Positions 1 to 45,997 of a stretch of DNA of 45,997 nucleotides are shown piece by piece; the first letter of the stretch is position 1; every line of letters begins with the position of its first letter. Below the pieces are notes generated by a model. That model had not been told where the DNA came from and ran no database searches. It saw only the letters and a list, made by a program, of their open reading frames with translations. Origin of the DNA: a virus; the IMG/VR virus record IMGVR_UViG_3300022074_000087, positions 1 through 45,997 of that record; one strand, given 5' to 3'. The translations under genes and the position numbers were made by a program.

Positions 1-145
1 TACTTATAGCTCTTACAGTTCTACAGATAGGACTGCACCTGACGGAGATAATCATAGACATAAATACTCATATCGTTCATCTATTATAGACGGAAGTAGG
101 TTATACACCGAAGGAACGCACCTAACTTTAACGAGGAGGGTGTAA
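1..145 (+). CDS. C-terminal end of an upstream gene, hypothetical (partial)
   Basis: Frame 2 is open from the first base to a TAA at 143-145, giving the last 47 residues of a protein whose start lies outside the window. The peptide is rich in Ser, Tyr, Arg and Asp, and I do not recognise a family. The stop codon overlaps the next start (TAATG), and the ribosome-binding site GAGGAGG of the next gene lies inside this frame. That supports a translated, coupled frame, but with only 47 residues the call stays tentative. Confidence 0.45.
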   Translation, partial: TYSSYSSTDRTAPDGDNHRHKYSYRSSIIDGSRLYTEGTHLTLTRRV

Positions 146-387
146 TGATTAAGAAACAAATACTTTATGAGTCCATTGGATATCTACAGCTCAGAGTATT
201 AAAAGACACTCATAGAAAAGACAAATACGACATCACATTTCTATCTACAGAGTATCCAGAATGGAGAATATGGCATAAGAATGTAGATAATCTGAAGTGT
301 AAAGAGCTATTGTATATGTACAAACTTAGGTCTTATCTGTTTAGATTACTACCACCAAAGATAACTCACTGGTTAATCACAGGGTAA
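145..387 (+). CDS. Small hypothetical protein, 80 aa
   Basis: ATG at 145 is preceded by a strong GAGGAGG ribosome-binding site and overlaps the stop of the upstream frame (TAATG), so the two genes are probably co-translated. The product is basic and rich in aromatic and Leu/Tyr residues (motif YPEWRIWHKN near the middle), without an obvious membrane segment or known motif. It is the last gene before a roughly 500-nt gene-free stretch. Function is unknown; it is probably an early accessory protein because of its position next to sigma70-type promoters. Confidence 0.65.
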   Translation: MIKKQILYESIGYLQLRVLKDTHRKDKYDITFLSTEYPEWRIWHKNVDNLKCKELLYMYKLRSYLFRLLPPKITHWLITG

Positions 388-430
388 TCCGACACTTTAT
401 GGGATTATCTGGGTAAATCGGACACTTTAT
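382..430 (+). repeat. Imperfect 19-20 bp direct repeat
   Basis: GGGTAATCCGACACTTTAT (382-400) is repeated as GGGTAAATCGGACACTTTAT (411-430), separated by ten bases. The first copy overlaps the stop codon of the preceding gene. The core GACACTTTAT is identical in both. It could be a paired binding site or the scar of a small duplication; the sequence alone does not tell. Confidence 0.7.
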
Positions 431-584
431 AAAAAGGTATGAAAAAAGGTAGGGTTGTTGTGATTAAATCTCGCAGTGATTCGCACTTTCAGCCGAATCG
501 TTCAGAACTTACACAGAGAAACGCACAGAAATCTCACAGAATTTAGTTCGCATAACACATATTATGTTAAAAAACAGAAATAAC

Positions 585-613
585 TTGACAAATACTCAGA
601 AGCCTGTTATACT
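585..613 (+). promoter_or_regulatory. Sigma70-type promoter (TTGACA-17-TATACT)
   Basis: TTGACA at 585-590 and TATACT at 608-613 are separated by exactly 17 bp, a near-perfect host vegetative promoter. Transcription should start near 620, about 290 nt before the next clear start codon at 914. It is expected to act early, using unmodified host RNA polymerase. Confidence 0.85.
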
Positions 614-619
614 AGCTTT

Positions 620-860
620 GCTGATTCTCATAGAGGAGTCTTAGAGTACCAGAGAGGTGACCCTTCTGTGAGGTACTCGGAGATGACTGGGAGTGTCTGT
701 GAGGTACTGTGAGCAAGAGCTATAGGGGGGGTTAAAACTGGGTGTCGTTCTGCAATCTATAAATGCAATAAGTATCCAGTGAGATTTCTCAGAGGTCACT
801 CATTACTGGTTGGAACGCAGAGTTCTTTGATATTCTCACAGTAAGCCCCTCCCCCCAAAA
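620..860 (+). ncRNA. Candidate structured RNA or structured leader
   Basis: The segment downstream of the promoter at 585-613 contains several inverted repeats. GAGTACC (644-650) pairs with GGTACTC (672-678), enclosing AGAGAGG/CCCTTCT around a TGA loop. The 13-mer TCTGTGAGGTACT occurs twice (665-677, 696-708), so the first arm has two possible partners. CCAGT (776-780) can pair with ACTGG further on, or AGTGA with TCACT. A G7 run near 725-731 can pair with the C-rich run at 846-856. No coding frame spans it, and it lacks tRNA or tmRNA landmarks. No terminator is evident, so it may instead be the leader of the gene at 914. Confidence 0.4.
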
Positions 861-913
861 TCTACTTGACTTTAAATGAACTTCCCTATATACTGGGAAT
901 AAAGGAGAGAGAT

Positions 914-1174
914 ATGCCAAAAATATATGAGAGAAACCCTGACACTGATGAGATTCGTGAGAGAGATTTCAACGATTATCAAGAGGCCGCAGACAGTATG
1001 AGAGATATGAACAGAGATGACCATCTGAATAGAGATAAACAACCGAGTCCTTATCGCAATGAGATGGCAGAGGCAGTAGAGATACTTCAAAGAATGAATG
1101 ATAAGTTAGACAGATTACTTGAACAACAGAAGGAACATCTAGAGAAAGAACACCCTCAAGATGATGGTAAATGA
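914..1174 (+). CDS. Small hypothetical protein with C-terminal coiled coil, 86 aa
   Basis: The start at ATG 914 is chosen over an upstream in-frame TTG at 866 because AAAGGAGAGAG lies just before it. The product is strongly charged: residues 1-50 are rich in Asp, Arg and Asn, and residues 50-80 (AVEILQRMNDKLDRLLEQQK) have heptad spacing typical of a coiled coil. No family is recognised. The stop codon overlaps the start of the next micro-ORF (ATGA at 1171-1174), starting a chain of coupled frames. It is expected to be expressed early from the promoter at 585-613. Confidence 0.75.
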   Translation: MPKIYERNPDTDEIRERDFNDYQEAADSMRDMNRDDHLNRDKQPSPYRNEMAEAVEILQRMNDKLDRLLEQQKEHLEKEHPQDDGK

Positions 1175-1245
1175 ATTACCCTAGTTTTCTCTTCTGGATT
1201 TTTCTCTTGACAGCAGTGTTGTTTTTGAATATAATGTACTTATGA
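1171..1245 (+). CDS. Micro-ORF, 24-aa hydrophobic peptide
   Basis: ATG at 1171 overlaps the preceding stop (ATGA) and the frame ends in TGA at 1243-1245, which overlaps the next ATG at 1242. The peptide is almost entirely hydrophobic (Phe, Leu, Ile, Trp, Val) and would form one membrane helix. The coding DNA also carries a consensus sigma70 promoter (1207-1235), so part of its residue composition could reflect promoter sequence. It has no independent Shine-Dalgarno and would depend on coupling to the gene before it. Confidence 0.45.
   Translation: MNYPSFLFWIFLLTAVLFLNIMYL
1207..1235 (+). promoter_or_regulatory. Perfect sigma70 consensus promoter (TTGACA-17-TATAAT)
   Basis: TTGACA at 1207-1212 and TATAAT at 1230-1235 with a 17-bp spacer match the bacterial vegetative consensus exactly. 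Transcription would start around 1242, at or very close to the ATG of the 28-aa micro-ORF, giving little or no leader for that frame. The promoter lies inside the preceding 24-aa micro-ORF. Confidence 0.9.
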
Positions 1246-1328
1246 GATATTATTTCTATATGGGATTAGGTTACATACTCTATGTGTGTATCTTCGGATA
1301 TATTATGACAACTCATTTTGGGTACTGA
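1242..1328 (+). CDS. Micro-ORF, 28-aa Tyr-rich membrane peptide
   Basis: The frame starts at ATG 1242, overlapping the stop of the 24-aa frame (ATGA), and ends at TGA 1326-1328. It encodes an aromatic, hydrophobic peptide (many Tyr, Gly, Ile, Phe) long enough for one membrane helix. It has no clear ribosome-binding site, so expression would need coupling or near-leaderless initiation from the promoter at 1207-1235. It is supported by its place in a run of four hydrophobic frames rather than by homology. Confidence 0.45.
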   Translation: MRYYFYMGLGYILYVCIFGYIMTTHFGY

Positions 1329-1330
1329 GT

Positions 1331-1393
1331 ATGTTCGACTATGTAGCAATACTTCTAGTGATATTAATACTATTAAACTATTTGGAGTTATAA
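1331..1393 (+). CDS. Micro-ORF, 20-aa Leu/Ile-rich peptide
   Basis: ATG at 1331 follows the previous stop by two bases, and the frame ends with TAA at 1391-1393 overlapping the next ATG (TAATG). After MFDY the peptide is a run of Val, Ala, Leu and Ile ending NYLEL, a single possible membrane helix. At 20 residues it is at the limit of what can be called a gene; position and overlap at the 3' end are the evidence. Confidence 0.4.
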   Translation: MFDYVAILLVILILLNYLEL

Positions 1394-1542
1394 TGAAAAA
1401 GAAATTGAAGAATAAGGCAGATAAGTTTATACACTACTTTGGAGAAGGCACTGTATGGGATTTGGATTATGGTAAGTTGATAATCCTATTTCTTTGTATA
1501 TACATTGCAATACAAGTATCTGGGTGTGCAGTATGGCTTTAA
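1393..1542 (+). CDS. Small single-pass membrane protein, 49 aa
   Basis: ATG at 1393 overlaps the stop of the previous frame (TAATG), with GGAG about nine bases upstream. A Lys-rich N-terminus (residues 2-11, MKKKLKNKADK) is followed by a soluble stretch and then a hydrophobic helix at about residues 29-48. The positive-inside rule suggests an N-in orientation in the host inner membrane. The frame overlaps the next gene by ten bases. I do not recognise a family; small phage membrane proteins of this kind can act on the host envelope, but nothing here proves it. Confidence 0.6.
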   Translation: MKKKLKNKADKFIHYFGEGTVWDLDYGKLIILFLCIYIAIQVSGCAVWL

Positions 1543-1877
1543 TGCACCCTATGTATAATCATATCGGAAGAAGTCCTAAGAAAAAAAGAAGAAAGACACA
1601 ATCATTACTTGTTGCAGAAAAACAACACAATGCGTGGTTGAAGTCTATGGGTTTAGATGGTAAGAAACCGAAAAGAGTAAATAGAACAATGCTCTCTGTG
1701 AACTACCATACAGAGAAACCTATCGAAGAAAAGAAAACATTCATACAACCGAATTGGAGTCCATGTGTTAAGAAACCTGAAAGAAAGACTGACAAGACTT
1801 ATACCGTTGCGATTGCGTACAACAAAGGTGCGTACCAAGTCATCAGTCCAAAAGACATCAAAGACATTGGAAAGTAA
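1533..1877 (+). CDS. Conserved-looking basic hypothetical protein, 114 aa
   Basis: I start this gene at ATG 1533 (MALMHP), overlapping the end of the 49-aa membrane protein; an in-frame ATG at 1494 would lie deeper in that gene. Residues 10-25 are very basic (PKKKRRK), followed by SLLVAEKQHNAWLKSMGLDG, a motif I recall from hypothetical proteins of marine T4-like phages. The C-terminal part (YTVAIAYNKGAYQVISPKDI) looks like a small beta-rich segment. Function is unknown; the charge would suit nucleic-acid binding, which is inference. A sigma70 promoter follows its stop directly. Confidence 0.75.
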   Translation: MALMHPMYNHIGRSPKKKRRKTQSLLVAEKQHNAWLKSMGLDGKKPKRVNRTMLSVNYHTEKPIEEKKTFIQPNWSPCVKKPERKTDKTYTVAIAYNKGAYQVISPKDIKDIGK

Positions 1878-1879
1878 AG

Positions 1880-1908
1880 TTGACAAACCCTTTGGTGGTG
1901 TGTATAAT
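1880..1908 (+). promoter_or_regulatory. Perfect sigma70 consensus promoter (TTGACA-17-TATAAT)
   Basis: TTGACA at 1880-1885 and TATAAT at 1903-1908 with a 17-bp spacer match the bacterial consensus exactly. Transcription should begin near 1915 and serve the genes from 1940 onward. It overlaps the stop region of the gene before it. Confidence 0.9.
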
Positions 1909-1939
1909 ATAATTTTTAACAAACATGAAAGGTGGTAAT

Positions 1940-2107
1940 ATGAGTGTAACCAAAACTGCAAACGACCATAGTTACTTTTATTTACAACGTGCAAAAGAGT
2001 TGTTTCAATGCGACCAGAGAACCTTCAAATGTAATTACGCATCTTGGGATAGATTACCGAAGACTACAAGAGATTACTATGAAGACCTTGCAAGGAAACA
2101 ATCGTGA
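1940..2107 (+). CDS. Small hypothetical protein, 55 aa
   Basis: ATG at 1940 is preferred to the in-frame ATG at 1925 because AAAGGTGG sits five bases upstream of it. The product contains YFYLQRAKELFQCDQRTF and WDRLPKTTRDYYEDLARK, a compact, probably helical, charged protein without recognisable motif. It is the first gene after the sigma70 promoter at 1880-1908, and its stop overlaps the GTG start of the next gene (GTGA), suggesting coupled translation. Confidence 0.7.
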   Translation: MSVTKTANDHSYFYLQRAKELFQCDQRTFKCNYASWDRLPKTTRDYYEDLARKQS

Positions 2108-2346
2108 ACTGTTGGCATTGTGGAACAGAACTGATATGGGGTGGTGACCACGACTTAGAAGATATGACTGATGAGTATGATGTGGTAACCAACCTATCGT
2201 GTCCGAACTGTGGTGCGTATGTCGAAGTCTATCGTCCTGTACAGAAAGAGAAAGAGAGTGAAGTAAAAGAACCTGCTTACTCTCCTGATGCTCCCTGGCT
2301 AGATGATGCGATAGATAGAGTAGACCCTAAAATTTTCGAATCGTAA
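2104..2346 (+). CDS. Zinc-ribbon protein, 80 aa
   Basis: A GTG start at 2104 overlaps the preceding stop (GTGA). Two CxxC pairs, C3-C6 (CWHCG) and C33-C36 (CPNCG), about 27 residues apart, form a classic zinc ribbon, with GGDHDLEDMTDEYDVV between them. Residues 45-80 are acidic and probably disordered. Very similar short ribbon proteins with the N-terminal CWHC-TELIWGGDHD pattern are common in marine T4-like phages (recollection, not searched). Role unknown; such ribbons may bind DNA, RNA or protein. Confidence 0.8.
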   Translation: MNCWHCGTELIWGGDHDLEDMTDEYDVVTNLSCPNCGAYVEVYRPVQKEKESEVKEPAYSPDAPWLDDAIDRVDPKIFES

Positions 2347-2374
2347 CTCCGATTCGTTTCTGTGAGATAACTCT

Positions 2375-2911
2375 ATGATGATACCTTTTGACGAAAAGTT
2401 TCCTGTCCATACGGAAACTCTGACGAATGTAGAAGACCTTAATCGTATATTGGAGAATGATATTCGAGAGTCTGGAGATGGGTTGCAAGGAAGAAACGCA
2501 TCTGCAAAGTGTCTGATGACTCGGTGGGATATGTATGACCAATACAAGTCCTTTCGTATGTTGGGTAATGCAGCTATCCAACTTGCGTCCCTGATGCCTC
2601 TTGCAACACGAACACATCAAGACGGAACAGACTATCCTATACAATATAAAGTGTCTACCTCTTGGGGATTAATCTATACGAAAGGTCAATCCACAAGTAG
2701 TCATACACACTGGCCTGATACTTGGAGTTGGACATACTGCGTAAGTGCGTGTGAAGATTGTAGTCCTCTGGTGTTTACTCACGCAGATTATTCTATTAAA
2801 CCTCAAGAAAGTCAGATGATTATCTTTCCAGGCTGGTTACATCATGAAGTTCCTACGCACACTTGCGACCATGAAAGAATTATGATTGCTGGTAATTTAG
2901 TCAGTTTGTAA
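2375..2911 (+). CDS. 2-oxoglutarate/Fe(II) oxygenase-like protein, 178 aa
   Basis: The protein resembles the phage 2OG-Fe(II) dioxygenases of the TIGR02466/prolyl-hydroxylase type. An HxH pair (H110, H112 in SHTHWPD) is followed at about residues 148-158 by MIIFPGWLHHEV, the usual turn that carries the distal metal histidine, and then by R168 in ERIMIAGNLV, the place of the 2OG-binding arginine. The metal set H110/H112, H156 or H157 is inferred from the pattern. Phage enzymes of this class oxidise protein or nucleic-acid side chains; the substrate here is unknown. It lies just before the baseplate genes. The Shine-Dalgarno is weak. Confidence 0.7.
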   Translation: MMIPFDEKFPVHTETLTNVEDLNRILENDIRESGDGLQGRNASAKCLMTRWDMYDQYKSFRMLGNAAIQLASLMPLATRTHQDGTDYPIQYKVSTSWGLIYTKGQSTSSHTHWPDTWSWTYCVSACEDCSPLVFTHADYSIKPQESQMIIFPGWLHHEVPTHTCDHERIMIAGNLVSL

Positions 2912-2939
2912 AATTTCATTTGTCTATATACTCTTCACT

Positions 2940-3110
2940 ATGTTAAAATATCGCATCATCAAAAAAGTGATATTACATGATTCTTTAGATTACGACCAAG
3001 CCAAGTATGCAATGGAAAACTTAGAAGAGAACGATAAAGAAGAATTGCATATAGAAGAGTATGAACTAAAAGATAAGTGGCGTTTAGGTCGTGACCCTGA
3101 TTTACATTAA
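2940..3110 (+). CDS. Small acidic hypothetical protein, 56 aa
   Basis: A short frame from ATG 2940 to TAA 3108-3110. It starts MLKYRIIKKVILHDSLDYDQ, continues with an acidic helical stretch (YAMENLEENDKEELHIEEYEL), and ends with RLGRDPDLH. I recall small proteins with the same SLDYDQAKY core and GRDPDLH tail in T4-like cyanophages, which supports it as a real gene despite its size and lack of a strong Shine-Dalgarno. Function unknown. The gene 5 late promoter begins immediately after its stop. Confidence 0.65.
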   Translation: MLKYRIIKKVILHDSLDYDQAKYAMENLEENDKEELHIEEYELKDKWRLGRDPDLH

Positions 3111-3113
3111 CGG

Positions 3114-3121
3114 ACTAAATA
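3114..3121 (+). promoter_or_regulatory. Late promoter (ACTAAATA) of gene 5
   Basis: ACTAAATA matches the T4 late -10 octamer TATAAATA at six of eight positions and lies 19 nt before the gene 5 ATG. The T4 rule (start six bases after the octamer) puts the transcript start at 3127, inside the loop of the hairpin at 3118-3137. Confidence 0.6.
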
Positions 3122-3137
3122 CTCCATAAGGAGTATT
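3118..3137 (+). promoter_or_regulatory. Perfect 8-bp hairpin covering the gene 5 ribosome-binding site
   Basis: AATACTCC (3118-3125) and GGAGTATT (3130-3137) are exact reverse complements around the four-base loop ATAA. The right arm contains the Shine-Dalgarno GGAG and ends three bases before the ATG at 3140. Read-through mRNA would hide the site; mRNA started at the overlapping late promoter would lack the left arm. Confidence 0.75.
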
Positions 3138-3139
3138 AC

Positions 3140-4150
3140 ATGAAAGATAATTACTTTATGGGAGCAGATGGTTTCTTCTGGTTCACTGGAGTGGTGGAAG
3201 ATAGAAACGACCCATCAAAGTTAGGTAGAGTAAAAGTTCGTTGTCTAGGGTTACACAGTGAAAATAAAGTTGATATACCAACAGCAGACTTGCCTTGGGC
3301 TCATGTCATGCAGTCTACAAATAACCCTTCCATGCAAGGACTAGGGAACACTCCCACTTTTCTTGTTGAGGGAACTTGGGTAGTTGGTTTCTTTTTAGAT
3401 GCAGTGGAGAAACAACAACCACTGATTATGGGAACTTTGCCTGGCATTCCTCAAGATGTTGCAAATACTAATAAAGGTTTCAATGACCCTAACGGAACTT
3501 ATCCTTCTTCAAAGATAACGCACTCTAATCATTCTACGGAAGAGAGTGATGTGAATCGTCTTGCACGAAACGATACCGATTTTTCACACGCAGTTGTATC
3601 TGCAAAGAATACAGGAAGAACTACAGGAGTTGCAATCGCAAACTCATCTACTACCTTTGATGAACCTAGCTCTGCATACGCAGCCTCTTATCCAAAGAAC
3701 CATGTGATGGAAACAGAGAGTGGACACATTAAAGAATATGACGACACGAGTGGTGCAGAAAGAATACACGAGTATCATACAAAGGGAACATTCTATGAGA
3801 TTGACAAAGACGGAAACAAAGTTACTAGAGTGGTGGGTGATAACTATGAAGTGATTGCAGGCTCTGACTTTGTAAATGTCAAGGGAAGTGCGAACCTGAC
3901 TGTATCAGAAACCTTAAGTATCAAAGCAAAAACAATACAGATGGAGGCAGATACAATCAATGAAGTTTATGGAACTCATACATCAACTACTGGAACATAC
4001 ACACATACTGCAACGACTGGTAATACAACATACTCAAGTGGTGAGATTACAGTCAACTCTATTACACAAACACAGCATACACATTCACAACCTTCAGATA
4101 GTGATGGTGATTCTGAGTCTGAAACTAACTCACCAACATCTGGCACATAA
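3140..4150 (+). CDS. 5: Baseplate central hub protein gp5 (no lysozyme domain)
   Basis: Residues 13-125 match the N-terminal OB-fold of T4 gp5 (GVVEDRNDPSKLGRVKVRCLG, later DLPWAHVMQS and VEGTWVVGFFLD). Residues 190-235 (METESGHIKEYDDTSGAERI, then HTKGTFYEIDKDGN) match the segment before the needle, and residues 235-300 are the beta-helical spike (VKGSANLTVSETLSIKAKTI). The tail is Ser/Thr/His/Asp-rich. At 336 aa it is far shorter than T4 gp5 (575 aa) because the muramidase domain between the OB-fold and the helix is absent. It forms the hub and membrane-piercing spike. It is expected late. Confidence 0.95.
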   Translation: MKDNYFMGADGFFWFTGVVEDRNDPSKLGRVKVRCLGLHSENKVDIPTADLPWAHVMQSTNNPSMQGLGNTPTFLVEGTWVVGFFLDAVEKQQPLIMGTLPGIPQDVANTNKGFNDPNGTYPSSKITHSNHSTEESDVNRLARNDTDFSHAVVSAKNTGRTTGVAIANSSTTFDEPSSAYAASYPKNHVMETESGHIKEYDDTSGAERIHEYHTKGTFYEIDKDGNKVTRVVGDNYEVIAGSDFVNVKGSANLTVSETLSIKAKTIQMEADTINEVYGTHTSTTGTYTHTATTGNTTYSSGEITVNSITQTQHTHSQPSDSDGDSESETNSPTSGT

Positions 4151-4152
4151 TG

Positions 4153-4160
4153 TATAAATA
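4153..4160 (+). promoter_or_regulatory. Late promoter (TATAAATA) of gene 25
   Basis: An exact match to the T4 late octamer, 20 nt before the gene 25 ATG. The predicted transcript starts near 4166, right before TAGGAG, leaving a leader of about 14 nt. Confidence 0.85.
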
Positions 4161-4179
4161 AAGACATAGGAGTCAAAGT

Positions 4180-4608
4180 ATGTCTGCGTACACTGATGCA
4201 CAAGCCAATAATGATATTACTCGTAATGCTAAACAGTACAGAGATTTGGATTTATTCTTTAGTAAGAAGTCCAACAAAGATGTCAACAAGGTAACAGATG
4301 TTGAAGCAGTAAAGCGTTCTGTTCGTAATTTACTCTTACTTAATACATTTGAAAAACCTTTTCACCCAGAGATAGCAGGTGATTTAAGAGGAATGCTTTT
4401 TGAAAATATGACACCTCTTACAGCTGCAGTTATATCTAGGAAGGTTGAAGATACTATAAAAGATTTTGAACCAAGAGCAAGACTCGTTGGTGTTGCAACA
4501 ACACCAAACTTTGATAGGAACGAGTATAAGGTTTCAGTTTATTTTTACATTGTTAATGCACCAACAGAAATGGTAGAGGTAACACAAATACTAGAGAGGT
4601 TAAGATAA
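4180..4608 (+). CDS. 25: Baseplate wedge subunit gp25
   Basis: The 142-aa product has the gp25/gpW-family core: DVEAVKRSVRNLLLLNTFEKPFHPE, GDLRGMLFENMTPLTAAVIS, and a C-terminal beta strand pair. Length is close to T4 gp25 (132 aa). In contractile machines this small protein joins the wedge to the tail and sheath, acting in the inner baseplate with gp6. The stop overlaps the gene 6 start (TAATG), and a TATAAATA promoter with AGGAG lies directly upstream. Confidence 0.95.
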   Translation: MSAYTDAQANNDITRNAKQYRDLDLFFSKKSNKDVNKVTDVEAVKRSVRNLLLLNTFEKPFHPEIAGDLRGMLFENMTPLTAAVISRKVEDTIKDFEPRARLVGVATTPNFDRNEYKVSVYFYIVNAPTEMVEVTQILERLR

Positions 4609-6539
4609 TGGCAATAAATCAAAAAAGATTAAATGTCACACAATTTGATTTTGATGAAGTTAAGAGTAATCTAAAAACATTTTTAAAAGCACAGAATGAA
4701 TTTACAGACTATGATTTTGAAGGTTCTGGTATAAATGCTTTATTAGATGTTCTTGCATACAACACTCACTATCTTGGTTTTAATGCAAATATGTTAGCAA
4801 ACGAAATGTTCTTGGATAGTGCATCACTTCGTTCCAGTGTTGTATCTCACGCAAAGATGTTAGGGTATGAAATAACCTCACCTAGAGCTCCAGTCGCAAC
4901 TGTAAATGTTACTTTGACAACAGATAATTCTACTGCGACTATGCCAGCTGGAACTGCGTTTACAACTTCAGTAGATGGAACTAATTATCAATTCGTAACG
5001 ATAGATGATGTATCAGGTCAAAACACAGGTAATTCAATTCCTTTTGATAGCATACAAATATATGAGGGAACTTTTACAACAACAAAATACCTAGTTGACA
5101 GTAATGATGTTGACCAAAGATTTATGTTACAAGATGTTCGTGCAGACACCACGACACTTACAGTTAAAGTTCAAAATTCATCAAATGATACAACCACTAC
5201 AACTTATACAAAGGCAACAGACATAACACAACTGTCAAGTGTAAGCACAGTTTATTTTTTACAGGAAGTAGAAGCTGGTAAATTTGAAATTTACTTTGGA
5301 GATGGTGCAACAAGTAAAGCAGTGGAGGACGGAAACATAGTTGTGTTAAGTTATGTAATTACAAATAAGACTGCTGCTAATGGTGCAGCTGCATTTACTG
5401 CTCCTGCTTCAATTGATGGTAATACTGCAATCACAGTTACCACAGTTGCCAACGCAATAGGTGGAGGTGAACCAGAAACAATATCATCAATAAAATTAAA
5501 CGCACCACTTGACTACGCAACACAAGGTCGTGCCGTTACAGCAGAAGATTACAAAGTATATGTAAGAAAACTTTTTAACAACACACAAGCTGTTTCAGTA
5601 TGGGGTGGAGAAGATGGAAGTTTCGATAGTAGCACAGGTGTAAGTTCAACACCAGAGTATGGTAAAGTTTTTATATCAGTCAAAAGTACAACAGGTATAA
5701 ATCTAACAACATCACAAAAAGAAAATTTAGTTAAAGATTTGAACTCTTACAAAGTTGCATCTATTACTCCAGTAATTGTTGACCCAGAAACAACAGTTTT
5801 AATTTTAGGTGTGACATTTAATTATAACTCGTCTGTAACTATTTTAGGTAAATCAGATTTAGAAACAGCTGTTCTCACTAATCTAAATGGTTATAGTTCA
5901 AATACTTTGAATACTTTCAATAGTCCATTTAGACACTCTGAAGTTACAGGATTGATTGATGACGCTGACAATGCGATAGTGAGTAATATAACAACTGTAA
6001 CTATGGGTAAGTTTTTTGAACCTTCACTAAACACCTCTACAAACTATACAGTAAATTTTGCAAATGCATTTTACAATCCACACTCTGGACATAACTCAAG
6101 TGGTGGTGGTATTCTTGCATCAACAGGTTTTCAAATCAATGGAGATACAACAACAGAATATTTTTTTGATGAAGATGGTGCTGGTGCAGTAAGAATATAC
6201 TCTGTGGTTTCTGGTACAAGAAACTACTATAGTTCTGCAGCTGGTACAGTAAATTATACGAATGGAACTGTGTCTATTAACTCAATAAAAATAACAGCAG
6301 TATCAAATGTAGATGGTGCAACTTCAACTCAAATTAGAATAACTGCAATACCAAATTCAAGTGATGTTGTTCCAGTTCGTAATCAAATACTTGAAATAGA
6401 TTTAGTAAACTCAACAGTGACAGGACAAGTAGATAACACCACAACAACTGGTGTTGGTTATACTACAACAACATCTGGAACTGCAAGTACAACATCAGTT
6501 AATACAACTACATCTTATCCCACCTCCTCTGGATACTAA
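4608..6539 (+). CDS. 6: Baseplate wedge subunit gp6
   Basis: The 643-aa protein is close in length to T4 gp6 (660 aa). Its N-terminus (DFDEVKSNLKTFLKAQNEFTD, then SGINALLDVLAYNTHYLGFN) is the highly conserved gp6/baseplate J-like signature. The central part (LDYATQGRAVTAEDYKVYVR) is also typical of baseplate J-type proteins. The C-terminal 150 residues become Thr/Ser-rich. gp6 dimers form the ring that holds the wedges together. It is coupled to gene 25 upstream, and the next gene starts three bases after its stop. Confidence 0.95.
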   Translation: MAINQKRLNVTQFDFDEVKSNLKTFLKAQNEFTDYDFEGSGINALLDVLAYNTHYLGFNANMLANEMFLDSASLRSSVVSHAKMLGYEITSPRAPVATVNVTLTTDNSTATMPAGTAFTTSVDGTNYQFVTIDDVSGQNTGNSIPFDSIQIYEGTFTTTKYLVDSNDVDQRFMLQDVRADTTTLTVKVQNSSNDTTTTTYTKATDITQLSSVSTVYFLQEVEAGKFEIYFGDGATSKAVEDGNIVVLSYVITNKTAANGAAAFTAPASIDGNTAITVTTVANAIGGGEPETISSIKLNAPLDYATQGRAVTAEDYKVYVRKLFNNTQAVSVWGGEDGSFDSSTGVSSTPEYGKVFISVKSTTGINLTTSQKENLVKDLNSYKVASITPVIVDPETTVLILGVTFNYNSSVTILGKSDLETAVLTNLNGYSSNTLNTFNSPFRHSEVTGLIDDADNAIVSNITTVTMGKFFEPSLNTSTNYTVNFANAFYNPHSGHNSSGGGILASTGFQINGDTTTEYFFDEDGAGAVRIYSVVSGTRNYYSSAAGTVNYTNGTVSINSIKITAVSNVDGATSTQIRITAIPNSSDVVPVRNQILEIDLVNSTVTGQVDNTTTTGVGYTTTTSGTASTTSVNTTTSYPTSSGY

Positions 6540-6542
6540 TCA

Positions 6543-9500
6543 ATGGCAGATGAAAAGTCAAAACTACTGACTAAAGTTTCACCACTCATAGAAGGACAGG
6601 TGCCTGACTTCATACAGGCAGACCACCCAATCTTTGTAAACTTTTTAAAACAGTATTATAGGTTTCTTGAAGCTGGTCAAGTGACCTATGAAGTGGTAAA
6701 CAGTTATGTGCGTTTTGAAACTACAACTGTTGCATATGTGTTAGATGAAAAAGATAGTGACAGAATACTTACAGAGGATACACAACAGTTCACTAACGGT
6801 GAAACAATTACAGGTAACACCTCTGGTGCAACTGCAACGATACTTGTAGAAGATTCAAGAAATCTAAAACTTTATATTTCATCACAACAAAAGTTTATCA
6901 CTAACGAAACATTTACTGGTGGCACATCTGGTGCTCAAGGTAAACTTACAAACTATCGTGCAAACCCAATACAAAACATACAACAACTTTTAGAATACGC
7001 AGATGTAGATAATACTATCTTTGATTTCTTAGACCAGATGAGAGCTGCACTGATGACTGCGATACCTAACTCTCTTGCAACCAGTGTATCAAAAAGAAAA
7101 CTACTTAAAAATATTAAAGACCTTTATGCAGCTAAAGGTACAAAAGAAGCAACAGAATTATTCTTCAGAATATTACTTGGAGAAGAGGCTAATATATTCT
7201 ATCCTACAGAACATATGTTGCGTGTATCAAATGGTGATTGGAGAAGAGAGGTAACTCTAAGATGTTCTGGTTTTACTGGTGTGTCTGGTGATGAGATTAT
7301 TAATCAAAAAATTACTGCACAAACTTCTGGTGCAACTGCGATTGTTAATGATGCGATTACATTTCAAGAGGGAACACAATCTGTTACAGAGTTAGAACTT
7401 GCAAATATTACTGGAACATTTCAAGATGGTGAAGTAATTATTGCAAACTCTACTGTGCGAGATGTGAATGTTTCATTTACAGTAGAGGCTATACTTTCAT
7501 CTGCATCTTTATCTAATGATGGTATTCTTCACACAGACACAGAACCAGTCGAGATAGAAAACTTAGGAAACAATAAAGCAGAGATAGTTGTAAGTGGTAT
7601 TACCAGTGGTTCAGTAAGTGAAGTAATAGTTGATGATGCTGGTTCTGGATATGAGGTGGGAGATGTTCTTACCTTTACAACTTCAGAGAGTGATACTAAA
7701 TCTGCAGCTGGTTTCGTCAGTGTAGTTGGTGGTGGTATACAATTAGAAACTGGGACACTAGATGACTCTGAAGTAACTACAGATGTAATCATTATAGAAG
7801 ACGGAACAACTGCATCAGAAGAAACATTCAATATTGTTTTAGATAGAACAGATGTAAATGGTTCAGATGCAAACAGTGATATTATATTAGATGGAACAGA
7901 TGCAACAAGTTCTAATGCTGGTTTCTCATTACTTACTGATACAGTTGTTGAAACAAACGATACATATGGAACTACAAACGATAGACTGTTCTTAGAAGAG
8001 AATACTTTTAGTTCATCAGAAAGAGGTTCTATACAAAGAATATTCTTATCAGATGGTGGACTGTACATTTCAGATTTACCGACTGTTACTATTACAAGCA
8101 CAGGTGGTACAGGTGCTGCTCTTACTGCATTAACAAATGATATAGGTGCAGCTAAATCTATCAATGTAAAAAATACAGGATTTGATTACTCAACATCAAA
8201 CCCACCAGAAATAGAACTACGAGCTCACTTTATTCTTAAAGATGTTACAGGAACATTTGCAAATACAAATACACTTACAACTCATACTGGTGTGGTCAAA
8301 GGTTTCGACTCCAACACGAAAGTTCTCGACACAACATTTGAAGATGTAATCAGGACAGTGCAAGAACAAGAGGGAACTTTCAACGAAGAGATTGCGTTAG
8401 AAAAAGGTACAACTATTTTAGAACCACAAGGTATTTTACTTGAAGATGAATTAGACTTTGATGATGGTGAGGGAATACTATTAGAAGATGGTGGATTTGT
8501 TTTACTAAACGGAGAAAGTAAACAAACTTATAATATTAAAATGGAAGCAAACACAATACCGTTTACTTCTTTGGGAAGTCTTATACAAGAAGACGATAGT
8601 GGTGAGATACTTTTAGAGGGTGAACATAACGAACAAGTGCAACACGAGGGTAGTAAACTTTTATTAAACAGATACAGAGAAAATAATCCTAACTCTAGTT
8701 ACCTAGTGATTGAAGCTGGTAATACTGGAGATGAAAACGATAGAGTATCTACAGAAGAGTTTGGTAACTTACTCTTATTGAATGGAACAGATTCAGATGG
8801 TACAGATGCAATGGGTAAACTATTGTTCCCAGATGAAACTGGAAATGGTAATATGGTCTATGACCAAACTGCATCTGGTATAGATGTCGCTGGTGATATC
8901 ATACACGAAAGTGGTATTGACTTCTCTAAAAAAAATGTTATTATCACAGATTCGAGTGGTGCGTCTGGAACTATCGTTAAGGCTGACATTGCAAAAGGTA
9001 CAACAGTCGTTGATACTATTTCAACATCAGTTGGAAGTTATGAGGGTATCGAAAGCATTATCGGTGAAGACTTAATTAGAATACAAGACTCTTTCTTCTA
9101 CCAAGATTATTCTTACGAAGTTCAAATCGGTGCGTCTTTATCTTCTTATCTAAATGAGTTAAAGAAAGCAGTTCACCCAGCTGGATTTGCACCATTTGGT
9201 AAAGTGACAATTGCAACTGCACTTAATGCTGGTGTAAGAAATGCTGGTTCTGAGTTACCTGGCTACGAAGAGAAGTTCTCACCAATCCTTGCATCTGCTC
9301 TTGAGAATATCTTTGAACAAGTTTTTGGAATGAGATTAAAAGCAGACAACTCTGGTATTGGACATAGAGATGATAAAATCATTTATGAAACAGGTCATGT
9401 TGCTGGAGATAATTTAATTCTTGATGGTTCATCATCAGTGGCTGCATCTAACACACCAAGTAATATTTCCATACTACTTGAAGAAGGTTCACAACCAGAT

Positions 9501-11045
9501 GGATACGACTATGATGTTGCGTATGTAATACTGGACTCAAGTGATGGGTTCAATGATGTGGGTGGTAAGATAGATGTGGAGGCTGGTTCATCTACTGACG
9601 AATATGATAACATACTTGCAGAAGATGGAAATGTATTTGCACTAGAAGATGGTTTTATTAAACAAGGTGATGATATACTCTTTGAGGGAACAGTAGTAGA
9701 CAATGAAGTTGCTGGTGGAGTAATGAAGGCAGAGAGTGCTCATAATGGTGTGGGTGGACAAAATGAAAAGACACTTGCAATAGTACACACTGTTAAGTTA
9801 AGTGTCAAACCAACAGTCAGACAAAGTAGAAATCTATTAACACACATTGCAACAAACACATTTGAGTTTGAAGATGTAACAGGTATTCAATTAGAGAATG
9901 GATTGGTATTAGGATTAGAAGATTTTGGTAATACCGATTTAGAGTCTAATAATATTCTTAACGAAGATGACTCTGGAGATTTATTTCTTGCAGAGGAGGG
10001 AACATCACCTCTTGTATCAGATAACCTTGTGTTAAATGCAACACAGGCTCCAGAGAGTTTTGGTTTCATTGTATTGAATGGAACAGATGCAAGTGGAACA
10101 GATGCTGGTGATAATATCAATATGGAAGACTCCCACGATATTGATACTGCAAGATTAATTACAGAAGATTCTTATGTTGTTCAGATTGGACAGGCAAGAC
10201 AGAATGCTGGTGAGAAGATAATCGTTGAGGACAATAAAAGTAGTGCATTACAATTAAGTCAGATAGGTAGTTTCACATTTGCAGAATTTCTAAGAAGAGA
10301 TAAGATTATCATAGAGAATAATTTTGATATTAATCATTTAGATTTTAAACACCATATTGCATTAGAAGAAAGCACTTCACCTATCGCACTAGAGAATAGT
10401 GAGTTCTTTGTAGAGTTAGAGGAAGAAACAAAATATAAAACAAAATATAGGGACAATGGACAGACAGAGTCAAGTCAAGCAAATGGTGAAGAGGCAGATG
10501 GTATTTCATTAGAAGCAGAATCAGGAAGTTTAGTTGTAGAAGATTACTCAACTAACTCATTTATAGAAGCTATATTATTAGAGAGTGGAACACAAGTGGG
10601 TGGGCAAGACCATCTTGCGATAGAAAGTTCTCTTACAAGAGATGATGATATTGATGATGGTTTCTTACTAGAAGATGGTACAGGTCAAGATGTTGGTGAT
10701 GTTATTATACTAAATGGAACAGACAGCTCTAGTTCAGATGCTGGTTTCAAACTTCTATCACAACTTGATGAAGATGAGATACTTCAAAACCCAAGAGTAT
10801 TCTTGATGGAAACATCAAATGTATTTCCAAGTGTTGGTTCAATACCACTAAGTAATTTTACACTAAATAGTACAAGTAGTGGTTATGACCCAGTAACACA
10901 TTCTTCAGTAATTACAACTAGAGATACTGGTGACATTGCACTTGAAGATGGAACAGACACAAATGATTCCTCAAATGGTTTCTTACTAGAAGAAACAAGT
11001 GGGGATAATATAGATTTAGAGGGTGCAACTGGTATAACACCTTAA
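6543..11045 (+). CDS. Giant virion structural protein at the gene 7 position, 1500 aa
   Basis: It follows gene 6 directly. The N-terminus (LIEGQVPDFIQADHPIFVNFLKQYYRFLE) and residues 145-240 (DFLDQMRAALMTAIPNSL, AAKGTKEATELFFRILLGE) match a structural protein that follows gp6 in marine T4-like phages; it occupies the gp7 place, but I cannot show homology to T4 gp7 (1032 aa). Three ITGxTSGAT-type hairpin motifs occur before residue 270. From about residue 400 to the end it carries repeated acidic strands (ILLEDG, LEDGT, LNGTDASGTDAG). A second conserved block near 860-950 (LSSYLNELKKAVHPAGFAPFG) is marine-phage-typical. Probably baseplate wedge or fibre-bearing. Confidence 0.8.
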   Translation: MADEKSKLLTKVSPLIEGQVPDFIQADHPIFVNFLKQYYRFLEAGQVTYEVVNSYVRFETTTVAYVLDEKDSDRILTEDTQQFTNGETITGNTSGATATILVEDSRNLKLYISSQQKFITNETFTGGTSGAQGKLTNYRANPIQNIQQLLEYADVDNTIFDFLDQMRAALMTAIPNSLATSVSKRKLLKNIKDLYAAKGTKEATELFFRILLGEEANIFYPTEHMLRVSNGDWRREVTLRCSGFTGVSGDEIINQKITAQTSGATAIVNDAITFQEGTQSVTELELANITGTFQDGEVIIANSTVRDVNVSFTVEAILSSASLSNDGILHTDTEPVEIENLGNNKAEIVVSGITSGSVSEVIVDDAGSGYEVGDVLTFTTSESDTKSAAGFVSVVGGGIQLETGTLDDSEVTTDVIIIEDGTTASEETFNIVLDRTDVNGSDANSDIILDGTDATSSNAGFSLLTDTVVETNDTYGTTNDRLFLEENTFSSSERGSIQRIFLSDGGLYISDLPTVTITSTGGTGAALTALTNDIGAAKSINVKNTGFDYSTSNPPEIELRAHFILKDVTGTFANTNTLTTHTGVVKGFDSNTKVLDTTFEDVIRTVQEQEGTFNEEIALEKGTTILEPQGILLEDELDFDDGEGILLEDGGFVLLNGESKQTYNIKMEANTIPFTSLGSLIQEDDSGEILLEGEHNEQVQHEGSKLLLNRYRENNPNSSYLVIEAGNTGDENDRVSTEEFGNLLLLNGTDSDGTDAMGKLLFPDETGNGNMVYDQTASGIDVAGDIIHESGIDFSKKNVIITDSSGASGTIVKADIAKGTTVVDTISTSVGSYEGIESIIGEDLIRIQDSFFYQDYSYEVQIGASLSSYLNELKKAVHPAGFAPFGKVTIATALNAGVRNAGSELPGYEEKFSPILASALENIFEQVFGMRLKADNSGIGHRDDKIIYETGHVAGDNLILDGSSSVAASNTPSNISILLEEGSQPDGYDYDVAYVILDSSDGFNDVGGKIDVEAGSSTDEYDNILAEDGNVFALEDGFIKQGDDILFEGTVVDNEVAGGVMKAESAHNGVGGQNEKTLAIVHTVKLSVKPTVRQSRNLLTHIATNTFEFEDVTGIQLENGLVLGLEDFGNTDLESNNILNEDDSGDLFLAEEGTSPLVSDNLVLNATQAPESFGFIVLNGTDASGTDAGDNINMEDSHDIDTARLITEDSYVVQIGQARQNAGEKIIVEDNKSSALQLSQIGSFTFAEFLRRDKIIIENNFDINHLDFKHHIALEESTSPIALENSEFFVELEEETKYKTKYRDNGQTESSQANGEEADGISLEAESGSLVVEDYSTNSFIEAILLESGTQVGGQDHLAIESSLTRDDDIDDGFLLEDGTGQDVGDVIILNGTDSSSSDAGFKLLSQLDEDEILQNPRVFLMETSNVFPSVGSIPLSNFTLNSTSSGYDPVTHSSVITTRDTGDIALEDGTDTNDSSNGFLLEETSGDNIDLEGATGITP
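7740..11036 (+). repeat. Acidic LEDG / LNGTD repeats within the 1500-aa protein
   Basis: At least a dozen copies of a degenerate pattern, hydrophobic-hydrophobic-LEDG and (I/L)(V/L)LNGTDxSxxDAG, fall in clusters at about 7740-8010, 8440-8560, 8770-8830, 9415-9690, 9885-10170, 10360-10440 and 10500-11036. DNA is also similar between copies, for example ATGGAACAGATGCAA near 7889 and 10079. The same pattern occurs in other virion genes of this window. Confidence 0.8.
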
Positions 11046-11052
11046 CAAGTTG

Positions 11053-11060
11053 TATAAATA
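11053..11060 (+). promoter_or_regulatory. Late promoter (TATAAATA) of gene 8
   Basis: Exact late octamer, 18 nt before the gene 8 ATG. The predicted start near 11066 falls at the AAAGGA ribosome-binding site, so the leader would be about 12 nt. Confidence 0.85.
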
Positions 11061-11077
11061 ATTCAAAGGATTAAAGA

Positions 11078-12577
11078 ATGTCAGCAATCATTACAGAAAA
11101 ATTCAGACAACACAATGCGAGAAACTTTTTTGAGTCTTTCTCAGAGGCATCAGCAGATGTCTACTACCTTTTTTTAGGAAAGGCCACACCATTTACTACA
11201 GGTACAACTGGAGGAAGTGACAGTTCACCCTCCACACCAGCAGATAGTGTATCCAGAGAGTTTTATAACTGGGACTCAATGTTAGGTGCAAAGAAGGTAA
11301 CCTCTTCAGATATCGCATACGCAATACCCAGAAGAAACTGGACAAACACTACAGTCTTTGATATGTACAAAGACAATATCAGTTCCTCTAACACTGCAAC
11401 AAGTGGTGCGTCAAACCTTTTTGACTCTACATTCTTTTTCGTAACATCAGATTTTAGAGTATATAAAGTTCTTGACAACAATGGTGGAGCTGCATATAGT
11501 GGTACAGAACCTACATCAGAGTCAACCTCTGCGTTTGAACTAGGTGGATATGTTCTTAAATATATGTACAAGATTACTGCGTCACAAGCTGCAAAGTATG
11601 TGACCACAGATTATATTCCTGCCTTTGATGACTCAACGGTTACTGCAGCTGCAACAGATGGTGCAATAGAAAGTCTTTCAATTACTGCTGGTTCAGGTTA
11701 TACAGATGGAACTTACTACGCAGCTGTCTATGGAGATGGAACAAATCAAGGAACATCTTCTGGTGCAATAGTTCGTATTACAATTTCAGGTGGTGCAATA
11801 CAATCTTTTGGTTTGACTGCTGGTACAGACACAACAATTCATAGTGCTGGTGCTGGATATACATTCGCAACAGTCAATCTAGGTTCAGACTATATCTTCT
11901 CAAATGCAGCTCTTACAGTTTCTACTACTCTAGGTAGTGGAACAGGTGGTGCAATTTCAGTTATTATTGGCCCAAAGGGTGGACATGGTTTTACTGCAAT
12001 AGATGAATTGGGTGGACACTATGTAATGACTGCAACAACAATTACAGAAGCAGAAGGTGATGATTTTACAGTTGCAAACGATTTCAGAGAAGTAGGATTA
12101 GTTGTTAATCCAACAATATTCGGCACATCAACCGTTGCAAGTGCCACCACAGCAAGACAAACATATGCAGTCAAGTTCGCATCTGCAAGTGGAACATTTG
12201 ATGTTGATGAAAAAATATCACAAGCATCTACTGGTGCAATAGGTAAAGTTGTAGAATACGATAGTTCAAATAAAATACTTTACTACCAACAGGAACGATT
12301 TGGTGACTATGGAACAAACTCTACCACAGGTGCGTTTGTTGCTTTCAGTGGTGCAAACTTAATTACAGGTGCAACCTCTGGTGCAACTGGTACACCTCAA
12401 ACAACAAGTTCAGAAACAGTAACCCTTGCAAATAATAACACAGTCGTATTTACTTCTGGTTATGCAAACCCAGAACTACAACCAGACAATGGAGATATTG
12501 TATACATAGAAAATAGGAAACCAATTCAAAGAGCTTCTGACCAAACAGAAGACATTAAGTTAATAATTGAGTTTTAA
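11078..12577 (+). CDS. 8: Baseplate wedge subunit gp8 (enlarged)
   Basis: Both ends match T4 gp8. The N-terminus has ITEKFRQHNARNFFESF, YYLFLGKATPF, and AYAIPRRNW (T4: AVIPRRDW); the middle has GGYVLKYMYKI; and the C-terminus YIENRKPIQRASDQTEDIKLIIEF parallels T4 YMENRPPIIMAMDQTEEINILFTF. At 499 aa it is about 165 aa longer than T4 gp8 (334 aa). The extra mass is a Gly/Ser/Thr-rich region at about residues 200-440, including an ITGATSGAT hairpin motif. gp8 links wedge arms and short-fibre components. A late promoter precedes it, and the next gene starts three bases after its stop. Confidence 0.92.
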   Translation: MSAIITEKFRQHNARNFFESFSEASADVYYLFLGKATPFTTGTTGGSDSSPSTPADSVSREFYNWDSMLGAKKVTSSDIAYAIPRRNWTNTTVFDMYKDNISSSNTATSGASNLFDSTFFFVTSDFRVYKVLDNNGGAAYSGTEPTSESTSAFELGGYVLKYMYKITASQAAKYVTTDYIPAFDDSTVTAAATDGAIESLSITAGSGYTDGTYYAAVYGDGTNQGTSSGAIVRITISGGAIQSFGLTAGTDTTIHSAGAGYTFATVNLGSDYIFSNAALTVSTTLGSGTGGAISVIIGPKGGHGFTAIDELGGHYVMTATTITEAEGDDFTVANDFREVGLVVNPTIFGTSTVASATTARQTYAVKFASASGTFDVDEKISQASTGAIGKVVEYDSSNKILYYQQERFGDYGTNSTTGAFVAFSGANLITGATSGATGTPQTTSSETVTLANNNTVVFTSGYANPELQPDNGDIVYIENRKPIQRASDQTEDIKLIIEF

Positions 12578-12579
12578 GT

Positions 12580-15500
12580 ATGGCACAGAAAACAGATTTA
12601 AATGTATCACCATATTATGATGATTTTGATACAACCGATAATTTTCATAGAGTTCTTTTCAGACCTGGCTTTGCAGTTCAGGCTAGAGAGTTAACACAAC
12701 TACAGTCTATTCTGCAAAATCAGATTGAACGACATGGACAGAATATTTACAAAGATGGTACAGTTATCATACCAGGCCAAGTATCTATTTCAAATGCATA
12801 CACATCAATACAACTTGCGTCTACTTTTGGTGGAGAAGATGTAGTTGTTTCACAATATTTAAACACCACAACTCCTGTAACTATAACAGGTGCAACTTCT
12901 GGTGTTAAAGCACAAGTCATTGGTGTAAAAGCTGGAACATCAACAACACAACCAGTTCTGTTCATTCAGTATATTGCTACAGGGACAGACAACGAAACAA
13001 CAACTTTTAGTAATTCAGAAAATATTACGGCAGATGCTTCAATCACACACACCACAACATACGCAACAAATGTTGCATCTGCAACCACTCATACTTCTGC
13101 AGCTCAAACAGGTGTATCTGCAAAAGTTGAGAATGGTGTCTACTATATTAAAGGACAGTTCGTAAGAGTTGCAGAACAAACTCATGTTGTGAGTGATAAT
13201 GACTCAACTGCAAATGCAAGAATTGGTTTTTCTATAACAGAAAGTTTAATTACACCAGAGGCAGACAGTTCACTTACAGACAACGCAACAGGTTCATCAA
13301 ACTTTGCAGCTAAAGGTGCTCACAGATTAAAGATTGAGTTAACACTTACAAGTCTTGCAGAGAGTTCAACTGCTGACTCCTCTTTCATAGAAGTAGTTAG
13401 AATTAAGAATGGTATCGTACAATACGAAGCAAGATTTACAGAGTATAATATTTTAGGTGATACTCTTGCAAGAAGAACATTTGATGAGTCTGGTGATTAT
13501 ACTGTAAGACCTTTTCAATTTGATGTAAGAGAAGGAACAACACAGACAGTTAAGAATGAAAGATTTGCTGGTGTGTACACTACTGGTGCAACAACAAATG
13601 ATGATAACACTGCGTCAAGTTCTTTACTTGCACTTGCGTGTTCGCCTGGAAAAGCATATGTTAGAGGTTATGAGATTGAAAAGATTACAAACACATTTAA
13701 AGATATAAACAAAGCTAGAGATTTTAACACAGTTAATGCTGGTATCACAACCTTTGAGATTGGTAACTTTGCAAATATAACAAATTTATATAACACACCA
13801 GACATAGGTGCAGTGAGTGGTGAAACCACTGCGTACAAAACTTTAGGTTTATTTGATGACATAACTTCTACAAGAGGAAGTGCGTCTGGTAATCAAGTCG
13901 GTGTTGCAAGAGCAAGGTCAATACAATATAACTCTGGTACAGCAGGAAACACAGATGCTGTGTATAAATTATTCTTATTTGATATTAGACCTTTTACATA
14001 TTTAACTTTAAATGACACACCAAGTCCAACATTAATCGCATCTCATTCAGATGGTGGTGTTAGAATTACAGGTAATACATCTGGTGCAACAGGATTAGTT
14101 TTTGGTTCATTAACATCTGGAACACAAATTGTTCTTACACAAGTAGTTGGAACATTTAGTTCTGGTGAAAAATTAATTGCATCTGACTCTGCTGAAACAG
14201 GATTGATTATAGAAAATGCAGCTAACGCTGATTTAACAATATCTGATATTGTTACACATACATTTGCAGACGCAAGACAAATATTTATGGCTGATGCAGA
14301 TAATGGACAAAACTTTACAGCTGACTTAGTTCTCTCTGCAACATCTACAACAAGAGTTGGTAAGATTGTTCTTAACCAAACAGATAGTGGTGGAACAGAT
14401 GAAAATGATGATGTTCAATTAGAAGATGCTTCTGGTAATATAGAGAGAGAAAGTGAAAAGGTTGCATCTCTTACAAGTCCAGAAAAAAATACATCTATAT
14501 TTAAATTACCAAAGAAAGTTGTAAAAACATTACTTACTGCAACTAACGATAGTGCAAGTGATACACAGATAACAGTTCGTAGACAATTTGTTGGAACAAC
14601 CACAACTGGTGGTGTGGTTTCGTTTACTGCTGGAAGTAACGAAACATTTGTATCCTTTGCAGAGAAAGATTATACAATGTCTATTCTAACCGCTGGTGAT
14701 GGCACTGGTAGTCAAGGTGATATTGTAAGTGTATCTGGTAAAACAGCTGGAACAGGAACAGCAACACTAACAGTTACAGACAATACTATATTAGGTTCTG
14801 GTGCAAAAGTTAAATTCATAGGAACAATATTAAAAACAAGTGTTGCATCTAAAGTTAAGACAACACAATTATGTAAACAATTAAAAGTTGCAACTGGTGC
14901 TACTGACGCATTCGGTACAAGACCAACAGATGAAATTATTTCTCTTGGTAGAGCAGATGCATTTAAATTAGTAGGTGTGTTTGACTCAGAAGATACAACC
15001 TCAGACGCAACAGCTCCAGAGTTGACACTAGGTGCAATCACAGGAACATTTACTAGGGGTGAACAAATCACAGGTTCATCTTCTGGTGCAACTGCAAGAA
15101 TTATTGATACAACATCTCCTATGTCGTATGTACTAGAAGGTGGATTTGGTACAACAGATTTTACTACATCTGACACAATCACTGGAACATCTTCTAGTGC
15201 AACTGCAGCTGTAAGTGCTGTAACTACTGGTAGTAAAGTAATTACCAGTAACTTTACATTAGATACTGGAATGAGAGATAACTTCTACGACATTGCTAGA
15301 ATTGTAAGAAAGAAAAGTGCAACATCACCTAGAGGTAGATTATTAGTAGTGTATGATTTTTTCTCTCACAGTTCTGGAGATTTTTTCTCCGTAGATTCTT
15401 ATTCAGATGTTGGTGGACAAATGGGTTACGAGGATATTCAAACATACACTGCAACAAGAATTGACCCTGATGACCCACAACCAAGTGGTGAGTTTCCTTT

Positions 15501-18500
15501 GACAGACTGTATAGATTTTAGACCAACTTGTGAGGATATAACTGGTGCGTCTACCACACTTGCAGCTGTAGACGAAATTACAGGTAATTCATTTGACTTC
15601 TTCCATAGACAGTTTGATGGAGCAGGTGCAGTTGTTATTGACACTCCACAACCAGATAGTTTTGTACAGGCAGACTTTGAATTTTTCTTAAATAAAAGAG
15701 CATCATTATTTTTAACAAGAGAAGGTGATTTTAAAATTGTTGAAGGACAATCTGCTGAAGTTCCTGTAGAACCTAAAGATTTAGAAGACGCAATGAAACT
15801 CGCAAAATTTCTTATACCAGCGTATACATTTAAACCAAGTGATGTTATTGTTGAAAGATTAAAAACTCAAAGATTTACTATGAGAGATATTGGTAAACTA
15901 CAAGACAGAATAGAAAATATTGAGTTTAATACTGCATTAAGTTTATTAGAAAGAGATGCAGAAAGTTTTGAAATACAAGATGAAAATGGATTAAACAGAT
16001 TTAAGTCTGGTTTTGTTGTTGATAATTTCTCTGGACATAGGTTGGGTAATACAATTAATAGAGATTACAAATGTGCTATAGATATGATAGAGAAAGAATT
16101 AAGACCTAAATGTATTCTTAAAAACGCACAGTTGTCAGAAGTTGCAACTACGGATAGTGCAAGAACAACAGCTGGTTATCAAAAGACTGGTGACCTCATA
16201 ACACTACCATACACACATACAACTCTTGCAGAACAAGAATATGCAACAAAGACAGAAAATGTTCAACCATATTTACTTGCAAGTTTTGTGGGTAAAATAG
16301 ATTTAAGTCCCTCTGGAGATGAATGGTTTGAAACTGAAACTGCACCAGCAGTTATCATTAATCAGGAGGGTAACTTTGATGCAATTGAAGCTGCAAATAG
16401 AAATGCGATAGGAACAGTTTGGAATGCGTGGGAAACAACTTGGAGTGGTATTACACAAGTTGATAATTTTTCAGAAAGAATACACGCTGGTTTTGCACGA
16501 AGAACAATTAATGTTGGTGCGACTTCAAGAACAGACCAAACCAGAACTGGATTAAGAACAAGAGTTGTAGAAAATGTTACTGAAGAAGTTGTTAATAGTA
16601 GAACTATTAGTAGAGCACTAATACCGTTTGTCCGTCCAAGAAATGTTACATTCACTGGTAGTGGTTTTCAACCTAATACAAGAGTTTATGGTTTCTTTGA
16701 TGGTGTTGCAGTCACACAATTTATAACACCGTCCTCTGGTTTTTCATCTGACTCTACTATTGTTGCTGGAAGTCCTTTAATCACATCATCTTCTGGTGCG
16801 ATTGCTGGAACATTTGCAATTCCAGACCACAGGTTTCCAGGCCAAGAAACTAACCCAAGATTTAGAACAGGTGAGGTTGCATTTAGACTTTCATCTAGTG
16901 AAACAAATGTTTTAAAACCAGCACCAAAGACACAAGGTAATGCAATATATTATGCACAAGGTATTTTAAATACAAACCAAGATACAATTCTTGCAACAAG
17001 AAACGGAACATTAGTTCAAGATAATGTTGAAGAAACAACATCTGAGTCATTTAGAACAACAGTTAGAAGAACACAGTGGTATGACCCACTTGCACAAACT
17101 TTTCTGGTTACTGATGAAGGTGGTGCGTTTGTAACTAAAGTTGATTTATACTTTGGACAGAAAGATGACACACTACCTGTCGAAGTTGAAATCAGAGAAG
17201 TGATTAACGGTTATCCTGGCCCTAAGATTATGCCTTTTGCAAGAGTGGTTAAAAATCCAGTAGATGTTAATGTATCAGACACAGCTGCAACTGCAACTAC
17301 ATTTACCTTCCCATCACCTGTATATTTAAAACAAGCAGAATATTGTGTTGTTGTAATGACTGCAAGTTTACATTACAGACTATGGATTTCAGAAATGGGA
17401 CAAGTTGATGTTGGTGGTGGTAATAGATTAGTTTCAAGACAACCATATCTTGGTGTGTTGTTTAAGTCACAGAATAACTCAACTTGGAATGCAATACAAG
17501 CAGAAGATATGAAGTTCACATTGTATCGTGCAAACTTTACTACAAACTCGACTGGAACACTTGCATTAACAAATGATAATATAGGTGATGAAACAACTGC
17601 TGAAGATGGTTCAACAGAAGTATATGGTAGACGATTACTTAGAAATCCATTAGTGTTAACAAATAGTTCTACCGTTATGCAAGTTAAACACGAAGACCAT
17701 GGTATGTATTCTACATCTAACAATGTAACAATCACAGGTGCAAAGTCTGGAATAACCACAACACTAAACGGTGCAATCACTGCCACTGCAACATCACTTA
17801 CACTTACATCTGCAACAGGATTTGAAGCAAGTAGTTTGTCCTCAAGATGTTATGTAAAGATAGGTAATGAGATTATGTTTGGAACACTATCTTCTTCTAC
17901 TATTGGAAGTTTAACAAGAGGTGATGATGGAACAACTGCAGCTGCACACGCAGATAATGCTACAGTTGAATTGTATCAGATACTTAAAACACCATTAATA
18001 GAAATTAATAAAACACATACTGCGATTGCAAATATTGGAATGGACTCATATACTGTATCTTTAACAACTGCACCAACAATTACTGGTGCGTCCACAAGTG
18101 CAGAGGTTGGTGATATAAGTGTATTTGCTTCAGAGAACTATAGAATGGAACTTCTAAAAACATCAATAAGTGCGTTAGAGTTACCAGAAACCACATTAAC
18201 TTCAAGTGTCAAAACTACAAGTGGTACAAGTCCAGCTGGTTCAGAGAGTTCATTCTCAACTGCAACCACATCAACTGTTATACCATTAAATGAAAACTTT
18301 AAGTTTGACACATCAAGAATTATTGCGTCCAAGATAAATGAAACAAATGAACTTGGTGGTGCGAAGTCTTTCTTCTTAGATATTGGATTAAGAAGTTCTG
18401 TATCAAATCTATCACCAGTAATTGACTTTGATAGATTATCAGTGATTGCAGTTGGAAATAGAATGAATAATGTAGATAGTTCATCTGATGTATTTCCAAC

Positions 18501-18921
18501 GACTGACTTTGTTGCATCAACAGAACCAGAGGGTGACCAAAACGCATTCATTTATATTACAAAAAGAATACCATTAGAAAATCCTGCTACTGCATTGAAA
18601 GTTTTCTTTGCTGGTCATAAACACTCTAGTGCAGAAATTAAAGTATTATTTAAAATATTAAGGTCTGACTCTGCTGATGACTTTGACGAACTAGGGTATG
18701 AATTTTTTAATACAACTGGTACAACAGACATTACAACTGCGTCTTCACTTGATGATGGTGACTTCCAACAATACCTTTACACTGCTGGTGTAACAGATGA
18801 TGGTATAGGAACACCACTTCCAGAGTTTATTCAGTTTGCGATTAAGATAATCGGACAAGGAACAAACGCAGCTGAACCAATTAGAATTAGAGATTTAAGA
18901 GTAATCGCACTGGCAACATAA
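12580..18921 (+). CDS. Giant DUF4815-type virion structural protein, 2113 aa
   Basis: Residues 1-70 (LNVSPYYDDFDTTDNFHRVLFRPGFAVQARELTQLQSIL, IERHGQNIYKDG) are the N-terminal signature of DUF4815, a domain of marine T4-like baseplate/fibre proteins. Residues 340-360 (ACSPGKAYVRGYEIEKITNT) continue that family. At least five hairpin motifs of the ITGxTSGATAxV type are scattered (about residues 105, 500, 830, 870, 1720). One LEDG-type repeat sits at residues 593-627. Residues 1050-1280 (FILNKRASLFLT region, LQDRIENIEFNTALSLLERDAE) are helical and conserved. It is likely a long baseplate-attached fibre or fibre base. Its stop overlaps the next start (TAATG). Confidence 0.85.
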   Translation: MAQKTDLNVSPYYDDFDTTDNFHRVLFRPGFAVQARELTQLQSILQNQIERHGQNIYKDGTVIIPGQVSISNAYTSIQLASTFGGEDVVVSQYLNTTTPVTITGATSGVKAQVIGVKAGTSTTQPVLFIQYIATGTDNETTTFSNSENITADASITHTTTYATNVASATTHTSAAQTGVSAKVENGVYYIKGQFVRVAEQTHVVSDNDSTANARIGFSITESLITPEADSSLTDNATGSSNFAAKGAHRLKIELTLTSLAESSTADSSFIEVVRIKNGIVQYEARFTEYNILGDTLARRTFDESGDYTVRPFQFDVREGTTQTVKNERFAGVYTTGATTNDDNTASSSLLALACSPGKAYVRGYEIEKITNTFKDINKARDFNTVNAGITTFEIGNFANITNLYNTPDIGAVSGETTAYKTLGLFDDITSTRGSASGNQVGVARARSIQYNSGTAGNTDAVYKLFLFDIRPFTYLTLNDTPSPTLIASHSDGGVRITGNTSGATGLVFGSLTSGTQIVLTQVVGTFSSGEKLIASDSAETGLIIENAANADLTISDIVTHTFADARQIFMADADNGQNFTADLVLSATSTTRVGKIVLNQTDSGGTDENDDVQLEDASGNIERESEKVASLTSPEKNTSIFKLPKKVVKTLLTATNDSASDTQITVRRQFVGTTTTGGVVSFTAGSNETFVSFAEKDYTMSILTAGDGTGSQGDIVSVSGKTAGTGTATLTVTDNTILGSGAKVKFIGTILKTSVASKVKTTQLCKQLKVATGATDAFGTRPTDEIISLGRADAFKLVGVFDSEDTTSDATAPELTLGAITGTFTRGEQITGSSSGATARIIDTTSPMSYVLEGGFGTTDFTTSDTITGTSSSATAAVSAVTTGSKVITSNFTLDTGMRDNFYDIARIVRKKSATSPRGRLLVVYDFFSHSSGDFFSVDSYSDVGGQMGYEDIQTYTATRIDPDDPQPSGEFPLTDCIDFRPTCEDITGASTTLAAVDEITGNSFDFFHRQFDGAGAVVIDTPQPDSFVQADFEFFLNKRASLFLTREGDFKIVEGQSAEVPVEPKDLEDAMKLAKFLIPAYTFKPSDVIVERLKTQRFTMRDIGKLQDRIENIEFNTALSLLERDAESFEIQDENGLNRFKSGFVVDNFSGHRLGNTINRDYKCAIDMIEKELRPKCILKNAQLSEVATTDSARTTAGYQKTGDLITLPYTHTTLAEQEYATKTENVQPYLLASFVGKIDLSPSGDEWFETETAPAVIINQEGNFDAIEAANRNAIGTVWNAWETTWSGITQVDNFSERIHAGFARRTINVGATSRTDQTRTGLRTRVVENVTEEVVNSRTISRALIPFVRPRNVTFTGSGFQPNTRVYGFFDGVAVTQFITPSSGFSSDSTIVAGSPLITSSSGAIAGTFAIPDHRFPGQETNPRFRTGEVAFRLSSSETNVLKPAPKTQGNAIYYAQGILNTNQDTILATRNGTLVQDNVEETTSESFRTTVRRTQWYDPLAQTFLVTDEGGAFVTKVDLYFGQKDDTLPVEVEIREVINGYPGPKIMPFARVVKNPVDVNVSDTAATATTFTFPSPVYLKQAEYCVVVMTASLHYRLWISEMGQVDVGGGNRLVSRQPYLGVLFKSQNNSTWNAIQAEDMKFTLYRANFTTNSTGTLALTNDNIGDETTAEDGSTEVYGRRLLRNPLVLTNSSTVMQVKHEDHGMYSTSNNVTITGAKSGITTTLNGAITATATSLTLTSATGFEASSLSSRCYVKIGNEIMFGTLSSSTIGSLTRGDDGTTAAAHADNATVELYQILKTPLIEINKTHTAIANIGMDSYTVSLTTAPTITGASTSAEVGDISVFASENYRMELLKTSISALELPETTLTSSVKTTSGTSPAGSESSFSTATTSTVIPLNENFKFDTSRIIASKINETNELGGAKSFFLDIGLRSSVSNLSPVIDFDRLSVIAVGNRMNNVDSSSDVFPTTDFVASTEPEGDQNAFIYITKRIPLENPATALKVFFAGHKHSSAEIKVLFKILRSDSADDFDELGYEFFNTTGTTDITTASSLDDGDFQQYLYTAGVTDDGIGTPLPEFIQFAIKIIGQGTNAAEPIRIRDLRVIALAT

Positions 18922-19151
18922 TGGATAAAAAATATTTACAGGTAGAAGGACACGAAGATTTAGTAAGAGATACACAATCTACTGCTATTATAAACAAAAA
19001 CAAAGGTGCATATCTTATTGCAAAACAAAGAGCAGAAGCTGCACAAAGACAAAGAGATGCAATAAGAAATGCGAACAGAGAGATAAATAATATAAAGAGT
19101 GAGATGCACGAAATTAAATCAATGTTAAAAACTTTACTGGATAAAAACTAA
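18921..19151 (+). CDS. Small coiled-coil protein, 76 aa
   Basis: The N-terminus (KYLQVEGHEDLVRDTQSTAIINKNKGAY) is followed by a long charged helix, residues 30-75 (RAEAAQRQRDAIRNANREIN, then EMHEIKSMLKTLL). Very similar small proteins with a VEGHxxLVRD start sit in the tail cluster of many marine T4-like phages (recollection). It overlaps the genes on both sides by a base (TAATG at each junction), so it is translated with the DUF4815 giant and the fibre gene. It could be an assembly factor or linker; the function is not established. Confidence 0.8.
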   Translation: MDKKYLQVEGHEDLVRDTQSTAIINKNKGAYLIAKQRAEAAQRQRDAIRNANREINNIKSEMHEIKSMLKTLLDKN

Positions 19152-20128
19152 TGGCTATAACAGCAGGACAGGTTACTACTACTTCAACACTCGAACAGTT
19201 TAGAGTTGAGTTTAATAAACTCCAAACTGATGTAAGTGGTATTGAAGCAGGTAGTTTAAGTTTCACGAACATATCTGCAACTCAAATATCTGTTGCAGAG
19301 TTGACAGTTACATCTACATTATCAGCTGCATCTTTTATCTTTGAAGGAACAACAGATGATGATAATGAAACAACACTAAGTGTTATCGACCCTACTGCTG
19401 ATAGAACAATAAACTTACCTAACGAGTCTGGTACACTTATATCAACAGGTACAACTACAAACACATTTATTACTGGACAGACAACTATTACATCTGGTGA
19501 TGTTACACCAGCAAATGATGAGTTACTAATTAGTGATGCAGATGCTGGGGTATTTAAAAGAGTTACAGTAAACAATCTAATCAGTTCTGCTGGTGGATTG
19601 ACTGCTGTATCAGCAGACTCGACTCCTCAACTTGGAGGCGACTTAGATATAAACGGCCAAGATATTGTTTCAACATCAAATGGAAACATTGATATTTTAC
19701 CAAATGGTTCTGGTAAGGTTATTATGGACGGAAATGGTTCATCTGGTGGTGTATCTATTAGTGATGGTGTGATTGATATAAGAACTGGAACAGGTAGTGA
19801 AGCAAAGATATTATTTTATTGTGAGAGTTCTAACGCACACGCACAGACATTACAAGCTGCACCACACTCTGCAAGTAGTAGTGCAACATTAGTTTTACCA
19901 ACTGCGTCTGGAACATTGATTGGTACAGGTGACACAGGAACTTTACCACTTGCAGCTATAGATATAGATGGTGGTTCAGATATTGGTGAAGCAATAGTAT
20001 CAGATGATTTATTAATCGTAGACAACGGTGCAGGCGGTACAAATAGAAAGGCAACTGTAGGAAGGTTACTTACTTTTGTACAGGCAAACATAGACGACCC
20101 AACAGCGCTTGCAATCGCATTGGGATAA
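19151..20128 (+). CDS. Tail-fibre-like structural protein, 325 aa
   Basis: A Ser/Thr/Gly/Asp-rich beta protein with typical phage-fibre modules: ADRTINLPNESGTLIST (about residue 85), ELLISDADAGVFKRVTVNNL (about 135), TPQLGGDLDINGQDIVS (about 165), GNIDILPNGSGKV (about 183) and LVLPTASGTLIGTG (about 250). The N-terminal 60 residues (LEQFRVEFNKLQTDVSGIEAG) look like an attachment helix. It ends in ALAIALG, the same tail as the 821-aa protein at 25282. Probably an adhesin or fibre subunit that attaches through its N-terminus. The ATG overlaps the stop of the preceding gene (TAATG). Confidence 0.75.
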   Translation: MAITAGQVTTTSTLEQFRVEFNKLQTDVSGIEAGSLSFTNISATQISVAELTVTSTLSAASFIFEGTTDDDNETTLSVIDPTADRTINLPNESGTLISTGTTTNTFITGQTTITSGDVTPANDELLISDADAGVFKRVTVNNLISSAGGLTAVSADSTPQLGGDLDINGQDIVSTSNGNIDILPNGSGKVIMDGNGSSGGVSISDGVIDIRTGTGSEAKILFYCESSNAHAQTLQAAPHSASSSATLVLPTASGTLIGTGDTGTLPLAAIDIDGGSDIGEAIVSDDLLIVDNGAGGTNRKATVGRLLTFVQANIDDPTALAIALG

Positions 20129-20132
20129 ATAT

Positions 20133-20140
20133 TATAAATA
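20133..20140 (+). promoter_or_regulatory. Late promoter (TATAAATA) for the gene at 20169
   Basis: Exact late octamer just after the fibre gene, 29 nt before the next ATG. The predicted start near 20146 leaves a leader of about 23 nt containing ATAGGAG. Confidence 0.8.
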
Positions 20141-20168
20141 AGTGATATAAACAAATAGGAGAAATAAA

Positions 20169-20633
20169 ATGGCAGATGACGCTTCCGTATCATTTCAGGC
20201 CACTATCTTACCAGACGAGATTGCAAAAACTCTGACTGGGACAATGACCGTTACACCAGATGACGCAAACGATAAGTGGTACTACAAATTAACAAGTATA
20301 ACAACAACAAGTGCAGACTTGATTGCTGGTAGATTTTTAGACTATACTGCTGTAGACCAAGACACAGACCAAACAGCAGTATCAACATCTGATAAGGTTA
20401 AATTCTTATTCATACAAAACACCAGTTCAGCAGACGGTATCTATATCGTCCTTGATGGTGGAACAGCCGCAAATGATGTTGTAGATGGAATCTTTATTGG
20501 CCCAAGTCAAACATTCGTGGGAAGATTTCCAAATACAACAGTAGGAAACATTCATGCTATATCATCAGATATCGGAGATACTGGTGATGCATCTGCGACT
20601 GCAATCGTATGTGCTTTAATAGATGACGTGTAA
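20169..20633 (+). CDS. Putative virion structural protein, 154 aa
   Basis: A small beta-rich protein (FQATILPDEIAKTLTGTMTV, NDKWYYKLTSITTTSADLI, FIGPSQTFVGRFPNTTVGNI) rich in Asp, Thr and Ala and without Cys except one near the end. The composition and place among fibre genes suggest a minor virion component such as a decoration or fibre-tip protein. I do not recognise a named family. It is under a late promoter with AGGAG before the ATG; the next gene has its own GGAG and follows 13 nt later. Confidence 0.65.
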   Translation: MADDASVSFQATILPDEIAKTLTGTMTVTPDDANDKWYYKLTSITTTSADLIAGRFLDYTAVDQDTDQTAVSTSDKVKFLFIQNTSSADGIYIVLDGGTAANDVVDGIFIGPSQTFVGRFPNTTVGNIHAISSDIGDTGDASATAIVCALIDDV

Positions 20634-20646
20634 GGAGTAATATTCA

Positions 20647-20976
20647 ATGGCTAATACATTTAAAAATAAAACCTTTGATGGTTCAAATGTATCTGCAAAT
20701 ACGGATATGATTCCTTATACTGCACCAAGTTCAACAACAACAGTTGTGATAGGTTTGACAATTGCAAATACAACATCATCACAGATTACTGTTGATATAA
20801 AACTTGATGCACAAACAAATATATTTCTTGCGAAGAACTTGCCTATACCAGCAGGTTCTTCTTTTGAATATATGGCAGGAAATAAAATTATCCTACAAGC
20901 AGGACATAGTATAAAAATACAATCGGATACAGCAAACAGTGCAGATACCTGTTTGAGTTTTATGGAGATAACATAA
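20647..20976 (+). CDS. Small beta-sandwich-like structural protein, 109 aa
   Basis: The sequence alternates hydrophobic and polar residues (TTVVIGLTIANTTSSQITVD, FLAKNLPIPAGSSFEYMAGN, KIILQAGHSIKIQSDTANS) as in a small beta sandwich. Proteins with this PIPAGSSFE pattern are common near fibre genes in marine phages (recollection). Likely a small virion or fibre-associated protein. GTAAGGAGTA precedes the start, and the next gene begins one base after the stop. Confidence 0.65.
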   Translation: MANTFKNKTFDGSNVSANTDMIPYTAPSSTTTVVIGLTIANTTSSQITVDIKLDAQTNIFLAKNLPIPAGSSFEYMAGNKIILQAGHSIKIQSDTANSADTCLSFMEIT

Positions 20977-20977
20977 G

Positions 20978-22084
20978 ATGGCATATTTGGGAGCGTCACC
21001 TCTTGCTAGTTTTGCATCTCCTTCTAAAGATACTTTTAGTGGGAATAATTCTACCACTGCGTTTACTATGGGTCAAAGTGTAGGTGACCCAAATCAAATA
21101 GAAGTATTTGTAGATAATGTTCGACAAGAACCTACAAGTGCATATACTGTAAACGGAACAACACTTTCATTTACAGGAACACCAGCAACTGGTACAAACA
21201 ACATTTATGTTATTCATAAACAGGGTGTGATTGGTAATGGATTATTACCAACATCTGGAAGAGATAGTGATAGAGTTGGAAGTTTAACAGTTGATGGTGC
21301 AAGTACACTAACTGGTAATATAACCACAAGTGGAAACATAAGTGCGACAAGTGGTAGTATAACTGCTGGTGGTGCGTTGAGTGGTGTTACTACTTTAACA
21401 ACAAGTAGCACTGCAACAATAGGTGGAGCTGCAACGATTGGTGGAGATACTGCGATAACTGGTAACCTTCGTTCAGACACAAGTGCAGACGGAATACAAA
21501 TAGATGCAACAGATGGAAGTGCAAGTAATGCTGGTGATTTAATACTATTAGATGGAACAGATGGCTCTGCAACAAATGCTGGTTCAAGTTTATTGTATGA
21601 AGATGGTACTGGTGACCCAGCAAACTACTTTAATAATAATATAAAATTTTCTGGTGATGTCAAAATTGGTAGTGCAACGATTACAGAAGATACAACAAAT
21701 AATCAACTGAAGATAAATGACCAAGTTGTTTCTTTTGGTAAAGCAGTTATCGGTTCAACACAGATTGTTGCATCAGATACTTTTAAAGGTGCAACTGATA
21801 GTGTTCTTTTAGATTTTAATTCTTTTCAAAATTTTATCATCACCTTAGATGGTAATATAACTCTTGCAAATCCAACCACAGAGAATGTAGGTCAATCTGG
21901 AATTATTGTTGCGATTCAAGATGGTTCAGGTTCTAGAAGTTTAACACTTGGTGGTGATTATGAATCTGCTGGTGGTGGTGGGATAACATTAAGCACAGGT
22001 GCTAACGCAGTTGATATTTTACCATACATGGTGGTAGCTGCAAATAGAATTGCAATAGGTGCTCCTCAACTTGCGTTTGCGTAG
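20978..22084 (+). CDS. Tail-fibre-like protein with LEDG repeats, 368 aa
   Basis: The N-terminus (SPKDTFSGNNSTTAFTMGQS, IEVFVDNVRQEPTSAYTVNG) is the common phage-fibre attachment module. Residues 100-160 are a Thr/Ser/Gly repeat (TLTGNITTSGNISATSG). Residues 171-215 carry two copies of the acidic repeat (DATDGSASNAGDLILLDGTD and a following copy). The last 85 residues (NFIITLDGNITLANPTTENV to APQLAFA) are a domain shared with the protein at 33135 and, more distantly, the one at 23251. A LamG-like gene follows, as after the gene at 33135. Confidence 0.78.
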   Translation: MAYLGASPLASFASPSKDTFSGNNSTTAFTMGQSVGDPNQIEVFVDNVRQEPTSAYTVNGTTLSFTGTPATGTNNIYVIHKQGVIGNGLLPTSGRDSDRVGSLTVDGASTLTGNITTSGNISATSGSITAGGALSGVTTLTTSSTATIGGAATIGGDTAITGNLRSDTSADGIQIDATDGSASNAGDLILLDGTDGSATNAGSSLLYEDGTGDPANYFNNNIKFSGDVKIGSATITEDTTNNQLKINDQVVSFGKAVIGSTQIVASDTFKGATDSVLLDFNSFQNFIITLDGNITLANPTTENVGQSGIIVAIQDGSGSRSLTLGGDYESAGGGGITLSTGANAVDILPYMVVAANRIAIGAPQLAFA

Positions 22085-22092
22085 GAGATAAA

Positions 22093-22860
22093 ATGGCACA
22101 ATATGGAAATCAATGGTGGGCAAGTGCTGGTGGTGGTTTTGAAGTTTTTGCGTGTAGGTTTGACAGTTCTGATAGTTCAGAGATGGCCAGGACAATCGGA
22201 ACACCCACGAATATAGATAAGTGGACTTGCAGTTGGTGGCAAAAAAGGTCAACAGCTGGTTTTTTTGATATTTCATTTTCTGGTCATTCAGGTGGAGAAA
22301 GCTACGACATGATATTTCATCATCAAGCAGATAATGGGATAAGGTGGGAAGCACAAGATGGAACTTCAAGTTATTCAGTGTACTCAACAAGTGGATATAG
22401 TTCTGGCACTTGGAGGCACTATGTGATGCATTATGACTCTGGAAACGGAACTTCCACAGACAGATTAAATATTTTTATAAATGGAAGTCAAGTGAGTGAG
22501 AGTACAAGATATGGTGGTCACCCAGCGTCTGGTAGAGATAGTATAGCGAACAAATCAGGTGCGTCATTTAACATAGGTCACAACCCTACATATGCTGGAA
22601 ATACAAACGGATTGTTTTCTGAGTTTACATTCGTAGATGGAAGTATTCTCGCACCAACAAGTTTTGCTCAGGACAACGGAGGAACTTGGTCTGCAAAAGA
22701 TTTTAAAGATGATATAACATTTGGTAACAATGGATTTTACCTAACTTTTTCAAATTCAAGTGCGTTAGGCGAAGATTTTTCAGGTAATGACAATGATTTT
22801 ACATTGAGTAACATTGCGTCAGACCACCAAGTAACAGATGATTTACCACCAACATCATAA
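22093..22860 (+). CDS. LamG/concanavalin-like lectin protein, 255 aa
   Basis: The fold pattern is that of a LamG/concanavalin jelly roll: DKWTCSWWQKRS (about residue 37), FDISFSGHSGGESYDMIFHH, SGTWRHYVMHYDSGNGTSTD, RLNIFINGSQVSE, and the closing ITFGNNGFYLTFSNSSALGE, FSGNDNDFTLSNIASDHQVT. It is one of three related LamG genes (with 30482 and 33878). The other two are followed by a large SPRY-like gene; this one is not, so it looks like an orphan half. Likely a receptor- or glycan-binding fibre component. AGGAG-type ribosome site present. Confidence 0.8.
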   Translation: MAQYGNQWWASAGGGFEVFACRFDSSDSSEMARTIGTPTNIDKWTCSWWQKRSTAGFFDISFSGHSGGESYDMIFHHQADNGIRWEAQDGTSSYSVYSTSGYSSGTWRHYVMHYDSGNGTSTDRLNIFINGSQVSESTRYGGHPASGRDSIANKSGASFNIGHNPTYAGNTNGLFSEFTFVDGSILAPTSFAQDNGGTWSAKDFKDDITFGNNGFYLTFSNSSALGEDFSGNDNDFTLSNIASDHQVTDDLPPTS

Positions 22861-22872
22861 TAGGAGATAAAA

Positions 22873-23223
22873 ATGCCTTGGAAATATAACGGACAAGAAG
22901 TATCGACAACAAAAGGGTTTAAATACACTGATGGCAGAACTGCTCCTAGAAACTGGGTAACTGTCTGGGACGATACAGAGAAAAAAAATCAGGGATTAAC
23001 TTGGGAAGACGCAGCTACACCTACAGTATCAGATGCACAAAAGTTAATCGAATTACGAAAAGAACGCAACGATAAATTGAATGCAACAGATTGGAGAGCA
23101 TCTACAGACTTAACTATGTCAGATGATTGGAAAACTTACAGACAATCATTAAGAGATATCACTAAAACTTATCAATCAATGGACGCAGTAGGATTTGCAT
23201 GGCCGACAGAACCATCATCTTAA
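22873..23223 (+). CDS. Tail-fibre assembly chaperone-like protein, 116 aa
   Basis: The C-terminal half (KLIELRKERNDKLNATDWRA, SDDWKTYRQSLRDITKTYQS, FAWPTEPSS) matches the phage tail assembly chaperone pattern (Phage_tail_APC type): helix, TDW, W-x-YRQ-LRDI, WP-x-P. Such proteins help fold or attach the fibre encoded next to them. The N-terminal half (NGQEVSTTKGFKYTDGRTAP) is a short beta segment also found in related chaperones. It lies between a lectin-like gene and a fibre gene, with AGGAG upstream. Confidence 0.75.
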   Translation: MPWKYNGQEVSTTKGFKYTDGRTAPRNWVTVWDDTEKKNQGLTWEDAATPTVSDAQKLIELRKERNDKLNATDWRASTDLTMSDDWKTYRQSLRDITKTYQSMDAVGFAWPTEPSS

Positions 23224-23226
23224 GAG

Positions 23227-23234
23227 TATAAATA
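23227..23234 (+). promoter_or_regulatory. Late promoter (TATAAATA) for the fibre gene at 23251
   Basis: Exact late octamer, 17 nt before the ATG at 23251. The predicted start near 23240 is next to AAAGGA; the leader would be about 11 nt. Confidence 0.85.
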
Positions 23235-23250
23235 AAGTAAAGGATTTTAA

Positions 23251-24342
23251 ATGCCATATCTAGGAAGAAGTACAGACGGTTTCGGAGTAAGAGATAGATT
23301 TGTCTTTACTGCGTCAGGGAGTGAAACATCTCTCAGTGGTTCAGATGACAATAGTAGAACTCTTAAATACCAAGACGGCACATACATTGATGTTTTTATG
23401 AATGGTGTTCTACTTCTTCGTGGAACAGACTATAATACAAACACCACAAACACCATAGCAGGTCTTGCATCTTTAGCTGCAAATGATATAGTAGAGATAA
23501 TTGTTTATGATGTATTCTCTGTTGCAGACACAGTTTCTAAATCAGATGGTGGTAGTTTTGTTGGTGCAGTAACATTTGACTCGACCACCACTATGACAGG
23601 TGCTCAAACTCTTACAGGAACAACAAGTGCAACTCAAATAGATATTGAGGGTGAAACACTTTTAGAAGAAAGAGCAATTATGTTAGAGGGAACTGACAGT
23701 GATTTTTCTAATGAAGGTTCACTTCTTTTATTAGACGCAAGTGCATCTGGAACTGATGCTGGAGAGAAACTTTTATTCGAAGCAAACACACTAGACTCTC
23801 TTACAAAAGAAGACCCTGATGCATTAGTATTAGAGGACAATGATAATAACGGATTTATATTTCATAATACAAGCACAAATGAAAGAGTATCAACACAAAA
23901 AATTACTTTAGAGAGTGGAACACAGTTTGAGATACCAAATACTCTTACTGCACCAAAGGTCACTGGTGTGGCTGAAATTGCAAATGTAGGTGGTGACCAA
24001 AATACAAACTTTGATAATAGTGTATCAGTGGACATAAAGGCTATGAGTTTAGGTGCTGGAACTCATATATTAGATTTAGATAGAAATGCAAACTTTCAAT
24101 TAACATTAAGTGGTAACATTACACTTGCAAATCCAGCAAACTTAACAGCAGGAACAACAGGAAGTATTTTTGTGATACAAGATGGTACAGGAAGTAGAAC
24201 AGCAAGTTTTGGAACAAGTTGGGATTTTATAGGTGGAACTGCACCAACATTAACAACAGCTGCAAGTTCAGTAGATAGAATAGATTATATTGTGTTAGAC
24301 TCCACAAACATTCATGCAGTAGCAACACTCGCATACTCATAA
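23251..24342 (+). CDS. Tail-fibre-like protein with LEDG repeats, 363 aa
   Basis: The N-terminus (DGFGVRDRFVFTASGSETSL, TYIDVFMNGVLLLRGTDYNT, LAANDIVEIIVYDVFSVADT) is the common marine phage-fibre attachment module. Residues 130-193 hold acidic repeats (TLLEERAIMLEGTDSDFSNE, LLLLDASASGTDAGEKLLFE). The last 85 residues (NFQLTLSGNITLANPANLTA, IFVIQDGTGSRTASFGTSWD) are a diverged copy of the C-terminal domain at 20978 and 33135. It has its own late promoter. Probably a trimeric fibre; host-range role is inference. Confidence 0.75.
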   Translation: MPYLGRSTDGFGVRDRFVFTASGSETSLSGSDDNSRTLKYQDGTYIDVFMNGVLLLRGTDYNTNTTNTIAGLASLAANDIVEIIVYDVFSVADTVSKSDGGSFVGAVTFDSTTTMTGAQTLTGTTSATQIDIEGETLLEERAIMLEGTDSDFSNEGSLLLLDASASGTDAGEKLLFEANTLDSLTKEDPDALVLEDNDNNGFIFHNTSTNERVSTQKITLESGTQFEIPNTLTAPKVTGVAEIANVGGDQNTNFDNSVSVDIKAMSLGAGTHILDLDRNANFQLTLSGNITLANPANLTAGTTGSIFVIQDGTGSRTASFGTSWDFIGGTAPTLTTAASSVDRIDYIVLDSTNIHAVATLAYS

Positions 24343-24345
24343 TAT

Positions 24346-24353
24346 GATAAATA
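24346..24353 (+). promoter_or_regulatory. Late promoter (GATAAATA) for the gene at 24371
   Basis: A one-base variant of the late octamer, 18 nt before the ATG, with CAGGAG at the predicted transcript start near 24359; leader about 12 nt. Confidence 0.75.
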
Positions 24354-24370
24354 GAAACAGGAGAAAATAA

Positions 24371-25240
24371 ATGTGGGCATTAATAGTAGATGGTAGTATC
24401 AATAGGTTCTTTAAAGTTCCTACTGCATTCAAACACCCAACGACAGGATTACAATATCCAAGAAACTGGATAAACCTTGCAACTGACTCTGAAAAAAGTG
24501 CAATAGGTCTTATAGAAGTAACATATAGTGGTTCATATAAAGATAGTAATTATTATGATAACACAGAAAGTTCACCAGTATATGACGCAAGTAAAGGGAC
24601 AGTTGTTATAACAAAAAGTTCAACTGCAAAAGATTTAGCTACATTAAAAACATCTAAAATAACTGAAATAGAAGATAGTACAAATAGTGCAATGCGTTCA
24701 ACAGATTGGTACGTTACTAGAAAATCAGAAGTATCAACTGCGATTCCAGATAAAGTAACTGCTTACAGAACTGCTTGTAGACTTGTATGCAACTCAATAA
24801 AAACTGCAATCACAAACGCATCAGATTTAGATGCACTTATTGCTATATACACAAATGCAGCTGGTGTATCTAGTGCAATATCAGTTGATGGTAGTTCTAC
24901 AAGTGTTGTAAGTACAAGTAACAACACAATAACAAAAAGTAGTCATGGTTTAAGTGATGATGAAAGAATTACATATTCATCTGGTTTTAAAACTGTTGAT
25001 GGTGAAGAAGTTCCAAATGACCCCATCGCTGGTTTAGTAACTGATACGGAGTATTATGTTATTGGTAAAACTACGAACACATTTAAGTTATCTCATACTA
25101 ACAGTCATATGGGTGATGCAGCTGCAATATCATTAACAGACGTTGGTGAAGGAACTGCTCACACGTTTACATCACAAGGTATTCCTCCTGTAGGAAATAG
25201 TATACCAAGTCCAGATAATCTTGCTTACGGAATTAAATAG
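24371..25240 (+). CDS. Fibre-assembly chaperone-like protein with extra C-terminal domain, 289 aa
   Basis: Residues 1-60 (MWALIVDGSINRFFKVPTAF, LQYPRNWINLATDSEKSAIG) and residues 95-165 (LKTSKITEIEDSTNSAMRST, DWYVTRKSEVSTAIPDKVTA) resemble DUF4376-type fibre-assembly proteins: a beta N-terminus followed by a helical TDWYVTRK-E--IP segment. Residues 170-289 are different: a beta module (SHGLSDDERITYSSGFKTVD, TEYYVIGKTTNTFKLSHTNS) of a kind found in phage structural proteins. So it may be a chaperone fused to a virion module. It has its own late promoter next to fibre genes on both sides. Confidence 0.65.
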   Translation: MWALIVDGSINRFFKVPTAFKHPTTGLQYPRNWINLATDSEKSAIGLIEVTYSGSYKDSNYYDNTESSPVYDASKGTVVITKSSTAKDLATLKTSKITEIEDSTNSAMRSTDWYVTRKSEVSTAIPDKVTAYRTACRLVCNSIKTAITNASDLDALIAIYTNAAGVSSAISVDGSSTSVVSTSNNTITKSSHGLSDDERITYSSGFKTVDGEEVPNDPIAGLVTDTEYYVIGKTTNTFKLSHTNSHMGDAAAISLTDVGEGTAHTFTSQGIPPVGNSIPSPDNLAYGIK

Positions 25241-25243
25241 TAG

Positions 25244-25280
25244 ACAATCTCTAACCGATAAATACCTTCAAGGAGATTGT
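25244..25280 (+). promoter_or_regulatory. Inverted repeat covering the ribosome-binding site of the 821-aa gene
   Basis: ACAATCTC (25244-25251) is the exact reverse complement of GAGATTGT (25273-25280), with a G-T pair possible at each end. The right arm includes part of the Shine-Dalgarno AGGAG (25271-25275) and ends one base before the ATG at 25282. The late promoter lies in the 21-nt loop. Confidence 0.7.
25257..25264 (+). promoter_or_regulatory. Late promoter (GATAAATA) for the 821-aa gene
   Basis: A one-base variant of the late octamer, 18 nt before the ATG. The predicted start near 25270 is downstream of the left arm of the inverted repeat and just before AGGAG; leader about 12 nt. Confidence 0.75.
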
Positions 25281-25281
25281 T

Positions 25282-27747
25282 ATGGCTGTACAGTCACAGG
25301 ACATTGCGAGTCTGTTCAAAGAACTTGAAGACGCATCAAAACTTGCAAAGTTAGAAGAAAAAGATAATAAAAAGAAAACTGAAAATCAAGTCAAAGAACT
25401 TGATGGTTTTCTTACATCTGTACAAAAAGTTGTAAAAGTAATAGAGAAAAAAGATGATGATACCCCCATTGAACCTAAGAAGATTACCGCTAAGATTGAA
25501 AAGAAAAGTAAACCCAACGGAAAAATCCAAGAACAATCCAAACCTGTTGAGAAAAAATCCTTATCAAAAGATGACACGAAAAAGTTAGACGCATTCTCTG
25601 GTCTAATCAAATCCTTTGGTGTAGAAATCAAACCAGAAATAGTTGAAGAGGATTTACAACTAAAAGTCGAAGATATCAAACCTGTTATCGTTGAACAACC
25701 TAAAGTTGATGAGAGTAAGAAGATAGAAGCTCTTGAAACTTTATTCTCTGGATTATCTGCACTCAAACCAGAACCGAAGATAGAAGAGTCTTTACTTAAG
25801 GTTGAACCAAAGAAAAAACCAAAACCTTTTGTCATAGAAACTAAAACACCTGAACCAGTCAAACCTGTTGTCGTTTCACAAACACCAGTGGATATAAGAG
25901 AGGCAATGAAACTTGTCAAAGACAAGGAATTACCTACAAAACAAGAAACAATAGAAGCAACACAACAACTTATAACAGATGTCGTTGACAACCTTGACGA
26001 TATGAAAGGTAAGACAGAAGTCAAAGAACAGATTGATGAGATAGAATTATTAAGAAAAGAGTTTAATGCACTGCAATTACAAGTAAGACAATCTTCTACA
26101 TTTGTTGGTTCTGGTTCTGGAAGTGGTGAAGTAAGACTTGAGTTTTTAGATGATGTGCAAAGGTCTACTGCAAAAGTAGATGGTAAGTTTTTAAAGTTTA
26201 GTTCCTCTGACGGAAAGTTCATTGGTGCAGATGCAAGTCCTGACACACTTGAAAATGTAACTGCTGGAACTGTGTCTGCAAGTAAAGCAGTTGTTGTAGA
26301 TAGTAACAAAGATATCACTGGTTTTAGAAATGTAACGATTGCTGGTGACCTAACAGTTCAAGGTGATACTACACAACTTAATTCATTTGTAGAAACTGAA
26401 ACTCCCTCACAAGTTTATGAGGCTTCTACTATCACGATTTTAGTTACCGTTGCAACAAAAACAACTGCACACCCTTACTATGGAGTAGGTAGTAGTAATG
26501 GTTATAAACTAAACGATACGTTCTCACCTTTTTTAAGATTGATACCAAGAAACACTTATAGGTTTGACCAGTCAGACTCAACTAACTCTGGACACCCACT
26601 ACGATTTTACTATGATGCAGCTAAATCAACTGCGTATACAAGTGGTGTCACAACAAGTGGAACACCAGGCACATCTGGTGCATACACACAGATAGTCGCA
26701 GACGAAGATACACCAGACATTTTATATTATCAATGTTCTTCACACGCACACATGGGTTTCGGTGTTTTCTTTACCACAAGAAATCTCACAGGATTTACAA
26801 CTGACAATCTAACAGAGGGTTCATCAAACAAATATGCATCTGATGAAACAGTTCAAGATATTGTCGGTGCAATGTTTAGTAGTAATACTGAAACAAGAAT
26901 AACTGCAACCTATCAAGACGCAGACGGAACAATAGATTTAATTGTTGACGCAGTGACAGATATAACTGGTAATGCTGGAACTGCAACTGCGTTAGAAACT
27001 GCAAGAACAATTGGTGGTGTATCTTTTGATGGAAGTGCAAATATAAACTTGCCAGGCGTAAATACTGCTGGTGACCAAGATACTACTGGTAATGCTGCTA
27101 CTGCAACATCAGCTGCAACACTAACAACTGCAAGAAACATACATGGTGTTTCATTTGATGGTTCTGCAAACATAGATTTATCTGAAGTTATACAAGACAC
27201 CGTTGGTGCAATGTTTGGTAGTAATACTGAAACAGGTATTTCAGTTGAGTATCAAGATGCAGACGGAACATTAGATTTAGTTGTAGGAACATTAAACCAA
27301 GATACTACTGGTAATGCAGCCACATCAGACCTTGCAACTGCAGCCAATACAGTCAAGACAGTTACAGATGGAACAAATGCAAACTTCTTCTTAACATTCG
27401 TATCAGACAATAATGGTAGTGCAACAGCAGAAGCATTAAAGACAGATAGTGGTATACAATATAATCCAAGCACAGATACTCTCTCTGTTACTAATATTAC
27501 TGCAACGATTGACGGAGTTTCATCTGCGATTAATGTTGCAGACGAGTCTTCTGATACAACTTGTTTCCCAGTATTTGTAACCAGTGCATCTGGTAATTTA
27601 GCTGCAAAGAGTGGAACAAACCTTACATTTAACTCATCAACTGGATTATTAACTGCAACATCATTTGCAGATGGTAATGGAAACACATTGACAACTGCGA
27701 CTGCAGCTGCAGAAGAAGCAACTGCATTAGGTATCGCATTAGGTTAG
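25282..27747 (+). CDS. Large fibre-like protein with cupredoxin-like domain, 821 aa
   Basis: Residues 1-270 are Lys/Glu/Pro-rich with helical stretches (LFKELEDASKLAKLEEKDNK), probably an extended attachment or coiled-coil arm. Residues 285-330 (LEFLDDVQRSTAKVDGKFLK) begin fibre modules. Residues 375-500 look like a blue-copper (cupredoxin) fold: PRNTYRFDQSDSTNSGHPLRF, later TPDILYYQCSSHAHMGFGVFF, with possible ligands H438, C485, H488 and M491. Two copies of a VQD-VGAMF-SNTET-YQDADGT module lie near residues 523-560 and 636-670, alternating with GGVSFDGSANINLPGVN-type fibre repeats. It ends ALGIALG like the protein at 19151. A tail fibre or spike is likely. Confidence 0.78.
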   Translation: MAVQSQDIASLFKELEDASKLAKLEEKDNKKKTENQVKELDGFLTSVQKVVKVIEKKDDDTPIEPKKITAKIEKKSKPNGKIQEQSKPVEKKSLSKDDTKKLDAFSGLIKSFGVEIKPEIVEEDLQLKVEDIKPVIVEQPKVDESKKIEALETLFSGLSALKPEPKIEESLLKVEPKKKPKPFVIETKTPEPVKPVVVSQTPVDIREAMKLVKDKELPTKQETIEATQQLITDVVDNLDDMKGKTEVKEQIDEIELLRKEFNALQLQVRQSSTFVGSGSGSGEVRLEFLDDVQRSTAKVDGKFLKFSSSDGKFIGADASPDTLENVTAGTVSASKAVVVDSNKDITGFRNVTIAGDLTVQGDTTQLNSFVETETPSQVYEASTITILVTVATKTTAHPYYGVGSSNGYKLNDTFSPFLRLIPRNTYRFDQSDSTNSGHPLRFYYDAAKSTAYTSGVTTSGTPGTSGAYTQIVADEDTPDILYYQCSSHAHMGFGVFFTTRNLTGFTTDNLTEGSSNKYASDETVQDIVGAMFSSNTETRITATYQDADGTIDLIVDAVTDITGNAGTATALETARTIGGVSFDGSANINLPGVNTAGDQDTTGNAATATSAATLTTARNIHGVSFDGSANIDLSEVIQDTVGAMFGSNTETGISVEYQDADGTLDLVVGTLNQDTTGNAATSDLATAANTVKTVTDGTNANFFLTFVSDNNGSATAEALKTDSGIQYNPSTDTLSVTNITATIDGVSSAINVADESSDTTCFPVFVTSASGNLAAKSGTNLTFNSSTGLLTATSFADGNGNTLTTATAAAEEATALGIALG

Positions 27748-27752
27748 TTTAT

Positions 27753-27760
27753 TATAAATA
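27753..27760 (+). promoter_or_regulatory. Late promoter (TATAAATA) of gene 13
   Basis: Exact late octamer, 20 nt before the gene 13 ATG, with AAAAAGGAAG directly after; predicted leader about 14 nt. A TTAGT/ACTAA inverted repeat flanks the octamer but does not include the ribosome-binding site. Confidence 0.85.
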
Positions 27761-27779
27761 CTAATAAAAAGGAAGTAAT

Positions 27780-28595
27780 ATGGCAATACCCAGTACAAGA
27801 GATGGTTTCAGAGATTATTGTAAGAGAGCATTAGGTTTTGGTGTTATTGATATCAATGTATCAGACGCACAGGTAGAGGACAGGATAGACGAGGGTTTAC
27901 AATATTTTGCACAATATCACTATGATGGTGTAGAAAGAATGTATCTTAAATACAAAGTTACAGAAGATGATATCACAAGAAGTAGGTCAAACGAAACAAC
28001 AACTGCAACAGATACAAAAGATGGAAATGTAACTGCGTCATTTCTAGAGGGTAGAAACTTTATTCCTATGCCTTCTTCAGTCGTGTCTGTCATACAGATA
28101 TTCCCATTTGATAATCAAGTAACAAACAATATGTTTGATATACGATATCAATTAAGACTAAACGACTTGTATGATTTTTCATCTACATCAATTATACAGT
28201 ATGAAATGACAATGCGTCACTTAGATTATCTTTCACATATACTTGTAGGTGAAGTTCCTATTCGATTTAATCAACATCAAAATAGATTGTATCTTGATAT
28301 GGATTTTCAAAATGCTATAGACGCAGACCAGTTTTTAATTATAGAGTGTTATAGAAAAGTTGACCCAGAAAGTTATACAGATATCTATGATGACATTTAT
28401 CTAAAAAGATATGTGACTGCATTAATTAAAAGACAGTGGGGTGCAAACCTTTCTAAGTTTAGTGGAGTTGCAATGTTAGGTGGTGTTACTATGAACGGTG
28501 AAACAATCTACACACAAGCACAAGAAGAAATTACAAGACTAGAGGAACAAATTCAATTAGCATTTGAAACACCTATAGATTATATGATGGGTTAA
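27780..28595 (+). CDS. 13: Neck protein gp13
   Basis: The 271-aa product has the gp13 signature at its start (TRDGFRDYCKRALGFGVIDI, VSDAQVEDRIDEGLQYFAQY, HYDGVERMYLKYKVTEDDI) and the conserved tail end (IYLKRYVTALIKRQWGANLS, EEITRLEEQIQLAFETPIDY). T4 gp13 is 309 aa. gp13 and gp14 form the neck that seals the packaged head and accepts the tail. It is followed four bases later by gene 14 and has its own late promoter. Confidence 0.93.
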   Translation: MAIPSTRDGFRDYCKRALGFGVIDINVSDAQVEDRIDEGLQYFAQYHYDGVERMYLKYKVTEDDITRSRSNETTTATDTKDGNVTASFLEGRNFIPMPSSVVSVIQIFPFDNQVTNNMFDIRYQLRLNDLYDFSSTSIIQYEMTMRHLDYLSHILVGEVPIRFNQHQNRLYLDMDFQNAIDADQFLIIECYRKVDPESYTDIYDDIYLKRYVTALIKRQWGANLSKFSGVAMLGGVTMNGETIYTQAQEEITRLEEQIQLAFETPIDYMMG

Positions 28596-28599
28596 TGTT

Positions 28600-29703
28600 A
28601 TGGCTGTCAATAGTGCGTTTCACACAAATAATCTCACATCACTTAAGTCAGAAAGAAATCTGTATAGTGATTTAATAAAAGAGGCAATCCAGATACATGG
28701 ACATGATGTTTACTATATGGATAGACAATCTGTTGCAGCTGATACAATCTTTGGTGAAGATGCACTGAACAAATTTAATACCCAACACCCAATCGAAATG
28801 TATATTGAAGACGGTGAGGGTTATGCTGGTGACAAAGAGATTATGACACAGTTTGGTTTAGAGAACCGAAACGAAATTACCTTTGTTGTACATAAGAAAA
28901 GATTTCAAGAAATGGATAGACAAGTTCAAATTGAAGATGCAACAGATAGTTCTTCAAGTGGTTCTATATTATTAGAAGCAGGAACACTAGACCAATCAAG
29001 TTTATCTGCTGAATTAAATACAGTTACAAAAAGTTTTATCTTTGATGAGAGTGCAGAAAAAATTGTTTTAGAAAATGACAATGAAGGCAGAATACTTTCA
29101 GAAGAAAGTGGTAATGAGTTTTATTTAATTGTAGATACTGCAGCCACAGATGCAGACAGACCACAAGAAGGTGATTTAGTTTATCACCCAATTGTAGAAA
29201 AAATATTTCAAATAAACTTTGTAGACCATGATGAACCTTTTCATCAATTAGACAATAATCCTATTTACAAACTTAAGTGTTCACAGTATGAGTATAGTTC
29301 AGAAGTTCTTGATACAGGTATTGAAGCAATTGATGAGATTGAAGATAATCAATCTACTGATACACTTGCACATCAGTTTACAATGGAGCAATCAAGTGCA
29401 GTCAACGAAAACATTAGACTTGAAAATTTTAATATTCATGGAGAAGGTGTGTTACTTGAAGAAACAGATGGTGATAAAGTTCTCTTTGAAAATGACTCAA
29501 CATCAGTCGGTGAAAATATCGCACTTGAGGTTGGTTCAGATGACTCAGGTATAACTGCATACCTCTTACAAGAAACCTATATAGTAGGAGATAGTAATAC
29601 AACTAAGACAGCTCCATTGGAGCAAAACGAACTGTTTGATACAGAAGATGATAACATATTAGACTTTACGGAAAGAAATCCGTTTGGTGATGCTGGAGAT
29701 TAA
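28600..29703 (+). CDS. 14: Neck protein gp14, enlarged by acidic repeats
   Basis: Residues 1-105 match the gp14 family (SERNLYSDLIKEAIQIHGHD, VYYMDRQSVAADTIFGEDAL, DKEIMTQFGLENRNEITFVV). Residues 190-240 (GDLVYHPIVEKIFQINFVDH, PIYKLKCSQYEYSSEVLDTG) are also conserved. It is longer than T4 gp14 (367 against 256 aa). The extra length lies at about residues 110-175 and 265-330, which carry LEDG-type acidic repeats (SGSILLEAGTLDQSS, GEGVLLEETDGDKVLFEND). It acts with gp13 at the head-tail joint. Gene 15 begins two bases after its stop. Confidence 0.9.
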   Translation: MAVNSAFHTNNLTSLKSERNLYSDLIKEAIQIHGHDVYYMDRQSVAADTIFGEDALNKFNTQHPIEMYIEDGEGYAGDKEIMTQFGLENRNEITFVVHKKRFQEMDRQVQIEDATDSSSSGSILLEAGTLDQSSLSAELNTVTKSFIFDESAEKIVLENDNEGRILSEESGNEFYLIVDTAATDADRPQEGDLVYHPIVEKIFQINFVDHDEPFHQLDNNPIYKLKCSQYEYSSEVLDTGIEAIDEIEDNQSTDTLAHQFTMEQSSAVNENIRLENFNIHGEGVLLEETDGDKVLFENDSTSVGENIALEVGSDDSGITAYLLQETYIVGDSNTTKTAPLEQNELFDTEDDNILDFTERNPFGDAGD

Positions 29704-29705
29704 TT

Positions 29706-30482
29706 ATGCTAGGACAACAATTCTATCATGAAACAATGCGAAAAGTAGTTGTCGCATTTGGAACAATATTTAACAACATAAACATTGTAAGAAAAAACAA
29801 TAGTGGAACAATCATTCAAAAAATGAAAGTTCCTCTTGCATACGGGCCTGCACAAAAGTTTTTAACAAGACTTGACAATGACCCTTCCTTAAAAAATAAA
29901 GTTGCAGTTACTTTACCACGAATAGGTTTTGAGATTGCAAATTTAGCTTACGACCCTGTAAGAAAATTAAATAGGGTACAAAAGTTCAAGAAGGTTAAAT
30001 CATCTGATAAAAATAAATTAGATGTTCAGTATATGCCCGTTCCATATAATTTAGATTTTAGTTTGTATGTCATGGCAAAAAACTCTGATGATGCATTACA
30101 GATTGTAGAACAAATACTTCCTTACTTTCAACCAGACTACACAATTACTATTAATGATATGTCTGATATGGGTATTAAAAGAGATGTCCCTATCATATTA
30201 AGTTCTGTAAGTTATGAAGATAGTTATCAAGGTAACTTTGAAGAAAGAAGAGCTATCATGTATACAATGTCATTTACTGCTAAATTTTATCTATATGGGC
30301 CCGTTACTTCTGATAAAGTTATTAAGACAGTTCAGGTTGACCAGTTTACAGATGCAAAGGTTAACGCACCAACAAGAGAACAAAGGTATACGGTTACACC
30401 AAATCCAGCAACTTCGAGTGCAGATGATGACTTTGGATTTAATGAAACCTCATCATTCTTTCAAGACGCTGGGGATAGTTAA
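29706..30482 (+). CDS. 15: Tail sheath stabilizer / tail completion protein gp15
   Basis: A 258-aa protein with the gp15 signature: GQQFYHETMRKVVVAFGTIF, NNINIVRKN, KVPLAYGPAQKFLTRLDND, then VTLPRIGFEIANLAYDPVRK and VPYNLDFSLYVMAKNSDDAL. T4 gp15 is 272 aa. It caps the tail tube and sheath and joins the tail to the neck. Its stop overlaps the next start (TAATG), the left edge of the lectin cassette that here separates genes 15 and 16. Confidence 0.94.
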   Translation: MLGQQFYHETMRKVVVAFGTIFNNINIVRKNNSGTIIQKMKVPLAYGPAQKFLTRLDNDPSLKNKVAVTLPRIGFEIANLAYDPVRKLNRVQKFKKVKSSDKNKLDVQYMPVPYNLDFSLYVMAKNSDDALQIVEQILPYFQPDYTITINDMSDMGIKRDVPIILSSVSYEDSYQGNFEERRAIMYTMSFTAKFYLYGPVTSDKVIKTVQVDQFTDAKVNAPTREQRYTVTPNPATSSADDDFGFNETSSFFQDAGDS

Positions 30483-31306
30483 TGCCGTTTTCTAAAGACT
30501 TATTAATAGGTGCAAGTGGTAATCAAGGTGCTGCTGGTTTTTATGATTATCAGATAGAAAAAACAGCTAGATTTGATGAAGGAGATAGTAGTTATTTAAC
30601 TCGTACCAATAGTGGAACACCTACTAATGAAGATGTAGGTTTAATATCTTTTTGGTTTAAAAGAGGTAATAATATTGGTTCTACTACAAATGAAGCAATA
30701 GCAGGAGCAGACCCTACTGATATTAGAATAGAATTTAATACAGGTAATCCTTCAGGGTATAGTGATGCTATGCCATTCATATTTAATTCTGGTTCTTCAT
30801 CATTTACTACACAACGAAGATTTCGTGACCCTAGTGGTTGGACAAGTTTTATAATGGAATATAATTCAGATGATTCTACTGCTGCTGATAGAATAAAAAT
30901 ATACATTAATGGTGTTCAATTAGGTGCATTTAGTGATAGTTCAGTATGGCACGCAAATGGAACTAATACTCAAGGGTCAGGAATAGATTTTGGTTTTACA
31001 GATAACGGTGATACTGTAAACTTTGGTAGAAGTCCAAGTAATAGTGGTTCTTATTATGATGGTTATATAGCAGAAATAATATGTTTAGATGGTTCTGGCT
31101 CATATACAGATGTAGGCGAATTTAAAAATGGAGTCTGGATACCCAAAGACCCAAGTGGTTTAACATTCGGTAATAATGGCTATCATCTAAAGTTTGGAAA
31201 CGCAAGTGATTTGGGCGAAGACAGTTCAGGAAATGATAATGATTTCACAGCAAACAATATGGGCACTGACCATCAAGTGCTAGATAGCCCAACATTTGGC
31301 TCATAG
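30482..31306 (+). CDS. LamG/concanavalin-like lectin protein, 274 aa
   Basis: A LamG-type jelly roll: VGLISFWFKRGNNIGSTTNE (about residue 52), SGWTSFIMEYNSDDSTAADR-type strand, IKIYINGVQLGAFSDSSVWH, and the closing LTFGNNGYHLKFGNASDLGE, SSGNDNDFTANNMGTDHQVL. It is paralogous to the genes at 22093 and 33878. In many marine phage proteins this domain continues in one chain into NNFATLNPL and a SPRY-like part; here a TAG separates it from the next ORF, which begins with that very segment. Its ATG overlaps the gene 15 stop. Probably receptor binding. Confidence 0.8.
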   Translation: MPFSKDLLIGASGNQGAAGFYDYQIEKTARFDEGDSSYLTRTNSGTPTNEDVGLISFWFKRGNNIGSTTNEAIAGADPTDIRIEFNTGNPSGYSDAMPFIFNSGSSSFTTQRRFRDPSGWTSFIMEYNSDDSTAADRIKIYINGVQLGAFSDSSVWHANGTNTQGSGIDFGFTDNGDTVNFGRSPSNSGSYYDGYIAEIICLDGSGSYTDVGEFKNGVWIPKDPSGLTFGNNGYHLKFGNASDLGEDSSGNDNDFTANNMGTDHQVLDSPTFGS

Positions 31307-31315
31307 GAGAGAATA

Positions 31316-33109
31316 ATGGCAAGTAGTGGAAATTTTGCAACTTTAAATCCTTTAAATACAAGGGGAAGTTCAGCATCTTCTATGATTACAAATGGCAACC
31401 TTCAATATAATGGACAAGCGACACAAGATGAGGCTGGTTGTACTATTAATGTAGGTTATGGTGGTGTACCTAAAGTATATTTTGAAATGTATATTATAAA
31501 CAATCACGACACTGGGTGGATTGGAGTTTATGACACTCATCAGATGACTTTAAAATATGAAAAAGCCTATGGAACTACTTCTTATAGAGCATTACTTGTT
31601 CGTACTACACAGAAGGTAACAGGAAGCACTACAAGTAATTACATTGGAGATGGAAGTGATAACAACAGTAGAAGTGGTCAGACTATTGGGGTTGCAATTG
31701 ATGTTCCTAATCAAAAAATATGGTTTGCAGTAAATGATGCGTGGGGGAGTGATGGTGCTAGTGACCCCTCTGATAGTAATTATGCTTTCAATGATTTAAG
31801 TGCGACTGGTTGTTATGATGTGGTAACTCACATGGGTGGTGCCTCTGTAGCACAACCAGATTGGTGTTTTAACTTTGGTCAAGATTCTACATTTCAAGGC
31901 AGAGAAACTGCTGGTGGTAATGCAGATGGAAACGGCTTCGGCGATTTTAGATATGCGCCGCCATCAGGTTTTGTTGCATTATGTTCAGCTAACATATCTG
32001 TGGGAACAAGTATAGACCCAGCAGAAACAGACGATAATCACCCACAAAAAAATTTCAATGCACTAATATACTCAGGTGATGGAACTTCTTCAAATGGAAT
32101 AACAGGACTTGGCTTTCAGCCCGACCTCACTTGGATTAAAGAGAGAAATGGTACAAATACATATTCTCATTCAATGCACGATACGAGTAGAGGAAGAGCT
32201 AGAGTTATTTTTGCAGAAGATGATAGAGAAGAAGACGGTTCTACATCTACACAAGATTTAGTTTCATTTGACACTGATGGATTTACAGTTGGAACAAGTA
32301 ATGAGTCCAAAGTAAACGGCACAGGTTCATCATTTATTTCTTGGAATTGGAGATGTAATGCTGGAACGACTGCAACAAACACATCTGGAACGATTACCTC
32401 AACCGTACAAGCAAATCAAGATTTAGGATTCTCAATTGTAACATGGACAGGCACAGGAACATCAGGTACAGTAGGGCATGGACTAAGTTCAGCTCCTGAT
32501 TGTATGTGGATAAAAAATAGAAGTGATGATATATCTTCTGATGGAGATGCGAATGGTCGGAGTTGGACAATATTTCACACTTCATTAGGTGCTGGGAGTA
32601 TTCTTAGTTTAGATGAAACTCATAATGCAGAAACAGGAACAGGTTATTTAGGTGGTACAGCCCCAACAAGCAGTGTTTTTACAGTTAACACAAGTGTAGA
32701 TTCAAATGAAAGTTCTCACGCAATGATTGCTTATTGTTGGCATAATATTGAAGGCTTTCAAAAGTTTGGCTCGTACAAAGGCAACGGCAATTCTGATGGG
32801 CCTTTTGTATATACAGGCTTTAGACCAAGATTAATGATGCTAAAAATGTCAGATGGAAGTTACTCAGAACAATGGAATATGTGGGATTCTGTTGATGATG
32901 CAAAAGCTGACCCCTGTGGAAATCCATTAGGCGAATTTCATAGAATTAATGAAGGAACTGAGTCAACATCTACCTCTCTTAATGTTGATTTTTTATCTAA
33001 CGGTTTCAAGATTAGAGGCAGTAATACTGAAATGAACGAAAGCAATAAAAACGTAGTTTATTTTGCATGGGCTGATATACCTTTCAAGTACAATAATTCG
33101 TTCTCATAA
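31316..33109 (+). CDS. SPRY-like/tail-surface protein, 597 aa
   Basis: Starts MASSGNFATLNPLNTRG. Residues 35-220 resemble a SPRY/B30.2-type sandwich (KVYFEMYIINNHDTGWIGVY, TIGVAIDVPNQKIWFAVND, DWCFNFGQDSTFQGRETAGG). Residues 240-597 are a second module seen widely in marine phage tail proteins (I recall it as DUF7483): LGFQPDLTWIKERNGTNTYS, TGTGTSGTVGHGLSSAPDCM, AYCWHNIEGFQKFGSYKGNG, GFRPRLMMLKMSDG, FLSNGFKIRGSNTEMNESNK. The pair of modules suggests a glycan- or receptor-binding surface protein. GGAGAG lies before the start, nine bases after the LamG gene. The gene uses GGC glycine codons more than the backbone genes. Confidence 0.75.
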   Translation: MASSGNFATLNPLNTRGSSASSMITNGNLQYNGQATQDEAGCTINVGYGGVPKVYFEMYIINNHDTGWIGVYDTHQMTLKYEKAYGTTSYRALLVRTTQKVTGSTTSNYIGDGSDNNSRSGQTIGVAIDVPNQKIWFAVNDAWGSDGASDPSDSNYAFNDLSATGCYDVVTHMGGASVAQPDWCFNFGQDSTFQGRETAGGNADGNGFGDFRYAPPSGFVALCSANISVGTSIDPAETDDNHPQKNFNALIYSGDGTSSNGITGLGFQPDLTWIKERNGTNTYSHSMHDTSRGRARVIFAEDDREEDGSTSTQDLVSFDTDGFTVGTSNESKVNGTGSSFISWNWRCNAGTTATNTSGTITSTVQANQDLGFSIVTWTGTGTSGTVGHGLSSAPDCMWIKNRSDDISSDGDANGRSWTIFHTSLGAGSILSLDETHNAETGTGYLGGTAPTSSVFTVNTSVDSNESSHAMIAYCWHNIEGFQKFGSYKGNGNSDGPFVYTGFRPRLMMLKMSDGSYSEQWNMWDSVDDAKADPCGNPLGEFHRINEGTESTSTSLNVDFLSNGFKIRGSNTEMNESNKNVVYFAWADIPFKYNNSFS

Positions 33110-33110
33110 G

Positions 33111-33118
33111 TATAAATA
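33111..33118 (+). promoter_or_regulatory. Late promoter (TATAAATA) for the gene at 33135
   Basis: Exact late octamer, 17 nt before the ATG; predicted start near 33124 at AGGAG, leader about 11 nt. A weak 5-bp TTCTC/GAGAA repeat flanks it. Confidence 0.85.
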
Positions 33119-33134
33119 GAGGTAGGAGAAAAAT

Positions 33135-33866
33135 ATGAGTAATGCAAGAAATCTCGCAAATCTCTTAACAGGAGGTGATACAACAATCGCAACTGGTGAT
33201 GTGGCCGCTGGTGCAATCACAAGTGTAAAACTAGCAGATGACGCAGTGACCACTGCAAAGATAGCAACTGATGCAGTTACAGCAGATAGTATTGATAGTG
33301 ATGGTGCAAGTTTCCAAATGGGTGACTTGACATTAAACACACTTAATGCAAATACATCAATACTACCAGACACATCTGGTGGTGCAGATATTGGTTCTAC
33401 AACCAAAGAATTTGGAGATGTATTCATTGCAGATGATAAGGCAATCAAGTTTGGTAGTGACCAAGATGCAACAATCGAATATGATGAAGACGGAGATGAC
33501 CAACTTAAAATAGGTGGTGCAGTTACAGCATTCACAAATGCAGTCGTAGGTAAAACAGATACAGATACAAGTAATTCTGGAAGTGTCACATTAGATTTTG
33601 ATGCTAATCAGAACTTTGTACTTACTCTTACAGGTGCAGTAACACTTGCAAACCCAACCACAGAAAAAGTTGGACAATCAGGTTTTATTGTTTTTATTCA
33701 AGATGGAACTGGAAGTAGAGCAGTCACTTTAGGAACAGATTACGAAACTGCTGGAGGTGCTGGATTAACATTGACTGCAACTGCTAGTGCAACAGATATA
33801 GTTCCTTATGTAGTTGCAGCTTCAAATAGAATACTTCTTGGGACACCTCAACTTGCGTTTAGTTAA
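33135..33866 (+). CDS. Tail-fibre-like protein, 243 aa
   Basis: The N-terminus (NARNLANLLTGGDTTIATGD, TSVKLADDAVTTAKIATDAV) is a phage-fibre module with heptad-like ADDAVTTAKIATDAVT repeats, typical of fibre shafts. Residues 75-150 (TSILPDTSGGADIGSTTKEF, GDVFIADDKAIKFGSDQDAT) are also typical of marine phage fibres. The last 85 residues (NQNFVLTLTGAVTLANPTTE to GTPQLAFS) are nearly the same domain as at the end of the gene at 20978. As there, a LamG gene follows. It has its own late promoter and lies inside the cassette between genes 15 and 16. Confidence 0.8.
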   Translation: MSNARNLANLLTGGDTTIATGDVAAGAITSVKLADDAVTTAKIATDAVTADSIDSDGASFQMGDLTLNTLNANTSILPDTSGGADIGSTTKEFGDVFIADDKAIKFGSDQDATIEYDEDGDDQLKIGGAVTAFTNAVVGKTDTDTSNSGSVTLDFDANQNFVLTLTGAVTLANPTTEKVGQSGFIVFIQDGTGSRAVTLGTDYETAGGAGLTLTATASATDIVPYVVAASNRILLGTPQLAFS

Positions 33867-33877
33867 GGAGATATAAT

Positions 33878-34711
33878 ATGTCAGGCCCTTTCGGTTCATC
33901 ACAGTGGACATACAGTTCTGCTGCTGGTGCGTTCTATTCACATCAGATAGAACAGTCTGTTTATTTTACTAACAATTCTAGATTATCTAGAACTTATGGA
34001 ACAGTCAGCAGTCAAACTGCATTTACATTTTCTATGTGGGTTAAAAGAAGTGAAACTTATGAAAATGGAATGAACACAGTTTGGCAAATGTTAATGGGTA
34101 CAGGGACAGGTGTTGAAGGTGGAGGAGCTGCATTTGGTTTTGAATCTGGTGGTGGAACTTCTGGTGGTTTGAATAACAGAGATAGGATTGCATGGTATGG
34201 TCACAAAGGAACGAGTGGTGGTTCAGCAACTGGTGATGATAGAATAGCAGGTTATTATCGTGATACCACAGGCTGGTATAATATTGTTTTAAGAACTGAC
34301 ACATCTCAAAGTTCAGGTGATAGAATTAAATATTATGTAAATGGTAACGGGCCATTAGAAAGAACAACACAAAATAATCCTGATGGTAATTTGGATAGAT
34401 TTCACTACGCAACTGCCACTCTCGTAATTGGTGCTAATACCAGTGGTAATTATGGTTTTGATGGATATATGGCAGAAATTGCTTATTGTGATGGTCAATC
34501 ACTTGGCCCAAGTTCTTTTGGCGAAACAAAGAACGGAGTCTGGGTGCCTAAAGCTGTTAGTGGACTTACTTTTGGCAATGAAGGCTTTTATCTTAAATTT
34601 GAAGACTCAAGTAATTTTGGTAATGATAGCTCTGGCAATAATAATGATTTTACAGTTTCAAACCTAGCGGCAAATCGTCAAAGGCCCGACTCACCGACAT
34701 TTGGAGAATAG
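33878..34711 (+). CDS. LamG/concanavalin-like lectin protein, 277 aa
   Basis: LamG-type pattern: AFTFSMWVKRSETYENGMNT (about residue 49), GWYNIVLRTDTSQSSGDRIK, YYVNGNG, NYGFDGYMAEIAYCDGQSLG, and the closing LTFGNEGFYLKFEDSSNFGN, SSGNNNDFTVSNLAANRQRP. It is paralogous to the proteins at 22093 and 30482, closest at the C-terminal 70 residues (DSPTFG ending shared with 30482). It is separated by two bases from the SPRY-like gene that would continue it. GGAGAT precedes the ATG. Probably a receptor-binding component. Confidence 0.8.
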   Translation: MSGPFGSSQWTYSSAAGAFYSHQIEQSVYFTNNSRLSRTYGTVSSQTAFTFSMWVKRSETYENGMNTVWQMLMGTGTGVEGGGAAFGFESGGGTSGGLNNRDRIAWYGHKGTSGGSATGDDRIAGYYRDTTGWYNIVLRTDTSQSSGDRIKYYVNGNGPLERTTQNNPDGNLDRFHYATATLVIGANTSGNYGFDGYMAEIAYCDGQSLGPSSFGETKNGVWVPKAVSGLTFGNEGFYLKFEDSSNFGNDSSGNNNDFTVSNLAANRQRPDSPTFGE

Positions 34712-34713
34712 AT

Positions 34714-36390
34714 ATGGCAAGTAGTGGAAATTTTTGTGTATTTACAGCAGACCTCAGATATGAGAGTCCTTACAGTACAACAGACCAACATTCAGGAGGT
34801 GGTCTAGATGTTAAAGGGCCAGGTAGTGGTAGTTTTGAACCTAATCAAGCAACCTTTACTCCTATGAGTGGAAAATGGTATTGGGAATATAGAGCAGGAC
34901 AAGGTGGTGGTAGTAGTTACGGTAGACCAGCTATAGCAGTATCAAATCAAGCGCATACACAAAATGAAGATTATTACGGTGGTGGCACTGGAATAACAGG
35001 AGTTATGTTTGCAGCTAATAATGGAAATAAAAGAATTAATGGTAGTGATACTTCTTATGGTACAGCAGTAAGTCAAAATGATATAGTTCAAATGGCATTA
35101 GATTGTGATAATGGTGCAATGTATTTTGGTATAAACAATACTTGGCAAAACTCTGGTGACCCTACAAGTGGTGCGAGTAAAACTGGAGCCGCATTATCTA
35201 CTGGTATTCAAAACGTCCCTATAGAAATTCAACATACAAGATATGCTGGTGGAGGAATAGACCGATACAACTTTGGCCAAGACTCTACATTTGACGGCGC
35301 TGTGACAGCATCAACTAATGCTGATGGGAATGGCCATGGTACATTTGCATATTCGCCACCATCTGGATATCTCACACTCTGCTCAGCTAATTTACCTTTG
35401 GCAGAAGCATTAGACTCAGCACAAGATAATCCACCTAGTAACTATACTGATGTTGTTACTTATACTGGAACTGGTAGCACACAAAGTATTACAGGTTTAA
35501 ATTTTCAACCTGATTGGATATTAATTAAAAATCGTGATGTAAATGATAGTTGGTTAAATATGAATAGTGTAACAGGATTAGGAAAAACTCACGCATGGGA
35601 CACTGCTGCTCCTTATCAAGATGAAACTGATTGTGTAACAGCATTTAATAGTAATGGATTTACTGTCAGCACAAATCACAGAGTAAATGCAAGCACAGAA
35701 AAATATGTTGCGTATTGTTGGAAAAGAAGTACAGATGCTGGATTTGATATCGTTGAGTACAGTGGAAATGGTAGCACACAAGCAGTCAGTCATAATTTAG
35801 GTGCAACGCCTGAAATGATAATGATGCACTTAAAATCAGGAACAAATGTGGACGGCACTATGTTTATGGACTCATCAGTTGCAGAAAGTATGGGTACAGG
35901 AGAAGGTGTTTTTATGAGTCTTAGTGCTGCTGCTCAGACTACAACTTATATGTCATCTGTGTCAAGTACGGCCTTTACCATGCCTTCAACTTCTCTGAAC
36001 CAAACTGGTAGAACTTATGTTGCTTATGTATTCAGAGGTATAGAAGGCTTCAGTAAATTTGGACAGTATGAAGGCAATGGCGATGCTGACGGGCCCTTCA
36101 TATTTACCGGCTTTAGACCAAGACATTTTTATATTAAAAAAATAGACGGCACAGGAAACTGGGAAGTAAGAGATACTGCTAGAGATATAAACAACCCTTT
36201 AGACTCAACAATTCTTTGGGACTCAAACACACTAGAAGCATCTAGTGTAGCTAGTAGTGCTTATCCAGTGGACGTGTTTAGTAATGGATTTAAATTAAGA
36301 ACCACTAGTGCTAATTATAATACAGCTAATAACGGTTATATCTACGGCGCCTGGGCAGATGTTCCGTTCAAATATAATAATGCTTTCTGA
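34714..36390 (+). CDS. SPRY-like/tail-surface protein, 558 aa
   Basis: Starts MASSGNFCVFTADLRYESPY, the same first seven residues as the gene at 31316. Residues 40-200 look like a SPRY-type sandwich (MSGKWYWEYRAGQGGGSSYG, DIVQMALDCDNGAMYFGINN, YNFGQDSTFDGAVTASTNAD). Residues 230-558 repeat the second module of the 31316 protein: LNFQPDWILIKNRDVNDSWL, GSTQAVSHNLGATPEMIMMH, YVFRGIEGFSKFGQYEGNGD, GFRPRHFYIKKIDGTGNWEV, VDVFSNGFKLRTTSANYNTA. The start lacks a separate Shine-Dalgarno except GGAG inside the preceding gene, suggesting coupling. Its stop overlaps the gene 16 start (TGATG). Confidence 0.75.
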   Translation: MASSGNFCVFTADLRYESPYSTTDQHSGGGLDVKGPGSGSFEPNQATFTPMSGKWYWEYRAGQGGGSSYGRPAIAVSNQAHTQNEDYYGGGTGITGVMFAANNGNKRINGSDTSYGTAVSQNDIVQMALDCDNGAMYFGINNTWQNSGDPTSGASKTGAALSTGIQNVPIEIQHTRYAGGGIDRYNFGQDSTFDGAVTASTNADGNGHGTFAYSPPSGYLTLCSANLPLAEALDSAQDNPPSNYTDVVTYTGTGSTQSITGLNFQPDWILIKNRDVNDSWLNMNSVTGLGKTHAWDTAAPYQDETDCVTAFNSNGFTVSTNHRVNASTEKYVAYCWKRSTDAGFDIVEYSGNGSTQAVSHNLGATPEMIMMHLKSGTNVDGTMFMDSSVAESMGTGEGVFMSLSAAAQTTTYMSSVSSTAFTMPSTSLNQTGRTYVAYVFRGIEGFSKFGQYEGNGDADGPFIFTGFRPRHFYIKKIDGTGNWEVRDTARDINNPLDSTILWDSNTLEASSVASSAYPVDVFSNGFKLRTTSANYNTANNGYIYGAWADVPFKYNNAF

Positions 36391-36800
36391 TGAGTAAAAC
36401 AAAAGACATAATAGATGAAGCATTGGGTGCAGTAGAACTTGCAAAGTCCGAACCTGTAGAAAAGAAAGTTATACCTAGACCTAAAGAGAATGACGATATA
36501 GAGAATGATTATAAGTACCAGAGAGAAAACTTTTACAATCTAGTAGAAAGAGGTACAGATGCGATAGATGGTATTCTAGAAATCGCAAGAGAAAGTGAAC
36601 ACCCTAGAACATACGAAGTAGCTGGTAATCTAATCAAACAAGTTGCAGAAGTTACAGAGAAACTTGGTGAACTGCAAGAGAAGATGAAGAGATTAAAAGA
36701 AGTTCCAAGTAACGCACCGAAGAATGTAACCAATGCGTTATATGTTGGTTCAACTGCTGAGTTACAGAAGTTGTTAAAGGGTAAGAAGAATGGACAATAA
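36390..36800 (+). CDS. 16: Terminase small subunit gp16
   Basis: A 136-aa, mostly helical protein (T4 gp16: 164 aa). Residues 30-110 (NDDIENDYKYQRENFYNLVE, RGTDAIDGILEIARESEHPR, YEVAGNLIKQVAEVTEKLGE) match the gp16 family: the helical core forms the oligomeric ring that recognises DNA and regulates the motor. The C-terminal NALYVGSTAELQKLLKG is also conserved. It overlaps gene 17 by 11 bases and starts in the stop codon of the SPRY-like gene (TGATG). Confidence 0.93.
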   Translation: MSKTKDIIDEALGAVELAKSEPVEKKVIPRPKENDDIENDYKYQRENFYNLVERGTDAIDGILEIARESEHPRTYEVAGNLIKQVAEVTEKLGELQEKMKRLKEVPSNAPKNVTNALYVGSTAELQKLLKGKKNGQ

Positions 36801-38430
36801 TTATCTAGGTAATCCAAACCTCAAGAAAGCAAATGTCAAAGTAGAATGGACAGAGGAACAACTTCTTGAATATAAAAGATGTATGGACGACCCTCAGTAT
36901 TTTATTGAGAACTATGTCAAGATTATTTCTCTTGATGAAGGTTTGATACAATTCAAGATGTATCCATTTCAAAAAGAAATGATTGGTACATTCCATAAAA
37001 ATCGTTTTACAATCTGTAAGTTACCTAGACAGTCTGGTAAGTCCACGATTATGATTTCCTACCTCCTACATTATGCATTATTTAATCCAAGTGTCAACAT
37101 AGCTATCCTTGCAAACAAGGCTGCAACTGCAAGAGATTTACTAGGACGACTACAACTTGCATACGAAAACTTACCAAAGTGGTTACAACAAGGAGTGATG
37201 TCTTGGAATAAAGGTTCACTAGAACTAGAGAATGGTTCTAAGATACTTGCATCATCAACATCTGCAAGTGCAGTCAGAGGTGGTTCATACAACATCATAT
37301 TCTTGGACGAGTTTGCGTATGTTCCTTCAAATGTTGCAGAACAGTTTTTTAGTTCTGTGTATCCTACAATTTCATCTGGTAAATCTACAAAAGTTATTAT
37401 CGTTTCAACACCACATGGTATGAATATGTTTTATAAACTATGGACAGATGCAGAAGAAAAAAGAAATAGTTACATTCCTATTGAAGTTCATTGGAGTGAA
37501 GTACCAGGCCGTGATGATAAATGGAAAAAAGAAACAATCGCAAACACAAGTGAACAACAGTTCCAAACAGAATTTGAGTGTGAGTTCTTAGGTTCTGTCA
37601 ATACACTTATCAACTCATCTAAACTTAGAGTATTAACATATAAACAACACTTACAAAAGAATGCTGGTTTAACTGTGTATGAGAAACCACAGAAAGACCA
37701 CACCTATATGTTAACTGCTGATGTTGCACGAGGTACTAAGAACGACAACTCTGCATTTGTAATGTTTGATATCACAGAAGTCCCTTATCGTGTGGTCGCA
37801 AGTTTTAAAGACAATGAGATAAAACCTTTACTCTTTCCACAAAAGATATATCAGATTGCAAGAGCATATAATCAATCATTTGTATTAGTAGAGGTAAATG
37901 ATATAGGTGAACAAGTTGCAAACAATTTACAATTTGATATGGAATATGATAATCTGATTATGGCATCTATGCGTGGTAGGGCTGGACAAGTGATGGGTAG
38001 TGGTTTCTCTGGTGGTAAAGCACAGTTAGGTGTACGAACAACAAAAGCAGTGAAGACAATCGGTTGTTCTAATCTAAAACAATTAGTAGAAAGTGATAAG
38101 ATAATTATAGAAGATTTTGATATTATCAATGAGTTATCTACTTACATTGTACATGGTAGTTCCTACCAAGCAGAAGAAGGTTGCAATGACGACTTAGTCA
38201 TGTGTTGTGTATTATTCGCATGGGCAACTGACCAGACATATTTTAAAGAATTAACAGATAACGACATAAGAGTTCAAATGTATAAAGACCAACAAAATCA
38301 AATAGAACAAGATATGGCACCTTTTGGATTTGTAGTCAACGGATTAGAAGAAGAAAATGTAGGGACTGCTGTAGATGAGTACGGTACTAAATGGAATCCT
38401 GTTGTTAGAAAACACGATACAAACTGGTGA
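36790..38430 (+). CDS. 17: Terminase large subunit gp17 (packaging ATPase/nuclease)
   Basis: Residues 80-90 carry the Walker A loop (RQSGKST) after an adenine-binding YPFQKEM segment at 58-64; Walker B with the catalytic Glu is IIFLDE at 169-174; the coupling motif STPHG is at 206-210. The nuclease domain begins with the metal Asp of LTADVARGTKNDNS (D311), followed by VEVNDIGEQVANNL and the acidic CNDDLVM near residue 470. All motor and nuclease motifs are intact. Length 546 aa (T4 gp17: 610 aa). It cuts concatemeric DNA and drives it into the prohead. Its stop overlaps the GTG of the DUF1289 gene (GTGA). Confidence 0.97.
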   Translation: MDNNYLGNPNLKKANVKVEWTEEQLLEYKRCMDDPQYFIENYVKIISLDEGLIQFKMYPFQKEMIGTFHKNRFTICKLPRQSGKSTIMISYLLHYALFNPSVNIAILANKAATARDLLGRLQLAYENLPKWLQQGVMSWNKGSLELENGSKILASSTSASAVRGGSYNIIFLDEFAYVPSNVAEQFFSSVYPTISSGKSTKVIIVSTPHGMNMFYKLWTDAEEKRNSYIPIEVHWSEVPGRDDKWKKETIANTSEQQFQTEFECEFLGSVNTLINSSKLRVLTYKQHLQKNAGLTVYEKPQKDHTYMLTADVARGTKNDNSAFVMFDITEVPYRVVASFKDNEIKPLLFPQKIYQIARAYNQSFVLVEVNDIGEQVANNLQFDMEYDNLIMASMRGRAGQVMGSGFSGGKAQLGVRTTKAVKTIGCSNLKQLVESDKIIIEDFDIINELSTYIVHGSSYQAEEGCNDDLVMCCVLFAWATDQTYFKELTDNDIRVQMYKDQQNQIEQDMAPFGFVVNGLEEENVGTAVDEYGTKWNPVVRKHDTNW

Positions 38431-38588
38431 TTGAGAGTCCTTGCATAAATGTTTGCACTGTCATAGATGGTGAGTGTGTTGGCTGTTTCAGAACAGAGAA
38501 ACAGATAGAAGAATGGTTACATTATACAGATGAGGAGAGAAGAAAGATTATGGAAGAGTGTGAAACTAAAATGTATCAAACTCAATAA
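38427..38588 (+). CDS. DUF1289-type four-cysteine protein, 53 aa
   Basis: A GTG start at 38427 overlaps the gene 17 stop (GTGA). The product begins (M)IESPCINVCTVIDGECVGCF, then RTEKQIEEWLHYTDEERRKI, which is the DUF1289 signature: SPC-x3-C-x6-C-x2-C-F-R-T followed by an IxEW helix. The cysteines are C6, C10, C17 and C20, and probably bind a metal (Zn or Fe-S; not settled for the family as far as I know). In bacteria such proteins are small and of unclear role. Its last 23 bases overlap the end of the minus-strand gene. Confidence 0.8.
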   Translation: MIESPCINVCTVIDGECVGCFRTEKQIEEWLHYTDEERRKIMEECETKMYQTQ

Positions 38589-38874
38589 GGTCATTATCTA
38601 ATTTAACCCAACAGTTCCTACAAACAATCTTAGAACTATTAATGAGTTCTTTTATCTCCACTTGACTTTCTTCGTTTATACCTACTCTCTTTACCTTTCT
38701 TCTGATAGCTAAATCATGAGGATAAAACTTAAGACAAACGGTTTCACTCTCTTTACAATGCACACAATATTTATCTGCAAGAAAATCATTTAACCACTTG
38801 ACCCTCTTGCGATAGTTACGTCTTGCAACCTTTTTAATTGTTTCTTTATACTTTTTATAGTGTGCGTTTCCCAT
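38566..38874 (-). CDS. Degenerate HNH-like zinc protein, 102 aa
   Basis: The only minus-strand gene. The start is ATG at 38874 (MGNAHYKKYKETIKKVARRN); an earlier in-frame ATG at 38976 would add a hydrophobic leader inside the gene 18 upstream region and is unlikely. A basic helix (residues 7-30) is followed by C37-x2-C40 (YCVHC), C47, H53 (YPHD) and C85-x2-C88 (VCRNCW). This is the layout of small HNH proteins, but the usual final His after CxNC is Trp and the DH pair is altered, so nuclease activity is doubtful. It converges on the DUF1289 gene. A TATAAATA octamer lies directly before its start. Confidence 0.75.
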   Translation of the reverse strand: MGNAHYKKYKETIKKVARRNYRKRVKWLNDFLADKYCVHCKESETVCLKFYPHDLAIRRKVKRVGINEESQVEIKELINSSKIVCRNCWVKLDNDLIEFDTF

Positions 38875-38879
38875 GATTT

Positions 38880-38887
38880 TATTTATA
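38880..38887 (-). promoter_or_regulatory. Minus-strand TATAAATA octamer next to the HNH-like gene
   Basis: The octamer reads TATAAATA on the minus strand and ends six bases before the A of the ATG at 38874. By the T4 rule the transcript would start exactly at the start codon, giving a leaderless mRNA. No Shine-Dalgarno is present. Confidence 0.55.
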
Positions 38888-38928
38888 AACAACTGGAATA
38901 TAAAAAAGGGTTTACAAATATAAAATTT

Positions 38929-38936
38929 CCTAAATA
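38929..38936 (+). promoter_or_regulatory. Possible late promoter (CCTAAATA) of gene 18
   Basis: CCTAAATA matches the late octamer at six of eight positions, 41 nt before the gene 18 ATG. The leader would be about 35 nt with two purine-rich sites (AGAGGA, AGAGGAG). Confidence 0.5.
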
Positions 38937-38976
38937 AAAGTAAAATTAACAAAGAGGATACAAGAGGAGAAAACAT

Positions 38977-41058
38977 ATGTCATTTTTAGTTTCCCCAGGC
39001 GTTAGAGTTAGAGAGATTGACTTAACGAATGTTGTTCCTGCCGTTGCTACTTCAATAGGTGCTATTGCAAGTGCATTTGAGAAAGGGCCTGTTGGTTCAA
39101 TAGTAAACATAACTTCAGAGGAAGAATTGATACAGATTTTTGGAAGACCTCAAAATGACAGTAATCAATTCGAGAACTTTTTTACTGCAGCCAACTTTCT
39201 TGGATACACTGACGCACTTAAAGTAGTTAGATGCGAATCTGGTATAGTAAACGCAACTGCAAACGGTGCTGGACTTTTAATCAGAGATGATGACCACTAT
39301 GATAATGACTTTGACAATGGTCAAGCATCAGTCGGAGAGTGGGTCGCAAGAACAGCTGGTACACATGGAAATGCAATAGGTGTTTCAATATGTGCGAGTG
39401 CAACTGCATACGAGCAAACTGCTGTAACCACAACATCTGGTACAGAAGCTGCTGGTCAAACAATTATATCAGTAACAGACGCATCAGTATTTGGTGTAGG
39501 AGATATTGTAAACTTTGGTGAAACAGGTAATATCGAATACGAAACAACAACAGTAAACACATCTGATAACACAATCACAATAAAATTATTAGATGATGTA
39601 AATGGTGCTGGATTACAGAATGCTGTTGCATCTGGAACAAACATTAGAAGAAGATGGAGATTTTATGACTTGTTTGATGGTGCTCCAGGCACTTCCTCTT
39701 ATGCAACAGAAAGAGGCAGAGGAACTAATGATGAGATGCATATTGTTGTTTACGATTACACAGGTGAACAATCTGGGTTTGATGTAGACGCAAACGGAAA
39801 TAGAACAAATGGTGTATTAGAAACTTATCCAAACTTATCAAAGAATATAAATGCAAAATCACCACAAGGTGACAGCATCTATTATCCTTATGTAATCAGA
39901 AAACAATCACAATTTGTATACTGGACAGACCACAACAGTGCTGGTGTAAACTGGGGCACAGACATTGATGCAACAACAGGTAACATTGTCTTAAACTCAA
40001 CTGACGGTTCATCAGATGCTGGTGATAAAATATCACTTGAAGATGGAACTGGAAGTGCTGGTTCAATCGAAATGGAAAGTGGAACAAGTGCTTACTCTGC
40101 ATTAAACACACCGACTAAATCAGAACTTGCTGGAGGAACAGATGACTACGCAGTAACAGCTGGTGAGTTAGAAACTGCTTACGGTAAGTTTGAAGATACA
40201 GAGTCAGAAGATATCAATCTTGTATTAGGTGGTAAAGGTGGAGGAGCTGGTGACACTGCATCTTCACAAGATACTCACGTTACAATGTTGACTGCACTTG
40301 TAGAAAAAAGAAGAGATTGTATTGCGTTAGTATCACCCTATCGTTCTGCAACTGTAGGTGTATCAAGTTCAAATACAGCCACAGACAATGTCGTAGAAGC
40401 GTTTGATTTATGTCCTTCATCATCTTATGTGGTGTTTGACAGTTCATACAAATATCAATACGACAAGTACAATGATGTATTCAGATTTGTACCAATGAAC
40501 GGAGATACTGCTGGTTTATGTGCAAACACAGACAATGTTGCAGATGCTTGGTTCTCACCTGCTGGATATAACAGGGGTGGAGTAAGAAACGCAATTAAAT
40601 TGTCTTACAATCCAAAGAAAGCAGAAAGAGATAGATTATATCGTGCAAGGGTTAACCCAGTTGTTAACTTCCCAGGCCAAGGTGTAACACTATTTGGAGA
40701 TAAGACTGCATTAAGTAAACCAAGTGCATTTGATAGAATTAATGTAAGAAGATTATTCTTAGTTCTAGAAAAAGCAATTGCAACTGCATCTAAGTTCCAA
40801 CTCTTTGAGTTCAATGATGAATTTACAAGAGCACAATTTAGAAACCTAGTCGAGCCTTTCTTAAGAGATGTTCAAGGTCGTAGAGGTATTCAAGACTTTA
40901 GTGTTGTCGCAGATGGGACAAACAATACTGGAGAAGTCATAGACAGAAACGAATTTATTGCAGACATTTTTGTTAAGCCTGCTAGGTCAATTAATTTTAT
41001 AACACTGAACTTTATCGCAACACGAACAGGCGTATCGTTTAGTGAGGTAGGAGGTTAA
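38977..41058 (+). CDS. 18: Tail sheath protein gp18
   Basis: The N-terminus (SFLVSPGVRVREIDLTNVVP, SIGAIASAFEKGPVGSIVNI, EEELIQIFGRPQNDSNQFEN) and C-terminus (RRGIQDFSVVADGTNNTGEV, DRNEFIADIFVKPARSINFI) are classic for the contractile sheath. Length 693 aa (T4: 659 aa). The middle (residues 155-375) holds the variable outer domains, including at 333-374 a LEDG/NSTDGS acidic repeat (IVLNSTDGSSDAGDKISLED) found also in other virion proteins here. It polymerises around the tube and contracts on infection. AGAGGAG lies eight bases before the ATG; gene 19 begins two bases after the stop. Confidence 0.97.
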   Translation: MSFLVSPGVRVREIDLTNVVPAVATSIGAIASAFEKGPVGSIVNITSEEELIQIFGRPQNDSNQFENFFTAANFLGYTDALKVVRCESGIVNATANGAGLLIRDDDHYDNDFDNGQASVGEWVARTAGTHGNAIGVSICASATAYEQTAVTTTSGTEAAGQTIISVTDASVFGVGDIVNFGETGNIEYETTTVNTSDNTITIKLLDDVNGAGLQNAVASGTNIRRRWRFYDLFDGAPGTSSYATERGRGTNDEMHIVVYDYTGEQSGFDVDANGNRTNGVLETYPNLSKNINAKSPQGDSIYYPYVIRKQSQFVYWTDHNSAGVNWGTDIDATTGNIVLNSTDGSSDAGDKISLEDGTGSAGSIEMESGTSAYSALNTPTKSELAGGTDDYAVTAGELETAYGKFEDTESEDINLVLGGKGGGAGDTASSQDTHVTMLTALVEKRRDCIALVSPYRSATVGVSSSNTATDNVVEAFDLCPSSSYVVFDSSYKYQYDKYNDVFRFVPMNGDTAGLCANTDNVADAWFSPAGYNRGGVRNAIKLSYNPKKAERDRLYRARVNPVVNFPGQGVTLFGDKTALSKPSAFDRINVRRLFLVLEKAIATASKFQLFEFNDEFTRAQFRNLVEPFLRDVQGRRGIQDFSVVADGTNNTGEVIDRNEFIADIFVKPARSINFITLNFIATRTGVSFSEVGG

Positions 41059-41060
41059 TC

Positions 41061-41594
41061 ATGGCAAACATAGATGATTTTAAAGCAAATTTAATCGGTG
41101 GTGGTGCAAGAGCTAACCAGTTTAGGGTTACCATTACTCCACCTCCAGGCATTGCAATAGGTTTAGATGTGAGAAGAGCATCATTCCTTGTTAAAGGTTC
41201 TAACTTACCAGCATCAACACTTGGTGAAATTGCTGTACCATTCAGAGGTAGAAACATTTATGTTTCTGGTGATAGACCTGCTCCAGATGCTTGGTCAACA
41301 ACTTTCTATAATGACACTGATTTTATGGTAAGAAATGCAATGGAGAGATGGCAAAATGGAATTAATGATTATGCTAATAATACTGGTACTGTAAACTCTG
41401 CTGATTATCAGACAGATTTATTTGTAGAACAATTAGATAGAGATGATACAATTCTAAAGACTTATATTTTTAGAAGTGCGTATCCTCTAACAGTTGCACA
41501 GATTGATTTAACAACAGATGAAGCTACTGCAATTGAAGAATTTGAAGTGACATGGAGATACCAACACTTTGAACCATCAGGTGTTAGTTTTTAA
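41061..41594 (+). CDS. 19: Tail tube protein gp19
   Basis: A 177-aa protein (T4 gp19: 163 aa) with the tube signature: FKANLIGGGARANQFRVTIT, RASFLVKGSNLPASTLGEIA, VPFRGRNIYVSGDRPAPDAW, FYNDTDFMVRNAMERWQNGI, and the final EFEVTWRYQHFEPSGVSF. It forms the inner tube through which DNA passes. AGGAGG precedes its start, and it is expressed with the sheath gene; the gene 20 promoter follows directly after its stop. Confidence 0.96.
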   Translation: MANIDDFKANLIGGGARANQFRVTITPPPGIAIGLDVRRASFLVKGSNLPASTLGEIAVPFRGRNIYVSGDRPAPDAWSTTFYNDTDFMVRNAMERWQNGINDYANNTGTVNSADYQTDLFVEQLDRDDTILKTYIFRSAYPLTVAQIDLTTDEATAIEEFEVTWRYQHFEPSGVSF

Positions 41595-41624
41595 CCTACT
41601 AAATAGTATTACACAAACAGTAGG
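41595..41624 (+). promoter_or_regulatory. Inverted repeat covering part of the gene 20 ribosome-binding site
   Basis: CCTACT (41595-41600) pairs with AGTAGG (41619-41624), whose last bases belong to the Shine-Dalgarno TAGGAG. The late promoter overlaps the left arm. The stem is only 6 bp with an 18-nt loop, so weaker than the ones before gene 5 and the 821-aa gene. Confidence 0.5.
41598..41605 (+). promoter_or_regulatory. Late promoter (ACTAAATA) of gene 20
   Basis: The same octamer variant as at gene 5, 29 nt before the ATG; predicted start near 41611, leader about 23 nt. Confidence 0.6.
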
Positions 41625-41633
41625 AGTTTTATA

Positions 41634-43238
41634 ATGGCTGACCTTTTTGGGTTTCGTTTTACACGAATACAAGATGATAAGAACAAAGAAAAATTCACTC
41701 TGCCGTCTGAACAAGACGGCACGATTGATGTAGCTGGTGGAGGTTTCTTTGGTCAAATCCTAGACACTGACGGAAGAGAAAGAACTGAGTCTGACCTCAT
41801 TCGTAGGTACAGAGATATTGCACAACAACCAGAATGCGATAGTGCGATTGAAGATATCGTAAACGAAGGTATCGTTGCAAATGAAAGAGCTCAAGCAGTT
41901 CAAGTAGTTCTTGACCAACTTCCTTATCCAATGAAAATTAAAAAAGCAATTGAAAAAGAATTTGACCACGTTCTTCGATTATTAGACTTTGATACAAAAG
42001 GTCATGATATCTTTCGTAGATGGTATGTTGATGGACGATTATTTTATCACAAAGTAATCAATACAAAAAATCCTAAAATGGGTATTCAAGAAGTACGATA
42101 TATCGACCCACGAAAAATTAAAAAAGTTAGAGAAGTTGATAAAGATATTAAAAAAGGCACAAGTTTAGAACTTGTTAAAAAAACAAATGAATATTATATT
42201 TACAACGACAAAGGTATGTTTAGTGGTGGATATGGTTCTGGTTCTAATGAAGGATTGAAAATATCACCTGACAGTATCACCTATTGTCCATCTGGTTTGG
42301 TAGACCAAAATAAAGGTAATGTGTTATCTTATTTACACAAAGCTATCAAACCTGTTAATCAGTTAAGAATGATAGAGGACGCATTAGTTATCTATCGTAT
42401 CTCCAGAGCTCCAGAAAGAAGAATATTCTACATTGACGTTGGTAATCTACCAAAAATTAAAGCAGAACAATATCTGAAAGATGTTATGAATCGTTATCGT
42501 AACAAATTAGTGTATGATGCATCTACTGGTGAAATCAGAGATGACCGAAACCATATGTCAATGTTAGAAGATTTCTGGTTACCAAGAAGAGAAGGTGGTA
42601 GAGGAACAGAAATCACTACACTACCAGGCGGTTCTAATCTTGGTGAGATAGATGATATAACTTATTTTCAAAGAAAACTATATCGTTCATTGAATGTTCC
42701 TATCTCAAGACTAGAGGCTGAACAAAACTTTTCACTTGGTAGGTCAACAGAAATTACAAGAGATGAACTTAAATTTACAAAGTTTGTACAAAGATTAAGA
42801 AAGAAGTTTACACCAGTATTTACTGATATGTTAAAAACACAGTTAATATTAAAAGGCATAATGACACTAGAAGAGTTTCATAATATCAAAGAACTTATTC
42901 AGTATGATTTCTTACAGGACGGACACTTTACCGAACTAAAAGAAGCAGAACTTATGGAAAACAAATTGCAAACACTTCAAACTATAGAGTCATATGTCGG
43001 AACATTCTTCAGTAAGAAATGGGTGCAGAACAATGTGCTTAGACTTACTGACTTAGAAATTGAAGATATGCAAAGACAAATTAATAAAGAAGCTGGACTT
43101 GACCCAGACGAGGGTGGAGTTGATGTTCCAGATGGCACTGATGGTATTACAAGATATCCATCAATTGATGGTGCTCCAATACCAGCAGATGATGTTGCAA
43201 AACTAAAAGGTGAAGAACCACCAGAGGAGGATAAATAA
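41634..43238 (+). CDS. 20: Portal protein gp20
   Basis: A 534-aa protein (T4 gp20: 524 aa) with the T4 portal signature: LIRRYRDIAQQPECDSAIED, IVNEGIVANE, FDHVLRLLDFDTKGHDIFRR, WYVDGRLFYHKVINTKNPKM, RISRAPERRIFYIDVGNLPK, DFWLPRREGGRGTEITTLPG, and FSLGRSTEITRDELKFTKFV. The twelve-subunit portal sits at one head vertex, starts prohead assembly and is the channel for DNA packaging by gp17. The acidic C-terminus (GEEPPEEDK) ends one base before the next ATG. Confidence 0.97.
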   Translation: MADLFGFRFTRIQDDKNKEKFTLPSEQDGTIDVAGGGFFGQILDTDGRERTESDLIRRYRDIAQQPECDSAIEDIVNEGIVANERAQAVQVVLDQLPYPMKIKKAIEKEFDHVLRLLDFDTKGHDIFRRWYVDGRLFYHKVINTKNPKMGIQEVRYIDPRKIKKVREVDKDIKKGTSLELVKKTNEYYIYNDKGMFSGGYGSGSNEGLKISPDSITYCPSGLVDQNKGNVLSYLHKAIKPVNQLRMIEDALVIYRISRAPERRIFYIDVGNLPKIKAEQYLKDVMNRYRNKLVYDASTGEIRDDRNHMSMLEDFWLPRREGGRGTEITTLPGGSNLGEIDDITYFQRKLYRSLNVPISRLEAEQNFSLGRSTEITRDELKFTKFVQRLRKKFTPVFTDMLKTQLILKGIMTLEEFHNIKELIQYDFLQDGHFTELKEAELMENKLQTLQTIESYVGTFFSKKWVQNNVLRLTDLEIEDMQRQINKEAGLDPDEGGVDVPDGTDGITRYPSIDGAPIPADDVAKLKGEEPPEEDK

Positions 43239-43418
43239 ATGAGTAGTAAAGATTTTGTAGATGCGTTAGCAAGAGGTAGTAACCTAGACGCAGAAGATGC
43301 TTTTAAAAGTGCAATCGGTAACAAAGTTACAGATGCGTTAGAAACAAAAAGACAAGAACTCGCAAAGGGGTTTGTGAATAATCACATACCAGAACCAGAA
43401 GATGACAAAAAGGTTTGA
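43239..43418 (+). CDS. 67: Prohead core protein gp67-like, 59 aa
   Basis: A short frame beginning directly at the gene 20 stop (TAAATG) and ending at TGA 43416-43418. SSKDFVDALARGSNLDAEDA, FKSAIGNKVTDALETKRQEL and AKGFVNNHIPEPEDD match the layout of T4 gp67 (80 aa): a helical N-terminal half and a short acidic end. Position directly after gene 20 is the same as in T4. gp67 is a small component of the scaffold core inside the prohead and is cleaved by gp21. Its 3' end overlaps the next gene by 17 bases. AGGAGG lies before the start. Confidence 0.82.
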   Translation: MSSKDFVDALARGSNLDAEDAFKSAIGNKVTDALETKRQELAKGFVNNHIPEPEDDKKV

Positions 43419-43656
43419 CGAAATTTACATACCTTTCTTTGAGAAAGACGAACATAAAAAAACTAGGGAATATAAAAAGTTAAGTCCCAAGATGCGTAAG
43501 GCTGTGGACGATTTATTTAAAAAAATGGACTCTAAACCTTCAGATTTCCTAAATACTTTTGATAAAAATATAAAAGATGTTGCAAAAAAATATCGAGTGT
43601 CTGATAAAGACATAATGAAATATTTTGAAAAAGAAGTATTAACATTAGGATTGTAA
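43402..43656 (+). CDS. Small basic protein at the gene 68 position, 84 aa
   Basis: The frame overlaps gp67 by 17 bases and ends one base before the next ATG. The product is Lys/Asp-rich and helical: DEIYIPFFEKDEHKKTREYK, KLSPKMRKAVDDLFKKMDSK, FDKNIKDVAKKYRVSDKDIM, KYFEKEVLTLGL. The last 40 residues look like a small helix-turn-helix-like bundle. It has the place of T4 gene 68 (prohead core) but is shorter (141 aa in T4), and I cannot show homology. A prohead-core role is inferred from position only. Confidence 0.7.
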   Translation: MTKRFDEIYIPFFEKDEHKKTREYKKLSPKMRKAVDDLFKKMDSKPSDFLNTFDKNIKDVAKKYRVSDKDIMKYFEKEVLTLGL

Positions 43657-43657
43657 A

Positions 43658-44125
43658 ATGGCAATAAAATTAATAAGACACGCTGGAACAATCACTGTAT
43701 CTACAATGGGCGATGACAACGCTCACAGTCTTGACTGTGGTCTAATGGGAAAAGGACAAGCATTAAGAGTTAATGAGTTTGGTGGACAAGATGTATTCAT
43801 TAAAGTAACCGATACAGATACAGCAACTGCTGTTACTGCAACAAACGGATTATATCTTAGAGCAAACACCTCTGTACTCATAGTTCCTGATGGTTCAAGA
43901 TTTAAAAACATTGGAGGAGAAACAGGTGGATTTGTTGTTCAAGACACTGCAGCTAATGCTGGTGACCCAATAGTATTTGACGGCACAGACGCAAATAGTT
44001 TAGACGAACACGATAGACTTCTCTTAGACGGTGCAGAAGTAACAGTCACATTATCTGCAATAAATGAAACAGCTGGTAGTGATGGTGGTGTTCATGTAGA
44101 AGTAGTATCAGAGATTGTAGGATAG
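43658..44125 (+). CDS. Putative structural protein between core genes and protease, 155 aa
   Basis: A beta-rich protein (IKLIRHAGTITVSTMGDDNA, GKGQALRVNEFGGQDVFIKV, LYLRANTSVLIVPDGSRFKN). Residues 104-125 (IVFDGTDANSLDEHDRLLLD) are a copy of the acidic GTD/LLLDG repeat seen in the baseplate, neck and sheath proteins. No known family recognised. It sits between the gene 68 position and gene 21, where T4 has no such gene, so it may be a head decoration or other virion protein. Stop and start of neighbours are 1 and 4 bases away, so it is co-transcribed with them. Confidence 0.68.
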   Translation: MAIKLIRHAGTITVSTMGDDNAHSLDCGLMGKGQALRVNEFGGQDVFIKVTDTDTATAVTATNGLYLRANTSVLIVPDGSRFKNIGGETGGFVVQDTAANAGDPIVFDGTDANSLDEHDRLLLDGAEVTVTLSAINETAGSDGGVHVEVVSEIVG

Positions 44126-44129
44126 GAAT

Positions 44130-44786
44130 ATGGAAACACTAAAACTTATATCAGAAGAGATACAAGATGTAGAATATATTACCGAACAAAAAGATAACGG
44201 TAAAAAGAACTACAAGATAAAAGGTATCTTTATGCAAGCTGATATTAAGAACCGAAATGGTAGAATATATCCTATGGAAGTTTTAGAAAAAGAAGTAAGA
44301 AGATATAACAAAGAACAAATTAAAGAGAATAGGGCATTTGGTGAATTAGGTCACCCAGAAGGCCCAACCATTAATCTTGAAAGAGCATCTCATATGATTA
44401 CAGATTTATATCCAGATGGTAAAAACTTTATTGGTGAAGCAAAAATACTGTCAACACCTATGGGTAAAATTGTAGAAAATCTTATGGAAGACGGTGCAAA
44501 GTTAGGTGTATCATCAAGAGGTATGGGTAGTTTAAATCAAAAAAACGGTGCGAACTATGTTAGAAACGATTTTTATCTTGCAACTGCAGCTGATATTGTT
44601 GCAGACCCTTCCGCTCCAAATGCTTTTGTAGAAGGTATTATGGAAGGAAAAGATTGGGTTTGGAACAATGGTTCACTTGTAGAAGCAGAATTAGTGAGAA
44701 TGAAAAGTAGAATTGAAAGAAGAACACGCAGTCGACACGCAAAAGAAGATGCGTTAGAGTTTGCAAAGTTCCTCAAGTTGTTATAA
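44130..44786 (+). CDS. 21: Prohead maturation protease gp21
   Basis: A 218-aa protein (T4 gp21: 212 aa) with the serine protease fold of the herpes/T4 prohead family. The catalytic His is H75 in RAFGELGHPEG, the nucleophile lies in KLGVSSRGMGS (S128 or S129), and the third conserved region is ADIVADPSAPNAFVEGIMEG. The N-terminal half has the usual QADIKNRNGRIYPMEVLEKE. It degrades the scaffold (gp22, gp67) and trims the capsid protein after assembly. The C-terminal basic segment (RMKSRIERRTRSRHAK) probably anchors it to the core. The gene 22 promoter follows. Confidence 0.96.
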   Translation: METLKLISEEIQDVEYITEQKDNGKKNYKIKGIFMQADIKNRNGRIYPMEVLEKEVRRYNKEQIKENRAFGELGHPEGPTINLERASHMITDLYPDGKNFIGEAKILSTPMGKIVENLMEDGAKLGVSSRGMGSLNQKNGANYVRNDFYLATAADIVADPSAPNAFVEGIMEGKDWVWNNGSLVEAELVRMKSRIERRTRSRHAKEDALEFAKFLKLL

Positions 44787-44788
44787 TT

Positions 44789-44796
44789 TATAAATA
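44789..44796 (+). promoter_or_regulatory. Late promoter (TATAAATA) of gene 22
   Basis: Exact late octamer three bases after the gene 21 stop, 37 nt before the gene 22 ATG; predicted leader about 31 nt with AAAGGAG near its end. TATAAT/ATTATA arms flank the octamer. Confidence 0.85.
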
Positions 44797-44832
44797 TATT
44801 ATACTAAAAGACCAATTTAAAGGAGAGCCATC

Positions 44833-45997
44833 ATGGCAAACGAACTAGATAAATCAATAGAAGAATTGGAAGCAGAAGTGATTGCCGAGTTAGAAGAGGG
44901 TGCTCATGATGCTCCAACTAAAGGTGCAATGAAGTCCGAACCAATGCCTAAGAAACCAGCTGATGGTGCAACAGGTGAAGAAGATATCGGTGGAAGCACA
45001 CCAAGTAAAGTAACACCTCCTACAGGTAAATCTGCATCAAAGAGTTCCAAAGAAGTTAGTGGAGATGCACAACAAAAGGGAGAAGGGAAACCAGACAAAA
45101 TGCAAAAACATAAAGGTAAAGCAGATGGTACTGCAAGTTCATCTGATACTAAACCTCTTGCAATGGGTTATACAGATGACGAAATCAGAGAACTATGTCA
45201 TTCTAAATCTCACGACTGTGCAACATTCGTAGAACACCCAGAGTTTGGTAAAGGTAAACCAGTATTAAAATCACACGCAATTCCAGATGAAAACGGAAAT
45301 GTAGAGTGGTATGATGTACAATTCAAACATGGTATCGAAGAAAAAGTCATGGCAAAAGATATGAAGATTCTTGCAACTGAAGGTCATCACGAAGAAAAAA
45401 AGATGACTAAAGACGGTATGATAAATGCTATGAAAGACATGATGATGGGTATGCACAAAGAAAAGAAAGATGTTATAAAAGCAACTTTTGACGCAATGAA
45501 AGCTGGATACCACGAAATGGCTCATGGAGATAAAGAAGAGTCTGCTGAAGATAAATCAAAGAAAGAAGCAGTCGAAAAGAGAGTCAAAGATATCAATGTT
45601 AAAGAACACGTTGACGCATTAATGAACGGAGAGGGTGACCTTTCAGAAGAGTTCAAGAGAAAAGCTGCAACAGTATTTGAAGCTGCAGTGAAATCAAAAG
45701 TGCGTGAAGAAGTAGAAAGATTAGAGGAAGACTATAGAAAAGACCTAGACGAAAATATGGTCAAAACTCAAGAAGGATTGACTGAGAAAGTGGATAACTA
45801 TCTCAACTATGTCGTGGAAGAATGGACGAAGGAAAATGAACTTGCAATCGAAAGAGGATTAAAAGGTGAGATTGCAGAAGACTTCATTTCTGGATTGAAA
45901 CAACTCTTTGAAGACCACTACATTGATGTGCCAGACGAAAAGTATGATGTCCTAGAGGCACAATCACAAAAGATTTCCGAACTAGAAGCAAAGTTAA
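44833..45997 (+). CDS. 22: Prohead scaffold protein gp22 (partial, runs off the end)
   Basis: Open from ATG 44833 to the window end (388 codons, no stop). Residues 330-370 (NYLNYVVEEWTKENELAIER, GLKGEIAEDFISGLKQLFED, YIDVPDEKYDVL) are the gp22 signature, in the scaffold that shapes the prohead. Residues 1-110 are charged and Pro/Lys/Glu-rich. Residues 115-190 form an extra module: CHSKSHDC, EHPEFGKGKPV, DENGNVEWYDVQFKHGIEEK and ILATEGHHEE, which reads like a small KOW/SH3-type barrel. The region 185-215 is Met/His/Lys-rich. T4 gp22 is only 269 aa. AAAGGAG precedes the start. The major capsid gene 23 should follow outside. Confidence 0.93.
   Translation, partial: MANELDKSIEELEAEVIAELEEGAHDAPTKGAMKSEPMPKKPADGATGEEDIGGSTPSKVTPPTGKSASKSSKEVSGDAQQKGEGKPDKMQKHKGKADGTASSSDTKPLAMGYTDDEIRELCHSKSHDCATFVEHPEFGKGKPVLKSHAIPDENGNVEWYDVQFKHGIEEKVMAKDMKILATEGHHEEKKMTKDGMINAMKDMMMGMHKEKKDVIKATFDAMKAGYHEMAHGDKEESAEDKSKKEAVEKRVKDINVKEHVDALMNGEGDLSEEFKRKAATVFEAAVKSKVREEVERLEEDYRKDLDENMVKTQEGLTEKVDNYLNYVVEEWTKENELAIERGLKGEIAEDFISGLKQLFEDHYIDVPDEKYDVLEAQSQKISELEAKL

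Follow-up and report, generated by a model that had tools for sequence, protein, structure and literature searches.

Bacterial proteins with a single helix at the extreme C terminus are known from ElaB, YqjD and YgaM of E. coli (PMC6389858, PMC10746276), and uncharacterised small proteins are listed in phage and microbiome catalogues such as GMSC (PMC11364881). Leader peptides with translational coupling, nucleoid proteins of the AT-hook or histone H1-like type and the leaderless genes of bacteria (reviewed in PMC3160421) each resemble one part of the locus described here. This locus is a chain of four small open reading frames, ORF1 to ORF4, in a window of 45,997 bases (the whole stretch of DNA that was analysed, a linear virus record) whose source, by its sequence, is an uncultured marine T4-like phage. 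Judged against family libraries, ORF4 is a member of an undescribed microprotein family, and ORF3 is a 20-codon frame that recurs in another type of phage.

The chain of small frames and its promoters

The window contains T4-type virion genes, including a gp5-like baseplate gene at 3140 whose closest named relatives are those of pelagiphage Mosig and of Methylophilales phages. No close record was found in the cultured-phage collection, and a distant DNA search of cultured phages with the ORF1-4 region gave short AT-rich matches only. The chain lies at the left edge of the window, within an early-type region, with all frames on the + strand. The upstream gene (914-1174, +, 86 aa) encodes a soluble protein and has a strong Shine-Dalgarno site; its stop codon overlaps the start of the hydrophobic ORF1 (1171-1245, 24 aa) as ATGA, a second ATGA joins ORF1 to ORF2 (1242-1328, 28 aa), a 2-nt gap separates ORF2 from ORF3 (1331-1393, 20 aa), TAATG links ORF3 to ORF4 (1393-1542, 49 aa), and ORF4 overlaps the downstream gene (1533-1877, +, 114 aa; gene 1533) by 10 nt. 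The coordinates, lengths and links given in the original prediction are all exact. It had also placed a probable membrane helix in every frame; by the peak Kyte-Doolittle values over 17 residues (2.5, 1.7, 2.4 and 2.5 for ORF1 to ORF4, respectively), ORF2 is only moderately hydrophobic.

Such a chain is, as had been proposed, beyond chance: in 1000 dinucleotide shuffles three linked hydrophobic frames never appeared, which rejects chance ORFs as a reading of the whole chain, and no other chain of at least three such frames is present in the window. A single hydrophobic frame of ~20 codons, however, appeared in ~40% of the shuffles, i.e. it is not rare in AT-rich DNA, and each frame therefore needs evidence of its own. 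Codon usage, scored as log-odds, gave no separation of ORFs 1-4 from random synonymous choice, the frames being too short. ORF4 is the only one of the four with a clear Shine-Dalgarno site (GGAG, 1384-1387, +), located in the last sense codons of ORF3.

A perfect sigma70-type promoter (TTGACA-17-TATAAT, 1207-1235, +) is indeed present inside ORF1, with a start site expected at ~1242, and makes the suggested expression early in infection plausible. The window has a second perfect TTGACA-17-TATAAT at 1880-1908 and two near-perfect sigma70 promoters at 585 and 866. Because the -10 box of the promoter in ORF1 ends 6 nt before the ATG of ORF2, ORF1 is not readable from it. ORF1, which spans this promoter and has no clear Shine-Dalgarno site, has no support beyond its open frame; it is doubtful as a gene and likeliest a chance ORF. 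The same 6-nt distance speaks for ORF2, which probably has a leaderless start. This spacing is also seen at ORF3 in the phage contig L166 and at an ORF4-family gene in L015; it occurs in 6 of the 77 strong promoters with a nearby ATG, two of the six belonging to one gene shared by related phages. With transcription starting 6-7 nt past the -10 box, such mRNAs would be leaderless, and the strong sigma70-type promoters with this geometry (in L166, L171, L179, L015 and at 1207-1244 of the window) suggest leaderless genes in these phages.

No relatives of ORF1 and ORF2 were found by a concatenated ORF1-3 search, an ORF2 pattern search or locus comparison; the empty concatenated search is a weak negative, as it also missed the real ORF3 copies, probably through low-complexity masking. 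The ORF2 pattern search gave three matches, all unrelated. The claim that the frames are overlooked by usual gene-length limits, under which both ORF3 and ORF4 fall, stands for these two, which are real conserved membrane-type micro-ORFs.

ORF3 recurs before unrelated genes

ORF3 (1331-1393, +) encodes the peptide MFDYVAILLVILILLNYLEL. A search with a pattern of its tail, in which nine codons (stop included) were fixed and the remaining twelve left free, retrieved five contigs of another phage type (L166-type) that encode MIDYIAILLVILILLNYLEL, a full-length match with 18 of 20 residues identical. The copies differ at six codons, by four synonymous changes and two conservative replacements, and 10 of the 12 free codons, start codon included, match in residue. 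In the L166-type phages a GH108 lysozyme gene precedes ORF3 at a distance of 21 nt, ORF3 shares bases with the start of a PD-(D/E)XK nuclease gene, and a perfect TTGACA-17-TATAAT ends 6 nt before the ORF3 ATG. Together with a relative of the window, L012, in which the tail is kept, ORF3 directly precedes three genes: ORF4 in the window, gene 1533 in L012 and the nuclease gene in the L166-type phages. In each setting its last codons hold GGAG, the Shine-Dalgarno site of the next gene. The support for ORF3 consists of one other phage type and the eight C-terminal residues in L012.

The features expected of a coupler, overlap with the next start and an embedded Shine-Dalgarno site, are both present, and ORF3, perhaps with ORFs 1-2, could be a leader frame that brings the ribosome to this site rather than encode a functional peptide. 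The three different genes behind ORF3, the GGAG in its last codons, the position of ORF1 across the promoter and the codon usage without signal all fit such leaders. A leader indifferent to its own sequence would not, however, be expected to retain 18 of the 20 residues across distant phages, where four of the six altered codons are synonymous and the other two conservative, although the sample is small; nor would a pure leader need the hydrophobic pattern, which is kept as well. We consider leader frames a serious alternative, somewhat short of an even prospect. ORF3 shows that a 20-codon gene is able to travel with the start signal of the next gene.

ORF4 is absent from the relative L012

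L012 (L006 and L012 are one contig) is the only relative that reaches the ORF3-ORF4 junction; its next gene, the counterpart of gene 1533, is 82% identical. In its sequence, ATACTCTTAAACTATTTGGAGTTATAGTATGGCACTAATG, the end of ORF3 differs by one synonymous substitution and in its stop codon, and gene 1533 starts immediately behind it. A unit of ~137 bp (1393-1529, +), i.e. ORF4 minus its last codons, is thus present in the window and absent in L012, which identifies ORF4 as a movable unit. Gene 1533 has more distant relatives in L016 and in pelagiphages HTVC008M and Mosig, and L016 carries an ORF4-family gene 0.5 kb from its gene 1533 homologue, so that the difference could be a gain or a loss alike. 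Relatives in which stops or frameshifts break the frames and the flanking genes persist had been named beforehand as the observation that speaks against the chain; L012, with the end of ORF3 and gene 1533 and without ORF4, is in part such a relative.

Several other features were recorded. Eight relatives, L001-L008, found via an oxygenase gene at 2375, all start within window positions 1367-2550, which hints that this stretch is hypervariable or hard to assemble. A glutamine riboswitch (RF01739, 60.9 bits against a cut-off of 35) is found at 72-122 (+), just upstream of an 80-aa gene at 145-387. A conserved non-coding element, AATCTATAAATGCAATAA(A/G)(G/T)AT(A/C)C, in most cases with a run of G or C and an AAACTG-like stretch ahead of it, occurs in the leaders of different small genes: at ~730-785 of the window, L016 2905-2938 (directly before the ORF4-family gene), L101 1382-1443, L083 182-227, L032 1345-1391, L099 656-693, L075 325-356 and L037 687-718. 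It has no Rfam match in the window; a T4-type late promoter (TATAAAT) and an RNA leader are both possible identities. In addition, a peptide repeat, (N/D)GTDxxxxDAGxxxxLEDG, read from the sequence, recurs in several virion proteins of the window phage, inside single proteins as well as from one protein to another (6543-11045, 23251-24342, 28600-29703 and 38977-41058).

ORF4 belongs to a conserved microprotein family

A protein search with ORF4 (1393-1542, +) gave 19 relatives with the consensus MKKxKxMWExxYGEGTKFDLDYGKLIILFLCIYIAIKVS, and a profile scan detected relatives encoded in 439 IMG/VR stretches. The family consists of ~40-residue proteins with the signature GEGTxxDLDYGK followed by a C-terminal membrane helix. 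ORF4 of the window carries both, the motif as GEGTVWDLDYGK (residues 17-28, 1441-1476, +) and a single helix of the LxIxxLCxYIAxxVS type as the membrane segment LIILFLCIYIAIQVS (residues 29-43, 1477-1521, +). Most members stop at VS; GCAVWL is added in the window copy, and other members also have VSGC tails. As a candidate lipobox of a lipoprotein signal peptide, the window copy has VSGC at residues 42-45, with a similar stretch in the MWGR subgroup; it comes late in the chain and most members do not have it.

Across 56 family members G17, G19, T20, D23-K28 and Y37 are invariant, and all synonymous codons are in use for the motif residues. For the family as a whole the median dN/dS is 0.19, and each of the 363 informative pairs falls below 1. 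Freely varying synonymous codons and a dN/dS below 1 indicate that selection acts on the protein. No significant match to the family was found in Pfam, NCBIfam, PHROGs, the anti-phage defence models of PADLOC, PDB, cultured phages or plasmids, except for the AT hook in some host tails; matches in PDB were due to chance. The GEGT-DLDYGK motif string was not found in the literature searched. An AlphaFold model of modest confidence (mean pLDDT 70) predicts a helix at residues 3-17, a break at 18-19 (GEGT) and a helix at 20-48 that runs into the membrane segment.

Hosts and gene neighbourhoods of the ORF4 family

Several hundred marine virus contigs carry the family, as do chromosomes of SAR116 and other marine alphaproteobacteria. 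A scan of one genome per species retrieved 34 loci in bacterial assemblies, mostly SAR116, and the T4-type capsid protein gp23 was found in four large virus contigs among the 31 family records tested. The distribution in bacteria is patchy: the gene is present in 3 of the 385 genomes sampled at class level, in 2 of 61 genomes related to one Pelagibacter cell, in 14 of 121 from the order of a SAR116 genome and in 4 of 9 from one family. A tree of the family, poorly resolved with its 36 columns, needs at least three changes of host/phage label, and the gene from Paracoccaceae (L114) clusters with those of T4-like phages. One bacterial record, the Neomarinimicrobiota-labelled MAG L129, probably contains mis-binned phage, as its assembly has two T4-type gp23 genes and its 335-kb contig has gene neighbours in common with virus contigs L087 and L015.

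Many SAR116 copies have lysine/alanine-rich N-terminal tails. The PF02178 AT-hook cut-off is passed by two SAR116 proteins only (L104 and L106), with marginal scores; ORF4 of the window has no PF02178 match, and most phage copies are without any DNA-binding tail. Positively charged segments stay in the cytosol (the positive-inside rule), and by this rule the basic SAR116 tails place the N terminus there.

No constant gene neighbour or partner of the family was found among the loci compared. In phages the neighbours vary and include MazG-, ThyX-, glutaredoxin-, DNA glycosylase- and DNA polymerase-like genes, several of these names being assigned by eye from sequence, and other phage copies lie in gene blocks with M15-type peptidases. 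On chromosomes, the gene lies beside lon-, clpX- and HU-like genes in SAR116 L123, shares a neighbourhood with a murA-like gene downstream in three alphaproteobacterial MAGs, and in two Pelagibacteraceae single cells has the same efflux pump as its neighbour. Another small membrane ORF directly follows the chromosomal gene in L107 (5109-5249) and L123 (5126-5344).

Some of these neighbourhoods would suit a lysis, membrane-permeabilising or superinfection-exclusion protein, roles for which small single-span proteins are typical. Endolysin-type neighbours are seen in the MWGR subgroup, which lies ~1-3 kb upstream of M15-type peptidase genes, at the L136 copy, which has a lysozyme gene nearby, and at ORF3 in L166; among the genes scanned beside ORF4 in the window there is none. 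The chromosomal copies, however, are away from lysis genes, other phage copies sit by the MazG-, ThyX-, glutaredoxin- or DNA polymerase-like genes (so named by eye), and the invariant segment of ORF4 is predicted to face the cytosol. ORF4 has no similarity to holin or lysis protein families, and its PHROG matches are weak (best E 0.013, an Rz-like spanin). Such a function is unlikely for ORF4 in general; the MWGR subgroup, next to its M15-type peptidases, may have a lysis-related role.

ORF4 might instead be an auxiliary metabolic gene whose product is a small accessory subunit of a membrane complex for electron transfer or related to copper. Blue-copper genes are found near two phage loci and SAR116 L107 and L108; L104 and L107 have cytochrome c genes nearby, and several phages carry DoxX-like genes. 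These are a minority of the loci, the motif has no conserved metal ligands and one host clade has Leu in place of the conserved Cys, so that we give this reading little credence. The phage blue-copper (pseudoazurin-like) proteins are encoded at L021 1011-1460 and L022 2268-2717 (PF00127, 60 bits in L022), near a ~98-aa membrane protein that is also found near SAR116 L107, L108 and L110.

Finally, the original proposal that the four peptides form one small envelope-acting complex, made attractive by adjacency, coupling and hydrophobicity, is very improbable and the conserved four-part unit is rejected, since ORF3 and ORF4 are each found without the other and without ORFs 1-2, no relatives of ORFs 1-3 were found beside ORF4-family genes in the IMG/VR loci examined, and the excess of small membrane ORFs behind ORF4-family genes falls short of significance (11/44 versus 22/155, p = 0.11).

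Discussion

Taken together, the promoter geometry, the recurrence of ORF3, the mobility of ORF4 and the protein-level conservation and host versions of its family lead us to propose a compact operon, expressed early and built from micro-genes that move separately, in which ORF4 probably docks on a conserved membrane partner; we hold this model with about even confidence. The host-type sigma70 promoter (1207-1235) would start transcription from or next to the ATG of ORF2, which would be translated as a leaderless gene. Ribosomes would then traverse the 20 codons of ORF3, and the Shine-Dalgarno site in its last codons could serve any gene that follows, in the window ORF4, a movable unit set between ORF3 and gene 1533. 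The product of ORF4 would be a C-tail-anchored inner-membrane microprotein, with a short basic N-terminal helix, a cytosolic GEGTxxDLDYGK segment and a C-terminal membrane helix of ~15 residues.

Because the segment predicted to face the cytosol is the invariant part of the protein, it probably docks on one conserved membrane-associated partner, which would also be used by the chromosomal homologues. We infer this docking from conservation, topology and host fusions. In the SAR116 homologues the same anchor bears a tail that is rich in lysine and in some cases of the AT-hook type, and the phage protein would use or occupy the same membrane site without a tail, a form of mimicry. A far more speculative extension, to which we attach little weight, is that a membrane-tethered AT-hook/H1-like protein of SAR116 ties DNA to the inner membrane and that many kinds of marine phage captured the tail-less anchor, displacing the host protein and freeing or remodelling the nucleoid early in infection.

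A ~40-residue protein with a 12-residue near-invariant motif in marine viruses and bacteria would point to one conserved membrane-side target that is reused in infections. The GEGT-DLDYGK motif is also a short handle that can be searched for, synthesised and used as bait.

Comparison with known systems

ORF3 resembles leader peptides with translational coupling in that it terminates at the start codon of the following gene and holds that gene's Shine-Dalgarno site; it differs in its conserved peptide sequence and in the unrelated genes behind it. With ElaB, YqjD and YgaM the ORF4 family shares the lack of a signal peptide, the single helix at the extreme C terminus and a cytosolic N-terminal part, which is likewise basic in the SAR116 versions. 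However, it has no Pfam similarity (Pfam and NCBIfam were searched), its phage copies are only ~36-49 residues long and GEGTxxDLDYGK is unlike these proteins. Some SAR116 homologues, with KKRGRPKK over the PF02178 cut-off, and others, with lysine/alanine-rich tails, recall AT-hook and histone H1-like nucleoid proteins, but here the tail is joined to a membrane anchor, and it is absent from the window copy. Like the small proteins of GMSC-type catalogues, the members are short, often have predicted membrane spans and are missed by usual gene calling, whereas the sharp invariant motif, the hundreds of phage copies and the chromosomal homologues set them apart. Single-span phage microproteins are already known; what is new is a sharply defined, widespread family with chromosomal AT-hook versions.

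Follow-up and report, generated by a model that had tools for sequence, protein, structure and literature searches.

A tail-fibre protein encoded by a virus record of 45,997 bases (hereafter the window) raises the question of whether a phage virion can carry a blue-copper site. An initial annotation, made from the sequence of this record, had pointed to four residues of an 821-aa open reading frame as a cupredoxin-like, and in particular amicyanin-like, set of copper ligands. Both the frame and the segments quoted from it are present at 25282–27747 (+ strand), and H438 (26593–26595, +), C485 (26734–26736, +), H488 (26743–26745, +) and M491 (26752–26754, +) all occur at the residues given. The analysis described here indicates that the fibre domain very probably belongs to the cupredoxins, has a type-1 copper site and is a shuffled module of marine phage tails.

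The fibre gene and its genomic setting

The window has a T4-like gene set that includes baseplate hub and wedge proteins, a neck adaptor, head closure, sheath stabilizer, terminase and sheath. Short stretches of its portal and sheath genes were closest to those of Pelagibacter phages Mosig and HTVC008M. The fibre gene immediately precedes the neck genes, among them that of a head-tail adaptor Ad2 similar to T4 neck gp13 (27780–28595, +; phrog_211, E 1.5e-42). The best PHROG match of the fibre protein is phrog_30742, a tail fiber protein, at E 1.1e-79 over residues 342–535. The protein begins with a charged third rich in Lys, Glu and Pro, which from a reading of the translation extends over approximately residues 1–270 (25282–26091, +), followed by a fibre-like segment, the domain under study at about residues 385–502 (26434–26787, +), and stretches that match many tail-fibre families, including a repeat region at residues 549–689 (26926–27348, +; phrog_6722, 22609, 26292 and 7911). 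As a separate observation, four structural genes of the window (22093–22860, 30482–31306, 31316–33109 and 34714–36390) match the same PHROG families (phrog_19943, phrog_27411 and phrog_24898) and constitute a paralogue set scattered across the neck and terminase region.

The domain is predicted to adopt a cupredoxin fold

An AlphaFold2 model of the domain, generated from an alignment of 37 loci, consisted of a beta sandwich of nine strands with a mean pLDDT of 86, values of 91–98 in blocks across construct residues 21–130, and a core at about 97. H438 was placed directly before a strand, C485 ended a strand, and the loop that precedes the last strand held both H488 and M491; this is the cupredoxin arrangement. 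The proposal that H438 occupies the place of the first cupredoxin ligand is thus in line with the model and also with profile alignments, in which this residue aligns with H53 of amicyanin.

Comparison of the model with the PDB by Foldseek gave eight matches at E ≤ 0.001, every one of them a rusticyanin, with a probability of 1.00 for the best. The remainder of the best 50 matches were almost all small laccases, copper nitrite reductases, multicopper oxidases and the Nitrosopumilus purple cupredoxin; coagulation factor Va, likewise made of cupredoxin-like domains, appeared once. The TM-scores to solved cupredoxins lay in a moderate range, at 0.44 by query and, for 5fc9, 0.63 by target, and the rmsd was large, so that the phage domain would be a divergent member of the group. 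From the strand count and the Foldseek matches, a cupredoxin fold (a beta sandwich of around eight strands) is confidently predicted, as the initial annotation had expected. The model was also matched by three small beta-sandwich proteins of Pithovirus- or Marseillevirus-like giant viruses (BFVD entries A0A481Z6J5, A0A481Z7Q7 and A0A481YY19).

Sequence kinship to known cupredoxins

When the window domain was used as a single sequence, phmmer returned no match at E 10 among PDB sequences, making profiles necessary. A profile restricted to the window family produced weak matches, led by a multicopper oxidase (0.079), with pseudoazurin second (0.34). A profile of relatives, built from five sequences (P-SSM2 proximal fibre, P-GSP1 and locus L095), recovered the window domain at 1e-8 and matched copper nitrite reductase 2vmj at 3e-5, plastocyanin at 8e-4, amicyanin at 0.013 and pseudoazurin at 0.014. 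Nearly all of its best 60 PDB matches were cupredoxins, with the ligands aligned. In hhalign comparisons, for which E-values of single pairs are uncalibrated, the phage family scored 75–96% against known cupredoxins, depending on the set, versus at most 2.6% for column-shuffled controls (n=60), and all four ligands were in register, including those of amicyanin. The score against a single rusticyanin sequence was 3.4% and not significant. The amicyanin, plastocyanin, pseudoazurin and rusticyanin sequences used with hhalign were entered by hand, and the PDB searches are independent of them.

In Pfam and NCBIfam no cupredoxin family matched the window protein above its cut-off, and PF00127 (Copper-bind) gave no match at all. 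The P-SSM2 relative reached 20.8 bits against PF00127, below the cut-off of 21.2, and 20.9 bits against the NCBIfam amicyanin model, for which the cut-off is 110.2. Below-cut-off matches to PF25489 (At5g54830-like) were found in 11 of 37 family members. Over 114 aa the P-SSM2 proximal-fibre copy shares 39% identity with two 148-aa Prochlorococcus proteins (L192 and L193), which do exceed the PF00127 cut-off. At the level of sequence, kinship to known cupredoxins is therefore present by way of profiles and relatives.

Conservation of the predicted ligands

Conservation was counted over 61 non-identical homologue sequences of the fibre form. Both His residues, H438 and H488, are found in all 61, as is M491, predicted to be the axial ligand, with Leu in two distant copies. 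C485, which would provide the thiolate, is kept in 60; the sole exception is a Ser in one of the two L038 copies. The conservation of C485 and H488, on which the initial annotation had made its reading depend, is thus nearly complete. G492 is invariant (61/61), and Y426, F428, P478, L481 and Y483 are invariant or almost so.

The sequence pattern of a type-1 site, that is, a His before a strand and then a conserved Cys-x(n)-His-x(n)-Met at the last loop, is present, the ligand loop of the fibre protein being C485-S-S-H488-A-H-M491. The motif C-x2-H-x2-M occurs twice in the approximately 92,000 residues of the six-frame translation of the window, one occurrence being the C485–M491 site, and is by itself weak evidence; a chance origin is excluded because the four residues are conserved across the 61 sequences. 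The loop spacing supports the earlier description of the site as amicyanin-like, but the domain is no amicyanin; the window protein had no NCBIfam match. The residue that follows H438 is Pro in 58 of the 61 homologues.

The fibre-form family shows in addition an almost invariant N-terminal H-x-Y-x-G-x-G-S (residues 397–408, window 26470–26505). Its His, H397, is present in 56 of the 61 sequences, with a gap in the others, and plays no part in the copper site as predicted; it could serve a second metal or packing.

The ligands are kept or lost together

The full H, C, H, M set was found in 413 of 464 domain copies from the fetched loci, a share that is biased upward because conserved peptides served as seeds for part of the scanning. 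Copies that lack the Cys nearly always lack further ligands, the exceptions being two H-S-H-M rows, and the Met is almost always kept where the Cys is. In degenerate copies the ligand loop could be aligned only approximately. Clustering at 60% identity left 38 groups with the Cys and both His, four with neither and none that was mixed. As the sequences are related, a Fisher test on the joint loss of ligands serves only as a guide.

Several degenerate copies stand next to intact ones. In the gp7 tandem copies of P-HM2 (L172), MED4-213 (L176) and their relatives, the first copy has K and D at the first two ligand positions and no Met, and the second, adjoining copy in P-HM2 and MED4-213 is intact. 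One degraded and one intact copy are likewise found in L158, and L152 is also a tandem of this kind. For ligand-less gp7 copies AlphaFold2 yielded a low-confidence model only (pLDDT 41.8). These tandems (L172, L176, L158 and L152) constitute a natural test pair for the role of the site.

The domain is spread as a module in marine phages

Matches were found in 34 phage records for the fibre form, 80 for a short form and 351 for a related form that is mainly the C-terminus of gp9, the baseplate-fibre connector. By name, the records belong to Synechococcus, Prochlorococcus, Pelagibacter and Methylophilales phages, cyanophages and marine viruses, which bears out the mention in the initial annotation of similar segments in other marine phage proteins. 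All seven gp9 proteins read, from marine cyanophages of seven genera (L433–L439), carry the C-terminal domain with the full H plus C-x2-H-x2-M set; in at least six of these seven genomes the gene after gp9 bears another copy with the same residues. The T4_gp9_10_N domain was kept at the gp9 N-terminus in the two proteins tested. Cultured marine phages have intact sites in both fibre and gp9 proteins; S-RIM8, Syn10, P-SSM2, Bellamy and Mosig are among the cultured carriers of the module. The carriers thus comprise fibres, gp9, gp7-like wedge proteins, the product of the gene after gp9 and the P-SSM2 proximal fibre, and the presence of the domain at differing places in differing proteins indicates that it moves as a module. 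The carriers are currently labelled tail fiber, baseplate wedge tail fiber connector or hypothetical protein, and no cupredoxin annotation appeared in the records read for related phage proteins.

Outside viruses the domain is rare. One scan of the genome collection yielded 15 loci, several of them apparently phage contigs, and no match was found in the plasmids searched. A common picocyanobacterial host gene was considered as the origin of the module and rejected, since the window-type domain was present in only one of 145 cyanobacterial genomes sampled and several of the genome-collection matches may be phage contigs binned with their hosts. The Prochlorococcus cupredoxins L192 and L193 may have given rise to the phage module, or may themselves derive from it. 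These two proteins look secreted, and the HPF context of their first ligand is unusual. The domain was also seen in very large open frames away from obvious phage genes, of 2970 aa in a Prochlorococcus marinus MIT 9201 contig (L094) and 3942 aa in Gammaproteobacteria MED685 (G011), which may encode bacterial surface proteins.

Alternative explanations for the site

Ig-like beta-sandwich decorations are common in phage tails, and one viral structural relative of the domain is named an immunoglobulin-domain protein, so that an ordinary decoration with a coincidental C-x2-H-x2-M has to be considered. The invariance of the four residues, the cupredoxins at the top of the PDB fold matches and the profile matches with aligned ligands contradict this explanation and leave it a very small probability. 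A redox role, in which the copper centre would pass electrons, scavenge reactive oxygen or sense the redox state to trigger the tail, could be proposed because cupredoxins are mostly electron carriers and the solved structures closest in fold come from electron-transfer or oxidase domains. However, the window encodes no partner redox protein, and the many positions of the domain in different proteins argue against a single docking partner; we regard such a role as improbable. Hardly more probable, in our estimate, is a metal lure, with copper-loaded domains mimicking a copper carrier and binding the phage to a copper receptor on the host surface. There is a precedent for this idea with iron in T4-like tail fibres (discussed in PMC11705849), and both fibres and gp9, which sits at the fibre socket, carry the domain. 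Against it, the module occurs in phages whose hosts are unrelated (Synechococcus, Prochlorococcus, Pelagibacter and Methylophilales) and extends beyond the fibre tips to baseplate proteins and to a shaft position, where a receptor binder would be unexpected.

A further alternative accepts the same fold and site and supposes that the site is empty in the virion or holds zinc or iron, the residues being kept for folding or for some purpose other than copper. The Pro next to the first His, in place of Asn, would agree with this, as would the near absence of free copper from the cytoplasm in which phages are assembled. In contrast, Cys-His-His-Met in a cupredoxin fold is the textbook type-1 copper set, the ligand set is lost as a unit where it is lost, and the Met nearly always stays with the Cys; we consider this alternative unlikely, though it deserves more weight than those above.

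A predicted copper site and its possible role

The explanation that we prefer, and hold to be likely, is that residues 385–502, within the fibre of a marine T4-like phage, form a cupredoxin domain whose type-1 copper site is complete, and that this domain is one of a family of modules shuffled among tail proteins. From the completeness of the site and the kinship to cupredoxins we infer that the domain would bind copper. The predicted site would take up one copper ion, and given the scarcity of free copper in the cytoplasm, loading would probably follow lysis. The result would be a compact outer domain of the fibre or baseplate, stapled by its metal: copper would fix the ligand loop and stabilise a surface that serves in attachment. 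A metal-stabilised attachment module is most likely the role of the domain, although this assignment is uncertain and weaker than that of the site itself.

The module is present in several hundred sequenced marine phages, and its occurrence in tail and baseplate proteins of so many of them suggests that marine phage particles carry copper. gp9 is the fibre socket of the T4-like baseplate, and in the seven proteins read its C-terminus is an intact cupredoxin-type domain. More speculatively, and with less than even probability, most marine T4-like phage virions may be copper-bearing, with many sites on the fibres and the gp9 socket, occupancy may affect attachment or fibre deployment, and the organically bound copper of seawater may include a measurable pool in phages. 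If the preferred explanation is true, copper can be added to the trace metals under discussion for marine phages, a chemical handle on marine phage attachment becomes available, and a large set of structural proteins acquires a domain label. No cupredoxin of a phage virion was found in the literature searched, which covered a minority of subscription papers and no preprints; the fold and the site are known ones, and their setting in a virion appears to be undescribed in that literature.

Comparison with known systems

The published metal sites of tail fibres are iron-binding HxH motifs, as in T4 gp37 and Alteromonas phage R22Y (PMC11705849). The fibre domain resembles them in having a metal site, predicted in our case, in a phage tail fibre. 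In those fibres, however, iron is held between the HxH motifs of the trimer, with no separate fold and no Cys, whereas the phage domain would have a Cys-His-His-Met site within one chain and a fold of its own. A conserved HxH pattern was not found here: the domain has a single H-x-H (H488-A-H490), which is part of the ligand loop and lacks conservation of its second His across the homologues. Outside the domain the protein was read by eye.

Closer relatives are the domains of other marine phages (phrog_30742 fibres, gp9 of phrog_677, gp7-like proteins and the P-SSM2 proximal fibre), which belong to the same family and have the same ligand set but differ in carrier protein and position, some having tandem copies without the site. 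The Prochlorococcus proteins L192 and L193 are similar to the P-SSM2 copy in the HPF after the first ligand and in a YYYVC-x2-H ligand loop. Unlike the phage domains, they stand alone, have a signal-like N-terminus and use a C-x2-H-x4-M loop as in plastocyanin.

With amicyanin, pseudoazurin, plastocyanin (PF00127) and rusticyanin the phage domain has in common the predicted fold and the order and placing of the ligands, and with amicyanin also an identical C-x2-H-x2-M loop spacing. Amicyanin and plastocyanin usually have Asn after the first His, where the phage domain has Pro. The small blue copper proteins are secreted electron carriers, whereas the phage version is a domain within a fibre and has longer loops.
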